A DNA stretch of 64,000 bases from an uncultured Tateyamaria sp. (GTDB lineage: Bacteria; Pseudomonadota; Alphaproteobacteria; Rhodobacterales; Rhodobacteraceae): assembly GCA_905480645.1 (NCBI GenBank), contig CAJQRC010000003.1, positions 1-64,000 on the forward strand, read 5' to 3'. This document shows, piece after piece, positions 1 to 64,000 of this stretch; the stretch's first letter is position 1; each line of letters begins with the position of its first letter. The notes under the pieces are model-generated. The model was not told where the DNA came from. It searched no databases and saw only the letters and a list, made by a program, of their open reading frames with translations. The position numbers and the translations under genes were made by a program.

Positions 1-2
1 TA

Positions 3-1178
3 ATGGTGCGTTTAGTCGGTGGGGGTACTTACTCGCCTGGACGCTTGATGTTTGACGATCGAGCACAATTGTGGAGTGGTCAGAACTGGATGCCAGGATC
101 ACAGTCTGGTTTGGAAAAAGCGATTGGTGGTGGTGTTACGCGCCTTGACGCTTCGGGCCGAGCATTGTCGCCTCCTCTTACCGGCTATAATGATCAGGGC
201 CTTGACGGGATTGGTTGGGGTACAACGGTTTCGTCTGACAAGGTTTGGGTTGGTACCTTCAACAAAAAAATTGGTGTTTTTGATCTCGATGGTAAAGCAC
301 TGGGTCCTGCACAGGTGAATGGAGAGATTGGTGGCATTCAAGGGCTCGCTACCGCGCCAAATGGTGATGTATGGGCTTGTGATAATCAGTTAAACCAGAT
401 GATCCGTTTCCCGGGTGGAGATCACACAAAAGGCGAAATCATTAAACTTGATGGTTTAAATCGTCCTTTTGCTGTCGCTGTTGATAATGACAATTTTGTC
501 TGGGTGTCAAATAACGGTGGGATGACGGTAACGCGCTTTAACGGCAATACTCCAGAAAAGGTTTCGCAAATCAGCGTTGGGACTGCTCCGCGTGGCATTG
601 GCATCGATTCCAAGGGGAATGTGTGGGTTGGAGCCAATATGTCGCCGGGCTATCCTGTTCCAAAGATCCCTGCAGGTGCAAGCATCATTGATGAGTTCAG
701 AATTTCTTTAGCGAACATGAAGAAAAATGAGAAAAAGTATCCGAACGGTAGTGGTAACCTAACAATGCTTTCCTCGAAAGGTGATGTTCTCAAGGCTAAT
801 CTACTCAACGGACAAATTAGTGCGGGATGGGGAGTTTCTATAGATGGTCAAGATACTGTTTTTATTGGAAATTTCTTCGGTACAGGGTTCATGCAGGTAT
901 GTGGGCAAGACCAAAAAGTTTGCCCAGATGGAGTTGGGACAGGCCAGTTGATCCATGCCTACAAAAGCGGTGTACTCGAAAAGACTACTGATATCATGGT
1001 TGATGATGCTGGTAATGTTTGGAATGCAAACAACTGGAATGTTGTATCTGCTTTAGTCGAAGATAATCCTAACCGGGTTACTGCCACAATGGGTGGAGGT
1101 GATGGGATTGTTGTGATTTATGGAATTGCGAAGCCTGTAACAAACCCATTGATAGGTGCCGTCAGGTCACCCGGTTAA
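3..1178 (+). CDS. NHL/SMP-30-like beta-propeller protein, probably 5'-truncated
   Basis: Open to a TAA at 1176-1178. The protein (at least 391 aa) is made of repeated blades with motifs such as 'GDVWACDNQLNQMIRFPGGD', 'GNVWVGAN' and 'GNVWNANN', the pattern of NHL, SMP-30 and virginiamycin-lyase-type six-bladed propellers. It ends in a Gly/Pro-rich tail. There is no signal peptide at the first ATG, and only two bases precede it, so the real start and any export signal probably lie upstream of the window. Substrate or partner cannot be told. A hairpin follows the stop. Fold confident, function unknown. Confidence 0.7.
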   Translation: MVRLVGGGTYSPGRLMFDDRAQLWSGQNWMPGSQSGLEKAIGGGVTRLDASGRALSPPLTGYNDQGLDGIGWGTTVSSDKVWVGTFNKKIGVFDLDGKALGPAQVNGEIGGIQGLATAPNGDVWACDNQLNQMIRFPGGDHTKGEIIKLDGLNRPFAVAVDNDNFVWVSNNGGMTVTRFNGNTPEKVSQISVGTAPRGIGIDSKGNVWVGANMSPGYPVPKIPAGASIIDEFRISLANMKKNEKKYPNGSGNLTMLSSKGDVLKANLLNGQISAGWGVSIDGQDTVFIGNFFGTGFMQVCGQDQKVCPDGVGTGQLIHAYKSGVLEKTTDIMVDDAGNVWNANNWNVVSALVEDNPNRVTATMGGGDGIVVIYGIAKPVTNPLIGAVRSPG

Positions 1179-1191
1179 CTGTGACAAGATT

Positions 1192-1223
1192 GCCTTTCTG
1201 CAGGAATTTTACTGCGGAAAGGC
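1192..1223 (+). terminator. Hairpin after the propeller gene, possible terminator
   Basis: Twelve base pairs including one G-T wobble: GCCTTTCTGCAG pairs with CTGCGGAAAGGC around an 8-nt loop. It begins 13 nt after the stop codon. The sequence after it (TTAACGTCATAATCTT) is only weakly T-rich, so intrinsic termination is plausible but not textbook. Confidence 0.45.
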
Positions 1224-1480
1224 TTAACGTCATAATCTTAGAGATTTTCGATTAAAGCCGTCGCATTTACTCTGGACCCAATATGGTGAGCTAATCGTAT
1301 TACTGGGTGGTTAGATTACCATGAAACTTGGGTAATGTGTATTGTTTGGGCCTATTTTCATTGAATTTATAAACTAATGTAACTGCTTGCTATGACGCAA
1401 CGTTGGCCAGATTATGACCATTTAAAATGGTTTAAATTTGGTATGCTCGATGGCCCTACATCGGTAATTTTACATGCGTC

Positions 1481-1515
1481 TATATTTTGTGCCTCCAGTG
1501 GAGGCACAAAATATA
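1481..1515. repeat. Perfect 16-bp inverted repeat with 3-nt loop
   Basis: TATATTTTGTGCCTCC, loop AGT, then GGAGGCACAAAATATA. All 16 pairs match. It lies in the convergent gap between the propeller gene and paaX. T runs precede and A runs follow the G+C core on both strands, the reverse of an intrinsic terminator, so a cruciform or protein-binding site is as likely. The rest of the gap (1224-1480 and 1516-1611) is A+T-rich, and no gene was seen in it. Confidence 0.6.
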
Positions 1516-1611
1516 CCAGTAGTATCGATTAGCCTATCTGATTGCATTGTTGCTAGACGCCAATTAGATTTTTCATGGCAAAAGCGCATTGCTTGGTCAT
1601 ATGAATAGCAC

Positions 1612-2364
1612 TTAGGTGGCTTTTAATAATTTCTGCGCTGGGCGGGGTAAATTATCCAGTAACGTAGTGACCAATGCGCGACAGTCATGCCCATGCCAAC
1701 TGGCGGAATGTGCAGTGCGTGGTAGCGTTGGATGCTTAAGTGTTAGCCTTCGCCAAACATGTACAATTAATATGCGAACTACTGCTATTTGAAGAGGGCT
1801 AAACGTTTCTACATTAAAGCTAATATTTGACAGAACTTGAAACAGATTATCATAGCCCTGTCGTAGGTAGTCTGATTCAATTTGTTTGCTCAGCCAGATC
1901 GGTAAGTGCGTGGGTTCAAGGATTATAGCTTCCGGTGGGCATACTGTACTGATTTCACAAACGAATATTCTTGATGTGATTTGCGTGTAAGATGCTGGAT
2001 CAAGAGAATTATCGCTTGTTTTGGTTATAAAAAATTGCATTTTTTCTTCTGTTTTTTGGGGTCGACCATAAATACGTGGACGGGCAGCAGCGCTATCGTG
2101 CGCTCCTTTGGCAGTAAGTTTATATTGACTTATACGGCCTAATCTTTGTGAGGTTATCCAGCCATCATTGCGTAAACGATGTAATGCCACACGGGTTGCT
2201 TCAGGCTTAATGCCAATTTCTCTCATAATTGAAGTAAGCACCGGTCCGTCTACCGCATTTTCTCCTGATAACTCACCAAAAACTGTTACTAACAAAGACC
2301 AAGCGCGAATTGGTCCTAGCTGTGTTAACAGTCGGACTGATTTGTTGTAAGAACTAAAAAGCAT
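1612..2364 (-). CDS. paaX: PaaX-family transcriptional repressor of the phenylacetate operon
   Basis: 250 aa, close to the 300-aa PaaX family size. The N-terminal third is a winged helix with 'PEATRVALHRLRNDGWI' as the recognition region. The remainder matches the PaaX middle and C-terminal domains ('LTAKGAHDSAAARPRIYG'). Known PaaX proteins repress phenylacetate genes and are released by phenylacetyl-CoA. The start overlaps the end of paaZ by 11 nt, so paaX is the last gene of the operon it presumably controls, giving autoregulation. The 3' flank holds the long perfect palindrome rather than an ordinary terminator. Confidence 0.88.
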   Translation of the reverse strand: MLFSSYNKSVRLLTQLGPIRAWSLLVTVFGELSGENAVDGPVLTSIMREIGIKPEATRVALHRLRNDGWITSQRLGRISQYKLTAKGAHDSAAARPRIYGRPQKTEEKMQFFITKTSDNSLDPASYTQITSRIFVCEISTVCPPEAIILEPTHLPIWLSKQIESDYLRQGYDNLFQVLSNISFNVETFSPLQIAVVRILIVHVWRRLTLKHPTLPRTAHSASWHGHDCRALVTTLLDNLPRPAQKLLKAT

Positions 2365-4369
2365 TCATCGTCAGCAGTTCATATTCGGCAACTGGTTCAT
2401 CACTCTGATTAGTCAAAGCAACATGCCATTTTACCTCCCCATATTGGTCATTTCGAGGTGCTTTAGATTTAACTGTAAGTTGGACCTTAATACTGTCATT
2501 TGCCTCAACAGGTTTTAGGAAATGGAGTTTTTCGAGGCCAATATTTGCAAGAACTGGACCGGGTTCTGGGTGTACAAATAACCCTGCCGCAAAACTCAGC
2601 AATAGGTAGCCATGCGCAACACGGCCAGGAAAAAATGGATTTGCGCGTGCTTGTTCCTCGTTCATATGCGCATAGAATTTATCGCCAGTGAAATCAGCGA
2701 ACTTTTCGATATCCTCCAGTGTGATTTGTCGAGATACGGTATGTAGGGTATCTCCGGTCTTCAGATCATTAAAATGACGAGTGAAGGGATGAGAGCCTCC
2801 AGTTACTTCAGTAGCGCCCGGCACCCACTTCCTACCAATTGCTGAGAGAATGTCAGGACTGCCTTGTATTGCAGTTCGCTGCATGTATTTAGTCACTGCT
2901 CGGATGCCACCTAGTTCCTCGCCACCACCTGCTCGACCCGGGCCACCATGGGTCATATGAGGCATTGGTGCGCCATGTCCTGTCGCATCACTCATACTAT
3001 CACGATTGTTAAAATATAACCTTCCATGAAACGCAGCTGAACTGACTGTGATATCTTTTGCTACGTCTGTATCGTGTGTGATCACTGATGCCACAAGCGA
3101 TCCCTTGCCCCGGTTCAGTAATTCTGATGCATGTTCAATGTTACGATAAGGCATTATCGTGGACACAGGTCCAAAAGCTTCAACTTTATGTAGGTTTGAA
3201 GCGCCATCTGGGTTGGCGCAATAGAACAACATTGGGGGTAAGAACGCGCCTTTACTTTTCATCATAGTGAAGTCGTCAGGATTGCCAAAAACTCGCTCTG
3301 CCTCTGCTCCAATCAAAGCAGTTTTAGCCAGCACGTCACTTTTTTGTTCATTTGAGACCAGTGCGCCCATGTTTGTTTTGGGGTCACGGGGATCTCCAAT
3401 GCGAGTACGTGTTAGCCGATTACTGAGCGCTTTGATTGTTTCATCAACCCTGTTGGATGGCACCATAATGCGACGTATTGCAGTGCATTTTTGTCCGGCT
3501 TTTGCAGTTATTTCACGCTCAATTTCGTCAATAAATAGATCAAACTCTGGCATCTTTTTAGTTACGTCCGGGCCTAAAACAATTGCATTTAGGCTGTCTT
3601 GCTCTGCGGTAAACCGGATAGAGTTCGCAAGTAAATTAGGGTTGCTCCGCAGCATTAGACCTGTTTTTTCCGATCCAGTAAATGTAACTACATCCTGACA
3701 GTCTAAATGGTTGAGTAAATCGCCAATATTTCCAGAAATCAGTTGTAATGCCCCTTTTGGCAATAGGCCACTTTCGATGATCAGACGCACGCAGCATTCG
3801 GTTACATAAGAAGTGGATGTGGCTGGTTTTATTATTGCAGGCATTCCGGCCAAGAGAGTTGGAGCAAGCTTTTCTAACATGCCCCAAACTGGGAAATTAT
3901 AGGCGTTGATATGTAATGCTGCGCCTTGCAATGGCGTACAAACATGCTGCCCCATAAAATTAGATAAGCGTCCTAATTGTTCTGGTGGGCCATCAAGGTA
4001 AACGCAAGTGTCAGGCATCTCACGCCGTCCTTTAGATGCATAGACCAGCATCGTACCGATGCCTCCATCAATATCCATCAAATGATCGGATTGTGTGGCG
4101 CCAGTATCAAAACTTATTTCATATAGTATTTTGCGGTATTTCTTGAGATGCAAAGCAATTGCTTTCAACATTCGCGCTCTGTCGTGAAATGTCAAAGTGC
4201 GCAAACTGGGACCGCCAACATCTCGAGCATAGTCCTGCATGGACTGAACATTTAGTGCATCATTACCTACCTCGGCAATCACGTTGCCAGTGATAGCACT
4301 AGAAATGGGTTTTGCGCCTGCACCCGGGCCTAACCACTCGCCAGTAGCGAAGCTAGATATCTGACGCAT
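2354..4369 (-). CDS. paaZ: PaaZ, bifunctional oxepin-CoA ring-opening hydrolase / semialdehyde dehydrogenase
   Basis: 671 aa from ATG 4369; the track's start 20 codons upstream would run into paaE, while 'MRQISSFATGEW' matches the family N-terminus. The N-terminal aldehyde dehydrogenase domain shows 'VTFTGSEKTGL' and 'AKAGQKCTAIRR' with the nucleophilic Cys. The C-terminal MaoC-like hydratase domain (last ~150 aa) has 'DFTGDKFYAHMNE' and 'GRVAHGYLLLSFAAGLF'. In the family, the hydratase opens oxepin-CoA and the dehydrogenase oxidises the reactive aldehyde to 3-oxo-5,6-dehydrosuberyl-CoA, the thiolase substrate. It begins 11 nt after paaE and overlaps paaX. Both active-site regions look intact. 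Confidence 0.93.
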   Translation of the reverse strand: MRQISSFATGEWLGPGAGAKPISSAITGNVIAEVGNDALNVQSMQDYARDVGGPSLRTLTFHDRARMLKAIALHLKKYRKILYEISFDTGATQSDHLMDIDGGIGTMLVYASKGRREMPDTCVYLDGPPEQLGRLSNFMGQHVCTPLQGAALHINAYNFPVWGMLEKLAPTLLAGMPAIIKPATSTSYVTECCVRLIIESGLLPKGALQLISGNIGDLLNHLDCQDVVTFTGSEKTGLMLRSNPNLLANSIRFTAEQDSLNAIVLGPDVTKKMPEFDLFIDEIEREITAKAGQKCTAIRRIMVPSNRVDETIKALSNRLTRTRIGDPRDPKTNMGALVSNEQKSDVLAKTALIGAEAERVFGNPDDFTMMKSKGAFLPPMLFYCANPDGASNLHKVEAFGPVSTIMPYRNIEHASELLNRGKGSLVASVITHDTDVAKDITVSSAAFHGRLYFNNRDSMSDATGHGAPMPHMTHGGPGRAGGGEELGGIRAVTKYMQRTAIQGSPDILSAIGRKWVPGATEVTGGSHPFTRHFNDLKTGDTLHTVSRQITLEDIEKFADFTGDKFYAHMNEEQARANPFFPGRVAHGYLLLSFAAGLFVHPEPGPVLANIGLEKLHFLKPVEANDSIKVQLTVKSKAPRNDQYGEVKWHVALTNQSDEPVAEYELLTMNAF

Positions 4370-4380
4370 AGCCACTACTC

Positions 4381-5445
4381 CTAGTGTTGATCGTAATCCA
4401 CAATAAGCGTATCGCTCAGTGGATAGCATTGGCAGGTTAACACATACCCAGCTTCAACTTCATAGTCTTCAAGCGAATGGTTAGTTAGCATTTGGAACTC
4501 ACCCTCGATTATTTTAGCCTTACAAGTGCTGCATACGCCTGCACGGCAAGCATGGGGCACATCGAGATTATGATATAGTGCCGTTTCGAGTACGGATTGG
4601 TCTTTAGCTATTTCAATACTGTGTGTTGCGCCATCAAGTGTAATTTTTGCTCTGGTGCTCAGAGAATCTTTTAATTTTTTGCTACTTGATTTTTGAGGTA
4701 TCAACCCACCTTGGCTTATTCCAAATAACTCAAATTTGATTTGATTTTTACGTAATCCGTGCTGTCTAAGCGCTTTAGTGGCGGCTATCATCATAGGCTC
4801 AGGTCCGCAGATATAGGCAATGTTGATATTTTCTATGTTGATCCATGATTTAAACAAAGCCTCACATTTATTTTGGTCAATGCGACCTGAAAAAAGATCG
4901 ATATCTTGCCCAGATTCTAAGATGTGTATTACTGCAAGGCGATCCATGAAATGGCTTTTCAGATCTTCTAATTCTTCTCGGAACATTATTGTGTGAACGG
5001 CTTGGTTCGCGTAAATCAATGTAAAATCACTTTTTGGTTCTTCGGAAAGTACTGATCGAAGTAGGGATAAAATCGGAGTAATGCCGGACCCGCCTGCGAA
5101 ACTAAGATAAGAATTTACATTTTTTGATGCCTTGCCGGCATAGAAGTCGCCCATTGGAGGCATAGCCTCGAGTTGATCCCCAACTTTTAGATTAGTATTC
5201 GCATATGTGGAGAACGCTCCCCCATCAACTTGTTTGATTCCGACTTGTAAAACGCCATCATCAACTCCGGAACAGATTGAGTAGTTGCGACGCAACTCTA
5301 TTTCTCCAAAATTTTTGCGGAATGTCAGGTATTGGCCTTGGGTGAATTTGAATATTTCAGGGTCATTAGGTTTGAGTGTCAGCACAACAGCTTTGCGAAT
5401 AGTGCGATGAATTCGGGTGACAGTAAGGGGATAAAACTGTGGCAT
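4381..5445 (-). CDS. paaE: PaaE, reductase of the phenylacetyl-CoA 1,2-epoxidase
   Basis: 354 aa. It has an N-terminal FAD domain ('ELRRNYSICSGV'), a central NAD(P)H domain ('FAGGSGITPILSLLRS', 'AYICGPEPMM') and a C-terminal plant-type 2Fe-2S ferredoxin with 'CRAGVCSTCKAKI' and a later 'LTCQC'. It passes electrons from NADPH to the PaaAC oxygenase. Start ATG 5445 is chosen because its A is the last base of the paaD stop (TAATG coupling) and 'MPQFYPLTVTRI' is the family N-terminus; the track's start three codons earlier is the alternative. Cytosolic. Confidence 0.93.
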   Translation of the reverse strand: MPQFYPLTVTRIHRTIRKAVVLTLKPNDPEIFKFTQGQYLTFRKNFGEIELRRNYSICSGVDDGVLQVGIKQVDGGAFSTYANTNLKVGDQLEAMPPMGDFYAGKASKNVNSYLSFAGGSGITPILSLLRSVLSEEPKSDFTLIYANQAVHTIMFREELEDLKSHFMDRLAVIHILESGQDIDLFSGRIDQNKCEALFKSWINIENINIAYICGPEPMMIAATKALRQHGLRKNQIKFELFGISQGGLIPQKSSSKKLKDSLSTRAKITLDGATHSIEIAKDQSVLETALYHNLDVPHACRAGVCSTCKAKIIEGEFQMLTNHSLEDYEVEAGYVLTCQCYPLSDTLIVDYDQH

Positions 5446-5912
5446 TATATGCACTTAAAATAGTCAAACGGTTCTAGGCAATCTTTACAACGCCACTGCG
5501 CCTTACACGGAGTTGATCCAAACTCACTTATCTCTTCCAAAGAATTTGATTTACAACGTGGGCATTGTTTGGGGCTGCCTGTGGAGCGAGGGGGAGCAAT
5601 GCCATAGGCTTCCAATTTTTTACATCCCGCGTCTGACATCCAATCTGTAGTCCATGGAGGAGCAATTTGACGTTTCAGGGTTAGCTTTTGGATTCCTCGT
5701 GCGCTCAAGGCTGCTTCAATTTGAAAGTTAATGAGAGAGGTTGCTGGGCAGCCAGAATAGGTTGGTGTTACTGTAACTTCGAGTGTATCAGCCCGCCATT
5801 GAATGTCGCGTATGACGCCTAGATCCAGCAGAGAAATTGCTGGAATTTCTGGATCTGGTACGTCAGCCAGCCATTTCCAAACTACACTGGTTGACGGGCG
5901 CCCTTCTACCAT
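5445..5912 (-). CDS. paaD: PaaD, MIP18/DUF59 assembly factor of the epoxidase complex
   Basis: 155 aa. The first ~90 residues are a DUF59/MIP18 domain ('VPDPEIPAISLLDLGVI', 'VTPTYSGCPAT'). The C-terminus is a four-cysteine zinc-ribbon-like segment ('CPRCKSNS', 'PCKAQWRCKDCLEPF'). PaaD is needed for phenylacetyl-CoA epoxidase activity and is thought to help Fe-S or metal maturation. It overlaps paaC by 7 nt at its start and paaE by 1 nt at its stop, the tight packing expected for subunits made together. Confidence 0.92.
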   Translation of the reverse strand: MVEGRPSTSVVWKWLADVPDPEIPAISLLDLGVIRDIQWRADTLEVTVTPTYSGCPATSLINFQIEAALSARGIQKLTLKRQIAPPWTTDWMSDAGCKKLEAYGIAPPRSTGSPKQCPRCKSNSLEEISEFGSTPCKAQWRCKDCLEPFDYFKCI

Positions 5913-6628
5913 TTGGCCTCTGGGTAACTACGTGGTAGGGATTGCATTGTTGCAAGGATATGACTGAGATGTTCAGAATGCTGGGTGCCAGTTTTACCTC
6001 CTTTATGATAAAATTCACTTTCTGGCTTTGTTAATGTTGCCTTATTTAATGTTGCCGACAGGTGTGCGTCAAACCTTGGCCGTAATGCTGCCATATCGAT
6101 AAGGTCGTCTTTGTCTGTCATGAACATCTCGCCCACGTAAGGGTACAGCCTGTTTAAAGCGCTTTGCATGCGTAACTGGCTTTTCTCAGTTCCGTCGCCC
6201 AAAGCAATTACTATATTTGTAGAACGTGCGCGGTGGTAAGTGACCTCTTTAGATGATTTCTGCGCAATACCTCGGACATCTTTATCGGTGTGGTGGCTGA
6301 GTATTCTAAGCGTTTCCAGATGCCATGTATCAAACAAAAATTGACGCATCATGGTTACACCAAAATCTCGGTTTGGCTGTTCGACAAGCAGTAAATTTTT
6401 AAAATCCCAAGGATTGCGGTGGTAGGCCAACATATCAGAGTCACGACCAAGCCCCTCACGATTGCCGGCTAAATCTAGCCAGAGCCTTGTTTGTCCAATT
6501 AGATCAAGAGCGATATTAGCTAGTGCGATATCCTCCTCAGGTGCTGGGCCGTGACCACACCATTCTGACAAGCGTTGCCCTAAAACCAACGTGTTGTCGC
6601 CCATTCTGAGAATACTAGTGAAACTCAC
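5906..6628 (-). CDS. paaC: PaaC, structural subunit of phenylacetyl-CoA 1,2-epoxidase
   Basis: 240 aa, helical ferritin-like fold related to PaaA but without its full diiron site. Recognisable stretches are 'GDNTLVLGQRLSEWCGHGP', 'IALANIALDLIGQTRLW' and 'LSHILATMQSLPRSYP'. It forms the PaaAC heterodimer that carries the oxygenase. The start codon overlaps the paaB stop as ATGA, so the two are probably translationally coupled. Length and motif order are ordinary for the family. Confidence 0.93.
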   Translation of the reverse strand: MSFTSILRMGDNTLVLGQRLSEWCGHGPAPEEDIALANIALDLIGQTRLWLDLAGNREGLGRDSDMLAYHRNPWDFKNLLLVEQPNRDFGVTMMRQFLFDTWHLETLRILSHHTDKDVRGIAQKSSKEVTYHRARSTNIVIALGDGTEKSQLRMQSALNRLYPYVGEMFMTDKDDLIDMAALRPRFDAHLSATLNKATLTKPESEFYHKGGKTGTQHSEHLSHILATMQSLPRSYPEAKW

Positions 6629-6909
6629 ATCGCCTCGACATCATCTGGAATTTGGAAAAAAGATGGGTGGCGGTAAATCTTATCTTCTGACGGCTCAAAA
6701 AGCGCGTCTTTATCACTCGGACAAGAAGCTACGATTTGCATTGAAGGTATTACCCAAATGCTGACGCCTTCATTGCGCCGTGTGTAGACGTCGCGTGCGT
6801 TTTGAATCGCATGTTGCGAGTCTGTTGCATGAACGGAACCAACGTGGCGATGTGATAGGCCATGTTTACCCCGAATAAAAACTTCGTAGAGAGGCCATTC
6901 ATTGTTCAC
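6625..6909 (-). CDS. paaB: PaaB, small subunit of phenylacetyl-CoA epoxidase (GTG start)
   Basis: The track's 154-aa ORF reads backwards into paaA and is too long for this family (about 95 aa). A GTG at 6909 gives 94 aa beginning 'NNEWPLYEVFIRGKHGLSHR' after the initiator, matches the family N-terminus, has GGAG 7 nt upstream, and lies 4 nt after the paaA stop. An ATG at 6954 would overlap paaA by 41 nt. PaaB bridges PaaAC dimers in the complex. Other family motifs: 'NARDVYTRRNEGVSIWV' and 'KIYRHPSFFQIPD'. Confidence 0.9.
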   Translation of the reverse strand: MNNEWPLYEVFIRGKHGLSHRHVGSVHATDSQHAIQNARDVYTRRNEGVSIWVIPSMQIVASCPSDKDALFEPSEDKIYRHPSFFQIPDDVEAM

Positions 6910-6913
6910 TTGT

Positions 6914-7891
6914 TCACTCCGCTGCAAGTATTGCCATATTCTTTTTTTCCGCATGAGCAATGCGGGCCTCCCGAACCCAAGCACCATCTTCCCATGCGGC
7001 TTGTCTTGCTTCAATTCGATCAACTGATGCGGGACCATTACCTTCCAGAACATCAAAAAATTCAGACCAGTCTGGTTGGCTAAAATCATAGCTCTGCTTT
7101 CTTTCGTTCCAGTTTAAATTTATATCTGGTATCGAAAGGCCAAGATATTCGGCTTGTGGCACTGTCTGATTCACGAACTTTTGACGCAATTCATCATTTG
7201 AATTAATCTTTATTTTCCAGCGCATTGATTGCTCTGAATGCACACTTTCTGCGTCAGGCGGGCCAAACATCATGAGAGAAGGATACCAAAGACGATTGAG
7301 TGCGTCTTGCGCCATGTGCTTTTGCTCAGCGGTGCCATTTACCATTTTTATCATAATATCAAAACCCTGGCGCTGATGAAAAGATTCCTCTTTGCAGATG
7401 CGGACCATGGCACGGGCATAAGGCCCATAACTAGTTCGTTGAAGAGGAACTTGATTAAGGATTGCTGCTCCATCGATTAACCAACCGATCACCCCCATAT
7501 CGGCCCAAGTAAGAGCTGGATATGAAAAGATTGAGGAATATTTCATCTGCCCGTTTAGGAGCATTTCTGTTAGCTCATCACGGCTAACTCCAAGTGTTTC
7601 AGCGGCACAATATAAATATAGACCATGTCCAGCTTCATCCTGTACTTTAGCTAATAAGATGGCCTTACGTTCCAAAGATGGTGCACGCGTAATCCAATTG
7701 CCTTCAGGCAGTTGACCAACTATTTCACTGTGCGCGTGTTGACCTATCTGGCGGATGAGTGTTTTGCGATATCCCTTAGGCATCCAGTCTTTTGGCTCAA
7801 TGCGGTCGCCGTCGTCTATGCGTGCCTGAAATGCCATGAGTTTTTTAGGGTCTTCGTAAGTTTCTTCAGATTTTATCATTTGTGCATACAT
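6914..7891 (-). CDS. paaA: PaaA, catalytic diiron subunit of phenylacetyl-CoA 1,2-epoxidase
   Basis: 325 aa, the family size. Iron-ligand regions are visible in the '[20 protein letters not shown]' helix (E..H pair) and the '[15 protein letters not shown]' helix. The enzyme inserts one oxygen atom of O2 into the aromatic ring of phenylacetyl-CoA. It lies 31 nt downstream of the thiolase gene and 4 nt before the paaB GTG. The N-terminus '[18 protein letters not shown]' is typical, so the track start is kept. Confidence 0.95.
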
Positions 7892-7922
7892 TTTATAGAT
7901 CCTTTTGTAGGAAGGCGTCTGC

Positions 7923-9128
7923 TTAACTGGCGCGTTCTAAAACAAGTGCAACTCCTTGACCAACTCCTACACACATTGTGCAAAGTGCATATCGTTTATC
8001 AATTTGCTGGAGTTGATAGGCAGCAGAGATAACCAACCTTGCGCCGGACATACCCAAAGGATGGCCGAGGGCAATAGCACCGCCTCTTGCATTCACGCGT
8101 GAATCGTCATCAGCTATTCCCATGCTGCGTAATGTGGCCAGTCCTTGAGATGCAAAGGCTTCGTTCAGTTCTATTATATCCATTTGATTCAAAGTCAGTC
8201 CCGCTCGATGAAGTACTTTTTGGCATGCCGGTACAGGACCAATTCCCATAATACGAGGCTCAACACCTGCAGCACTCATTCCAACAATTCTTGCCATTGG
8301 GGTAAGTCCATTTGCCTCTGCCGCTTTGGTCGACGCTATCAGCAAGGCAGCGGAGCCATCATTTAAGCCGGAAGCATTTCCCGCAGTTACTGTTTTGTCT
8401 AATCCGTTTATACTTTTTAGCTGACCGAGAGTATCCAAATTAGTATCTGGGCGCGGATGTTCATCTTCTGTGATAGTTACATGGCCGACTTTGCTTTGAG
8501 GGATAATGACAGGAGTAATTTCATTTTTAAACTCCCCATTTTCGTGTGCATTTTTCCATCTTTCTTGTGATCTTGCTGCGAACGCATCCTGATCAGCACG
8601 GCTAATGTTCCAGTCCTTGGCAACATTTTCTGCCGTTTCAGGCATGGAATCGATGCCATATTGTTTTTTTATTTTTGGGTTCACAAATCGCCAACCGATG
8701 GTTGTATCGTAGATCTGATTGGTACGACTAAATGGCGCTTCAGCTTTTGGTAAAACAAAAGGAGCGCGACTCATATTCTCGATACCACCAGCGATGGCTA
8801 TGTCTATCTCACCTGATTTTATACCACGCGCTATGATACCAACAGCATCCATACCAGAAGCGCACAAGCGATTAATTGTAGCGCCTGGTACACCGGTTGG
8901 AAGACCAGCTAAAAGGGCTGCCATCCGAGCTACGTTGCGGTTATCTTCACCTGCTTGATTTGCACAACCGAGTATGATGTCGTCTAGGTTTGACCAATCT
9001 ACATTTGGGTTACGGGATATCAGCGAAGCGATAGGTATGGCTGCTAGATCATCTGTTCGTATGGTAGACAAGCTTCCACCATACCTACCAATAGGTGTGC
9101 GTTGCGCGTCACAGATAAATGCGTCCAT
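7923..9128 (-). CDS. paaJ: Beta-ketoadipyl-CoA / 3-oxo-5,6-dehydrosuberyl-CoA thiolase
   Basis: 401 aa thiolase. Catalytic features: '[13 protein letters not shown]' with the acyl-accepting Cys, '[11 protein letters not shown]' with the His, and '[13 protein letters not shown]' with the second Cys. The opening '[18 protein letters not shown]' is characteristic of PcaF/PaaJ. In phenylacetate degradation it makes the acetyl-CoA- and succinyl-CoA-yielding cleavages; the same enzyme can serve the beta-ketoadipate path, so pcaF is an equally valid name. It is the first gene of the operon, with GGAGG 8 nt before the ATG and the putative operator upstream. Confidence 0.9.
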
Positions 9129-9180
9129 AGCAAAACCCTCCAGTATAAAATAAATGCTTTTTATGTAATACGCAATTAAA

Positions 9181-9220
9181 ATGTTACATATATGGGAGAT
9201 TTTCTATTTTTTTGTAACAT
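9181..9220. promoter_or_regulatory. Putative operator: inverted repeat upstream of the paa operon
   Basis: ATGTTAC (9181-9187) and its exact reverse complement GTAACAT (9214-9220) have centres 33 bp apart, about three helical turns. They lie 53-92 bp before the thiolase start. On the minus strand a candidate promoter, TTGCGT-17 bp-TATTTT, lies just downstream. PaaX is the obvious candidate binder, but the half-site does not obviously match the enterobacterial PaaX site, so this is inference. The rest of 9129-9428 shows only A+T-rich sequence. Confidence 0.4.
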
Positions 9221-9428
9221 TTGGTGGTAAGCGACAGTTGGCGTAAAACATTATTTTGCACGTTGATGGAAATATAAGTGCTATAATTATGACAAACAAA
9301 ACACAGATCGTTTTACTTTTAAAGCACGAGTCTCGGCTGGGCTTTCAGTAATTATTACACAATGTGCGGTGTCTTTGTTTTACTGAAATGCTGGGTACAA
9401 CCCAAAAAAATGTAAGCTTGGTTGTTCA

Positions 9429-11282
9429 CTAAGATATAACGGCTTTAATACGGCGTACACCTGCTGAACTGCTTTCTTCTTTCAGGACTTTAAAACTTCC
9501 AAGCTGTGTAAGGTTGCCAGTGTTATTTACATGAGGACCGCCGCAGAGCTCGCGGCTGAAAACAGTACCTTTGGAATCTTTCATTTCATAGATTGTGACA
9601 CGTTCAGGATATTTTTCCCAAAAACTACCTTCAATTCCGGCTTTGCGCGCTTCTGCTTTATCCATCTCATATGATTTAACTTCGGCACCTGCCTTGATGG
9701 CAGTATTAACGAAGGTAACTACTTGCTGTAGTTCTTCTGCTGTGATTTTTTGCGGGTGAGATACGTCAAAGCGAATACGCTCTGGCGTAATATTGCTGCC
9801 GCGTTGATGTACGTGATCGCCAAGAACTTCTCTCAGCCCCGCTAAAAGCAGATGTGTTGCTGTATGGAAAGAAACGGTTGTTTCGCTTTTGTCACCTAAA
9901 CCACCAGAAAACTTGGCTGTCGAAGCTGATTTGCTAGCTATAGAGTGTTCCTTTGCCGCTAAATCAAATCCTTCAGGACCTTGAATATCCATGCCTTCTT
10001 CCTCAAGCAACTCTTTAGTTAACTCTAGGGGAAAGCCGTAAGTCTCGTAAAACTGGAACGCAATTTTACCTGTTATGTTACCAGTTTTCATGAATCTCCG
10101 AATCTCACGCTCACCATTCCGAAGAGTTTTGAGAAACAGTGTTTCCTCCTGTTCAAGGGCATTTAAAATCTGCTCGCGTGCATCTTGTACAAATGTATAT
10201 GTTTCCGATTCGTTGATGAAAACCTGTGCTAAATTAGAAAGCAATGCGCCTTCGTAACCAAGTGTTTTTCCAACACGTGCAGCCCTGCGAATTAATCTTC
10301 GCACGACATAACCGGCGTCTTTATTGCTTGGGTAAACACCGCTGGCTAGCAAAAAGACCGTCGCTCTAGTGTGGTCAAGAATAATACGAAAAGCTTTCTC
10401 ATTTTTAGAGTATTCTTTGTTGGATTGCTTTTCTAAATATTGCATAGGACCCGCAAAAAATGGCGATTTGTAGACGTCAACTTCGCCATTCGCTGCTGAA
10501 AGGATACGCTCCAGCCCACCACCGTAGTCAATATTTGGCCGTTCGAACAGAACAAATCCGTTCTCTGTACGTTTGTGCGACATAAAAACATTATTACCAA
10601 TTTCGACAAATCGCGCACCGCCGTCTGCTGGGTGCGCCATTGGATCTCCTTCGGGATCATGATCAAAAAACATTTCACTATCGGGACCGCCAGGCTCGCC
10701 GACTGGCATATTGCTAGGCACGCCTGCACGTGACCACCAGTTTTCTGAGTCATCGTATACAAAAATTCTTCCACCGCGTGAGGCGCCATAAGTGAAAGGT
10801 TCCTCTTCAACTGGTGCCTCAATATTATGGCTCGCGAAAAATTCCTGCCATACTTTTAAGCTGGCATCATCATAATTAATGCCAAGATCCGAATTTCCAG
10901 AATGAATCGTGACACTTAAACGTTTCGGATCAAGTCCGAGTACATTGACCTGCCAATCCATAACTCGCCTAATTTGTTCGGCTTTGTATGTTTTGGGATC
11001 AGCACCTAATTCCCAACGCCCAATCATCTCAAAAAATGTAAGGTGAGTAAGGTCTCCTACTTCTTCAATATCTCCGGTCCGAATGCATGGTTGGACGTTT
11101 ACTAGGTCTTGGCCCATAGGGTGATCTAGCCCAAGAAGGTATGGCACCATAGGCTGCATGCCGCTGCCAACAAAAAGTGTACTTGGATCATTTTCTGGCA
11201 CTACGCTTGCCGAAGGAATGGCAATTGATCCTTGCCGCGTCATTTCACTTAAAAAGCTGTTCCGAATTTCATCAGGCGTCAT
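9429..11282 (-). CDS. alaS: Alanyl-tRNA synthetase, short form lacking the C-Ala domain
   Basis: 617 aa, against about 870-890 aa for usual bacterial AlaRS. The class II core is present ('THLTFFEMIGRWELG' as motif 2, 'DYGGGLERILSAANG' as motif 3), then the tRNA-recognition middle. The editing domain follows, with 'HTATH' at residues 473-477 and 'CGGPH' at 580-584. The protein stops at 'SSAGVRRIKAVIS', exactly where the C-terminal oligomerisation domain would begin, so it is a natural short architecture rather than a frameshift. Core wording such as 'LVNVQPCIRTGDIEEVGDLTH' recalls short AlaRS of candidate-phyla bacteria. Whether it is the only AlaRS cannot be judged here. Confidence 0.82.
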   Translation of the reverse strand: MTPDEIRNSFLSEMTRQGSIAIPSASVVPENDPSTLFVGSGMQPMVPYLLGLDHPMGQDLVNVQPCIRTGDIEEVGDLTHLTFFEMIGRWELGADPKTYKAEQIRRVMDWQVNVLGLDPKRLSVTIHSGNSDLGINYDDASLKVWQEFFASHNIEAPVEEEPFTYGASRGGRIFVYDDSENWWSRAGVPSNMPVGEPGGPDSEMFFDHDPEGDPMAHPADGGARFVEIGNNVFMSHKRTENGFVLFERPNIDYGGGLERILSAANGEVDVYKSPFFAGPMQYLEKQSNKEYSKNEKAFRIILDHTRATVFLLASGVYPSNKDAGYVVRRLIRRAARVGKTLGYEGALLSNLAQVFINESETYTFVQDAREQILNALEQEETLFLKTLRNGEREIRRFMKTGNITGKIAFQFYETYGFPLELTKELLEEEGMDIQGPEGFDLAAKEHSIASKSASTAKFSGGLGDKSETTVSFHTATHLLLAGLREVLGDHVHQRGSNITPERIRFDVSHPQKITAEELQQVVTFVNTAIKAGAEVKSYEMDKAEARKAGIEGSFWEKYPERVTIYEMKDSKGTVFSRELCGGPHVNNTGNLTQLGSFKVLKEESSSAGVRRIKAVIS

Positions 11283-11744
11283 ATTTCACACAGTTCGTTG
11301 GTTTTGCAATTTGGACGTTGGTGGTTGCTATTGGATGAGCAGTGTAATGTCCAACGTCGTGCAAGAACCTAGTGTCCTGTGTCAAAAGTGTCTAGCAATA
11401 ATGGCTGAAAAATAGTGGAAAATAGTCTACTTTCCATCAATTTATTTAAATTAAAAAGTTGTCATGATTGCTTTGCTGGCCATTTTTTAAAAAAGTAGAA
11501 AACTTTTATAAAACATTTTCAGTGCTTGAACATAGATTGCATACAGTTGCTTAGACTAACTTTTCTCGCGTATGGAGAAACATGTTTTGACGAATGTTTT
11601 GTTTTTCTTTATCCATAATTCTACTGAGATTGAAGCACTTTTGATCAAAGATGCTAGTTACTGCAATCTCTACTGTTATTCGTAGTAACTTATTGAGCTA
11701 ATTTTTAAACATAAACGGATAAATTTCTCCTGTAAGATAAAGTA
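11283..11744. other. Gene-free gap between alaS-like gene and lysozyme-inhibitor gene
   Basis: About 460 bp of A+T-rich sequence. The only track ORF reaching it (11158-11415, plus) has no recognisable protein signature. No convincing hairpin, tRNA or repeat was seen. It must hold the promoter of the minus-strand synthetase. Confidence 0.5.
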
Positions 11745-12383
11745 CTAAGGGGAGAACGTCGTGCAATTCCATGCTATGCCATCTCGTATTTGAAAAACTG
11801 TGACGTCAGCTTTTATCCATAAGCTTGCTCTGACGTCGTCGGTTTGGCTTTGGTATTTCACGCCTGACGCTGTTGGGACCTGTGAAAGTACAAAAATATA
11901 GCTGCCGCCTATAACTGTCGCAAAACGCTCGTTGGTATGCAGTTGCGTAATCCAAAATTGTTCTTTTGTTCCCTCACAGGTAAGTCCAATCGGACCATAG
12001 CTGAGGTTAGTTTCTTTTATTTCCCGCGCATCTACGTAACCGATCCGGAGTTCACTTATGCGCACCACGTAAGAACTGAGAATACAAGTTAATTCACTTA
12101 CCGACTTCCAACAGTCATTGCGACCTTTGATCCAGCCCCTCTGGCTTGCTTTCAGAATTTTTTTGTCCGCTATGGATGCGTTCTTCCCGTGCATGATGAG
12201 ACGGTAGATACGTCCAAGCTCTCCATCAAGATCGGACAAGGTTTTGTTGCCACACACTAACTTTTCAGCGGTCACTTTAGCTGTCCGGCAATCAAACGAA
12301 ACGTCTGCTTTTGCTCCAATTGGATCGAGAGAGCAAATTAATAGGAAGAAATAGATTACTTTGCGTAGAATTATGGACTCCAA
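11745..12383 (-). CDS. Secreted lysozyme-inhibitor-like protein (LprI-type plus MliC-like domain)
   Basis: 212 aa. It starts with a hydrophobic export signal ('VIYFFLLICSLDPIGAKA'). Residues ~27-115 carry the Cys-containing LprI/DUF1311 pattern ('SFDCRTAKVTAEKLVC', 'QRGWIKGRNDCW', 'LTCILSSYVVRISEL'). The C-terminal ~90 residues resemble MliC/PliC c-type lysozyme inhibitors ('YIFVLSQVPTASGVKYQ', 'DGIAWNCTTF'). Likely periplasmic; no lipobox was seen. The inferred role is protection of peptidoglycan from host or predator lysozyme. It stands alone between two housekeeping genes. Confidence 0.65.
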   Translation of the reverse strand: MESIILRKVIYFFLLICSLDPIGAKADVSFDCRTAKVTAEKLVCGNKTLSDLDGELGRIYRLIMHGKNASIADKKILKASQRGWIKGRNDCWKSVSELTCILSSYVVRISELRIGYVDAREIKETNLSYGPIGLTCEGTKEQFWITQLHTNERFATVIGGSYIFVLSQVPTASGVKYQSQTDDVRASLWIKADVTVFQIRDGIAWNCTTFSP

Positions 12384-12493
12384 ATGATGAATGCAGCGTA
12401 TCTAAGTACTTTAGTTGTTCGAATTACTGCTACGGTCTTTAATTGAGTTCGACCACACCAATTTCAGTGACCTCGTAATAGATTACTAAATAT

Positions 12494-14911
<2,418 letters not shown>

Positions 14912-14991
14912 TTACAGGACCCTTCGTATTTCGCACTATATATACGATTTTTGATACAGGTTGTCACGCAGATGACACAATATTTTGTGTC

Positions 14992-15612
14992 TCAAGTCAG
15001 TGGAATGATCAGGCCCACACCAATTAGTAAAATACCTGATAATTTGTTCATAAGTTTTAACGAATTTGGATTTGCCAATAGCTTGCGCACTTTATCTATG
15101 AAAACAGCCATAACTAAATTCCCAAACAGGGGAACAACCATAGACAGAGTTACGATCACAGCAATATCAACAGCCGTTAATTTTGTGAGATCAAAGAAGC
15201 CCGGGAGGATTCCTGCATAAAATAGGATTGCTTTGGGATTTCCCAAGATTACGATCAGTCCGGCAATAAAGCCGGCTAACATGCCAGGGGAAGTTAAGCG
15301 CTTGTCAATATTGATGATTTTGTTTGCGTTATAGATTAATAATAGTCCCATAGTAAGAAACATGCCTGATGCTACCCACTTTAGTGCCTCAATAAAAGTT
15401 CCATAAATTGACAAAACCCAGGTAACGCCAAATATTGCTAATAAAGACCAAAGGACGTCACCAACTGCCACCCCCAATGCCAAAGGCCATGCTGACTGAA
15501 ACCCGCCTGATAAACTGCGCGCAATTAGTCCAACCCATACTGGGCCAGGCGTTAAAAATAATACTAACAATGCGCCTGCGTAAAGGAGGACGTCCCAAAA
15601 CCACAATGTCAT
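14992..15612 (-). CDS. LysE/RhtB-family amino-acid exporter
   Basis: 206 aa, very hydrophobic, about six membrane segments. The family start is 'VLFLTPGPVWVGLIARSLSG', followed by 'AWPLALGVAVGDVLWSLLAI' and 'GNPKAILFYAGILPGFFDL'. LysE-type carriers export amino acids or related compounds by proton antiport; the substrate here is unknown. Its ATG overlaps the recF stop (ATGA), so it is probably co-translated with recF, an insertion into the usual recF-gyrB order. Confidence 0.88.
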   Translation of the reverse strand: MTLWFWDVLLYAGALLVLFLTPGPVWVGLIARSLSGGFQSAWPLALGVAVGDVLWSLLAIFGVTWVLSIYGTFIEALKWVASGMFLTMGLLLIYNANKIINIDKRLTSPGMLAGFIAGLIVILGNPKAILFYAGILPGFFDLTKLTAVDIAVIVTLSMVVPLFGNLVMAVFIDKVRKLLANPNSLKLMNKLSGILLIGVGLIIPLT

Positions 15613-16703
15613 GATAAATTAATTGGATTAGTGCCTTCTAACTCTGAAACATGGAAATATTGTGCACGATCGCCTAAATGATCAAAAAGTTCTGGCCCTG
15701 TTCCCGTCATCCACGCTTGAGTGCCAAGTACGCTGATCTCGTTATAAAGAGCTTTACGGCGATTAGCGTCAAGGTGGGCAGCTACTTCATCTAATAGTAA
15801 TAGTGGCGGAGCACCAAAACGTGTTGTCAGGGCACGTGCGTTTGCAAGAATAAGTGATACAAGTAGTGCTTTTTGTTCGCCGGTTGAGCAATCTTTAGCT
15901 GGAAAATTTTTAGCGGCATATACTCCATAAAGATCCGCGCGATGTGGACCTCTTAGTGTACGCCCAGCGGCAAGATCATGAGTTCTGTTTTCGGCCAATG
16001 CCTGCTGAAATTCAACAGGATCATCAGGCATTGCGAAGTCGCCCTGTAGCAATGTTAGTGTTGCTTTAGGAAAAGATGTTTCTGCGATAGCTTGTGCTTG
16101 TTCTAATTCAGCCAGTGCGTCCAGACGATTAGCGTGAATCTTTGTACCAGATTCTGCCATGCAAGCTTCTAGCGCTGAATACCAATGTGGATCACGTATC
16201 ATTTCCTTGAGTAGGCGGTTTCTTTCACGCATGGCCTTATCATAATCTAGTGATGCTTGTGCGTGGTCTGGCATAAAACTGAGCGTCATTCTGTCCAAGA
16301 AACGTCGTCTACCTTCAGCACCCTCAATCCACAGTCTATCCATAGATGGAATCAGCCAAAGTACTCGGGCTATCTGTCCTAAAGCCGTTTGTGCTTTAGA
16401 CTTACCATCAATCTTAACCTGGCGTGTTGCGCCCTTTTCTGATTCGATTTCGATTTCATGCATCTGCCGGAATGAATGAAGGACGCTAGTTAATTTCCAG
16501 CCTAACGCCTCTGGCCGCCGTGCCATATCAAAGGCAGATGCTCTTCTAAGTCCGCGGCCAGGTGACAACAGAGACACCGCTTCAAGAATGTTTGTCTTGC
16601 CGGTTCCATTGGATCCAAAAATGGCAACTGGCCGTTCATCAAGTGAGATACGCATTAATTTATGTGATCTAAAATGCGAGAGTGTCAAATCAGACAAGTA
16701 CAC
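15609..16703 (-). CDS. recF: DNA replication and repair protein RecF
   Basis: 364 aa. Walker A is 'GSNGTGKTNILEAVSLL' near residue 30, the RecF-specific 'RRRFLDRMTLSFMPDHA' lies mid-protein, and Walker B is 'PLLLLDEVAAHLDANRR'. An SMC-like ATPase, it loads RecA at gaps with RecOR. It lies downstream of dnaN on the same strand with a 68-nt gap, and overlaps the lysE-like gene by 4 nt. Confidence 0.97.
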   Translation of the reverse strand: MYLSDLTLSHFRSHKLMRISLDERPVAIFGSNGTGKTNILEAVSLLSPGRGLRRASAFDMARRPEALGWKLTSVLHSFRQMHEIEIESEKGATRQVKIDGKSKAQTALGQIARVLWLIPSMDRLWIEGAEGRRRFLDRMTLSFMPDHAQASLDYDKAMRERNRLLKEMIRDPHWYSALEACMAESGTKIHANRLDALAELEQAQAIAETSFPKATLTLLQGDFAMPDDPVEFQQALAENRTHDLAAGRTLRGPHRADLYGVYAAKNFPAKDCSTGEQKALLVSLILANARALTTRFGAPPLLLLDEVAAHLDANRRKALYNEISVLGTQAWMTGTGPELFDHLGDRAQYFHVSELEGTNPINLS

Positions 16704-16771
16704 TGGCAGGTCTGTTCCTTTTTCACTTTATAACGTCAATGTCGGTGGTTGGGTCTTTGACTGAAAGTCCG

Positions 16772-17890
16772 TTAAACTCGCATTGGCATTACGACATATA
16801 TGGCTGACTGATCATTGCCTTCGCGCATGAGGGTTGGGTCACCGGATGAATTAAACATAAATACAGCGTTTTCACGATCAACTTGACTGGCAATTTCTAA
16901 TAAGTACTTTGCATTAAACCCAATTTCTAACCGTTCATCCCCATAAGCCACTACCAGTTCTTCTTCAGCAGCACCGCTGTCAGGTGCATTTACAGAAAGA
17001 ACCAAGCGGTCTTCATCTAGCTGTAGTTTGACAGCGCGAGATCGTTCAGAGCTTACTGTGGCGACGCGGTCCACGGCTTTGGCAAAGTCGCTTGCATCAA
17101 CTTCCATTCTTCGAGTGTTTCCAGTCGGTATAACTCTTGTATAATCTGGAAAAGTTCCGTCAATAACCTTTGAAGTCAGTGTGATATCAGGCGTTGCGAA
17201 ACGGATTTTGCTTTCAGATACGGATACTGCAATTTGCATTTCGTCCTCTTCTAATAACTTACGCAATTCGCCCACAGTTTTGCGAGGGACAATTACACCT
17301 GGCATATCAGTAGCACCTTGGGGTAAATCACTATCAATTCGTGCAAGGCGGTGTCCGTCTGTAGCAACGCAGCGTAATGCTACCCCGTCGTCACCTTTTG
17401 CAATATGCATATAAACGCCGTTCAGATAATACCTTGTTTCTTCAGTCGAAATGGCAAATTTAGATTTGTCGAATAACCGTCTTAATTTGGATGCAGCAAT
17501 TGAAAAGTTAGAGGCATATTCAGATGATGCCATTACAGGAAAATCTTCTTTTGGAAGGGTGGCCAGTGAAAAATTGGAACGTCCTGCCTCAACGGTAAGA
17601 CGTCCTGCAGCATTGTCTGCAGTCAGTGTGACGAGTGCTCCATCTGGTAACTTGCGAACGATTTCATGCAATGTTGTGGCTGAGACAGTGGTGGCTCCAG
17701 CGCGCTCAACCTGTGCAGGCGCTTTATCAACAACTTCAATGTCCAGATCTGTTGCTCGGAAAGTAACGTCAGATCCTTCAGCTTCTATCAAAACATTGGC
17801 AAGGATGGGGATTGTGTTACGTCGTTCAACGACTGATTGGGCTTGGCTTACCGCTTTAAGCAGCGCGGCGCGCTCAACACTGATTTTCAT
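16772..17890 (-). CDS. dnaN: DNA polymerase III beta subunit (sliding clamp)
   Basis: 372 aa with the three-fold clamp pattern. Recognisable segments are 'MKISVERAALLKAVSQAQSV' at the start, 'TDLDIEVVDKAPA', 'TEETRYYLNGVYMH', 'VATDGHRLARI' and the C-terminal 'AIYVVMPMRV'. It tethers polymerase III to DNA and recruits other clamp-binding proteins. It is separated from dnaA by about 220 bp of A+T-rich sequence. Confidence 0.98.
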   Translation of the reverse strand: MKISVERAALLKAVSQAQSVVERRNTIPILANVLIEAEGSDVTFRATDLDIEVVDKAPAQVERAGATTVSATTLHEIVRKLPDGALVTLTADNAAGRLTVEAGRSNFSLATLPKEDFPVMASSEYASNFSIAASKLRRLFDKSKFAISTEETRYYLNGVYMHIAKGDDGVALRCVATDGHRLARIDSDLPQGATDMPGVIVPRKTVGELRKLLEEDEMQIAVSVSESKIRFATPDITLTSKVIDGTFPDYTRVIPTGNTRRMEVDASDFAKAVDRVATVSSERSRAVKLQLDEDRLVLSVNAPDSGAAEEELVVAYGDERLEIGFNAKYLLEIASQVDRENAVFMFNSSGDPTLMREGNDQSAIYVVMPMRV

Positions 17891-18112
17891 GTTCTACCTC
17901 TCACCAGATAACCGGGAAGGAAACGCTATCCTAAACCCGGCGCTTCTTAAACAATTATTTGTTTTGTCCGTTGTATCGTCGTGGGCGTCAAGTCAACGTT
18001 GTGTTTTCCGATGCGAAAAGACACATAATTAAGCGCATGAAGCAAGGTTAGGCTTTATAAAATTACGGCTAAAGTTGAAAAGTTTTTAAAACATGATCAA
18101 AGCTAAGCCATT

Positions 18113-19474
18113 TTAGGCTTCTAATGAGCGCCTAAGCAGTTCCAGATCTTCTGCAATCTGTCCGTCCTGTAGCTTAAGTTCTTCGATTCGTTTTACGCCG
18201 TGCATAACCGTCGTATGGTCACGACCACCAAACCGTCTGCCAATGTCAGGAAGTGAGCGAGATGTCAGATGTTTGCATAGATACATTGCTACTTGGCGCG
18301 GGCGGGCATAACTGCGCAGTCGTTTAGGACCGACCATATCACTTAGGCGGATGTTATAGTGTTCTGATACGCGGCGCTGAATTTCCTCCACTGTAATCTT
18401 GCGTTCTGAAGCGCGCAGTACATCAGCTAGACAGTCTTGTGTGAGTTCTAGATTTATTGGACGACCAACGAGAGAGGCGAAGGCGAATAAACGTGTAAGC
18501 GCGCCTTCAAGAACACGTACATTGGTTGAAATCCGTTGGGCAAGAAATTCTAGGACTCCAGATTCTACATTGAGATTTGGGTAATTTTCTTGCTGCTGTT
18601 CGACTTTGCTTTGTAAAATACCTAAGCGTAGTTCGTAGTCCGTAGGGTGTAGATCAACGACTAAACCGCATTGCAGACGCGATTTCACGCGGTCTTCAAG
18701 ATCTTTAATCTCACCTGGTGCTCGATCAGCAGAAATGATGATTTGTTTATTCTGATCAACTAGCGCATTAAAAGTGTGAAAGAACTCTTCTTGAGTACTG
18801 TCTTTTCCAGCAATAAATTGCACATCGTCGACCATAAGAACATCAACTGACCGAAAAATAGATTTGAAATCCATCATCTTGCGATCACGAAGTGCTTGAA
18901 CAAACCGGTACATGAATTGTTCTGCAGATAAATAGAGTACATTTAAATCTGGGCGGCGTTTTTGGAGTTCCCATGCTATAGCATGCATTAAATGTGTTTT
19001 ACCAAGTCCGACGCCACCATAAAGAAAAAGTGGGTTAAAAGTGACCGCGCCGCCTTCGGAAACACGTCGCGCAGCAGCATGAGCCAGTTCATTAGGTTTG
19101 CCCACCACAAAGCTGTTAAAAGTGAAACGGCGGTCTAGAGGGGCGGTGGCTAATGTAGTTCTTGCTGTCTTATGAGATTCTGGCTTTTCTAAATTGGCGG
19201 AGGTATCAACGGCACTTAAACCGCCTTTTGCATGAGTAGAAACCATAAATCTGAGCCGACGAATATCGCTGTTTTGATTTTTAATTTCATACAAAATCAG
19301 ATCAGAGAAATTTTGGCTAACGTAGTTACCCATGAAATTTGTTGGAACTTCAAAAGCTGCAATCCCGTCTTTTAGATCACGGAAATTCAGTGGTTCGATC
19401 CATGTTTTATAATTATTTTGACCAACTGTTTTGAGCAACCTGTGTTTCAGTTGTTCCCACTCTTCGTGCGTCAT
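18113..19474 (-). CDS. dnaA: Chromosomal replication initiator DnaA
   Basis: 453 aa from ATG 19474, preferred because '[18 protein letters not shown]' is the domain I start and GGGGTGA precedes it; the track's start adds 17 unlikely residues. Domain III has Walker A '[13 protein letters not shown]', Walker B '[16 protein letters not shown]' and sensor motifs. Domain IV carries the DNA-binding signature '[20 protein letters not shown]'. It opens the origin when bound to ATP. A long non-coding leader separates it from rpsT. Confidence 0.97.
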
Positions 19475-19917
19475 AATCACCCCACCGTATCTTCTGCCTT
19501 CTTTTGCTTTTGCAACCAATTTCAATGGTCACAAGCGCTTGCGCAGTCGTCTTAACCAATTTTTTTCCATCCCGCTGCAAGCGGTTGGAAGAAATGGGGC
19601 TTAAGTAATATAGACGGATTTGGCTATTTTATATATGCAAAACGCTTATTTGCGTATATTCAATGCCATCCCGTATACCAAAACTGCAGGACAGGTCTGA
19701 GCTTCGAAAGTGTTCGATCCCAGATGTAGAGCTGACTAAAATAGACAGCACTCTTCTAAGCCCAGCCGTAAATAAAGACGGTGCAGCTTAGCCTGTCTCC
19801 CCCCCCCGGCGAAAACGAGTCACTTGCTATGAATACCAACTTCGTAAGCGGCCCGTCCATAGAACTTACAACTTGACACGATAAGAATCATATTAGTGTT
19901 ATTTTTAGGTTAATAAA
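19475..19917. other. dnaA-rpsT intergenic region, candidate dnaA control or origin region
   Basis: About 440 bp without a plausible gene. Reading by eye, no match to TTATCCACA or close variants was found on either strand, so I do not call oriC. It holds an A+T-rich stretch (19620-19665), the nested-stem element at 19743-19798, a run of nine C (19799-19807), and the rpsT terminator at its far end. The dnaA promoter must be here. Confidence 0.45.
19743..19798. other. Nested-stem structured element upstream of dnaA
   Basis: Three collinear perfect helices: AGACAG/CTGTCT (6 bp), CTAAGC/GCTTAG (6 bp) and CCGT/ACGG (4 bp, loop AAATAAAG), separated by small internal loops. Such nested pairing is unusual for spacer DNA and suggests an RNA fold or a dnaA leader element. 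It directly abuts a C9 tract. I do not recognise it as 6S, SRP or tmRNA. Confidence 0.45.
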
Positions 19918-19953
19918 AACAAAAAGCGCCGCAAAATTGCCGCGCTTTTTGTT
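19918..19953 (-). terminator. Intrinsic terminator of rpsT
   Basis: Twelve perfect pairs: AACAAAAAGCGC with GCGCTTTTTGTT around a 12-nt loop that can itself pair. On the minus strand the stem ends in TTTTTGTTTTTATTAA, a good U tract. It begins 15 nt after the rpsT stop codon. Confidence 0.85.
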
Positions 19954-19968
19954 AATAGTGTCTATAAG

Positions 19969-20232
19969 TTAGGAGAGTGTTTTAACTCTAGCTGACAATC
20001 GAGACATTTTCCGTGATGCCGTGTTTTTATGATAGACGCCTTTGGTTACGCCGCGCATTAGCTCCGGTTGAGCAGTTTTCAGCGCAAGTTCTGCGGCTGC
20101 TTTGTCGCCCGATTCGATTGCCTCCTCGACAGTGCGAAGGTAAGTCCGAATACGCGAACGGCGTGCTTTATTAATTGCGAAACGTTTTTCGTTTTGGCGG
20201 GCCCGCTTCTTGGCCTGTGGTGAGTTTGCCAT
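19969..20232 (-). CDS. rpsT: 30S ribosomal protein S20
   Basis: 87 aa from ATG 20232 ('[19 protein letters not shown]'), the normal S20 start; the track's extra five residues are upstream sequence. Lys/Arg-rich helical protein with the conserved '[14 protein letters not shown]' and '[16 protein letters not shown]'. It binds 16S rRNA early in 30S assembly. Followed by a strong terminator, so it is likely a single-gene unit ahead of dnaA. Confidence 0.97.
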
Positions 20233-20398
20233 ATTATCTCGTCCCAATCTATTGGTGCGGTAGTTTCTGAAGATGTTGCATTAGGGGTGCGGTTGCACTG
20301 TGTCAAGAGTGTAGCTGTTCTTATTCATTTTCAGGAACAACCATACCACCGTATGATTGTTTCTGAAGCTTCATTGGTAGCATAAAAAGGTACTAGCA

Positions 20399-21175
20399 CT
20401 ATTTATCGCGAAACTGTGCTTGTCGCTTTTCAAGAAAAGCTGCCATGCCTTCTTCTTGGTCTTCAGTCGCGAAAAGCGAATGGAAGACACGACGTTCGAA
20501 TAAAAGACCTTCCCGCAAGGATACTTCGAAAGATCGATTAACAGCTTCTTTTACTGCCATAGTAGAAATCGTCGATTTTTCAGCAATTTTTGCAGCCGCG
20601 TCCATTGCCTCTTCAAGAAGTTTTTTAGTTGGCACAATTCTGCTAACTAGTCCTGCCATTTCTGCTTCTTTGGCATCCATGAACCTACCAGTCAGGTTCA
20701 TGTCCATTGCTTTTGCCTTTCCGACAGCACGAGCTAGACGTTGCGTACCTCCTATTCCAGCCATAACGCCAAGATTAATCTCGGGCTGACCAAATTTGGC
20801 GCTGTCGGCTGCAATAATAAAATCGCACATCATTGCTAGCTCACAGCCACCGCCTAATGCGTAACCTGAAACGGCTGCAATGATTGGTTTTCGTACACTA
20901 GAGACAGTGGTAATTTCCGAGCCAAACAGATCTTCTGAAAAGACTTCAACGTACGATTTATCTTTCATCATGGCAATATCAGCACCCGCGGCGAATGCTT
21001 TTTCGGAGCCTGTTAAAACTATACAGCGCACTTTATCGTTAGATTGGGCCGAGCTCATTGCGTCAGCTAGCTCAGTAAGTAGTTGAGCGTTGAGTGCATT
21101 GAGTGCGTCGGGTCTGTTTAGCGTGATTTTGGCGATGTGGTCTTCTAGGTCGATGATAATCGTCTCATAGGCCAT
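20399..21175 (-). CDS. Enoyl-CoA hydratase (crotonase family)
   Basis: 258 aa from 'MAYETIIIDLEDHIAKITLN'; an ATG eight codons earlier is possible. Oxyanion-hole motifs are 'AFAAGADIAMM' and 'GYALGGGCELAMMCDF', with the catalytic Glu in 'FGQPEINLGVMAGIGGTQRL'. It hydrates short-chain enoyl-CoA in beta-oxidation. This gene between mutM and rpsT is a familiar Rhodobacterales arrangement. It could also serve phenylacetate degradation, since no paaF/paaG lies in the paa operon here, but that is only inference. Confidence 0.92.
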   Translation of the reverse strand: MAYETIIIDLEDHIAKITLNRPDALNALNAQLLTELADAMSSAQSNDKVRCIVLTGSEKAFAAGADIAMMKDKSYVEVFSEDLFGSEITTVSSVRKPIIAAVSGYALGGGCELAMMCDFIIAADSAKFGQPEINLGVMAGIGGTQRLARAVGKAKAMDMNLTGRFMDAKEAEMAGLVSRIVPTKKLLEEAMDAAAKIAEKSTISTMAVKEAVNRSFEVSLREGLLFERRVFHSLFATEDQEEGMAAFLEKRQAQFRDK

Positions 21176-21237
21176 GGGATTACTTTCATCTGTTGTCATT
21201 AAGGTGGAGCATTACCACGGAGCCACGCTGTTTCAAG

Positions 21238-22089
21238 CTATGATTGGCAGGTGGCGCAATAGAAAGAGGAGCGGCTTGATTGTACAATTCGGACAATCTG
21301 CGCTTTGCATCCCGGTGTTCGACAAGGCTCGCCTTCCCGCCCGTATACGTCAAAGCTATGCTGAAAATATCCAAGTTCTCCATTGGCTTGGCGGAAATCT
21401 CGGAGTGAGGATCCACCGGCTTTTATGGCATCTGTAAGGACATTCCGGATAACTGGTACAAGGTTAAAAATTCTGGATTCAGTGATTTGACTAGTCTTTT
21501 GAGTTGGAGAAATTTTTGCACGGAATAATACCTCACAAACATAAATATTGCCTAATCCAGCTATGATTCGCTGGTCAAGGAGAGCGGACTTAACAGCTGT
21601 ATTCCTGCCATTTAAAACCTGCGCTAGATAATTTTCATGAAAATCATTTCCTAGTGGCTCTGGTCCCAAGGAGCGAAGCAGCTTGTGCTGATCCGCAAAT
21701 GGAGTTTTTACAAGATCCATTGCTCCAAAGCGGCGGGGATCATTGAAAGTTATTCTGCTATCATTAGCCATGTGAAAGATAACGTGATCGTGTTTTGCAA
21801 CAGCGGGATGAGCACGGGAAAATTGTCCTAAGGGGTCGCCTGATATCAACATCCGGCCTGACATTCCGAGATGGACAAGAAGAGTTTCTTCCGAACTAAG
21901 GTCAGCTAATATATACTTTGCGCGCCTGCGCAACTTCAGCACCGTCTGTCCGGTTAGGCGTTCGGCCATAGCGGATGGAAAAGGCCATCTTAGGTCAGGT
22001 CGGTTCACGTCTGCACGACTGATTTTAACGCCTTCCATGGCTGGCGTCAGGCCCTGAAGAACAGTTTCAACTTCGGGCAGTTCGGGCAT
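21238..22089 (-). CDS. mutM: Formamidopyrimidine-DNA glycosylase
   Basis: 283 aa. It begins '[14 protein letters not shown]' with the catalytic Pro2 and Glu3. '[12 protein letters not shown]' carries the conserved Lys, '[18 protein letters not shown]' the helix-two-turn-helix, and the C-terminus has a four-Cys zinc finger ('CRTPGC', 'FYCATCQS'). It removes 8-oxoguanine and ring-opened purines and nicks the strand. It is divergent from ubiE across an 86-bp gap. Confidence 0.97.
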
Positions 22090-22175
22090 GCTTAGCCTCC
22101 TGCGGCAAAAGGGCTACGTTGTATATCCCGTATGCGCTCTATAAAAAGATCTGACAGTTCAGAAAGACACATCTA

Positions 22176-22922
22176 ATGACTGACCACCAGACTACGCATT
22201 TTGGCTTTGAGACCGTACCTGAACATGAAAAAGCAGAACGTGTACAGGGCGTTTTCAACTCAGTTGCATCAAAATATGATATTATGAACGATGTTATGAG
22301 TGTTGGAATCCATCGCATATGGAAAGAAGCAATGATGGATTGGCTGGCACCCCATAGTGGGCAAAAGCTTTTAGATGTGGCAGGCGGGACTGGTGATGTA
22401 TCTTTTAAATTTCTTAAGCGGGCTGGTTTTGGTAATGCCACTGTGCTTGATTTAACTGAACCAATGTTAATTGAAGGCCAAAAACGAGCTGAAGCAGAGA
22501 AATTGGCCCAAAGCTTGGATTGGGTAGTGGGTGATGCCATGGCTTTGCCTTTTGAAAACAACAGCTTTGATGTTTACACCATCAGCTTTGGAATTCGAAA
22601 TGTGACCCATCCGCAAAAAGCTTTGGCTGAAGCGTATCGAGTTTTAAAACCAGGTGGACGACTGATGGTTTTAGAGTTTAGCCAAATACCGGTTGAGGGA
22701 ATGCAAAAGTTATATGATTTATATAGCTTTAATGTAATTCCAAGTATGGGAGAATTAATTGCGGGTGATCGCGATAGTTATCAATACCTTGTAGAGTCGA
22801 TCCGTAAATTTCCTGACCAAGAAACGTTTTTGAGCATGATCCAAAATGCGGGATTTGAAAATACAAAATACCGAAATCTGACGATGGGAATAGCCTCCCT
22901 ACACTCCGGCTGGAAAATCTAA
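22176..22922 (+). CDS. ubiE: Ubiquinone/menaquinone biosynthesis C-methyltransferase UbiE
   Basis: 248 aa class I SAM methyltransferase. Motif I is '[16 protein letters not shown]', and the UbiE signatures '[17 protein letters not shown]' and '[20 protein letters not shown]' are clear. It C-methylates the benzoquinol ring in ubiquinone synthesis. ubiB begins one nucleotide after its stop, so the two are one transcription unit. Confidence 0.97.
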
Positions 22923-22923
22923 A

Positions 22924-24456
22924 GTGCGTGGGCCTCATAATATTATTCGATTAATCCGTACTGGTGCTACGCTTGAGCGTACTGGTGCAATGAATGTTGT
23001 TCTAGATGCATTTGAGGCGCCACCGGCTCTACGTTTTATAGCAAAAGCATTGGGTAAACCATTTCAGTTTTTGGGTTACAAAGGTGATCCAACAATGCCG
23101 CCTGCTACGCGTGCATTAACTGCTTTGGGGCCGGCTTATATCAAGTTTGGTCAAATTTTATCTACTAGGCCCGATGTCGTTGGAAATGAATTGGCAGAGC
23201 AACTACGTGTCCTTCAAGATAAATTGCCGCCGTTCCCAGTGGAGATTGCCAAGGCTGAGGTCCAAAAAGAGCTTGGTCAAGCTACCGATACGATTTTTCT
23301 GGAATTTAGTGAATCTGTCGCGGCGGCTTCAATTGCACAGGTTCATAAAGCCAAACTAGCTGAAACAGGAGAGAATGTTGCTATTAAAGTGCTTCGACCT
23401 GGAATTGAGCGCGCGTTCACTAAGGATGTTGATGCGTTTTACCTTGCGGCTCGGATTATTGAAATTTTTGCTCCAGGTGCACGAAGACTACGCCCAATTG
23501 AAGTAATTGAGCACTTTGACGGAGTTGTTCAGGGCGAATTAGACTTACGGCTGGAATCTTCGGCTGCGGGTGAATTTGCAGCAAATACGAAGGATGACGC
23601 AGGTTTTGCTTTGCCTTCAATCCGGTGGGAGTATTCGGCTCGCCGTGTTATGACTTTGGAATGGGTAGATGGGGCGCCTATGGGAGACAATGCGGCAATT
23701 GATGCCGCTGGACATGATCGAGTTGATTTAAGTGAACGGGTATTAAAACTTTTTCTTATGCATGCGCTGCGCGATGGGTTTTTTCATGCAGATATGCACC
23801 AAGGCAATCTAAAAGTTTCTCCAAATGGTGATATTATTGCTTATGATTTTGGCATCATGGGTCATATTGATGAATATACGCGGCGCGTATACGCTGAGAT
23901 TATATTTGGATTTATACGCAAGGACTATAAGCGGGTAGCTGAGGTCCATTTTGAAGCAGGATATGTGCCTGCGGACAAAGATGTAGATGAATTTGCCCGT
24001 GCTTTGCGCGCTGTGGGTGAACCAATCTTTGGAATGGATGCATCAAAAATCTCGATGGGACGCTTACTAAGTTATTTGTTTGAAGTGACTGAGCGGTTTG
24101 GTATGGAAACCAGAACTGAGCTTATCTTGTTGCAGCGGACTATGGTTGTTGTTGAGGGTGTAGCCCGCTCTCTTAATCCTAAGATTAATATTTGGCAGGT
24201 TGCTGCTCCAGTCGTCACAGATTACATCCAGCAAGCTATTGGTCCCAAAGCCATTCTTAGAGATTTATATAAAACAGCCCGAGTTTTGACGCGTTTTGGT
24301 CCTCGCTTGCCTGATTTGGTAGAGGCCGCACTCATAGCGCAATCCAACCCTCAAGTATCTCCTAGACGCAGCTTCTGGCGTTGGATAATTGTTGCGGCAA
24401 TAAGTGGTTTGCTTGTTGGTTGTGGTTTTATAATATTGATTGAAGTGCTGACTTAG
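22924..24456 (+). CDS. ubiB: UbiB, ABC1-family atypical kinase for ubiquinone synthesis
   Basis: 510 aa with a GTG start one nucleotide after ubiE. Family hallmarks are 'LGPAYIKFGQILSTRPD' (KxGQ motif), the Ala-rich loop 'VAAASIAQVHKA', 'EGDLRLE'-like acidic helix ('GELDLRLESSAA'), catalytic 'FFHADMHQGNLKV' and 'IAYDFGIMGHIDE'. The last ~25 residues form a transmembrane segment ('WIIVAAISGLLVGCGFIIL'). It supports coenzyme Q synthesis as a membrane-bound ATPase/kinase-like protein. The usual downstream coaBC is absent. Confidence 0.96.
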   Translation: MRGPHNIIRLIRTGATLERTGAMNVVLDAFEAPPALRFIAKALGKPFQFLGYKGDPTMPPATRALTALGPAYIKFGQILSTRPDVVGNELAEQLRVLQDKLPPFPVEIAKAEVQKELGQATDTIFLEFSESVAAASIAQVHKAKLAETGENVAIKVLRPGIERAFTKDVDAFYLAARIIEIFAPGARRLRPIEVIEHFDGVVQGELDLRLESSAAGEFAANTKDDAGFALPSIRWEYSARRVMTLEWVDGAPMGDNAAIDAAGHDRVDLSERVLKLFLMHALRDGFFHADMHQGNLKVSPNGDIIAYDFGIMGHIDEYTRRVYAEIIFGFIRKDYKRVAEVHFEAGYVPADKDVDEFARALRAVGEPIFGMDASKISMGRLLSYLFEVTERFGMETRTELILLQRTMVVVEGVARSLNPKINIWQVAAPVVTDYIQQAIGPKAILRDLYKTARVLTRFGPRLPDLVEAALIAQSNPQVSPRRSFWRWIIVAAISGLLVGCGFIILIEVLT

Positions 24457-24515
24457 TTGCCCGAACCGTTTTATACAGTTCAATAAATACCAAAGGTGAG
24501 GATTTGACGCATGCT

Positions 24516-25244
24516 TTATGGAGCTAGTGTCCTACGACCATTTTCAGTTAATACCCAAGCCTGTCCAGCCTCAAAAACAGCGGCTGTTAAAGGTTTTCCG
24601 TAACCAGCTCCCGTATCTAAATTTACGCGGTTGCCATAGTGCGCTGCCTTATTGACCGGTGTGTGACCATGCACAATTAGTTTTGGGTGTGGGCTTCGAT
24701 ATTCGTGAAATTCATGGCGGATCCAAATCAAATCCTCTTCTGACTGATTGGAAATGGGAACCATGGGCCGAATACCTGCATGCACGAACAGTATCCCATC
24801 TTTTTCATGGGTAAGAGGCATCTGGGCAATGAAGTCAATATGAGCTTGAGGTACAGCTGAAAGGGCATCATTATGAACGTCCTTTTCTCGCCGTGAGCCA
24901 GAAGCATCCACCCCGTAAGAGGCCATAGTCGTGTTGCCTCCAAGGCGTTTGTGTAGCCAATACAGTTCTACCATGAGATATGGATCATGCCGTAAAGGTT
25001 GGCCCATGAACCATTCAAACATTCGGTCATGGTTACCCTTTAAAAATTTCCAGTTGTTATTTTTTAGCTGCCCATCAATCAGTGTATTCAAAACAGTTTG
25101 GCTATCTGGTCCTCGATCCATGTAATCGCCTAAAAAAACAACGCTTGCATTAGAACCACCATCTTTTTTAATGAGCTCTAAGACCCGGTCGAGTTCCTGC
25201 ATTTGGCCATGAATATCGCCAATGGCGTAGATGGGTACAGACAT
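24516..25244 (-). CDS. Metallophosphoesterase, PP1/ApaH-like phosphatase
   Basis: 242 aa calcineurin-type fold. Metal-binding motifs appear in order: 'AIGDIHGQ' (GDxHG), 'FLGDYMDRGPDS' (GDxxDRG), 'FLKGNHDRMF' (GNHD), 'FVHAGIRP' and 'IVHGHTPVN'. Members dephosphorylate proteins or hydrolyse dinucleoside polyphosphates; which applies here is not visible. Soluble, no signal peptide. Convergent with ubiB and transcribed in the serA direction after a ~200-bp gap. Confidence 0.88.
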   Translation of the reverse strand: MSVPIYAIGDIHGQMQELDRVLELIKKDGGSNASVVFLGDYMDRGPDSQTVLNTLIDGQLKNNNWKFLKGNHDRMFEWFMGQPLRHDPYLMVELYWLHKRLGGNTTMASYGVDASGSRREKDVHNDALSAVPQAHIDFIAQMPLTHEKDGILFVHAGIRPMVPISNQSEEDLIWIRHEFHEYRSPHPKLIVHGHTPVNKAAHYGNRVNLDTGAGYGKPLTAAVFEAGQAWVLTENGRRTLAP

Positions 25245-25441
25245 AGGTTAAAGCCCCTCGAGTTTGTTACCAAATATTGATCCATATAGGCTGACCCAAG
25301 TTAGGTAATTAAAGATTATTTGTTTAAATAGAACAAAGTATGCAGTGATGCTCCAGCTATAGTTGGAACATCTTTTATATTTACGAAAATCATAACTGAT
25401 TAAATTGTGGGGAGATATTTTATTCCTTCCCCTTGTATAGG

Positions 25442-27046
25442 TTAGTCTTCTTGGGTGACATCAAAAGCTAATGGCTTGACCTGAGTGAACTGGCCAGTAC
25501 ATTCAAGTGTTCTTATAACATCACGGGGAATTGGTGCATCTACGTATAACAGAGCGATTGCTTCACCTCCAATAGCGCTTCTTCCCAAAGTAAAATTTGC
25601 GATGTTTACATCGTTTTTACCCATAGTATTTCCTAAAAGGCCTATGATCCCTGGAACATCAACATTTGTCGTATACAGCATATTTGAGCCAATCTCTGCA
25701 TCAATATTGATGCCTTTAATTTGAATAAAGCGTGGTTTTCCGTCACTAAATACTGTGCCAGCAACAGATCTTTCGTGTTTGCTGGTAACAACTGTGATTT
25801 TGATATAACCATCGAATATACCAGATTTATCTTGGTTAGTGGTCGAGATCTGAATGCCACGTTCTTTTGCAACTACTGGTGCTGACACCATATTTACATC
25901 TGGGTTGGCTCTTTTCATAATGCCTGCAATTACAGCGCAGTTAAGCGCATCCAGATTCATTTTGGCGACGGTGCCGTCATAAAGTATGTTAATGGCTTTA
26001 ATCGGCTCATCTGTCATTTGACCAGTGAAACTTCCCAAATAACCAGCAAGCTTTATCCAAGGCCCCATTACTTTCGCTTCTTCAGCCGTCATAGATGGCA
26101 TGTTCAGCGCATTTTCTACAGCACCTGTAAGCAGGTAGTTCGCCATTTGCTCGGCGACTTGAATAGCTACGTTTTCTTGAGCTTCAGTAGTGGCGGCACC
26201 GAGATGTGGGGTAACTACGACATTTGGTAAGTTGAAAAGTGCGTTTTCTTTGGCAGGCTCCTCAGCAAAAACATCGAATGCTGCTCCGGCTACGTGACCA
26301 GATTTAAGTGCCTCTGCCAGCGCTTCCTCATCCACCAATCCACCGCGTGCACAATTGATAACACGCACACCGGGCTTCATTAATGCTATCCGCTCTGCAG
26401 TTATCATATTTGCTGTTTGTTCGGTTTTGGGGACGTGTAAAGTAATGAAGTCAGAGCGGGCTAATAGGTTTTCTAGCTCTACTTTTTCTATACCTATTTT
26501 ATCAGCTTTTTCTTCACTCAAAAAAGGATCAAATGCTATCACTTTCATCTTGAGGCCTCGTGCTCGCTCACATACGATACCACCGATGTTCCCGGCACCA
26601 ATTACGCCCAAAATTTTGTTAGTTAACTCGGTACCCATAAAACGAGACTTTTCCCATTTTCCTGCATGTGTTGATGCTGACGCTTCGGGAATTTGACGTG
26701 CTACAGCAAACATCATAGCGATAGTATGCTCTGCTGTGGTAATCATATTACCGTAGGGTGTATTCATGACGATTACACCCTTTTTAGAGGATGCATCTTT
26801 GTCGATGTTATCAGTACCAATACCTGCTCGGCCAATAATTTTGAGATTTATAGCATTCTTAAGGATAGTTGGCGTAACGCGTGTAGCAGAACGGATTGCC
26901 AGCCCGTCATATTGACTAATTACCTTAGCGAGTTTTTCTTTATCTTTTCCGAGATCGGGTTCAAAATCCACATGAATGCCACGATCTCTGAATATTTGTA
27001 ATGCTGCATCTGAAAGATTGTCGGAAATAAGTACTTTGGGGGCCAT
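25442..27046 (-). CDS. serA: D-3-phosphoglycerate dehydrogenase
   Basis: 534 aa, the long SerA type. N-terminal substrate domain, then a Rossmann NAD site ('LGVIGAGNIGGIVCERARG'), 'INCARGGLVDEEALAEAL' with the catalytic Arg region and 'VVTPHLGAATTEAQENVA' with the catalytic His. An intervening (ASB) domain and a C-terminal ACT domain ('DVPGIIGLLGNTMGKNDVNI') follow, the latter suggesting serine feedback. It commits 3-phosphoglycerate to serine. It lies about 100 bp downstream of serC on the same strand. Confidence 0.97.
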   Translation of the reverse strand: MAPKVLISDNLSDAALQIFRDRGIHVDFEPDLGKDKEKLAKVISQYDGLAIRSATRVTPTILKNAINLKIIGRAGIGTDNIDKDASSKKGVIVMNTPYGNMITTAEHTIAMMFAVARQIPEASASTHAGKWEKSRFMGTELTNKILGVIGAGNIGGIVCERARGLKMKVIAFDPFLSEEKADKIGIEKVELENLLARSDFITLHVPKTEQTANMITAERIALMKPGVRVINCARGGLVDEEALAEALKSGHVAGAAFDVFAEEPAKENALFNLPNVVVTPHLGAATTEAQENVAIQVAEQMANYLLTGAVENALNMPSMTAEEAKVMGPWIKLAGYLGSFTGQMTDEPIKAINILYDGTVAKMNLDALNCAVIAGIMKRANPDVNMVSAPVVAKERGIQISTTNQDKSGIFDGYIKITVVTSKHERSVAGTVFSDGKPRFIQIKGINIDAEIGSNMLYTTNVDVPGIIGLLGNTMGKNDVNIANFTLGRSAIGGEAIALLYVDAPIPRDVIRTLECTGQFTQVKPLAFDVTQED

Positions 27047-27144
27047 TAAGGTGGTCCTTTTTAAGAGCTATTGCTTTATATCATTGCACCTTCAAAACCT
27101 TTTTAGTTTTGTTTGGTACGTAATCGGTTTGTATGGAATATCAT

Positions 27145-28284
27145 TTATGTGTTGATCTCTGTTTCAAAGGCCCAGCTCAGCCATGGTAACATTGCTGCAA
27201 TATCTGAAGTTTCAACAGTGCCTCCGCACCAAATGCGGAGACCGGGAGGAGCGTCGCGATAAGAACCAATATCTAGTGCAATATTTTCTTCTTCTAATCG
27301 CTTGGCGATTGCCTTCGCAAAAGATGCACCATCTGTGATCCGGTCATCAGTAAATTTGAGGCAGACTGATGTTGTGGATCGAATGGCCGGGTTAATGGCA
27401 AGGTGGTCAATCCATTCATGCTTATCGACAAAGCGGGCAATTAATTTTGCATTTGCTTCAGACCTATTAATTAGGCCTTTGAGGCCGCCGACGGACCGCG
27501 CCCAATCTAACGTAAAAAGATAGTCTTCAACTGCCAGCATTGAGGGCGTATTTATTGTTTCACCACAAAAAATACTTTCAATTAATTTTCCACCTTTCGT
27601 CAGTCGGAAGATTTTGGGCAAAGGCCAGGCGGGTGTGTATTGTTCTAATCGTTTTACTGCATTTGGGCTAAGTATCAGCATCCCATGGGCGGCCTCCCCA
27701 CCAAGAACTTTTTGCCAGCTAAATGTGACCACATCAAGTTTGTTCCAAGGTAATTCCATCGCAAAAGCTGCTGAAGTCGCATCGCAGAGTGTAAGTCCAC
27801 CTCTATTAGCGGGGATCATATTTCCGTCTGGTAGGCGCACGCCAGATGTTGTGCCATTCCAAGTGAAACAAACGTCGTTGTCATAGTTAAGTTCTGCCAT
27901 ATCAACAATCTCACCATACTGGGCGGTGTGAACGCTGTGCTCAATCTTCAATTGTTGCGCCACGTCGGTGATCCAGCCGGCGCCAAAGCTTTCCCAAGCC
28001 ACCATTTCGACATGCCGTTCACCTAGTAAAGACCATATGGCCATCTCGAATGCGCCTGTGTCTGAGGCGGGTACAATTCCAATGCGGTAGTCATCAGGAA
28101 TGCCTAGAATTTCGCGAGTTTCATCAATTACTTTTTTAAGCTTTGCCTTACCCATCGGAGCGCGATGCGAGCGGCCTAAGGCTGCGCCAGACAGAGCTTT
28201 TAATTTGTATGTGGGTGGTTTGGTGCATGGACCAGAAGAAAAACGCGGGTTAGCCGGCCGCGTCGCCGGTTGTTTCATATCCAT
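27145..28284 (-). CDS. serC: Phosphoserine aminotransferase
   Basis: 379 aa from ATG 28284, chosen because AAGGA lies 8 nt upstream; the alternative ATG at 28278 is 14 nt away, and the track's start at 28344 would translate the leader structure. Family sequences include '[20 protein letters not shown]', '[18 protein letters not shown]' and '[15 protein letters not shown]' with the PLP lysine. It converts 3-phosphohydroxypyruvate to phosphoserine with glutamate. It forms the serC-serA pair; serB lies ~12.7 kb away beyond the island. Confidence 0.95.
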
Positions 28285-28288
28285 TTGT

Positions 28289-28344
28289 GCTATCCTTACA
28301 GATAATCGCCCTTCGTTGGGGAAGGGTGTCCCACCGCCGGACAT
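28289..28344 (-). promoter_or_regulatory. serC leader, candidate serC RNA motif
   Basis: Three hairpins in a row upstream of serC (minus strand): TGTCC/GGACA, CCCTTC/GAAGGG with a 6-nt loop, and TATC/GATA whose 3' side covers the AAGGA ribosome-binding site. An alphaproteobacterial serC RNA motif is described as ending in a stem over the serC Shine-Dalgarno, which this layout fits. The match is by architecture only. Confidence 0.55.
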
Positions 28345-28549
28345 ACGGATCCCCAGTTAAAACAGCAATAGACAAAAGGCGTTGCGTTGTAGGTAAATGC
28401 AGCACTTTGCAGAACGATGCAGGAACGCATGTTTCCTATTGGCACAAATCTGACACAAGGAAATCTGGTTTTGTTCCACAACACCGAGCCGCAGAATCAG
28501 GTGGCAGGCTTCATGCAATTGGCCCATTTCTTCCGGGTCAGGTGGCGTC

Positions 28550-29420
28550 ATGAGTGGCATGGCGTTGATCTGGGCGGCGAATGTCAAAGGCCTGAAACCC
28601 GCCGCCAAGATTGTGCTGATCCAACTGGCGGACTTCCACAACAAAGAGACGGGCCAGTGCAACCCAAGCGCCCAACGGTTGGCGGATGAATGCGAGATGG
28701 GGCGGGCCACGCTGTTTCGGCATATGACCACCTTGGAGGAATGCGGCCTTGTCACACGCCATGCCCGGGGGGATGGCGATGGTGGACGTGGGTCCAATCA
28801 GTATGAGTTGCACCTTGATATTACTCTTGGTCCCAGTTCGCGCTCGAAGGGGGGGCAGTGGTCCCAACGGAGTTTAGTCTCAAAATGATACGGAGGGAAA
28901 CGTCTCAATAAAGCGGGGCAAAAGTCTCAAGGGTGAGACGGGGGTAGTCTCAAATCGGGACACGAACCTTACCATTGAACCTGTAAAAGAACCTCCTTCG
29001 CGCGAGCGCGAGACGGGGGAGGCTGAGAAGATTTTGGGAGCCTATCCGCCTGATCGATTGCGGGGCAAAGCCGCTTGCACGGCCCAGATCGAAGTGGCCG
29101 TGAAGGAAGGGATCGCGCCGGAAGACTTGCTTCAGGCCGTCCAAGCCTACGCCACCGACAGCGCTGGTTTCACCCGCTCCAAGGTCTGTTTCTCGGACAA
29201 CTGGTTTCAGTCGCGGCGGTGGCTGGCCTATGTTGAGAAGCAAACGAAAGACCGAGAGAAAACGGCAGCATTGCAGGCTGACCACCATGCGCGGTTGGCC
29301 TGTTGGATCAGTGATCGCAGTCTGATGTGCAAACACATCACGGCCCCACAGGTGACGGCATTGCTGGCTTCAAGACTGGTCACACTGTCGCAAATCCAAG
29401 CCGCAGGCCTCAGATCATGA
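28550..29420 (+). pseudogene. HTH-domain protein of a mobilizable element, frameshifted
   Basis: The N-terminal part (28550-28888) is a MarR/HTH_36-like winged helix: 'LKPAAKIVLIQLADFHN', 'SAQRLADECEMGRATLFRHM'. It stops at TGA 28886. From 28878 the next frame continues without a break ('GETGVVSNRDTNLTIEP', 'YPPDRLRGKAACTAQIEVAV') to 29420, where the stop overlaps the mobC ATG as ATGA. Removing one A from the AAAA at 28882-28885 restores one ORF of about 290 aa. Such HTH proteins sit before mobC in rhodobacterial mobile elements and may act in replication or transfer control. Confidence 0.65.
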
Positions 29421-29890
29421 CCGCCACCGATCCCACCGAAGAGCAAACAGCAAGGCGACCCATGTCATACGCTGGCGCTGCTGACACGGGACCTTGCGAG
29501 GGGCGGCACGCCTCCCCTTCGAACCCCACCGGCGCGGGAAAAGCCCGCACCAAAGAGCCGCTGACCGAGACCTTCGTCTTCCGGTGCACAGCGGCAGAGA
29601 AGGCCGAGCTGCGCGCCAAGGCCGACGCCGCAGGCCTGCCTGCAGCGACCTTGCTGCGCGAGGCGCTTGGCCTGACTGAAGCCTGCCGTCGCAAGCCGAT
29701 CCCCCGCGTCGATCCGGCGCTCGTGCTGGCCGTCGGGCGGATTGGCGGCAACCTCAACCAGATCGCTCGCTGGCTGAACCGGTCGATGTTGGTGGGCCGC
29801 GTTGACCTCGACTCGCTCACCGTCGCTCGCAACCTGCTGACCATCGAACGCCAGCTTGCCCAGATAGTCGAGGCGTCGCGCCGATGCTGA
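29417..29890 (+). CDS. mobC: MobC-like relaxosome accessory protein
   Basis: 157 aa from ATG 29417, coupled (ATGA) to the upstream HTH gene; the track's earlier start lies inside that gene. The N-terminal ~50 residues look disordered. A ribbon-helix-helix segment ('FRCTAAEKAELRAKADAAG') is followed by the MobC hallmark 'VGRIGGNLNQIARWLN'. It would bind oriT and help the relaxase nick. Its stop overlaps the relaxase start by 7 nt. Clearly G+C-rich compared with serC. Confidence 0.82.
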   Translation: MTATDPTEEQTARRPMSYAGAADTGPCEGRHASPSNPTGAGKARTKEPLTETFVFRCTAAEKAELRAKADAAGLPAATLLREALGLTEACRRKPIPRVDPALVLAVGRIGGNLNQIARWLNRSMLVGRVDLDSLTVARNLLTIERQLAQIVEASRRC

Positions 29891-30633
29891 TCAAGTTCTT
29901 CCGCAACGGTAAAGGTGCGGGCTCTGGTCCCGTCGGCTATCTCGTCGCGGACAAGGTGTTGGCCTACGACGACAATCGCGACCTGATCCGCGATGCAGAC
30001 GGCCAACCGATGACCGTCACGCGGGAACCCTTGCCGGAGGTCTTGCGCGGCAATCCCGACCGCACCGAAGCCCTGATCGATGCCAGCCGTCACCAGTGGA
30101 CCTACCGCACAGGCGTGATCAGCTTTGCCGCCAAGGATGCCCCGACCGAAGAGCAGCAAGCCGAGGTCATGGACCAATTCGAGCGTCTGGCCTTCGCGGG
30201 GCTGGACCCGACGCAATATGACGTGCTTTGGGTCCGACATACCCACGAAGACCGCGTCGAGCTCCACTTCTGCACCCCGCGCCTGGAACTGACCTCGGGG
30301 CGCAGCCTGAACATAGCGCCGCCGGGCTATGAGAAGGCCTTCGACAGCCTGCGCGATGTGATGAACCAGCGCCACGACTGGGCCGACCCAATGGAGCTGG
30401 CACGAGTCCAAGAGGTCCGCGACACCATCGAGACGCCAACCCGCGCCCAAGGCCGCGACGAGCTGCACGCGTGCTGCAAGACCAGATCAGCGTCGGCCTG
30501 ATCACCGACCGCGCCAGCATGGTCGATGCACTCGCCGACGCAGGCTTCGATCTGCCTCGCGTCGGCAAAGCTTACCTAACCGCCCAAGACCCCGACACCG
30601 GCGAGCGCTGGCGTTTGAAAGGAGAAATTTTCC

Positions 30634-31062
30634 ATGAAGACTGGCAAGCCGACACGGCTGAGCGAGAAACTGAACGCGGAGCTGGACACGATCCGGCAGG
30701 ATTACGCCGCCTCGATGGCATCCCAGATGGAGAGCTTCAGGAGCGATTTGAGCAAAATTGCAACCATCGCGCACCGTACAATCGAGAGCGATACCCAAAC
30801 ATTTCTGCGACAGAACAAGAGCTGGCTGACGATCTCGCCCTGGCTGATCACGGGGACGTTCTTGGCGGGGATCGTCTCGATGATGGCCGCGAGCTTGCTT
30901 TGGACGCTGATGCTAGCGAGCTCAGAGATGACCGACTTGGGCCTGACGCGGATCGACAGGGAGGACGGGACATGGCTGGTGCTGGACCCGACGAAGACAC
31001 GTCTGAGGACCTGCACACTGGGCGGCAGATCAGTGACCTGCATCAAGATCGAGGAGGACTAG
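30634..31062 (+). CDS. MbeB/MobB-like membrane protein nested in the relaxase gene
   Basis: 142 aa, read in a different frame from the relaxase C-terminal region. It starts after GAAAGGAGAAATTTTCC, an excellent ribosome-binding site. The N-terminal half is an amphipathic helix ('SEKLNAELDTIRQDYAASM'); one hydrophobic segment follows ('SPWLITGTFLAGIVSMMAAS'). This layout (helix plus membrane anchor, inside the relaxase gene) is that of MbeB/MobB proteins of ColE1-like plasmids, which stabilise the relaxosome at the membrane. The assignment rests on position and architecture. Confidence 0.7.
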   Translation: MKTGKPTRLSEKLNAELDTIRQDYAASMASQMESFRSDLSKIATIAHRTIESDTQTFLRQNKSWLTISPWLITGTFLAGIVSMMAASLLWTLMLASSEMTDLGLTRIDREDGTWLVLDPTKTRLRTCTLGGRSVTCIKIEED

Positions 31063-31365
31063 ATGGCGACACCCCTGACAGCATTGGAACGCGACTTGCT
31101 CGCCTGCGTCGAGCGGTTGGTGACGGCCTGCGAGGTCTCAGCAAAGGAATTGAGCGGGTTAGAGGAACACTCGACGACCAAGATGCAGAGCCAGATGGAT
31201 GGATTGGCCGCCTGCGTGTCGGTGCTCATTCAATCGCAAACGGCGTCCGTGGCTGCGTTGCACGGCTTGTTGAGCGAGGGCTCGAACTACGGGAAGCTGC
31301 GCACGCAACTCGAGACCAGCTTGAAATTAGTGAAAGCCGCCGAAGAGAGGTTGAGACGGAGTTAG
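31063..31365 (+). CDS. MbeD/MobD-like coiled-coil protein nested in the relaxase gene
   Basis: 100 aa, starting immediately after the preceding nested gene's stop (TAGATG) in the same frame. The opening 'MATPLTALERDLLACVERL' resembles 'TELEKQLLNALEQL' of MbeD. The rest is helical with a likely C-terminal coiled coil ('LRTQLETSLKLVKAAEERL'). In ColE1 plasmids MbeD aids mobilization and entry exclusion. It lies wholly inside the relaxase 3' frame. Confidence 0.65.
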   Translation: MATPLTALERDLLACVERLVTACEVSAKELSGLEEHSTTKMQSQMDGLAACVSVLIQSQTASVAALHGLLSEGSNYGKLRTQLETSLKLVKAAEERLRRS

Positions 31366-31428
31366 AAGAGCGGGAGGTCGATATGGATCGGGGGATGACA
31401 CATTGATACGGCAAGACCGATTGACAAA

Positions 31429-31448
31429 TGGTAACGTATATGTCACCA
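31429..31448. promoter_or_regulatory. Imperfect palindrome upstream of the toxin gene, candidate TA operator
   Basis: TGGTAACGTATATGTCACCA pairs at 8 of 10 positions per half. It sits 10 bp before the preferred toxin ATG (31458) and just after a TTGACA. HigA/HigBA-type complexes bind palindromes in their own promoter, so autoregulation is plausible. Confidence 0.4.
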
Positions 31449-31457
31449 ATAACCCCA

Positions 31458-31787
31458 ATGAATAAGCTTGTTGTCTATGTCACCGAAGCGGGAAAAACGC
31501 CGTTTGAGGATTGGTTCAATGGTCTGGATACGGCGGCGGCATTGAAGGTGCGAACGGCGCTTGCACGGATCGAAACCGGGAACCTTGGCGACGTGAAGCC
31601 AGTTGGGCAAGGCGTGTCAGAGCGGCGCATCACCTTCGGCCCAGGCTACCGCGTCTATTTTGGCCAAGACGGCGATACGCTTGTGATCCTGCTTTGCGGC
31701 GGCACCAAGAAGCGCCAGTCAAAGGACATCGAACAGGCCAAAGCATTTTGGGACGATTACAAAACCCGAAAACAGAAAGGAGACTGA
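31458..31787 (+). CDS. HigB/RelE-superfamily toxin
   Basis: 109 aa from ATG 31458 ('MNKLVVYVTEAGKTPFEDWF'); the track's start ten codons earlier falls within the palindromic operator. It matches the 'addiction module killer' branch of HigB/RelE: 'AALKVRTALARIETGNLGD', 'GVSERRITFGPGYRVYFG', 'LVILLCGGTKKRQSKDI'. Such toxins are ribosome-dependent mRNA endonucleases. The antitoxin gene follows at once, so the order is toxin first. It probably stabilised the mobile element. Confidence 0.85.
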   Translation: MNKLVVYVTEAGKTPFEDWFNGLDTAAALKVRTALARIETGNLGDVKPVGQGVSERRITFGPGYRVYFGQDGDTLVILLCGGTKKRQSKDIEQAKAFWDDYKTRKQKGD

Positions 31788-31788
31788 C

Positions 31789-32118
31789 ATGCCACTGACA
31801 AAAGACTTCAAAGACACGATCAAAGCGCGTGCCGAGCGCGACCCTGAGTTTCGTGCGGGCCTGTTCCGCGAAGCCATCGAAGCGATGCTCAGCGACGATT
31901 TGGAGACGGGTAAGGTGCTGTTGCGCGACTACGTGAATGCCACAGTGGGGTTTGAGGCCTTGGCGCAAGACATGGACAAGGACCCTAAGAGCTTGATGCG
32001 AATGCTCAGCGCCAAGGGAAACCCACGCGCGGACAATCTTCTGGCCATGGTGTCGCGGTTGAAGCAGCGCGAAGGCGTATCTTTGTCTTTGACCCAAGGC
32101 AATCAGCTACACGCGTAA
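31789..32118 (+). CDS. HigA-like antitoxin (XRE-type HTH)
   Basis: 109 aa, starting one nucleotide after the toxin stop with AAGGAG upstream. The mid and C-terminal part is an HTH: 'VGFEALAQDMDKDPKSLMRM', 'NPRADNLLAMVSRL'. It matches the antidote partner of killer-type HigB toxins, which neutralises the toxin and represses the operon. Intact, G+C-rich, part of the island. Confidence 0.85.
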   Translation: MPLTKDFKDTIKARAERDPEFRAGLFREAIEAMLSDDLETGKVLLRDYVNATVGFEALAQDMDKDPKSLMRMLSAKGNPRADNLLAMVSRLKQREGVSLSLTQGNQLHA

Positions 32119-32428
32119 TCTTCATTCTGCCCATTTGTGCGAGATCTAGCCCCGTAATCTGCTTCGAGAGTTGAAGCCTACTTGCGAACGGGCAAAACCG
32201 GATATTCGCTGCGCTCTTCCTGAACTGACACAACGCGGACAAAACAGTCATTACTCAATTCATCCATTTTGCACGGCTTTGCCGTAAAGCAGACCTCCAC
32301 CGCTTCACAGTTGGTGAGCAACGTGAGTCTGATTTACCTGTTTGTTTGTTCTTGTTTAAGACGTGCGAAAAAGCTCACTTGCAAAGGACTAAGCAGGTCG
32401 CGGCTGCAGCGGCAATGCAACTGTTTCG
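32119..32428. other. Gap between the TA module and the AraC regulator gene
   Basis: About 310 bp where two genes converge. Only a short hairpin (ACGGC-TTT-GCCGT near 32274) was seen. No oriT, integrase remnant or small gene could be supported. G+C content begins to vary here, which may mark a junction between the mob module and the cargo. Confidence 0.4.
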
Positions 32429-33460
32429 TCATTCACTGATAGATTTGCGATGCAGCGCACGATACTTGGACGGCGATTGTCCGACGGATTTTACAAACGC
32501 GCGTGAAAAATTCGACGGGTCTGAATACCCCAGATCAAAAGCAATATCTTCGGCACTTCGATCTGATTTCTCCAAGATATTTCGAGCGTATTCTATTTTG
32601 GCTGCCAGTACTTCCTTTGCCGTTGTCGTTCCAAACTTTGCAAGTCGGCGGGAAAGTGTTCTGCTATTCAAATGAACCAACCCAGCCGCATCTTCTGCGC
32701 TTATACCGCCCATCGGAACATGCTGGCGCAAAAGCATTCGAAAGCTCACCAAAAAACTGGGATTAGAAACTTTAGCGTGGTTGGTCGCCGATTTTTCGAC
32801 AATTCCAGATGCTGAGAGCTGGGTATTCAACCACTCTGACGGAAACTGGATTTTTGACCCCATTTCGTCACCTTTTAACACCTGAAAACGCTTCATCGTC
32901 TCCGGCAGGACACTCGGATCACTCACCACGAGTGAAACGCTGGAATCATCCAACAGCGCCCCAATGGCTTTTTCGATCAGCGAAAACTTCAGGCCGATCA
33001 TAAATCCATCATTTTGTGCAGGAATAATCAGTGGCTTGAATTTCCGACGCTCCCCAAACACAGCCACATGGCCTCTGATATCAAGGAACGCCATAACGGA
33101 TGACGCAACCTGAGAGGTGAGTGTGACATAGATGGTCAGAAACTCACCAAGCGTTCTCGCGTCAGTCATCGCTTTTTGAATCATCGGCCAGCCAGTTATA
33201 TCCTGGCTGGAACCGACCTCGGAGCAGAAGGTTTTGTCATTGGTTGCGGCCGCGCAGTTCTCGAGGAATTGGTGGATCACCATCACATGAACTGATGATC
33301 CCGGTTGTTCCACAGCAGAGAGCGTCAGGCCAACGCTTTCGAGAACGCTCTCAGGGTCGATGCCCCGTGCTTTCAAAGCGGTCAAAAGCGGCACAATGAG
33401 TTGCAATTGAACCAGTGGAAGCGAGTCGGTCACTTGGTGCGGATCTCCTTTATTGGACAA
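32429..33460 (-). CDS. AraC-family transcriptional regulator
   Basis: 343 aa. The N-terminal ~200 residues match the arabinose-binding-like domain common in OruR/ArgR-type AraC proteins ('LLTALKARGIDPESVLESVG'). The C-terminal ~100 residues are the double HTH: 'AAGLVHLNSRTLSRRLAKFG' and 'SAEDIAFDLGYSDPSNFSRA'. It is divergent from the amidohydrolase gene across a ~160-bp gap, so it probably controls that cassette in response to its substrate. Inducer unknown. Confidence 0.85.
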   Translation of the reverse strand: MSNKGDPHQVTDSLPLVQLQLIVPLLTALKARGIDPESVLESVGLTLSAVEQPGSSVHVMVIHQFLENCAAATNDKTFCSEVGSSQDITGWPMIQKAMTDARTLGEFLTIYVTLTSQVASSVMAFLDIRGHVAVFGERRKFKPLIIPAQNDGFMIGLKFSLIEKAIGALLDDSSVSLVVSDPSVLPETMKRFQVLKGDEMGSKIQFPSEWLNTQLSASGIVEKSATNHAKVSNPSFLVSFRMLLRQHVPMGGISAEDAAGLVHLNSRTLSRRLAKFGTTTAKEVLAAKIEYARNILEKSDRSAEDIAFDLGYSDPSNFSRAFVKSVGQSPSKYRALHRKSISE

Positions 33461-33624
33461 TAACAGCAGCCGTTAAATCTTTAGGTCAATAAAAATTAAC
33501 TGTTTCCGATCACTAAGCGCCATTTAATTTGGAACTTGTCCGAAAATGACCGGAGCCTCTCAAGTTTCTGTGATCAGGTAGGGCATCTGTCCTGAGGGAC
33601 AAAATGACGATCTGGGAGTATCAC

Positions 33625-35070
33625 ATGAAAAACTGCAATTTTCTCGCTGGCGCAATCGCCAGCGTCGTATTGGCGTTCGCGCCCCAAGCTGGCATGGCGC
33701 AAAAAGATGACGCTCCGCCACCCATCCTGTTCACCAATGTTAACGTGTTCGACGGGTTTAATCCCAATCTGATCATGAACGCCAATGTTCTGGTCGAGGG
33801 CAATGTGATCACGCAAGTATCGACTGATCCGATTGAGATTGACGGTGCGTTTGAAGTCGATGGTACTGGTAAAACAATGACACCCGGCTTGATCGACATG
33901 CACCAGCACGTCATGCTGAACCCTCCCGAGGGCACAGCCGCATATCAGACGCGATGGGACGAGGCATCAGGCGGCGCGATCGCACAGCATCATCTTGTAA
34001 ACAACATTCTGATGAAGGGTATTACCTCTGTTAGGGATATTGCAGGAGATCCGCTGGACATTGCCAAGGCCATTGACATGGGACTAATTCCCGGACCGCG
34101 GATCGTCTCTTCTGGTGGCGCTATCTCACAAACAGGTGGTCATGGTGATTGGGCCGGTCGCAACGTCCCTCCTGGGATTATCGCGGAACATGCCGACGTG
34201 ACTCAAGCTTCGCAAAATTCGTGGACTGTTGATGGGCCTGACGAGGTGACCAAGGCGGTACGCCTGAACCTGCGGCGCGGCGCAGGGTTCATCAAGGTCA
34301 TGGGCGGTGGCGGTGTCGCCAGCGAATTTGACCCGCTCGACATCATGGGCCTGTCCGAAGAAGAAGTGGCTAAAGCTGTGGAAATCGCGGCCGACAACGG
34401 CACCTATGTCGCCGTGCATGCCTATCACGACAAAAGTTATGACCGGCACCTGCGCCTTGGCACGCGATCCTTTGAACACGGCTTCCTCATCTCCGAGGAT
34501 ATGGTCAAACGTATGGTGGCCAAATACGAAGAGACCGAGGATATCGTCTGGAGCTTCCAGTGCTTTATGAGTGTTAACTCCTTCGGCAGCTACGAATCCA
34601 TGCCCGCATTCTTTACGCATGAGCAAAAGCTGAAGGGTGTCCGGGTCGGCGAAGGTGTTCGGGCGATGTCCAAATGGATGAACGAATACGATATGTTTAC
34701 CATCGGCGGTTCTGACATGTTCAGCCCCGGTCTGGTCGAGAAGATTAAGGAAGACATCACCTGCAATGTCGACGCTGGCTATACACCTGCACAAGCTTTG
34801 AAGCACTGGACTGGAAATGCCGGAATCGTGATGGCCTGGTCTGGTCCGAAAAATCCATATCCGAGCTTCCACCTTGGCCGGATTGCCCCGGAGAGCTACG
34901 CAGACATTTTGCTTTGGGACGGCAACCCGTTGGAGGACATCAATCTGATCCTCGACGAAAGCAAGCTGCAAATGGTGATGAAGGACGGTCTTGCCTACAA
35001 GAACACATTGGCAGATAGCGACAGCATCATGTACCGGCCTGCAGTTTCAGCGCCAAAAATTTACCCCTGA
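33625..35070 (+). CDS. Exported metal-dependent amidohydrolase
   Basis: 481 aa from ATG 33625, which gives a clean signal peptide ('NFLAGAIASVVLAFAPQAGM', cleavage near AQ). The full dinuclear amidohydrolase set is visible: HxH at 93/95 ('DMHQHVML'), Lys224 ('GFIKVMGGGG'), His265 ('VAVHAYHDKS'), His285 ('SFEHGFLI') and Asp364 ('IGGSDMF'). It resembles the imidazolonepropionase/ochratoxinase/prolidase-like branch, which cleaves amide bonds of peptides, N-acyl compounds or toxins. Substrate not determinable. Periplasmic by signal peptide, followed by a DUF3299 gene and outer-membrane proteins. Confidence 0.88.
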   Translation: MKNCNFLAGAIASVVLAFAPQAGMAQKDDAPPPILFTNVNVFDGFNPNLIMNANVLVEGNVITQVSTDPIEIDGAFEVDGTGKTMTPGLIDMHQHVMLNPPEGTAAYQTRWDEASGGAIAQHHLVNNILMKGITSVRDIAGDPLDIAKAIDMGLIPGPRIVSSGGAISQTGGHGDWAGRNVPPGIIAEHADVTQASQNSWTVDGPDEVTKAVRLNLRRGAGFIKVMGGGGVASEFDPLDIMGLSEEEVAKAVEIAADNGTYVAVHAYHDKSYDRHLRLGTRSFEHGFLISEDMVKRMVAKYEETEDIVWSFQCFMSVNSFGSYESMPAFFTHEQKLKGVRVGEGVRAMSKWMNEYDMFTIGGSDMFSPGLVEKIKEDITCNVDAGYTPAQALKHWTGNAGIVMAWSGPKNPYPSFHLGRIAPESYADILLWDGNPLEDINLILDESKLQMVMKDGLAYKNTLADSDSIMYRPAVSAPKIYP

Positions 35071-35168
35071 TCCTATGATCTGGGATTCGTCACGACAGTT
35101 GTGACACAGCGGGGCGGTTTGTTTACCTCGGCCGCCCCGCAAAAAATTTGAGACCGGGGACGATCAAA

Positions 35169-35948
35169 ATGAATGTGTTTTCAGTTTTTAGCCATGCGGT
35201 TGCTTTCACTCTGGTCACGTCTGTGGCTGTGCAGGCGAGCGAAAGCGATCCTGTCGCATGGGCCGATCTTGTCGATCCATCGACGCAGACCTTCGAAGAT
35301 CCTTTTCGAAACCTGAGCAGTTGGCAGATCGAAGCCTTAAGGACGATTGTCCAGAACCGCGCCGGGCTCAATGATCCCACGCTCAGCGAGGCGCAGATGG
35401 CTGACAGTACCGCAAAAATTAATGCGGCGTTTGCAGAACTGGCTGAAGACGGGATTGATGCAGATTGGCTGATCGACCAACGCTGGCTCGTTGCCGACCT
35501 GCGCGAGAAAGCCGCAATTGCGGCCAATCCTAACCTTGATGGACAATCCGTTACATTAGCGGGTTACGCTATCCCGGCACCAGTCGATGCGGACGGAACC
35601 ACGGTCGTCTACCTCGTGCCTGAACGTGGGATGTGCAGTCATATGCCCCCGCCAAATGCCAATCAGATGATCCGGGCACGTGTAAATAGCGATTGGAGCC
35701 CCAGCACCATCCATGAACCTGTGCGACTGACGGGCAAATTGTCGATTGAGGAAACAAATCACACTTTTCGCATCGTAGACGGTGATGTGCCCATGCGCTC
35801 CAGCTATATATTGGAGGTCTCGCACACTGAAACGATGCAAGACCTGATGGCCAGCACGCCTAAAACGAATGATTGGGCGGCATCCATTGCAGAAAAACTG
35901 CGTGCATCCGGGGAATTGCCAAGTCAGCAACGGGGCGCGACCGAGTGA
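35169..35948 (+). CDS. DUF3299 periplasmic protein
   Basis: 259 aa from ATG 35169 with GGGGA upstream; the track's TTG start is unlikely. It has a signal peptide ('VAFTLVTSVAVQA'). The DUF3299 signature is present: 'GYAIPAPVDADGTTVVYLVP' then 'GMCSHMPPPNANQMI', with a conserved Cys-x-His before a proline stretch. Function unknown in the family, although the Cys/His pair suggests metal or thiol chemistry. Its stop overlaps the next GTG start (GTGA), so it is coupled to the outer-membrane gene. Confidence 0.78.
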   Translation: MNVFSVFSHAVAFTLVTSVAVQASESDPVAWADLVDPSTQTFEDPFRNLSSWQIEALRTIVQNRAGLNDPTLSEAQMADSTAKINAAFAELAEDGIDADWLIDQRWLVADLREKAAIAANPNLDGQSVTLAGYAIPAPVDADGTTVVYLVPERGMCSHMPPPNANQMIRARVNSDWSPSTIHEPVRLTGKLSIEETNHTFRIVDGDVPMRSSYILEVSHTETMQDLMASTPKTNDWAASIAEKLRASGELPSQQRGATE

Positions 35949-36820
35949 AGTTTCTTATCTCGACTTTGTTCGCCATCACAATCGCATTCCCGGCTCTGGC
36001 CCAAGTCGGGCCCAATATCGACGAACTGGCCAAAGAACTTGCGAACCCCGGTGCGGCGAATGCGACTCTGAACTTCAAACTGGAGTACCGGACTTTCGAT
36101 GGTGACCTGCCGGATGCAGACGATCAGGACAGCCTGACAGCCATATTCCAACCTGCGCTTCCGTTTGTATTGGGCAACGGGAACAACCTGATCTTCCGCC
36201 CTGCTTTTTCTTATGTCGTGGATCAACCCATTGCCTCGGCGTCAGGTTTTTCAAGCGTAAGTCAGTTCGGCGACATTCCTTATGATCTGCTGTATTCTTG
36301 TAACAGCAGTGGCTGGACGTTCGGCGCTGGTGTTGTCGGTGCAATACCGACAGGGAGCGGCATATCGTCAGACAACTGGCTGCTTGGGCCCAGTTTTCTG
36401 GCCGTCAAACCAACTGACTGGGGCATCTGGGGGCTCTTCCCGTTCCACAATGAGAAGGTTGGTGGCAGCGGTGATTATACGTCGATCACGTCGTTGCAAT
36501 ATTTCTTGTTCTTCAGTCTCAAGGACGGTTGGCAGATCGGGACAGGACCCACCATCACCTACGACTGGAACGCCGACAGCGACAATGACTGGACCTTGCC
36601 CTTCGGAGTTCAGGTCGCAAAGACAACCGCGATAGGTAATCAGATTGTAAAATTAAATGCGGGTATCGAGAAGAACGTTGTCGCGCCTGATGATTTTGCA
36701 TCGGACTGGAAGTTCACCCTTTCATTCAGCCCGGTCATCGGGAATCCGTTTCAACCAAACCCGCCGTCACCACCGGTGGACGCGGTAACGCGCGCCTCTG
36801 TCCTTGCGCCAATCAGATAA
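35945..36820 (+). CDS. Predicted outer-membrane beta-barrel protein, neuromedin-U-type
   Basis: 291 aa from GTG 35945, chosen because it overlaps the DUF3299 stop and gives a signal peptide ('VKFLISTLFAITIAFPALAQ'). The mature part alternates aromatic and polar residues typical of barrels ('NLIFRPAFSYVVDQPI', 'WTFGAGVVGAIPTGSG', 'WQIGTGPTITYDWNAD'). It resembles the misnamed neuromedin-U/phenol-pathway transporter group. Likely a small-molecule channel. It lies 7 nt before the porin gene. Confidence 0.7.
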   Translation: MKFLISTLFAITIAFPALAQVGPNIDELAKELANPGAANATLNFKLEYRTFDGDLPDADDQDSLTAIFQPALPFVLGNGNNLIFRPAFSYVVDQPIASASGFSSVSQFGDIPYDLLYSCNSSGWTFGAGVVGAIPTGSGISSDNWLLGPSFLAVKPTDWGIWGLFPFHNEKVGGSGDYTSITSLQYFLFFSLKDGWQIGTGPTITYDWNADSDNDWTLPFGVQVAKTTAIGNQIVKLNAGIEKNVVAPDDFASDWKFTLSFSPVIGNPFQPNPPSPPVDAVTRASVLAPIR

Positions 36821-36827
36821 GGTTCGC

Positions 36828-38012
36828 ATGCTTAGAAAAACACTCTCCGCAGCTTCTGTTCTGGTCTGTCTTGCAGGTGCAGCCTTTGCGCAAGGCCTCG
36901 GCGGGCCGTCGTCTGTACAGGCCGATTTGCAGCCCGGCGACGGGCTCACCGACCCTCAGTTCCGGTCAGATTTTCCAGTAAACATTGCACCTGGCTATTT
37001 CCGATGGAAGGAAGGCTTGGCCGAGAATGGCTTCAGCTTCAATTTTGACTACCTGTCACTAGGGCAGTGGTCGGACTCTGATCTGGGCGAGGGGAACGCA
37101 TCAGGTGGCATCTTCAGATTTTACGGGAACTGGAAGGCAACTGAGAATGGCTCCCTGACGTTTAAACTGGAAAACCGCCATGCCTACGGAAACGTTGCGC
37201 CGCAAAACTTCGGGTTCGATGGTGGCGCGCTGTCAATTACAGGTACCGCCTTCAACGACAACGGCACGCTGTTGACGAACCTCTTCTGGACGCAAAGGGC
37301 GGACGATGGTGCGTGGTCGTTCCAGATTGGACAAATTGATGTGACAGATTTTGTCGATGTTTACGGTCTGGTTAGTCCGTACACTGCTTTTCAAAACCTC
37401 GCTTTCAATACCAACCCTACAATTAACGCTCCTAATCCCGGACTCGCTATCGCGGGCGGCGCTAGACTTGGGTCAAATTTCTACGTGACTGGCGCTATTG
37501 CAGACGCAAACGCGGACCCGTCAAGCCCGGATTTGGATGTCTTCTCCGATGGCGAGCTCTTCAAGAGTGTAGAAATCGGCTATACGAGCGGCTTTGATCG
37601 CATCTACTTTGACAATATTCACTTCACGTTCTGGCATGCGGATAAAGCAGGCGATGGAAGCCGCCGCGAAGACTACGGCGCGACGTTCTCCGCCGCGTGG
37701 TTTCTTGAGAACAAGTGGATGCCCTTCTTTCGCGCGGGTACGTCCAAAGGTCGAGCCGCACTCTACGAGAAGTCCGTTTCGGCCGGACTAGGCTACTATG
37801 CACGCAATACAGATTTGGCGGGCATCGGCCTTAATTGGGCTGAAGCAGATGGTATCTCGGGGGATCAGAAAACGATTGAGGCCTTTTACCGCTTCTCAAT
37901 TTCGCCCAACCTGCAGATCACGCCTTCGGTCCAGCATATCAAGGACCCGCTGCTGACTTCGGATAAATCAAGCATAACGCTGTTCGGATTACGAGCGCGA
38001 ATTGTCTTTTAA
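36828..38012 (+). CDS. OprB-like carbohydrate-selective porin
   Basis: 394 aa from ATG 36828; the track's TTG lies within the preceding gene. Signal peptide 'TLSAASVLVCLAGAAFAQ'. Barrel-like throughout with OprB-type segments ('GLAENGFSFNFDYLSLGQWS', 'GIFRFYGNWKATENGSLTFK', 'YRFSISPNLQITPSVQHIKD') and a C-terminal Phe in 'LRARIVF', the outer-membrane insertion signal. It probably admits the substrate acted on by the periplasmic amidohydrolase. Last gene of the cassette. Confidence 0.82.
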   Translation: MLRKTLSAASVLVCLAGAAFAQGLGGPSSVQADLQPGDGLTDPQFRSDFPVNIAPGYFRWKEGLAENGFSFNFDYLSLGQWSDSDLGEGNASGGIFRFYGNWKATENGSLTFKLENRHAYGNVAPQNFGFDGGALSITGTAFNDNGTLLTNLFWTQRADDGAWSFQIGQIDVTDFVDVYGLVSPYTAFQNLAFNTNPTINAPNPGLAIAGGARLGSNFYVTGAIADANADPSSPDLDVFSDGELFKSVEIGYTSGFDRIYFDNIHFTFWHADKAGDGSRREDYGATFSAAWFLENKWMPFFRAGTSKGRAALYEKSVSAGLGYYARNTDLAGIGLNWAEADGISGDQKTIEAFYRFSISPNLQITPSVQHIKDPLLTSDKSSITLFGLRARIVF

Positions 38013-38465
38013 TTGAACCATTCGCAATGACCGCTTCAAGCAGACGACTCCACAGTCTACAGCCATTTTATTCGGTGGCTCTGGGCGCTGCCGTCATTCG
38101 CTGCGCCAGTCACGAACATCAGGTTCAGAATTTGCGGACTTTCGCCGCGCCGGGCACGAACTGGCATATTGCGGACAGAACAGCCGGTCGGCTTCCTTTT
38201 GTGAACGGCTGGTATCCGCGGTTCGCGACCAAGACGCACATCGATTGAAGCGGTGGTTGATAGTTTGCTGCGGGCGCGAACGGGAGCACGGGAAAAAGCT
38301 GACATTCAGGCCCGAGATAACCGACTGAATTACTCAGGTGACCGAGCCGAGCCCCAAAGCGGCAATCAATTATTTACAATTTGAGCAACGTGCGACAGCC
38401 TAGGCCAAGCTCAATCACAGGCAGGCAACGTTATGTCCACTTCTCGCATCTCCGGTTTCGCTAGG
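38013..38465. other. Right end of the island, no gene seen
   Basis: G+C-rich at first (to about 38300), then shifting to host-like A+T content. The track ORFs 38027-38248 (plus) and 38057-38305 (minus) have no recognisable content. No integrase or target duplication was found. The compositional change suggests the island border is between about 38300 and 38560. Confidence 0.5.
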
Positions 38466-38542
38466 AACTTTGTAATCAGGCTATAACTCCCATCACCCAA
38501 GCTGACAGGCCAACAGTTTAATGATAGCCTGATTACAAAGTT
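38466..38542. repeat. 77-bp element with perfect 19-bp terminal inverted repeats
   Basis: AACTTTGTAATCAGGCTAT (38466-38484) is the exact reverse complement of ATAGCCTGATTACAAAGTT (38524-38542), with 39 bp between. There is no T tract, so a terminator is unlikely. Position at the island edge suggests a MITE-like remnant, a recombination site or an island end. The 7-nt integron core pattern (GTTRRRY) is not matched. Confidence 0.65.
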
Positions 38543-38580
38543 ACAGCTTCGAAGGCTGGCTATTATTGAGGCTCATTCAA

Positions 38581-39060
38581 TTATTGATCGCATCCTGCAC
38601 CAAACAGTGCGCTGCCACACCCCCCTCTGCCGTCAACAAATAACGATGCCCCTGCCTGTTGGCCATTGAATAAGTCCCTGATTCCCCCTTTCACTTCATA
38701 AGCAATCGTCCTGCCATAATTCTCCACAGTAGCATCTGTAATTATGATCTCAGCTTCTTTAACATCATCTCCATCCATCCAAGTTAAAACTGCATTCGGC
38801 GGGTCAGTTTTGAACGTATCGCCTTCACCCCATGCTGACACCCATTCATGGGCATTCATGTATCCGTGCTTACGATTAGGTCTATCCGTGAATGCAAAGA
38901 TGTCTCTTGTTACTGGCATCACTAGTGTCGTGTCAGAGGTTAACTCGGCAATGGGTGCTGTATGTACGAATAGCCATTCTACTGGTTTGTTATCTTCAGC
39001 AACAGCACTGGTAGCAAATGAGATAGCTGTGATGGCAGCAAGGGATTGTATTATTTTCAT
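38581..39060 (-). CDS. Small secreted protein of unknown function
   Basis: 159 aa with signal peptide ('IIQSLAAITAISFATSAVAE'). The mature part has 'WLFVHTAPIAELTSDTTLVM', 'RDIFAFTDRPNRKHGYMNA' and 'PPNAVLTWMDGDDVKEAEI', a pattern I recall in secreted hypothetical proteins of marine bacteria with no assigned function. It ends in a Gly/Cys tail ('GGCGSALFGAGCDQ') that could form a disulphide. Composition is host-like. It lies just outside the 77-bp repeat. Confidence 0.65.
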   Translation of the reverse strand: MKIIQSLAAITAISFATSAVAEDNKPVEWLFVHTAPIAELTSDTTLVMPVTRDIFAFTDRPNRKHGYMNAHEWVSAWGEGDTFKTDPPNAVLTWMDGDDVKEAEIIITDATVENYGRTIAYEVKGGIRDLFNGQQAGASLFVDGRGGCGSALFGAGCDQ

Positions 39061-39361
39061 TATAGTTATTCCTTATTCAGCATTCACAATTCTGTAATTG
39101 TAGTATCGGCTGCTTCCTAGTGCAGTACATAAGGTTTAGTATCAAGGTGATAGCAATGCTAGTCACAAGGACGTCAAGTTGTTAACTACAAATGTCTAAA
39201 GTTAATATGGGCTAGATGATTACACATCAGTTTTTAAGATTTTATAGAGAGTTATCTATCCGATTGAATTTAAATATTTAATTCTGACAACGATAATGTT
39301 GCCGCCAATTTAATGATTAAGTCGACCATTTTTAGCACAAAAGATAGTTTTTACAGGGTAT
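39061..39361. other. A+T-rich gap upstream of the secreted protein, downstream of mscS
   Basis: About 300 bp, no gene. It contains a near-palindromic A+T stretch (GAATTTAAATATTTAATTC near 39265) and probably the promoter for the minus-strand secreted protein. Confidence 0.4.
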
Positions 39362-40684
39362 CTAAATTGATGGTTCTGTAGCAATATTTTCGTGGATGAT
39401 ATGAACATCTCGCTGTGGAAACGGGATAGATATGCCCTCTTGGTCAAAACGTTCCTTTGCTTGCGCCATTATATCCCAGTAAACAACCCAATAGTCTTCT
39501 GTTTTCGACCATGGTCTACAAAAAATATTGACTGAGTTATCACCTAATTCTCCCACAAATACTTTATATTCGGGTGAAGGGAGGCATTTAGGGTGGGCTT
39601 CTAGCAAATCGCTCAACACGCGAATTGCGAACTTGGCATCATCAGAATAACTAATGCCGAAAACCAGATCAACTCGACGTTCTGCCGATGCACTAACATT
39701 TGTGATAACATCACCCCAAATTTTCGAATTTGGAACAATAATGACCTGATTATCATGTGTACGTATTTTTGTAGAAACAACGGTCATGTCATCAACTATG
39801 CCAGACGTACCACTCACTCGGATAAAATCACCCGTGTCAAATGGTTTGAGTAGCATTATCATCAAGCCGCTTGCCAAATTTCCCAGAGTATCTTGCAGCG
39901 CAAATCCCAGAATAAATGACACACCTCCAAAAACAGCAAATAATGGAGTAACATTGACCCCAAACAAAGCTAGTACGACTATTAAACCTATCGCAAATGA
40001 AATCCAATACACTGTTTTGCTGATAAAATTTTTCAGTAGCCGCGATAATGTTGGTACTTTTCCCAGACTGCGCACGGTGGCGCTTTTGGTGATGCGCGCA
40101 AAAAGCATTAAAACCCAAATTGCAAAAGCAAAGATAATTAACTTCAAAATCACGCCAATGCCGCCATTCCAAGATATCACCCAGTCTTTTGCGAAATCAA
40201 ATGCCGAATATGCATCGGCTAGCTGTAATGCATTTAGGGTAACTGCTAATATGTATGTTCTGTGTTGATTTAATTCTTCTGGAGTTGCGCCTTTGGCTTC
40301 CCACCCATCTAAAACTGCAGCGTAATTGTCAATAATCGCCTGTCTTGCAACTCGATTTTCAGAAATAAGCTTGTGAGTATCAGTAGCATTCGATGCATTC
40401 TCAGTGTTGAGTAAAAGAAATAGCTCGGCTGTTATTGTTAAAGATTTTTGCAAATGCGTCTGCCAAATTCCTGCTAAGCTGGCCAATTCGTTAGCTGTCA
40501 AAGGTACAATCATGATTTGTAAGTTACGAAATTTTACGTCTACTTGATCAGCGGCAAGTGAAATTGGTGCACTAGTATCGGCCGCGTCTTGTGCCGAAAG
40601 AGGCCCACTACCTCCTACTAATAGTGCCAATATAAGTCCAAAGATCCGCATTTGAGATAGTTTACTTACATGACGACGGGCCAT
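39362..40684 (-). CDS. MscS-family mechanosensitive channel
   Basis: 440 aa from ATG 40684, supported by AAGGA 8 nt upstream. A signal-peptide-like segment ('MRIFGLILALLVGGSGPLSA') leads a ~130-aa periplasmic region. Two membrane helices follow, then the pore helix and MscS core: 'FGGVSFILGFALQDTLGNLA', 'GLMIMLLKPFDTGDFIRV', 'TKIRTHDNQVIIVPNSKIWG'. The C-terminal cytoplasmic beta/alpha domain ends near 'GISIPFPQRDVHI'. It releases solutes on hypo-osmotic shock. Divergent from serB. Confidence 0.92.
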   Translation of the reverse strand: MARRHVSKLSQMRIFGLILALLVGGSGPLSAQDAADTSAPISLAADQVDVKFRNLQIMIVPLTANELASLAGIWQTHLQKSLTITAELFLLLNTENASNATDTHKLISENRVARQAIIDNYAAVLDGWEAKGATPEELNQHRTYILAVTLNALQLADAYSAFDFAKDWVISWNGGIGVILKLIIFAFAIWVLMLFARITKSATVRSLGKVPTLSRLLKNFISKTVYWISFAIGLIVVLALFGVNVTPLFAVFGGVSFILGFALQDTLGNLASGLMIMLLKPFDTGDFIRVSGTSGIVDDMTVVSTKIRTHDNQVIIVPNSKIWGDVITNVSASAERRVDLVFGISYSDDAKFAIRVLSDLLEAHPKCLPSPEYKVFVGELGDNSVNIFCRPWSKTEDYWVVYWDIMAQAKERFDQEGISIPFPQRDVHIIHENIATEPSI

Positions 40685-40955
40685 AGTTTTTTCCTTGCTC
40701 TTATTGCGGGCTATGTCTTACTTTCAGTGTGCTTCAAGCTGCCGTCTGATAATTAATAATATTGCGTCGCCTTGTCGACATATTATGAGTATTTAGCCAT
40801 AATAGTTTTTATTGGTAGCAAAACAATTAGCTCGAGAGAAAGCTATCTTAATGTTGGTTTTGTCGAAATGCTGGGGTGGTGTAAGTCAGGGTTAGAGGCG
40901 ATGTTACTTTTTATACTACTTACTTTAAAGCCCTTGACTATTTGCGGAAATAATT

Positions 40956-41837
40956 TTGTTTGTTTGTAATCTGATTACTGATCCTACGGCTCCTAGATTG
41001 GGGGTCTCATTAGTTGAAAGTTTGCGTAGTGCTTGGTGTGGTGGACATGTCAAATGGTTGTCGCCGAACGAGGCAGCTGAATTCCAAGTATCTACCATGC
41101 CAGAAAATTTTTGGGATGTTTGGGCAGAATTTCAGATATTAGGAGTTGACCTCATAATTCAACCCTTAGCAGGTCGTCGTAAAGCAATACTTTTGGCAGA
41201 TATGGATAGCACGATGATCCAGCAGGAGTGTATTGACGAATTAGCGATTATGGCTGGTGTTGGTAATAGGGTTGAGCGTATCACAGCCAGAGCCATGAAC
41301 GGTGAGTTGGATTTTGAAATGTCCGTTGTCGAGCGAGTTGCTTTGCTGAAAGGTTTGCCAGAAAGTATTATTTCTGAAGTACTGGCCAGCAGGATATCGT
41401 TTATGCCTGGCGGTTTGACACTCTTGGCTACAATGAAAGCAAATGGCGCTTATGCAGCTTTAGTCTCGGGTGGTTTTACTGCATTTACTGCTTCGGTTTC
41501 AAATCGCCTAGGTTTTGATGAACACCGTGCTAACATACTACAAGTAAATAGAGGATTGTTGACGGGTGAGGTTGAGATGCCTGTTTTAGGAAAACAGTCT
41601 AAGGTTGATGCGCTGGAAGAGATAACATTACGTCTAGGGTTAGATGACGCAGCTGTTCTTGCGGTTGGTGATGGGGCTAATGATCTTGCTATGTTGCACC
41701 GGGCAGGCACGGGGGTAGCTTTACATGCTAAGCCAGCCGTTTCAGAACAATGCAAAGTGCGAGTGAATTTTGGAGATCTGACAGCTTTATTATATTTGCA
41801 AGGTTATTTTTGTTCAGAATTTAAGCGAGTGCCGTAA
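40956..41837 (+). CDS. serB: Phosphoserine phosphatase
   Basis: 293 aa. HAD motif I is 'LLADMDSTMIQQECIDEL', motif II region 'ALVSGGFTAFTASVSNRL', and motif IV region 'VLAVGDGANDLAMLHRAG'. The TTG start at 40956 ('MFVCNLITDPTAPRLG') matches rhodobacterial SerB starts and leaves the ~80-aa N-terminal domain intact. It performs the last step of serine synthesis. Normally close to serC-serA; here separated from them by the island, the secreted protein and mscS. Confidence 0.94.
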   Translation: MFVCNLITDPTAPRLGVSLVESLRSAWCGGHVKWLSPNEAAEFQVSTMPENFWDVWAEFQILGVDLIIQPLAGRRKAILLADMDSTMIQQECIDELAIMAGVGNRVERITARAMNGELDFEMSVVERVALLKGLPESIISEVLASRISFMPGGLTLLATMKANGAYAALVSGGFTAFTASVSNRLGFDEHRANILQVNRGLLTGEVEMPVLGKQSKVDALEEITLRLGLDDAAVLAVGDGANDLAMLHRAGTGVALHAKPAVSEQCKVRVNFGDLTALLYLQGYFCSEFKRVP

Positions 41838-42044
41838 TTCTACTTCAAGCTCATGATGTGCTTTACTGGAGAATCCAATGAAAATGGACATTAATGAGCC
41901 TACATTGTGAAGAAAAAGATCCAAATGCAAAATGTGTCCAAGGTGTTTACATTTGCAGTTGAGAATACGCCGTGGAAGTGTCGAATTTCAACAAACCAAT
42001 TTATAGTAGGTTTCAGAATTGATTAAATTACTATTTTTATTGAG

Positions 42045-43025
42045 TTAAAGTAAGCTTGGCGCAGCCCTTAAATAGCCTGTTTCAACATTTCGCCAATTTA
42101 AAATTGGGCCATTTGTGAAAGCTAATGCTTCAGGATGATTTGGATCTAATGCACCCAGTTTTACAAGAATTTGCGCTATTGCACATTCGCTTGCACGTGT
42201 CGCGCCATCAGAAATTTTAAGTGCAACTCCCAAACGTTGCTCTGGTAAAATAGCAGTAAAGAAACCCTCAGCGCCTGTTTTGATGGCAGCTTTAGCGCCC
42301 ATTGCCCGTATAAGGCGGGTACAAGCTCGCCCCTCTCCTGCAAGGAGATCGGGATGCAGCATCATTGCAGTGCGTAGCTGTCCTTTTGCACTTTCGGCCT
42401 TGGCACTGGCAAACCTTGCCATCGCCCGTGCAATGCCCTTAAGCGTACAGGCGTAATTGGGAGCAGAGCATCCGTCTATTCCAAAACCTGGAGAAGTTTC
42501 GCCAGTTGTTCTCTCAAAAGCTTCAAGACAAGCTTGCTGGATCGCATGTGCTGGATCAATGTAGTTGGCACCGGCATTGAGGTGGTTGGCTAGCGTCAAA
42601 AACCCTATGTGTTTTCCAGAACAGTTGTTATGTATTTGACAAGGTTTTTTTCCTAACTTGATCAACGAGTTTTTGGTATCGTTATCATTTGGCATTTGAG
42701 GCCCACATAAGAAATCTTCATCTGACTTTCCAATATTTTCGAGCCATATTTTTAGAAGGTTTGTGTGAATAGCAGCTCCATTATGTGATGCACAGGTTAA
42801 AGCCAGTTGTTCGCAGGTTAATCCATATGCCGCCGCAGCTCCACTTTCGATGAGTGGCAAAGCTTGGATCATCTTTGATGATGAGCGAGCTAGTACAATC
42901 GCGTCGGGATTTCCCCAAGATTGAATGATTTCTCCCTTGGCATCGCAGATGACCGCATGCCCATAATGTACACTCTCTAGGAAGGGGCCGCGCCAAACCT
43001 CGGCCATAGGTACTGCTGTTGTCAT
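42045..43025 (-). CDS. L-asparaginase II family protein (ReAV-like)
   Basis: 326 aa of the PF06089 type, distinct from E. coli asparaginases. Signatures are 'VWRGPFLESVHYGHAVICD', 'LARSSSKMIQALPLIESGA', 'LALTCASHNGA' and 'CQIHNNCSGKHIGFLTLA', which contain the Ser/Lys and Cys positions used in Rhizobium etli AnsA. It hydrolyses asparagine to aspartate and ammonia. Cytosolic, no signal peptide. Monocistronic, between serB and the IalB gene. Confidence 0.9.
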   Translation of the reverse strand: MTTAVPMAEVWRGPFLESVHYGHAVICDAKGEIIQSWGNPDAIVLARSSSKMIQALPLIESGAAAAYGLTCEQLALTCASHNGAAIHTNLLKIWLENIGKSDEDFLCGPQMPNDNDTKNSLIKLGKKPCQIHNNCSGKHIGFLTLANHLNAGANYIDPAHAIQQACLEAFERTTGETSPGFGIDGCSAPNYACTLKGIARAMARFASAKAESAKGQLRTAMMLHPDLLAGEGRACTRLIRAMGAKAAIKTGAEGFFTAILPEQRLGVALKISDGATRASECAIAQILVKLGALDPNHPEALAFTNGPILNWRNVETGYLRAAPSLL

Positions 43026-43201
43026 AATTTACCTCATTTATGAGCAAAAAGTTGCCATTTTGTCTTTCATGCATCGCGGGTTTCGCGCTATTGTGCCAGT
43101 TGTCGAGAACAATTACCCACCTTGCAAGTACATGAATTAAGAATCATGTACCTAGGGAACAGTGATGTGTGTTGAAGTTTGAATAGCTTGGAGACTGTGA
43201 C

Positions 43202-43732
43202 ATGAGATTTTTGTCAAATATATTGCTTGCGGTTTTTGCAGCTTCGTTTGTGGCTCAGGCTGTTACTGCACAAGAAAAAAGTAACAACTTAGTTAGTTCT
43301 AAAACTGATTGGAGCGTTTTCGTTGAAGATAATCCTACTGAGTGTTGGAGTGTAACAACACCAAAAGAGACTGTTAATACGCGTGATGGCCGAGTGGTGG
43401 CAGCAACCCGTGGGGATATTCTTCTAATGGTCTTTTACCAACCAAGTTCGAATGTCAAAGCGCAGGTAACCTTTACTGGAGGTTACCCATTCAGAAAAGA
43501 TTCAACCGTAAACGTAAATATCAGTGGTAAAGAATTTAAGTTTTTCACTGAAGGCGAATGGGCTTGGCCAGCATCGCCGGCCGAAGATGCTAAAATTGTT
43601 ACAGCAATGAAGCGTGGTGCGAATGCTATTGTTACGGGTATTTCGAGCCGTGGCACCACTACAGAAGATAAATTTTCATTGTTAGGTTTTACTGCCGCCG
43701 TTGAAGATGCAGAGAAGCGTTGCGGTAGCTAA
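43202..43732 (+). CDS. Invasion-associated locus B (IalB) family protein
   Basis: 176 aa, exported ('ILLAVFAASFVAQAVTAQ'). The IalB pattern is clear: 'TDWSVFVEDNPTECWSVTTP', 'GGYPFRKDSTVNVNISGKEF', 'IVTAMKRGANAIVTGISSRG' and 'FSLLGFTAAVEDAEKRCGS'. In free-living Rhodobacterales this is a common periplasmic protein with no proven role; invasion is only the name inherited from Bartonella. A short hairpin (TCTCA-AG-TGAGA) before ATATTTTTT follows the stop and may be a weak terminator. Confidence 0.88.
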   Translation: MRFLSNILLAVFAASFVAQAVTAQEKSNNLVSSKTDWSVFVEDNPTECWSVTTPKETVNTRDGRVVAATRGDILLMVFYQPSSNVKAQVTFTGGYPFRKDSTVNVNISGKEFKFFTEGEWAWPASPAEDAKIVTAMKRGANAIVTGISSRGTTTEDKFSLLGFTAAVEDAEKRCGS

Positions 43733-43968
43733 GAAGCTTAAGAAAATCTCAAGTGAGAATATTTTTTACGTTTTAGGTTACATTTGTCATTAAGTTAGGA
43801 ACTTATAACGTCCTATATTTTTATTTTGCAAAATGAACTTCGAAAAGATTAAAACCCGAGCTAATTCTACAAATTTTGTGGTTTGAATGAAAGTAATGTA
43901 GCTCCTTTGTCGACCTCCTCATTTTTGGTTGATGAAGTTATGTCAATCTCACTTGAATGGAAGATGTT

Positions 43969-45147
43969 ATGGCTGGTGCGCCAATTGTTCAGAATGTAAT
44001 GACTGTTCCTCGGAGTAAGCCAGAGGGGCCCATGAACCTTGTTGGTTTAACTCGGCAGGCAATGTGGGATGAACTTATTGCTATTGGGACACCTGAAAAA
44101 CAGGCCAAGATGCGGGTAAGGCAGATATGGCAATGGATTTATCAGTGGGGTGTGCGTAATTTTGATGATATGACAAACTTGTCTAAGTCATTTCGTGCAG
44201 AGCTGGCTGAAAAATTCATTATTAAAATCCCTGAGGTAATATCCAAAAAGATTAGTTCTGATGGAACGCGTAAATGGTTGGTAAGAATTTCGGGAAGCCA
44301 TGAAGTTGAGGTGGTATATATCCCAGAAGAAGGACGCGGTACTCTTTGTGTATCATCGCAGGTTGGATGCACTCTGACTTGTTCCTTTTGTCATACTGGG
44401 ACACAAAGGCTAGTACGTAATCTGACAGCAGGTGAAATTGTTGGGCAGGTGATGGTGGCTCGTGATGATCTTGAAGAATGGCCGGTACCCGGTAACCCGA
44501 ACAGTGAAACCCGCCAATTATCAAATATTGTACTGATGGGCATGGGTGAACCACTCTACAATTTTGAAAATGTGCGGGATGCAATTAAAATTGCTATGGA
44601 TCCTGAGGGAATTCAACTTTCGCGACGTCGGATTACTCTGTCGACTTCGGGCGTAGTGCCTGAGATAGCTCGCACAGCTGAAGAGATTGGTTGCCAATTA
44701 GCTATATCGTTCCATGCAACGACAGACGAAGTACGCGATAAACTGGTTCCTATCAACAAGCGCTGGAATATTGAAGTTCTTCTTGCAGCACTGCGTGCCT
44801 ATCCTAAAGTAAGTAACTCTGAACGTATTACCTTTGAGTATGTTATGCTGAGCGGTGTTAATGACAGTGATGCAGACGCACATAGACTAGTTGAACTTAT
44901 TAAAGGCATCCCCGCCAAAATTAATTTAATACCGTTTAATGAGTGGCCTGGAGCGCCCTATACACGAAGTTCTAATAATAGAATTCGGGCGTTTGCGGAT
45001 ATTATCCATAAGGCTGGCTATTCTAGTCCTGTTCGTAAACCTCGAGGTGAAGATATCATGGCGGCCTGCGGCCAATTAAAATCTGCAACAGAGCGTGCAC
45101 GAAAATCACGCAAACAGATTGCGGCAGAGGTAGGGCTTGAGGGATAG
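43969..45147 (+). CDS. rlmN: Dual-specificity RNA methyltransferase RlmN
   Basis: 392 aa from ATG 43969 ('[18 protein letters not shown]'); the track's start four codons earlier is less typical. Radical SAM cluster '[18 protein letters not shown]' (CxxxCxxC), '[14 protein letters not shown]' and the catalytic C-terminal Cys in '[16 protein letters not shown]'. It methylates A2503 of 23S rRNA and A37 of certain tRNAs. Monocistronic, convergent with the LOG gene. Confidence 0.97.
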
Positions 45148-45189
45148 TTCCGGTTAAAATTGATGTAGCTATTTTACTTAAGGATTTTT

Positions 45190-46032
45190 CTATCTCCCAG
45201 GAACCGCACCTCGTTTTTCGGTTGTGCCCCACATTTTGATAATGTCCATTGCTTCTAGTGCGCTATCAACAAAGCGAAATAAGTTTAGGTCATCAGCTGA
45301 AATAGTACCGGCGTCTGATAAAGCTTCCCAGTTGATAATTTTTTTCCAAAAATCCTGCCCAAATAAAAGAAAGGGTATACGCTCCATCCGGCCAGTCTGA
45401 ATTAAGGTCAGCGTTTCGAACAACTCATCAAGTGTTCCAAAGCCCCCTGGGAATACGCAGATTGCTCGAGCACGCATCAGGAAATGCATTTTACGGATGG
45501 CAAAATAGTGAAAATTAAAGCTTAGATCTGGGGTAACATAAGCGTTTGGTGCCTGTTCGAACGGTAAAACAATGTTTAGTCCAATTGAATTTCCACCCGC
45601 TTCATAAGCACCACGATTACCTGCCTCCATCACGCCGGGACCACCACCTGTAACAATAACATTTTTGCAGCCACCTGCTTTTATTGATTTCTGTGTCATT
45701 AATCGCGCAAACTCGCGAGCTTCGTCATAAAAATATGACAGGTCGGAAAGAGTTTGAGTGCGGGCATCATCTTTATTGATAGGATCAGGGATACGTGCAC
45801 CACCAAAAAGAACGATGGTGGATTCTATCTGAGCTTCATTCATCATTAATTCAGGTTTGAGCAATTCCAATTGTAATCGTACAGAACGTAAATCCTCACG
45901 GGCCATGAACTCATTGTCGGCAAATGCCAATGCGTATGAAGGTGAACGGGTTTGTGGTGTATCTGGCGCGCCTTCAGTTGCAGTACGGTCGGTGTATGCA
46001 TCGCGAAATGGACTATGTCGATCATCGTTCAT
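45190..46032 (-). CDS. LOG-family protein (cytokinin-phosphate-ribosyl hydrolase type)
   Basis: 280 aa from ATG 46032, which has AAGGAG 9 nt upstream; the track adds nine residues. Motifs are 'IVTGGGPGVMEAGNRGAYEA' and 'CVFPGGFGTLDELFETLTLI' (PGGxGTxxE), the nucleotide-binding and catalytic signature of LOG/TIGR00730 proteins. These remove ribose 5-phosphate from AMP-like nucleotides. Divergent from dapD across a 122-bp gap. Confidence 0.9.
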   Translation of the reverse strand: MNDDRHSPFRDAYTDRTATEGAPDTPQTRSPSYALAFADNEFMAREDLRSVRLQLELLKPELMMNEAQIESTIVLFGGARIPDPINKDDARTQTLSDLSYFYDEAREFARLMTQKSIKAGGCKNVIVTGGGPGVMEAGNRGAYEAGGNSIGLNIVLPFEQAPNAYVTPDLSFNFHYFAIRKMHFLMRARAICVFPGGFGTLDELFETLTLIQTGRMERIPFLLFGQDFWKKIINWEALSDAGTISADDLNLFRFVDSALEAMDIIKMWGTTEKRGAVPGR

Positions 46033-46154
46033 ACTTGTTTGCTCCTTGTTATGTAACACAGCCGTAGCGCGATGATGATCAGTTGCCCAGATATGATTGC
46101 ATGGGCTGTCACTTTGTTGTCTAAGCTGCGCGACGCTTTTCGGGGAGAATCCAA

Positions 46155-46982
46155 ATGTCTAATGCCCAGCTTGAAATTGCAATTGAAACTGCTTGGGATG
46201 ATCGTGATAATATTACGGTTGCCACTACCGGTGAAATTCGTGATGCAATCGAAGATACTTTGAACGCGCTTGATAGCGGTAATCTGCGTGTAGCAGAGCG
46301 GCAAGACGACAACTCTTGGCATGTAAACCAGTGGGTAAAAAAGGCTGTGTTACTAGGTTTTCGTATCAAAGATATGGAGAGACAAGATGGCGGCCCACAA
46401 AATAGTGGTTGGTGGGACAAGGTTGATAGTAAATTCAAAGATTGGGGTGATAGCCAATGGCACGCGGCGGGTTTCCGAGCTGTGCCTAACTGTATTGTAC
46501 GTAAATCAGCTTTTATAGCTCCGGGGGTGGTACTTATGCCGTCTTTTGTGAACCTTGGAGCTTATGTTGACGAAGGCACAATGGTTGATACATGGGCTAC
46601 GGTTGGCTCGTGCGCGCAAATTGGAAAAAACGTACATCTTTCTGGTGGTGTTGGTATCGGCGGTGTTCTCGAGCCAATGCAGGCGGGTCCGACTATTATT
46701 GAGGACAATTGCTTCATTGGTGCTCGTTCTGAAGTTGTTGAAGGCTGTATCGTGCGAGAGGGTTCCGTTTTGGGGATGGGTGTTTTCATCGGCCAGTCGA
46801 CTAAGATCGTGGATCGTGAAACTGGTGAAGTTATGTATGGGGAGGTACCATCAGGATCTGTCGTGGTAGCGGGATCCATGCCTTCCAAAAATGGTATAAA
46901 TCTTTATTGTGCTGTTATTGTTAAGCGGGTGGATGAGCGTACCCGCTCAAAAACTTCAATAAATGAGCTGCTGCGTGATTGA
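46155..46982 (+). CDS. dapD: Tetrahydrodipicolinate N-succinyltransferase
   Basis: 275 aa with a helical N-terminal domain and a left-handed beta helix: '[20 protein letters not shown]', '[20 protein letters not shown]', '[16 protein letters not shown]'. It transfers succinyl from succinyl-CoA in lysine and diaminopimelate synthesis. GGGGAGAATCCAA precedes the ATG. A small gene and dapE follow on the same strand. Confidence 0.97.
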
Positions 46983-46986
46983 TGTA

Positions 46987-47316
46987 GTGAAAAAGCCTAA
47001 TAAACCTTCACGCCAGCAAGTTTATACTTTGCTGGTGCAAATTGGACGTAAAGCAGGTGATGGTTTGCCTAAAGGGGCCACAGGAGCCGCCTTGATGTGT
47101 TTTGCTAGTGGAGTAGATGAAGCCGAGGCAGTGCGTGAGACTGTTGCATTACTCAAACAGGCTGACACTGCACCATTGGATGTCACTGGTTATGGGACGG
47201 TAACTGAGCGGACTGTTGAGGGACAAGAAATCGGTGATGATGAGCGTGATCTAATGCAGCGTGCGTTGGATGAAAATTCTGTCATCGTTGCGCAGGTAAC
47301 ACCATTTTATGAATAA
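46987..47316 (+). CDS. Small conserved-looking protein between dapD and dapE
   Basis: 109 aa if it starts at GTG 46987; an ATG at 46963 inside dapD is the alternative, and no strong ribosome-binding site decides. Soluble, alpha/beta-like: 'SRQQVYTLLVQIGRKAGDGL', 'VRETVALLKQADTAPLDVTG', 'QRALDENSVIVAQVTPFYE'. No domain recognised. I recall a similar gene in other Rhodobacterales dap clusters, so it may be tied to diaminopimelate synthesis. Confidence 0.65.
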   Translation: MKKPNKPSRQQVYTLLVQIGRKAGDGLPKGATGAALMCFASGVDEAEAVRETVALLKQADTAPLDVTGYGTVTERTVEGQEIGDDERDLMQRALDENSVIVAQVTPFYE

Positions 47317-47549
47317 GAAGGTAAATAAGTTACTCTACAGTTAATCAGGTGTCTCTGTAACAAAAGTAATATCTTATGTGAAATTAAAATGTAGATTTAA
47401 TTCTTGTTCAGAATGTTCGTTGCCGTGAAAATTATGCAAAATTCTAATATAAGAAAATGATAGCTGACTTGATTTTTTTGCTGTTGTAAGAAACCTGAAT
47501 TGTGTCTTTTGTCAGTAACTAACTATGAAGCAGTCTGAAAGGCTTTTAA

Positions 47550-48695
47550 ATGCATCCGATTGACCCTGTCCGATTAACTGCTGATTTGGTCCGCTGTGCG
47601 TCAGTTACCCCAAAGGATGCAGGCGCAATGGATGTATTGTATGATTTGCTTCATGCTGAGGGATTTGAGTGTGCATGGGCGGATCGAGGCGGTATTCGAA
47701 ATCTTTTTGCGCGCTGGGGTTCTAAAGGCCATGACCGTTCATTCGGCTTTAATGGGCACACAGATGTGGTGCCAGTTGGCGTTGAAACAGATTGGACTAT
47801 GCCGCCATTTGGTGCTGAAGTAAAAAATGGCCTTATGTATGGCAGAGGTACTACCGACATGAAATCTGGGGTTGCAGCGTTTACAGCAGCGGCAATTGAT
47901 TTTGTACGAGAAACACCTCCCGATGGAGCGGTAATACTGGCAATAACTGGTGATGAAGAGGGTGATGCCATTGATGGTACCATGGCCTTGCTGGACCATA
48001 TGAATAATACTAATGAGGTCATGAGTGTTTGTCTGGTAGGCGAGCCAACATGTCCAAACTCCATGGGTGACGTGATAAAAATTGGTCGGCGTGGTTCTAT
48101 GACAGCATGGTTCACTGTTATTGGTAAGCAGGGACACTCTGCCTACCCACACAATGCCAAAAACCCATTAAACCCGATGATGCGGCTTATGGATCAACTG
48201 GGCAGTTATGAATTGGATAAGGGGACTGAGCATTTTGATGCGTCTACTCTTGCGATTGTAACTGTTGATGTTGGAAATTTGGCAAATAACGTAATTCCGG
48301 CACAAGTTTGCTCTACGGTTAATATTCGTTTTAATGATTCCCATACCGGTGAAAGTTTAACGACTTGGTTGCGTACAAAAGCAGATACAATTGCAGAGAC
48401 TTATGATGTCAAAATTGATATGAAAGTAAAAGTTTCGGGAGAAAGTTTTTTAACGCCACCTGGTCCTTTATCTGATTTGGTAATAAAATCTGTTAAAGAA
48501 GAAACAGGTGTTATTCCGAGATTAAGTACGTCTGGCGGTACGTCTGATGCGCGTTTTGTGAAAAATCATTGCCCTGTTGTTGAATTTGGTCTTTTAGGCC
48601 AGTCTATGCACCAGGTTGATGAACATGTCGCCATTGAGCACATACACAAGCTGAAATCTATTTATGGCCGAATTTTGCGAGACTATTTTGCATGA
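47550..48695 (+). CDS. dapE: Succinyl-diaminopimelate desuccinylase
   Basis: 381 aa M20 metallopeptidase-fold enzyme. Metal-binding motifs: '[13 protein letters not shown]', '[14 protein letters not shown]', '[14 protein letters not shown]' and '[12 protein letters not shown]'; the C-terminal His is in '[14 protein letters not shown]'. It releases succinate to give LL-diaminopimelate for lysine and cell wall. Preceded by a 233-bp gap holding its own promoter; the stop overlaps the next ATG as ATGA. Confidence 0.97.
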
Positions 48696-49114
48696 ATTGG
48701 ACGATTACAGAGACAAAAGACATAGATTTATGTCATGCTTTACGCCGTTCTGTCTTCATTGAAGAACAAAATGTAAATGAAGCAGATGAGGTTGATGGCT
48801 TAGATTGTGACGCGCTGCATTTTTTAGCAAGGGTAAAAGACCAACCAGTTGGAACTGCGAGATTATTATTTTTGGGAAATATTGCGAAGATTGGCCGTGT
48901 TTGTGTGTTGAAAAAGATGCGTGGAAGGGGACTGGGTTCTGCGATTATTCAATCCTGCTTGGTAGCCGCAGGGGGCCAAAAAAGTGTTGAAATTGCTAGA
49001 TTAGGTGCTCAGGTCCATGCATTGAATTTCTATGAAAAATTGGGATTTAAAGTAGTTGGTCCGGTCTATGAAGATGCAGGCATTCCACATCGTGACATGG
49101 AGTGTATTTTATGA
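48692..49114 (+). CDS. GNAT-family N-acetyltransferase (YjcF/ElaA-like)
   Basis: 140 aa. Acetyl-CoA loop '[18 protein letters not shown]' (RxxGxG), upstream '[19 protein letters not shown]' and C-terminal '[20 protein letters not shown]' match the YjcF/ElaA subgroup. Substrate unknown. Coupled to dapE (ATGA) and to the next gene (ATGA), so it is the middle of a three-gene run. Confidence 0.87.
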
Positions 49115-49680
49115 AGCCCACCTTGGTAGTCATGGTTAAAGTGCCACAACCTGGGCGTGTCAAAACGCGTCTTGGTCAAGATATCGGGATGACTTCTGCA
49201 GCATGGTGGTTTCGCCACCAAGTACGTTCACTCTTGCGTCGAATAAATGATCCTAGATGGGAAATTATTCTTTCGGTAACGCCTGATGTGGCTGGGATGC
49301 AAGCACGTACGTGGCCCAGTCAATTCAAGCGTTGGCCACAAGGGAATGGAAATCTTGGAGACCGTATAGTGCGAATGCTACGCAGGGTTGCCGGGCCAGT
49401 CTGTGTGATTGGTGCTGATGTTCCAGGTATTACTTCTGTGCGAGTGGCGGAAGCTTTTGCAAAACTTGGACAAAATAATGCGGTTTTTGGCCCCGCTTTT
49501 GATGGTGGGTACTGGTTGATTGGCGTAAAGGCAGGAAACCGCTGTCGTCCTAATATGCTTGCGAGCGTCCGATGGTCGACAGAATATGCAATGGATGATA
49601 GCGTATTAGCCTTTGGGTCCCAACGTATTGCGTATGTCAGTACGCTTTTGGACGTTGATACCGTACAAGATTTGGCATGA
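49111..49680 (+). CDS. DUF2064/TIGR04282-type glycosyltransferase-like protein
   Basis: 189 aa from ATG 49111, which overlaps the GNAT stop. Nucleotidyl/glycosyltransferase-A fold: 'MVKVPQPGRVKTRLGQDIG' at the start, 'CVIGADVPGITSVRVAEAF' and 'AVFGPAFDGGYWLIGVK'. The family is related to CofC-type nucleotidyltransferases and has no settled function. Followed by rnr after ~30 bp. Confidence 0.82.
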   Translation: MKPTLVVMVKVPQPGRVKTRLGQDIGMTSAAWWFRHQVRSLLRRINDPRWEIILSVTPDVAGMQARTWPSQFKRWPQGNGNLGDRIVRMLRRVAGPVCVIGADVPGITSVRVAEAFAKLGQNNAVFGPAFDGGYWLIGVKAGNRCRPNMLASVRWSTEYAMDDSVLAFGSQRIAYVSTLLDVDTVQDLA

Positions 49681-49711
49681 CGAATACTAATCTCCGTGCT
49701 AACTAAAAGCC

Positions 49712-51967
49712 ATGACGCGTATTCCCACAAAATCCGAAATCCTAGACTGGATTTCCGCTAACCCAGCACTGAATGCGAAACGTGATATTGCCAAAGCCTT
49801 TGGCATCAAAGGTGCGGCGCGGATTGACTTGAAGCGCTTACTAAAAGAGCTCGAAGCTGCTGGGCACCTTGAGAAGCGTAAAAAATCTCACCAAGATCTG
49901 GAGCGGCTACCTCCTGTTAGTGTATTGCAGGTATTGTCACCAGATTTGGACGGAGATCTTTTTGCTTCTCCAATGGAATGGCGAGGAACTGGCATTGTAC
50001 CCAAAGTTTTGATAGTTCTGCGCTCTTCTGACCCTGCATTAGGAGGGGGAGATAGAATATTGGCTCGCCTGAAATTGGTGCAGGGCCACGATTATCATTA
50101 TGAAGCTCGTTTGATCCGCCGAATTGCAGCTAACCCAAACCGTGTACTAGGCGTCTTTCGTGTAGCAGCCGAGGGGGGGCAAGTTTTACCTGTTGGCAAA
50201 GGCACTGATCGACAATGGTTTATTGCTGCCAATGCCACTCACGGAGCCAAAGATGGTGAACTTGTTGAGGTGGAGCAGGCGGGCCCTAAGCCTCGTATCG
50301 GACTGCCTCAAGGCCGAATTATATCTCGTTTGGGCGATCCATCTGCGCCAAAGGCCGTATCACTAATTGCGATCCATGAACATGGAATACCAGACTCTTT
50401 TCCTGATGCAGTAATAACGGAAGCTGATGAAAAGAAAGCTGTAGGACTGGATGGGCGCGAAGATTTTCGTGAGATGCCATTAATCACGATTGATCCATGG
50501 GATGCGCGGGATCATGATGATGCGTGTTATGCTCATGAGGATACGGATCCAAGAAACAAAGGGGGTCATATTATTTGGGTCGCAATCGCAGATGTAGCGG
50601 CTTATGTCCCCGCTGGATCCGCGCTTGACCATGAAGCAAAGAAACGTGGCAATTCCAGCTATTTTCCTGATCGAGTGGTACCAATGCTTCCGGATCGTCT
50701 ATCTGGTGATTTATGTTCGTTAAAAGAAGGCGTACCCCGCGCGTGTATTGCCGTGCGGATGCAAATTAATGCCAAGGGTGAAAAGATTTCACACTCGTTT
50801 CACCGTGCATTGATGCGATCACCTGCTTCATTGAATTATGAGGAAGTGCAAGCTGCTATCGATGGCAGACCCAATTTGCGAACGAATCCTTTTTTAAAAC
50901 CTGTTCTCCAACCTCTCTATGCGGCTTACGCAGCCTTGCTTGAAGCGCGACGTGTACGTCAACCGCTGGAGCTTAACTTGCCGGAACGACAAATCACACT
51001 GGATGAAGTTGGCAAAGTACAATCTGTCAATTTTAAGGACCGGCTTGATGCCCATCGTTTAATTGAAGAATTCATGGTTTTGGCAAATGTTGCTGCGTCA
51101 GAAACTTTAAACGAAAAAGCGTCTTCTCTTTTGTTTAGGGTCCATGAGGAACCGTCACCAGAAAAGTTGGATCATTTGCGTGACACGGCGCAGGCGGCGG
51201 GTTTGAATCTGGCTAAGGGCCAAGTTTTAAAAACGGCCCATCTTAACCGTTTGTTGTCTCAAGCAGAGGGAACAGATTGTGCCGAATTAATTAATATGAC
51301 CACGTTGCGATCAATGACACAGGCTTATTATAGCCCGCAGAACTTCGGTCACTTTGGACTGGCATTACGCAGTTACGCACATTTTACCTCTCCAATTCGA
51401 CGGTATTCCGATTTGGTTGTCCATCGTTCACTGGTGTCAGCCCATGGATGGGGTGATGATGGGCTTTCGCCGAGGGATATAGAAGAATTAGATAAGACAG
51501 CGGCTCATATATCTGAAACTGAACGCCGTTCTATGGTTGCTGAACGAGATACTACTGACCGTTATCTTGCCGCTTTTTTGAGTGAACAGGTTGGAGGTGA
51601 ACTCGAAGGTCGTGTGGCTGGAATAGCTAAATTTGGTATTTTTGTTAAATTGGATAATAGTGGTGCTGATGGGTTGGTGCCGATGCGGTCAATTGGGTCA
51701 GAATATTTTCATTATGATCGCGAAACCAATACTTTAATAGGCTCGGATACAGGTGTTATAATCAGCCTTGGTCAGAGAGCTACTGTTCGATTGGCTGAGG
51801 TTATTCCTACAACAGGTGGCATTGCGCTTGAATTGTTGGCCTTGGATGGTGCAGCCTTGCCAAAAGGAAGAAAAAATTTTGCTGTAAGGAACCCGCGCCG
51901 TAAGCCTACTAAGGCAAAACGGCAAGCTGCGAAGTTAAAGCGTAAAGTAAAACGTAGTCGTAGCTAA
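49712..51967 (+). CDS. rnr: Ribonuclease R
   Basis: 751 aa. N-terminal winged-helix and cold-shock domains, then the RNB catalytic domain with 'LITIDPWDARDHDDACYAHE' and 'HFTSPIRRYSDLVVHRSL'. An S1 domain follows ('GRVAGIAKFGIFVKL') and a strongly basic tail ('RKPTKAKRQAAKLKRKVKRS') that helps unwind structured RNA. It is a 3'-5' exoribonuclease for structured RNA and quality control. Convergent with the ABC operon. Confidence 0.97.
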   Translation: MTRIPTKSEILDWISANPALNAKRDIAKAFGIKGAARIDLKRLLKELEAAGHLEKRKKSHQDLERLPPVSVLQVLSPDLDGDLFASPMEWRGTGIVPKVLIVLRSSDPALGGGDRILARLKLVQGHDYHYEARLIRRIAANPNRVLGVFRVAAEGGQVLPVGKGTDRQWFIAANATHGAKDGELVEVEQAGPKPRIGLPQGRIISRLGDPSAPKAVSLIAIHEHGIPDSFPDAVITEADEKKAVGLDGREDFREMPLITIDPWDARDHDDACYAHEDTDPRNKGGHIIWVAIADVAAYVPAGSALDHEAKKRGNSSYFPDRVVPMLPDRLSGDLCSLKEGVPRACIAVRMQINAKGEKISHSFHRALMRSPASLNYEEVQAAIDGRPNLRTNPFLKPVLQPLYAAYAALLEARRVRQPLELNLPERQITLDEVGKVQSVNFKDRLDAHRLIEEFMVLANVAASETLNEKASSLLFRVHEEPSPEKLDHLRDTAQAAGLNLAKGQVLKTAHLNRLLSQAEGTDCAELINMTTLRSMTQAYYSPQNFGHFGLALRSYAHFTSPIRRYSDLVVHRSLVSAHGWGDDGLSPRDIEELDKTAAHISETERRSMVAERDTTDRYLAAFLSEQVGGELEGRVAGIAKFGIFVKLDNSGADGLVPMRSIGSEYFHYDRETNTLIGSDTGVIISLGQRATVRLAEVIPTTGGIALELLALDGAALPKGRKNFAVRNPRRKPTKAKRQAAKLKRKVKRSRS

Positions 51968-52026
51968 AAGGGCCTTTCATCCAGTATTATGTAATTAAAA
52001 CCAAATGCATTGTGGTTAAATAGGAG

Positions 52027-52911
52027 TCAGCCTGGTGACATGCCGCGCAATTTCTCGCTTCGACGCCTTAGCAATTCGACAACTGTAAGTAGTGATATGG
52101 AGATTACCACTAATAATGTTGCAACAGCTAGAATTGTTGGGCTGATCTGTTCGCGCAAACCAGTGAACATTTGCCATGGGAGGGTCTTTTGTCCGGCTGA
52201 GCCTACGAAAAGTACTACGACAACTTCGTCAAAAGATGTAATGAAGGCAAAAAGCCCTCCTGAGATTACACCGGGGAGTATCAGAGGCATCTGAACTCTA
52301 AAGAATGTTGTAACTGGATTAGCCCCCATGTTAGCTGCAGCGCGCGTAAGGGATTTATCAAACCCTACGAGGGTTGCTGTTACTGTAATGATCACAAACG
52401 GAATACCAAGGACAGCATGCGCTAGAATGACTTTAATATAGCCAACAAAGTTTTTGTCTAACCCTAGATTATTTTCCATCCAGTTCCCTAATGAAGAGTA
52501 AAAAAAGAACATACCAGTTGCTGAAATAATCAAAGGAACAATCATGGGCGAAATTAGAATTGCCATGATTGTACCCTTAAATGGTACGTGACTTTGACTG
52601 AGACCAATAGCTGCTAAAGTTCCCAGACTGACAGATATAATTGTTGCAATGGGTGCAATTATTAAAGAATTTTTAAGACTGCGTTGCCATTCGTTATTGG
52701 TGAAAAAATCATCGTAGTGTTTGAGGGAATACCCATCAAGGTCGAAACGGAGCATTTCTGGAGTGAATGTAAAAAAATCTTGCGCATTAAATGATAATGG
52801 CATCACAACAATAATAGGAGCAATTAAAAAAATGAAAATCAGTGCGCAGATTACTCGGAAGGAGTAGTGCCAAACTCTTTGGCCAAATGTTGCATATGGA
52901 GGAAGAGCCAT
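52027..52911 (-). CDS. Polyamine-type ABC transporter permease (PotC-like)
   Basis: 294 aa with about six membrane helices. The permease EAA loop is 'RAAANMGANPVTTFFRVQMP', and the N-terminus has 'APIIVVMPLSFNAQDFFTFT', common in PotC-like proteins. It starts 4 nt after the partner permease. With its partner it forms the inner-membrane channel. Last gene of the operon. Confidence 0.9.
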   Translation of the reverse strand: MALPPYATFGQRVWHYSFRVICALIFIFLIAPIIVVMPLSFNAQDFFTFTPEMLRFDLDGYSLKHYDDFFTNNEWQRSLKNSLIIAPIATIISVSLGTLAAIGLSQSHVPFKGTIMAILISPMIVPLIISATGMFFFYSSLGNWMENNLGLDKNFVGYIKVILAHAVLGIPFVIITVTATLVGFDKSLTRAAANMGANPVTTFFRVQMPLILPGVISGGLFAFITSFDEVVVVLFVGSAGQKTLPWQMFTGLREQISPTILAVATLLVVISISLLTVVELLRRRSEKLRGMSPG

Positions 52912-52915
52912 TCTA

Positions 52916-54571
52916 TTATCCCAGCTTGACGTTATCGATGCCTACAATCCGGTCATATGCCCAATAAAGAATGAGCACAGCGGCCAGTAGTATAGATCCC
53001 AGAGCAGCTGCTAAGCCCCAATTGAGGGATGATGAAATATGGTAGGCGATGCGGTTTGAGATAAAGACGCCCTTAGTACCACCAACGATCTCTGGTGTGA
53101 TATAATATCCAATTGCTAAAATGAATACGAGGATACTACCTGCCCCAATACCTGGTACAGATTGAGGAAAATATACTCGCCAAAATGCTGTCCAGTTGGT
53201 AGCACCTAGAGACTTAGCAGCTCTTAGATAACTGGGCGGTATTGTCTGCATGACAGAATACATTGGTAAAATCATAAATGGTAAAAGGATGTGTGTCATG
53301 GCGACGATAGTGCCAAATTGGTTATTTATCATGATGAGCCTTTCGGCGTCGTTTACTAAGCCAATCCAGACAAGAATGTCATTGATTACGCCTTGCTGTT
53401 GTAACATCACCTTCCAAGCAGATGTCCTTACCAAAAGAGATGTCCAAAAGGGCAATAGTACAAGAATGAGAAGTATGTTTGCTTTGCGCATTGGCAGATT
53501 TGCTAACAGCCAAGCAACCGGATAGCCAAGCATTATGCAAGACCCTGTAATAACAAGTGACATAATCAACGTTCGAACGAATAGCTTTTGCAAGATTTGT
53601 TTATCTTCAGGCTGCCAGGCAATACCTGCAGGGGTTTTTTGTGCATCAACGGCATTAAGAAAATAGCCGGATGTATAAAGCCCTGAATGTGTTTGGATTG
53701 TCTCCCATGGTGTCACGGTAGCCCAGTCAGGGTCATAGTTGGTAAAAGTTTCAGTAAAACTCGTCAACGGTAAATCAGCTTTTTGCAATTCTTGGAGGAG
53801 TTCTACGTGTGGACCTGAGTAGTCTGACAGATCAGCCGTTTTAAGATCAAGAACGAGTGCAACAGGGACAGCTTCCCAGGGATTTGCCGCAGCGGGATCT
53901 TTTCCATTTTGGGTAGATGTGTAAACTGCCCACGCTGTGTAGGCTCTGGTAGTAAGTGGCAGAAACTTTGCAATTTCTGCACTTGGTGCGAAATTTATAT
54001 CACCGTTTGTATCGCTGTCAGTCAGTTTGGCGATCCGGTTTCGCTGAGTTTGCAGCAAGGTTATTTCTGCTATATTTTGGTCTGCATTGAAAAGTTCGTA
54101 CCATGTTTCGCCATCGTTCCAAGCAGTGTCCAATTTAGAAAGTAACTTTTCGATTTTCTTGCCTAAATCATCCAGCTTTCGCCCAGTTTGGCGGAATAAA
54201 GAAGAGATGCCAGTTTGTTCATAATTGAGGCGTGTCCCCAGCCTGGTATGCCTCTTAGCTTCAGCCGCAGGAAACATGTCAAAATACATTGCAGTGAATA
54301 CTGTCTCAGGTGGTAAGGGGTCTTTGTTGGCATCCCAATCTGCTAAAGCCTGAACCGTGTAGGGAAGAGTATTAGGGACAATATCGTTTTGCACAGAACG
54401 AAACAGCATTGATGCAATGGGAAAAATGAATGTGATTAAAACAAAAATAAGTAGTGGCGCAATCAGAGCTAACGCACGCAGTTTTTGACGACGAAGGGCA
54501 TGTTTCAGACTGCGTTTTAACGGTGAGCCATCAGCAGCAAGTACTGGACTGGAGGTATTTGCAGCGGACAT
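52916..54571 (-). CDS. Polyamine-type ABC transporter permease (PotB-like) with long periplasmic insert
   Basis: 551 aa, far longer than typical PotB (~290). After the first membrane helix there is a ~270-residue hydrophilic segment ('DFG'-free, with 'RQTGRKLDDLGKKIEKLLSK' helical stretch) before the second helix at 'TLIMSLVITGSCIMLGYPVA'. The core has the EAA loop 'RAAKSLGATNWTAFWRVYFP'. The insert should lie in the periplasm, where it may contact the binding protein. I recall similarly large permeases in Rhodobacterales. The DUF1330 gene ends directly before its ATG. Confidence 0.88.
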   Translation of the reverse strand: MSAANTSSPVLAADGSPLKRSLKHALRRQKLRALALIAPLLIFVLITFIFPIASMLFRSVQNDIVPNTLPYTVQALADWDANKDPLPPETVFTAMYFDMFPAAEAKRHTRLGTRLNYEQTGISSLFRQTGRKLDDLGKKIEKLLSKLDTAWNDGETWYELFNADQNIAEITLLQTQRNRIAKLTDSDTNGDINFAPSAEIAKFLPLTTRAYTAWAVYTSTQNGKDPAAANPWEAVPVALVLDLKTADLSDYSGPHVELLQELQKADLPLTSFTETFTNYDPDWATVTPWETIQTHSGLYTSGYFLNAVDAQKTPAGIAWQPEDKQILQKLFVRTLIMSLVITGSCIMLGYPVAWLLANLPMRKANILLILVLLPFWTSLLVRTSAWKVMLQQQGVINDILVWIGLVNDAERLIMINNQFGTIVAMTHILLPFMILPMYSVMQTIPPSYLRAAKSLGATNWTAFWRVYFPQSVPGIGAGSILVFILAIGYYITPEIVGGTKGVFISNRIAYHISSSLNWGLAAALGSILLAAVLILYWAYDRIVGIDNVKLG

Positions 54572-54859
54572 TTATACGCCCTCTACAACAAGGATGGTAC
54601 TACTTGCAGATTGGTGTCGGATCTTTGCAACTTCCTGATAATCTGGATCGTTATATGCCGCCAATGCATCTTTGTAAGACGGAAATTCAAAAATAACATG
54701 GCGGTTTTCAACTTCACCTTCAAGTATAGTGGATTGACCCCCGCGTACGATTGGAACTGCACCTAGTTTAAGAAGAATGGGAGTATCTTTTGCAATATAC
54801 TCAGCGTAAGCCTTTGGATCGTTCACGGTTATGTGGCCAATGATATAACCTTTAGGCAT
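54572..54859 (-). CDS. DUF1330 protein inside the ABC operon
   Basis: 95 aa from ATG 54859, with GGAGA upstream; the track's extra eight residues are the leader. Dimeric alpha-beta barrel (ferredoxin-like) family: 'KGYIIGHITVNDPKAYAEYI', 'RHVIFEFPSYKDALAAYNDP' and 'DYQEVAKIRHQSASSTILVV'. No biochemical role is settled for the family. Its stop abuts the permease ATG with no gap, so it is clearly co-transcribed; a detoxifying or substrate-handling role is only a guess. Confidence 0.85.
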   Translation of the reverse strand: MPKGYIIGHITVNDPKAYAEYIAKDTPILLKLGAVPIVRGGQSTILEGEVENRHVIFEFPSYKDALAAYNDPDYQEVAKIRHQSASSTILVVEGV

Positions 54860-54951
54860 GATCGTCTCCGATTTTTTTCTCATGGGGCAAATGTAAAACT
54901 TGCCCCATGATTAGACGTTGGTACTGCGAGGCTAATTACCTCTCACAATAT

Positions 54952-56058
54952 TTATTGCGCCAACCAAGCTTGGAATTTTGCGTCGATATCGTCGCGGTAA
55001 TCTGCCCAGAACTCAAAATTATACAGGAAAGTGTTCTTGGCATTGTTTGGATCGGTTGGCATGTGAGGAGCCATATCAATCCCTAGTTCCTCGTGCTTAC
55101 CAACTAGAGGGGCTGACGATGCACGCGCAGGGCCGTAAGAAATATATTTAGCTTGATCTGCTAGACGCTGTGTGTCTGTAGCAAACATAATATAGTCTAG
55201 TGCACGCGCTTGACGTTCTGGAGAAAGTCCAGTTGGGATGATCCATCCGTCTAGGTCGAAAACTTGCGCGTCCCAAAGCATCGCAACAGGCTGCTTTTGC
55301 TCTACTATTAAAGAAAACAAGCGGCCGTTATACGTTGAACCCATAACAATTTCGCCATCGGCTAAAAGTTGAGGGGTGTCGGCGCCAGCTGACCACCAAA
55401 TCACATCGTCTTTTATCGTTGTTAACTTGTCGAGGGCTTGTTGTTGGCCTTCGTCTGTTTCCAAAACGTCATAAACATCTTCTTTGGCTACACCGTCACA
55501 AAGCAGTGCCCATTCCATGTTGTTGATTGGGCGTTTTTCAAGACTACGCTTGCCCGGATAGGCGTCAGTATCGAAGACGGCGCATACTGACGTAGGTGGT
55601 GTGTCGCCAACCATGTCTGTACGATAACCAAAAGTTGTCGAATAGACGATCTGGGGTATGAAGCAATCGCTGACCATAAGATCACCAAAATCATCTGCTG
55701 CAGACGTACCGTCCGGTGCAGCTGCGAGCATGGTGTCAGGATCAATTTCCATTGCAAGGCCTTCATCGCAAAGACGGATGGCATCTGCTGCAACAACGTC
55801 AACTACGTCCCAAGTGACATTTCCTGCCTCACTCATAGCACGTAACTTTGCAACGGCTTCTGCAGAGCTTTCATCATTGATAATTGTGACACCCGTGTTT
55901 GCAGAATAGGGATCATGGTAAGCATTTTTTTGTGATGCCGAATAAGCGCCACCCCATGAAACAATTGTCATTTCATTTGCCATATGGCCGTCGGCTGAAA
56001 CCATGCTGGCTGCAACTGTGAGAGCCGTTGTGGTCATTAGCGTTTTGGTAAGATTCAT
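54952..56058 (-). CDS. PotD-like periplasmic substrate-binding protein
   Basis: 368 aa with signal peptide ('LMTTTALTVAASMVSA'). Family 1/PotD-like binding fold: 'IVSWGGAYSASQKNAYHDPY', 'DVVDVVAADAIRLCDEGLAM', 'WSAGADTPQLLADGEIVMGS'. It delivers the ligand, presumably putrescine, spermidine or a related amine, to the permeases; ligand identity cannot be read from sequence. Confidence 0.9.
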   Translation of the reverse strand: MNLTKTLMTTTALTVAASMVSADGHMANEMTIVSWGGAYSASQKNAYHDPYSANTGVTIINDESSAEAVAKLRAMSEAGNVTWDVVDVVAADAIRLCDEGLAMEIDPDTMLAAAPDGTSAADDFGDLMVSDCFIPQIVYSTTFGYRTDMVGDTPPTSVCAVFDTDAYPGKRSLEKRPINNMEWALLCDGVAKEDVYDVLETDEGQQQALDKLTTIKDDVIWWSAGADTPQLLADGEIVMGSTYNGRLFSLIVEQKQPVAMLWDAQVFDLDGWIIPTGLSPERQARALDYIMFATDTQRLADQAKYISYGPARASSAPLVGKHEELGIDMAPHMPTDPNNAKNTFLYNFEFWADYRDDIDAKFQAWLAQ

Positions 56059-56175
56059 TACCTTTTCTCCACTTACTAAACCCGGGTTTATTTTATGAGG
56101 TGATCTCCGGGTATCGCAACCGCCCCATTTTCCATCGACCCTACCTATTTGGGTGCGACGTATCCTTTAATACTT

Positions 56176-57276
56176 TCATGCATCAAGTGCACGGCAATCC
56201 TCTGTCATCCAGCCAATTTCAATTTGTTCGCCAGGCTTCAGTCTTATTTGGTCAGGCGCATTTCGTGTCTTGATGATAAAGTCATCGATGCCTGCTACTC
56301 GAAGCCGAGTTCGAAAAAGGTCGCCCATATATACAAACTCCATAACCTCGGCCTTCAGGGTATGAGCGTCTGGTTTGAGGCGGCCTGGATCCATTTCAAC
56401 ACGTTCCGGACGGATAGATACGCGGGTTCGTTCGCCCGTTTTGGTCACATTGACTGGCTTTGCGTCTATGATATCGCCACCATCCAGCTGCACTAGGGCT
56501 ACACCGTCGTTGATTTCTTTAATTACACCGTCAAGCGTATTATTTTCCCCAATAAACTGAGCTACAAAACTATTTTGTGGTTCTTCATAAAGCTTATCGG
56601 GTGAATCTAGCTGTTGTATGCGGCCGTCATCAAAGACTGCAACTCTATCGGACATTGTTAGAGCTTCCGTTTGGTCGTGGGTAACATAAACAGTTGTGAT
56701 CCCTAATTCATGCGCTAAACGGGTAATCTCGAATTGCAGCGTTTCCCGTAACTGTTTGTCTAGTGCACCAAGGGGTTCATCCATTAAAACCAGTTCAGGC
56801 TCGAAGACCAATGCTCGCGCCAAGGCAATCCGCTGCTGTTGGCCGCCTGAGAGTTGTGTAGGTCGACGGCTGGCAAAATCCTGCATTTGGACCATACCCA
56901 AAGCACGCATAATTTTTTGTTCACGGTCAGATTTTCCTATTTTACGTACTTCTAGAGGAAAACTTAAATTTTCAGCTACAGTCATATGTGGGAATAGAGC
57001 ATAGTTTTGAAATACCATTCCAATGCCACGCTTGTGCGGCGGGATATTATTTATTGAAACTCCGTCCAAACGTATATCGCCGTGGGTCGCTGTTTCGAAT
57101 CCGGCTAGCATCATCAAGCATGTTGTCTTGCCAGATCCAGATGGACCAAGCATTGTCAAAAACTCGCCCTGTGACAATGTCAGGTTGAGGTCCTTCACGA
57201 CGAGTGTTTCCCCGTCATAGCTTTTTTGCACGCGCTCAAATTCTACAAACGCGTTTTTGGTCTTTGTATTAGCCAA
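56176..57276 (-). CDS. PotA-like ABC transporter ATP-binding protein
   Basis: 366 aa. Walker A 'LGPSGSGKTTCLMMLAGFE', signature 'LSGGQQQRIALARAL', Walker B 'ELVLMDEPLGALDKQL', H-loop 'TVYVTHDQTEAL'. A C-terminal TOBE domain (about residues 270-366) follows, as in PotA. It powers uptake. First gene of the operon; a 117-bp gap separates it from the binding-protein gene. Confidence 0.93.
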   Translation of the reverse strand: MANTKTKNAFVEFERVQKSYDGETLVVKDLNLTLSQGEFLTMLGPSGSGKTTCLMMLAGFETATHGDIRLDGVSINNIPPHKRGIGMVFQNYALFPHMTVAENLSFPLEVRKIGKSDREQKIMRALGMVQMQDFASRRPTQLSGGQQQRIALARALVFEPELVLMDEPLGALDKQLRETLQFEITRLAHELGITTVYVTHDQTEALTMSDRVAVFDDGRIQQLDSPDKLYEEPQNSFVAQFIGENNTLDGVIKEINDGVALVQLDGGDIIDAKPVNVTKTGERTRVSIRPERVEMDPGRLKPDAHTLKAEVMEFVYMGDLFRTRLRVAGIDDFIIKTRNAPDQIRLKPGEQIEIGWMTEDCRALDA

Positions 57277-57785
57277 AGAAGGCTCCTATTTTCTTTCAGC
57301 GGCGCTCCGCATCTTTGGGGGATCGTAACATGAGACTGGGATAGGTTTGCAACCAATAAGAGCAAAATTTTTCAATAGATAAGCTATTCATTAAGAGTTT
57401 TGCCCTCTAAAAGCAGCTTTGTATATAAATTCTGAGCTGCTGGGTGGTTAATTAATAGAATCATCAGATCAAAAATTAGGAAGATGGAGTAGCCATTACC
57501 GTTTTATAAGACGTAATCCTGATAGTGCCAACTAAGCGGTTTCTCAGTTATGAATAACCATGATATTGACAAATAGAGAAATGTTTGGAGTTGGCATAAT
57601 TACGCACAATATGAGTTTGTAATTCAATTCAGTTTTGAAATTTTCCCAAGCAATAAGTATAATAAGTATAGTGGCTACTTGACAGTTCAGCTCAGAAATT
57701 TGAGTACTGCCAACCTGACAATATTATGATGCACAAAATATTTGTGTTAAATAAAGTGGACGACTGGACTGGTTAAGGAAGGCTT
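57277..57785. other. Gap between the ABC operon and the aminotransferase
   Basis: About 510 bp of A+T-rich sequence with no gene. It contains a 7-bp inverted repeat (AGCAGCT/AGCTGCT, 57412-57441) and a tandem AATAAGTAT duplication near 57654. The operon's promoter is presumably close to 57300. Confidence 0.4.
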
Positions 57786-59183
57786 TCAGGTCGCAGGTTT
57801 CAACTGGTTATGCTCTTTTAATATTGTATAACATTCATCTAAGGCAGATCGTGCCCTTTTGCCCATTTCTTTGATTTCCTCGGGAGTGATTACCAGTGGG
57901 GGCGAAATTACCATTCGATCGTAGACGTGACGCATAATTAAATTGTTGGCAAAGCATCTTTCGCGGCATGTAAAACCAGCGGTGCCGGCCTCCATTGCAA
58001 ACTTGGCGCGGCTTTCTTTATTTGGAGTGAGTGCTAACGATGCCATCATTCCGACAATTGTAGTTTCTCCAACTAAGGGATGATCGCCTAAGTTGTGCCA
58101 CATTTCTTTCAAAGCTGGAGCAGCAACTTTGCGCACATGATCCAATATGTTTTCTTCCTCTAGAAGTCGTATGTTTTCTAAAGCTACGGCGGAAGCGACA
58201 GGATGTCCTGAATAGGTATAGCCGTGATTGAACTCGCCCGATCCGATGACCTCTGCCACTTCATCGCACACGATAGAGCCGCCAATAGGCTGATAGCCAG
58301 AACTCAGTCCCTTTGCGATAGTCATAATGTGCGGCTTGATGCCCATTGTTTGAGAGCCAAACCAGTTTCCAGTTCGGCCAAAACCACAAATTACTTCGTC
58401 AGCTATAAGAAGAATTTCATATTTGTCGCATATACGTTGAATTTCTGGCCAGTATGTGTTGGGAGGTATTATTACTCCACCTGCGCCTTGAATTGGTTCA
58501 GCAATAAATGCGGCAATGCGATTTTCACCTTGTCCCATTATTACTTCTTCTAATTCTTTTGCTTTAGCGATTCCAAATTCTTCAGGGGATTTATCTCCCC
58601 CTTCAGCCCACCAATTAGGTTGATTAATATGTATTATGTCTGGTATTGGCAGGCCGCCTTGTTCATGCATCGGGGTCATACCACCAAGAGAACCTGAACC
58701 TACTGATGATCCATGGTAAGCATTTTTTCGGCTTATTATGATCTTTTTTTCTGGTTTACCTTTGGTGGCCCAATAAGTGCGTACCAACCGAATATTTGTA
58801 TCATTTGCCTCTGAACCTGAGCTAGCAAAAAATATATGGTTTAGTTTATCTGGTGTAAGCTCAGCAATTTTTTGTGCCAGAGCTATTGCTGGAACGTGTG
58901 TAGTTTGAAAAAAAGTATTGTAGTAACATAATTGCTTCATTTGTTGCGCTGCTACATCTGCCAACTCGGCACGACCATACCCAATATTTACACACCAGAG
59001 ACCTGCCATCCCATCCAAAATCTCGTTACCTTCGCTATCGTGGAGGTATACGCCGTTTGCGCGGGTAATGATTCTGGCACCCTTATCTGCTAATTCACCA
59101 CCAGCAGTAAAAGGATGCATATGGTGCGCTGCATCCAGTGCTTGTAGTTCTTTTGTTGGCAAATGGTTGGTGATAGTGGGCAT
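57786..59183 (-). CDS. Class III omega-aminotransferase, putrescine/pyruvate type
   Basis: 465 aa PLP enzyme. 'FFASSGSEANDTNIRLVRTY' binds the cofactor phosphate, 'LLIADEVICGFGRTGNWFGS' gives the Asp, and 'IMTIAKGLSSGYQPIGG' carries the Schiff-base Lys. It resembles SpuC-type putrescine-pyruvate and beta-alanine-pyruvate aminotransferases. Next to a polyamine-type ABC operon, it probably starts catabolism of an imported diamine. Own transcription unit. Confidence 0.88.
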   Translation of the reverse strand: MPTITNHLPTKELQALDAAHHMHPFTAGGELADKGARIITRANGVYLHDSEGNEILDGMAGLWCVNIGYGRAELADVAAQQMKQLCYYNTFFQTTHVPAIALAQKIAELTPDKLNHIFFASSGSEANDTNIRLVRTYWATKGKPEKKIIISRKNAYHGSSVGSGSLGGMTPMHEQGGLPIPDIIHINQPNWWAEGGDKSPEEFGIAKAKELEEVIMGQGENRIAAFIAEPIQGAGGVIIPPNTYWPEIQRICDKYEILLIADEVICGFGRTGNWFGSQTMGIKPHIMTIAKGLSSGYQPIGGSIVCDEVAEVIGSGEFNHGYTYSGHPVASAVALENIRLLEEENILDHVRKVAAPALKEMWHNLGDHPLVGETTIVGMMASLALTPNKESRAKFAMEAGTAGFTCRERCFANNLIMRHVYDRMVISPPLVITPEEIKEMGKRARSALDECYTILKEHNQLKPAT

Positions 59184-59614
59184 GACAACCTCTTGATTTA
59201 TTGTACTGAAAATATGAACATTCTTGACGTAGTCAATAAGTCACCTGTAGTTATATGATCTTCTATATAAGACACTTTGACTAGATTTTTGTATTTTTCA
59301 CATCTTTTAAAATTATCCTGAAGGTAGTTCTAACAAATAACTTTTGATTGTGTTTCTCTAACTTTGGTCAAAAAGATCTACGGTTCCATACGTTTTATGA
59401 CCTGTTAAATCAGAGTAGTTTCTTGGGGATATTTTACAATTAGGAGCTGCTATTGGCACCGTGAGTGAAATCTGTGGTCGTCCATTTTTAAAGGGAATAA
59501 ACTGAGTCTTTTGATCATATCACCGATACAGTCGTTACCCATAGTTATAGTAATTGATTCTTATGTGACGATGGTAAGTAAACCAAAATATTTTTAATAG
59601 CTGCTTTATCAAAT
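59184..59614. other. Gap between ilvD and the aminotransferase
   Basis: About 430 bp, A+T-rich, no gene or RNA recognised. It must contain the promoter of the minus-strand aminotransferase. Confidence 0.4.
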
Positions 59615-59655
59615 CTAGCCCTAATATCGTAATATAAAGTATAATATTAGGGCTA
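59615..59655 (-). terminator. Hairpin downstream of ilvD
   Basis: TAGCCCTAATAT and ATATTAGGGCTA form 12 perfect pairs around a 17-nt A+T loop, starting 3 nt after the ilvD stop. The minus-strand sequence after it (GATTTGATAAAG) is only partly T-rich. Likely the ilvD transcript end. Confidence 0.5.
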
Positions 59656-59658
59656 TTT

Positions 59659-61422
59659 TCATAGATCCATATAGGAGTGCCTTTCTGCTTTTGCGCCAGG
59701 ATGAGTAACGGCGCCCAAGTAGGTAGAACCCACTAATTTTGCATACTTCCAGAGCGCGCCAGCACCGTATAAGGTCTCACGTGGGCCTTTCCAGTTGGAT
59801 TTACGCTCTTCCATTTCCTCTTCAGACAATGCAACATTTATAGAACCTTCTATTGCGTTGAGGGTGATAACGTCACCATCTTTCAACAAAGCGATAGGGC
59901 CCCCGTGGGCTGCTTCGGGACCTACGTGACCAACACAGAAGCCGCGGGTTGCACCAGAAAAGCGTCCATCAGTAATCAATGCAACTTTTTTGCCCATACC
60001 TTGGCCTGAAAGTGCTGCTGTTGTCGCCAACATCTCACGCATACCTGGACCACCAGAGGGTCCCTCGTTGCGAATAACAAATACATCACCTTCATCGTAG
60101 GTTCGGTTTTGTACAGCTTCAAATGCGTCTTGTTCGCATTCATAAATCCGGGCAGGGCCAGTAAAGATTTGGTGTTGGGCTTCCATACCTGCCACTTTAA
60201 CGATCGCTCCCTCGGGAGCGATATTCCCTGTTAAGCCCACAACACCGCCTGTTTTTGTAATAGGCGTTTCAATAGGGTAGATAACTTTACCATCAGCTTC
60301 CAGATCAATCTTATCCAACTCTTCTCCTATAGAATATCCGGTAGATGTGAGACAGTCTTCGTGGATTAAACCAGCTTTGCGCAGTTCTTTCATTACAACG
60401 GGCACGCCTCCTACCTCATAGAGGTCCTTGGCTACATAGGCCCCACCGGGCTTAAGATCTACAAAGTATGGGGTTTCCCGGAATATATCGCAAACATCTT
60501 GCAGGAAGAAATCAATTCCAGCTTCGTGGGCCATGGCAGGCAGGTGTAAACCGGCATTAGTTGATCCACCTGTACAAGCCACTATTCTTGCGGCATTTTC
60601 CAGTGATTTTCGAGTAACGATGTCGCGTGCACAGATGTTTTTATCAATAAGATTCATCACAGCAACACCAGAGGCTTTCGCATATTCATCACGAGATTCA
60701 TATGGTGCAGGAGCGCCCGCTGAGTTTGGCAAAGCTAACCCTATCGCCTCAGATACGCATGCCATGGTATTGGCGGTGAATTGACCGCCACACGCCCCTG
60801 CAGAGGGGCAAGCAACGCGCTCTAAAACTTCCAACTCGGCTTCTGTCATAGTGCCATTTTGTTGATGCCCGACTGCTTCGAACATATCTTGGACTGTTAA
60901 ATCACGGTTAGCATACTCTGCAGGCACTGCAGCGCCTTGGGGCGTACGACCTGGAAGAATTGATCCTCCATATAAAAAAACTGAAGGTACGTTAAGCCGG
61001 ATCATTGCCATCATCATACCAGGCAAAGATTTGTCACAGCCAGCTAAGCCAACGATGGCGTCATAGCAGTGTCCACGCATAGTTAGTTCTACTGTGTCAG
61101 CAATTGCTTCTCGACTTGCTAATGAAGAGCGCATGCCTTCATGGCCCATGGCAATTCCATCTGTGACAGTGATTGTTGTAAACTCGCGTGGTGTGCCGAA
61201 TGCTGCTTTTACGCCAACTTTAACCGATTGTGCTTGACGGTTGAGAGCAATGTTGCAGGGAGCCGCTTCGTTCCAGCAGGTAGCTACTCCAACTAATGGT
61301 TGATGAATTTCTTCCTCTGTCATGCCCATTGCATAGTAATATGAACGGTGGGGCGCACGTGCTGGCCCCTCAGTTACGTGACGGCTGGGTAATTTGGATT
61401 TGTCGAATTTGCCTTTAAGCAT
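59659..61422 (-). CDS. ilvD: Dihydroxy-acid dehydratase
   Basis: 587 aa from ATG 61422, chosen because GGGAG lies 8 nt upstream and '[20 protein letters not shown]' is a typical start; the track adds 19 residues. Fe-S ligand motifs '[17 protein letters not shown]' and '[18 protein letters not shown]', and the C-terminal '[19 protein letters not shown]'. It makes the 2-keto acid precursors of valine, leucine and isoleucine. Divergent from the partial ABC gene. Confidence 0.96.
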
Positions 61423-61598
61423 CTGAGTCTCCCTGAAAGCATTATTGAACGGAATACCCATTGCCTGAACGACCTGCAAGCATCAGAATACGAAGCACAG
61501 AGTTGTAATATTGTGTATCGAAGATTAAATTGATGCAGCGGCGTTAATTCAGAGAAAAAACAATCAGTTATTGCAAAATCTGCTGATCAGGATTGCTA

Positions 61599-64000
61599 AT
61601 GGATTCCACACTTTTCACTTTTATATGGAAACACTCCAAGCGTGAGCAGCTTTTTTTGCTTGCTTTGACGTTAGTAACGTTTCCGATTTTGTATATTACA
61701 CTGGAGTTGCCAAAACGTATTATTAACGACGCGATTGGCGCTGGACCTAGTGCCATGTTTATTTTTGGAGTGCAGGTTACACAAATCGAACTCCTACTGT
61801 CTCTCTGTTTTAGTTATTTAGTGGCTGTTTTTATACACGGCCTGCTCAAGATGAAACTGAATACGATGAAAGGCGTCACTGCGGAGCGGTTATTAAGAAG
61901 ATTTCGCTATCAATTGATAGGACGAATGTTGCGGTTTCCGCGAAATTATTTTCGCTCAACTAGTCAAGGTGAGCTGGTAAGTATGGTTACCTCTGAGGCC
62001 GAACCCATGGGGGGGTTAATGGGTGACATGGTTGCACAGCCCGTTTTTCAGTTGGGACAGATGCTTATAATCGTAACATTTTTGTTTTTACAATCAGTTT
62101 GGTTTGGACTGGCCGGTATCGCACTTATCCCACTGCAGGCGTGGCTTATTCCACAAATGCAACGCCAGATTAATTTACTGAATAAGGAACGAATTAAAGA
62201 AGTGAGAGCATTTTCTTCTGAAATTGGAGAAAGTGCTGCCGGAATATCTGATTTGCGTACAAATGGTGGTTTACGATATCGCCTCGCTCAATTCACGGAA
62301 CGCTTAGGGCGTATTTTTGAAATAAGATTTAAAATTTACCAAAAAAAATTTTTTATGAAGTTTTTGAATAATTTCATCACTCAATTAACACCCTTCTTTT
62401 TCTATTTAGTTGGGGGCTTTTTAGCCATTAACGGAGACATCACTGTTGGTGCACTCGTTGCAGCATTGGCCGCGTATAAAGATCTTTCAAGCCCATGGAA
62501 AGAACTGTTAGCCTATTACAATCAGACACAAGATATGGCTCTTCGTTGGGATATTGTGACTGAACGTTTTGGCCCTAAGGGTATGATTGACGAAAGCTTA
62601 TTTGATGGACAGGTGAACCCGATACCTCATTTGCGTGGAGATATTATTTTTGATAATGTTACAGTGCGCAATGCCGAAAATAACATCGTGTTAGAACAAA
62701 TTAATTTGAAAATTCCGCAAGGTACTCGCGTTGCAATTCAGGTAAAAAATCAGGCTGAGCGCACGGCGCTGGCCGAAATGTTAGCGCGAGAGCTTTTACC
62801 CACTCATGGTAAGATTACGATAGCTGAATACGATCTTTCCAAGTTACACCAAACAGTAGTTGCTGCTCGCATTGGTTATGCGCATTCCAGACCTTACTTA
62901 TTCAATGGCACTCTTGGCAGCAATCTTTTGATGCCTCTTATGACAGGTCCAAATTTTGTTGAGGGTGGGCAAGGCAAGTTAAATCACTCCAGTAATGAAG
63001 CCCATCGTTCGGGCAACAGTACAGATTACATTGATACTGACTGGGTTGACCCTGCACTTGCTGGGCTGGATTCTGCTGATGATATTCGGAAATGGTGGTT
63101 TGCACTGGCAGAAGCTATGGGGACTGATGAGTTTATGTTCCGACGCATGTTAAACAGTCGAATTGATCCGCATCAACATCCCGATTTGGCTAAAAAAATA
63201 GTAAAGCTCCGTTCGAAGGTAGAAGCCCGTTTAAGTAAAACTGACCTAAAAGACTCAGTTTACAGATTTGATCCTGATGAATTCAATCCTGCTCTGCCAC
63301 TTGGTGGCAATCTGTTTTTTGCTTCGTTATCCCGTGATATTAGCCAGCAAAGCCTGGCATCCGATAGTAGTCTTATTAAGCTGCTGTCTGATAATGGATT
63401 AGCTCAACAAGGAATTGCAATTTCTCAAACTTTAATTAAAAATTTGTACCAAACTTTTGGGACTGATGGCACCAACCACCCACTCTTCCCATCGGTTAAC
63501 ATCGAAGCAGCTCTATATGAAAAATTAGTAGATATTGCGCAACGAAGGGACGAAAAAGGTGATGGCGCTCTTACAAATGATGAGTTTGCGCTATTACTGA
63601 CAGTACCGTTTGCTTTTACGGCTGAACAATTTGGCGACTTATTTCAAGACGATTTTAAAAAGGAAATTGTGAAAATACGTAAGAGTCGGGGCGCTTCTTT
63701 AAGAGAACAGACTAGTGCGATTTTCACTCCAATTGATCCAGATAATTATCTGCCGCGCCTTACTATTTTGGAAAATGCACTTTATGGTCGCGTTGCTAGG
63801 ACGGCAGGTGTCAAGGCAGAAATGATCGAAGATTTAGTTGCTGAATTGATATCAAAATATGATGACCTGAGACGCCAAGTTGCCGAAACAGTTTTTGACG
63901 TTCGCACGGGCCTTGGTGGATCGAATCTTCCAACAGTTTTTCATGAACGCGCTGCATTTTCTCGCGCCAGCATCAAAAGGCCTGATATTTTAATACTTGA
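61599..64000 (+). CDS. Divergent ABC-exporter-like protein with degenerate ATPase motifs (partial, 3' end beyond window)
   Basis: Not in the track because it has no stop before the window end: ATG 61599 (AGGA upstream) opens at least 800 codons. Residues 1-~325 look like an exporter membrane domain: 'REQLFLLALTLVTFPILYIT', 'NYFRSTSQGELVSMVTSEAE', 'YLVGGFLAINGDITVGALVA'. An NBD-like strand follows ('FDNVTVRNAENNIVLEQINL'), but the P-loop position (~381-390) reads 'QVKNQAERTA', with no GxxGxGKS/T. A Q-loop-like 'IGYAHSRPYLFNGTLGSNL' lies near 424. A ~300-residue insert precedes the next NBD-like part; it contains 'DEKGDGALTNDEF' (651-663), an EF-hand-like loop. The signature region near 771 is altered ('TGLGGSNLPTVFHERAAFSR'), then 'ASIKRPDILIL'. 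Confidence 0.75.
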   Translation, partial: MDSTLFTFIWKHSKREQLFLLALTLVTFPILYITLELPKRIINDAIGAGPSAMFIFGVQVTQIELLLSLCFSYLVAVFIHGLLKMKLNTMKGVTAERLLRRFRYQLIGRMLRFPRNYFRSTSQGELVSMVTSEAEPMGGLMGDMVAQPVFQLGQMLIIVTFLFLQSVWFGLAGIALIPLQAWLIPQMQRQINLLNKERIKEVRAFSSEIGESAAGISDLRTNGGLRYRLAQFTERLGRIFEIRFKIYQKKFFMKFLNNFITQLTPFFFYLVGGFLAINGDITVGALVAALAAYKDLSSPWKELLAYYNQTQDMALRWDIVTERFGPKGMIDESLFDGQVNPIPHLRGDIIFDNVTVRNAENNIVLEQINLKIPQGTRVAIQVKNQAERTALAEMLARELLPTHGKITIAEYDLSKLHQTVVAARIGYAHSRPYLFNGTLGSNLLMPLMTGPNFVEGGQGKLNHSSNEAHRSGNSTDYIDTDWVDPALAGLDSADDIRKWWFALAEAMGTDEFMFRRMLNSRIDPHQHPDLAKKIVKLRSKVEARLSKTDLKDSVYRFDPDEFNPALPLGGNLFFASLSRDISQQSLASDSSLIKLLSDNGLAQQGIAISQTLIKNLYQTFGTDGTNHPLFPSVNIEAALYEKLVDIAQRRDEKGDGALTNDEFALLLTVPFAFTAEQFGDLFQDDFKKEIVKIRKSRGASLREQTSAIFTPIDPDNYLPRLTILENALYGRVARTAGVKAEMIEDLVAELISKYDDLRRQVAETVFDVRTGLGGSNLPTVFHERAAFSRASIKRPDILIL

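Follow-up and report, generated by a model that had tools for sequence, protein, structure and literature searches.

Exporter-Type Proteins in Transport and Regulation

ABC exporters are defined by their use of ATP. For example, PglK, a flippase of lipid-linked oligosaccharides, needs ATP hydrolysis, and exporters built as heterodimers, one of their two sites being weakened, are also a familiar kind. Other ABC proteins, SUR among them, regulate rather than pump, and SUR keeps nucleotide binding. Another example is HetC of Nostoc, a peptidase-containing exporter in which an N-terminal cNMP-type domain binds ppGpp and is needed for function (PMC10986499). The protein described here, encoded in a 64,000-nucleotide stretch of DNA from an uncultured marine Tateyamaria sp. 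(the window), resembles HetC in that a cNMP-type domain is joined to an ABC exporter; unlike HetC, whose ATPase and peptidase are working and whose additional domain is N-terminal, it appears to have lost the ATPase and carries the domain at the C-terminus. With MsbA and other type IV exporters (TIGR02203, PF00664 plus PF00005) the family shares the membrane domain, the NBD fold and the order of domains, but it differs from them in being without the P-loop, Q-loop, signature, Glu and His, and in possessing a segment duplication within the NBD and the C-terminal cNMP domain. It is also comparable to PglK as an exporter fold near glycosyltransferases (the NF050066 match is weak), although the requirement of PglK for ATP hydrolysis contrasts with the lost ATP motifs of this family. 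Like SUR, it would be an ABC exporter body serving regulation. No curated family in Pfam or NCBIfam describes the pseudo-ABC exporter, and no account of such a family was found in searches of the open-access literature. An exporter with a cNMP-type domain is already known in HetC; the new part is the seemingly dead, segment-duplicated NBD together with the NBD-free relatives.

Gene and Domain Organization

The pseudo-ABC exporter gene runs on the forward strand from an ATG at 61599 to a stop at contig position 64679 (1026 codons); AGGA is found six bases 5' of this ATG, and an alternative start, TTG at 61593, would give 1028 codons. The first 800 codons are in the window (61599..64000), and the remainder, to 64679, is beyond it, as a preliminary description based on the window had recognized when placing the C-terminus outside. 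Retrieval of the full gene, which that description had advised, added a C-terminal cNMP_binding domain (residues 902-987; PF00027, 6.4e-14), and a second complete NBD downstream, which would have refuted the preliminary description, was looked for in the full gene and not found. Residue numbers of the segments and of the EF-hand-like stretch discussed below are counted from TTG 61593.

The N-terminal region (residues 3-330, 61599..62582, forward strand) matches the ABC-exporter-type transmembrane domain (PF00664, 5.9e-20; ABC_membrane at residues 64-292), solved ABC exporters match it with values down to 7e-23, and a fold search agrees. The exporter-like membrane domain that had been noticed at first reading is thus confirmed, and by these matches it is of the type IV ABC exporter kind. 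The best NCBIfam match is the MsbA equivalog TIGR02203, but at 126.9 bits, against a cut-off of 602. The N-terminal half of a degenerate NBD follows (residues 345-450, 62625..62942, forward strand), recognized by a weak Pfam match (PF00005, 1.1e-6; ABC_tran at 367-465) and by the motif table, and containing the places of the lost P-loop (62736-62765) and of the lost Q-loop Gln (62874-62903). The NBD is split by an insert of about 260-320 residues between its halves, in agreement with the roughly 300 residues estimated previously. Further along the same strand come the degenerate signature (63915-63950) and the first part of Walker B, and the C-terminal half of the NBD runs on beyond the window edge (64000).

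Loss of the ATP Site

In an alignment to PCAT1, the P-loop GESGSGKT of that exporter reads VKNQAERT in the window protein, part of the stretch QVKNQAERTA that had been singled out earlier as a replaced P-loop. The Q-loop Gln is changed to Ser, the signature LSEGQ to LPTVF (an alteration also seen in the preliminary description), the Glu after Walker B to Arg, and the H-loop His to Glu. Judged by these residues, with all five motifs changed, the protein does not have the working ATP site of a type IV ABC exporter, and the loss of the ATPase site suspected earlier is supported, reaching across five motifs and the family as a whole. Of 113 full-length relatives, 3 satisfy the P-loop rule GxxxxGK[ST], all three from one distant family; these have also retained the Glu after Walker B and may still bind ATP to some extent. 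A His near the H-loop place is present in 3/113 relatives, and the Q-loop Gln in 1/113. As a control, other exporters of the same order were put to the same test, and both GK[ST] and LSGGQ were retained in 14 of the 20 loci; one of the remaining loci has GK[ST] only, and in the other five (5/20) the picked frame was possibly wrong.

A Duplicated Segment inside the NBD

Three segments can be recognized on the forward strand after the place of the Q-loop. Segment 1 (62907..63263) begins with the first NLLFG-type motif, GTLGSNLLMP (62907-62936), and matches the start of the canonical stretch between Q-loop and signature (hhalign 94.4%, E 9.5e-8). Segment 2 (63264..63722, from residue 558, beginning RFDPDEFNPALPLGGNLFFA), taken to be the additional copy, repeats segment 3 (63723..64000 including the signature and Walker B start, from residue 711, FTPIDPDNYLPRLTILENALYGR) over 56 columns (hhalign 97.3%, E 1.8e-11), and segment 3 matches the canonical Q-loop-to-signature stretch (hhalign 97.4%, E 9.7e-12). 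These profile matches of segments 2 and 3 indicate that the helical segment following the Q-loop of the NBD is present in the insert in one or more additional copies. Segment 2 alone reached 46% against canonical exporters, with membrane and cNMP controls near zero. Compared directly, segment 1 matches segments 2 and 3 weakly (27% and 17%, respectively), and for this reason its kinship rests on the match to canonical exporters. The Asn of the NLLFG motif is present at all three places in 112/113 members. The duplication is probably older than the loss of the P-loop, because it is also seen in members with an intact P-loop. The idea of a foreign domain within the insert was rejected, since Pfam and NCBIfam searches gave no match there and the profile comparison points to self-duplication; the recommended profile search of the insert brought up a copied NBD segment.

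In a structural model of the NBD plus insert, made for the Tateyamaria orthologue (pLDDT 88, pTM 0.80), segments 2 and 3 share a strand-helix-strand pattern. The model aligns from end to end with isolated NBDs, namely that of ComA (3vx4_A, TM 0.78) and that of TAP1 (1jj7, TM 0.77 by target length). From this whole-length alignment, the two halves are predicted to form one NBD still, with the NBD fold of type IV exporters kept (TM 0.78) and the insert, placed between the NBD halves as first described, looped out. For the full-length monomer, the model is weaker (pLDDT 79, pTM 0.65), and a fold search with the whole length returned mostly full exporters with low TM-scores, a result probably due to uncertainty in how the domains are placed in the predicted monomer.

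Conservation and Relatives without an NBD

Within the window's clade, mean pairwise identity is 78% in the membrane domain, 63% in the N-terminal half of the NBD, 55% in the insert, 57% in the C-terminal half of the NBD and 58% in the cNMP domain, and a similar pattern has been obtained for the other paralogue clade. In canonical exporters of the same order, the membrane domain has 29% and the NBD 52%; these exporters are a mixed set rather than one orthologous group, so that the ratio and not the levels should be compared. By that ratio, conservation is inverted relative to normal exporters, with the membrane domain above the NBD. The membrane domain, being the best conserved part, seems to carry the selected function, and we infer that the NBD is held by a weaker, non-catalytic constraint.

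This membrane-domain type is also found without any NBD, in TMD-only proteins of 314-437 residues. One group, in roseobacters and relatives (L120:8029-9333, L122:8670-9971, L123:8056-9294, L128:8540-9781, L130:8531-9730, L184:7773-9077), is about 40% identical to the window's membrane domain, has an extra N-terminal membrane segment, and is encoded in copper-resistance clusters, beside genes for a multicopper oxidase, a cupredoxin and a P-type ATPase; no NBD gene was found near these genes within the fetched stretch, and these copper-cluster relatives may have a different job. A tree of membrane domains has the copper group nested with the pseudo-ABC proteins; the separation of both from canonical exporters is fully supported, subject to a long-branch warning. 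A more distant group consists of short solitary proteins of 314-364 residues (L124:8360-9454, L125:8792-9745, L126:8320-9264, L131:8410-9354); an NBD-like ORF is present about 4 kb off in 2/4 of them. The family would have lost its ATP site step by step and later, among relatives, the NBD altogether, with the membrane domain ending as the best-conserved part. Such a family would make it directly testable what an exporter membrane domain does when ATP is not used, and in what way it could be driven by a cyclic-nucleotide domain.

The cNMP Domain and Gene Neighbourhoods

The C-terminal domain matches the PF00027 profile, and its phosphate-binding Arg is kept in 99/99 aligned members; the acidic residue of the phosphate-binding cassette is Asp or Glu in all 99/99, and its being Asp, not Glu, in 88/99 counts against the mechanism proposed below. 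By profile and Arg, the domain is likely a cyclic-nucleotide sensor. In all 18 of 18 distant alphaproteobacterial loci, the cNMP domain is either fused or encoded by a small gene within about 220 bases, and glycosyltransferases of the same kinds are nearby in 12/18. Plasmids of Rhizobium and Sinorhizobium have the family gene and a cNMP gene together with one to three annotated glycosyltransferases and a peptide-type ABC importer of four genes, and in Azospirillum the importer adjoins the family gene. Near distant members with a separate cNMP gene, genes for a DUF3095 protein, possibly cyclase-related, and for an MBL-fold protein (L137:4828-6006, L158:3169-4494) were also observed, whose products could make or remove the cNMP ligand. 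The relative in S. meliloti 1021, perhaps SMb20813, was considered as msbA2, an identity that was rejected given its position at 838-845 kb of pSymB and that of the ChvI site of the msbA2 operon at 938 kb.

Glycosyltransferase neighbours were not found in Rhodobacterales loci, where the conserved genes encode a CPBP protease, AccD and FolC. In the operon of the window's clade, the family gene is accompanied by genes for CPBP (68/81 loci), accD (70/81) and folC (69/81), and ilvD (59659..61479, reverse strand) is a conserved divergent neighbour sharing the intergenic region in 64/81 loci. The CPBP gene (L004:9676-10584), for an Rce1-like membrane protease with visible EExxxR- and HxxxN-type motifs, is directly downstream, with a 4-base overlap that recurs in 29/81 loci, and accD and folC come after it. 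In the stretch L005:7429-16505, the same-genome paralogue immediately precedes tamA- and tamB-like genes, and a DUF3307 gene is divergent. DUF3307 recurs in several other paralogue-clade loci and in Ruegeria TM1040, and tamAB does not; a functional link with TamA and TamB was dropped, as no other fetched paralogue-clade locus adjoins tamA-tamB.

Proposed Mechanism and Alternatives

On the strength of motif loss in 110/113 relatives, the inverted conservation, purifying selection, the predicted NBD fold, the cNMP association, the TMD-only relatives and the lack of a close active exporter in the genome, we read the protein, with middling confidence, as an ATPase-dead, cyclic-nucleotide-regulated protein of exporter fold, possibly a facilitator or sensor for glycolipids or lipids. 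The protein would be a dimer in which the pseudo-NBDs act as a scaffold, and through them the state of the cyclic-nucleotide domain would reach the membrane domain, causing the latter to open or shut a lateral path with no ATP hydrolysis. As a guess, the most likely cargo would be a lipid or a lipid-linked glycan, because of the glycosyltransferase neighbours of distant members, as distinct from the window's own clade, which is without them, and because MsbA is the best-matching family. More tentatively, the family as a whole may be regarded as an ATP-free device, in which one branch uses a dead, enlarged NBD to relay a cyclic-nucleotide sensor, another is NBD-free, and the membrane domain serves as a gated passive path for lipids or glycolipids, or as a receptor.

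The near-constant pairing with a cNMP domain, together with the CPBP gene in 68/81 loci and its 4-base overlap in 29/81, would also suit a membrane receptor or scaffold for the cyclic-nucleotide sensor, no longer a transporter and signalling to partners such as the CPBP protease; this is unlikely, as the constraint on the membrane domain (78%) and the existence of stand-alone TMD-only relatives favour a membrane-borne activity. The protein might instead be the degenerate half of a heterodimeric exporter whose active partner subunit burns ATP, a partnership that the preliminary description had proposed and that agrees with the presence of TM287/288 and TmrAB among the structural matches. To our knowledge, however, weakened subunits of known heterodimers keep their P-loop, which the window protein does not. 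No ABC subunit was found in the operon of the family gene in the neighbourhoods of the window's clade, the exporter that comes next in similarity within the genome has 22% identity (E 3.9e-6), and the same-genome paralogue, 48% identical, is equally P-loop-less. Moreover, both main paralogues are present together in 20 genomes of the order and one alone in 10, so they are not an obligate pair, and the heterodimer is unlikely.

Use of ATP through a changed site, with the nucleotide bound without the Lys of the P-loop as in some pseudokinases, would be in accordance with the Walker B Asp, retained (relative to PCAT1) in the window protein and in most relatives, and with the intact P-loop of the three distant members. 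On the other hand, the P-loop Gly and Lys, the Q-loop Gln, the signature, the catalytic Glu and the His are all changed, and the replacement residues differ from species to species, unlike a conserved new site, which makes this quite improbable beside the ATPase-dead reading.

Calcium sensing was suggested earlier from the sequence DEKGDGALTNDEF, which is present at residues 653-665 and was thought to fit an EF-hand loop. Under the rule D-x-[DNS]-x-[DNSG]-G-x-hydrophobic-x3-[DE], taken as six criteria to be conserved in the family, the 12-residue stretch DEKGDGALTNDE (63549..63584, forward strand) agrees with 5/6 in the window protein, the loop being broken by Lys at position 3. Asp at position 1 is found in 4/113 relatives, 0/113 agree with all six, the same-genome paralogue is without the stretch, a Pfam search of the full protein gave no EF-hand, and the stretch sits in an insert partly made by copying NBD sequence. 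The resemblance is best put down to chance; the insert is unrelated to EF-hands, the EF-hand reading is refuted, and a calcium sensor of this kind is hardly credible.

Distribution and Selection

A decaying pseudogene or an assembly artefact, which the loss of ATPase motifs by itself would fit, has a negligible probability and is refuted by the recurrence of this domain layout in over 100 genomes, by intact frames and by a dN/dS of about 0.03-0.2 in all regions, insert included; by these ratios, the family is under purifying selection. In a genome scan, 80 loci with identities of 54-74% were found, mainly in Rhodobacterales, and at least one near-full-length member was found in 31 of 121 genomes of the order. 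In a sample of the phylum, a match was obtained in 35/398 genomes, almost all of the same class. Plasmids of Rhizobium, Sinorhizobium, Azospirillum and roseobacters contributed 342 records, 192 of them covering at least 80% of the query and most annotated just as ABC transporter protein; the bare label "ABC transporter" on hundreds of database entries is misleading. The genome scan also gave copies in Moritella, a Granulosicoccus bin and a bin labelled Chromatiales. The gammaproteobacterial copies (L082, L084 (Moritella), L081, L079) are about 55% identical and point to horizontal transfer; among those placed on the tree, the Moritella and Granulosicoccus-bin copies nest inside a rhodobacterial subclade.
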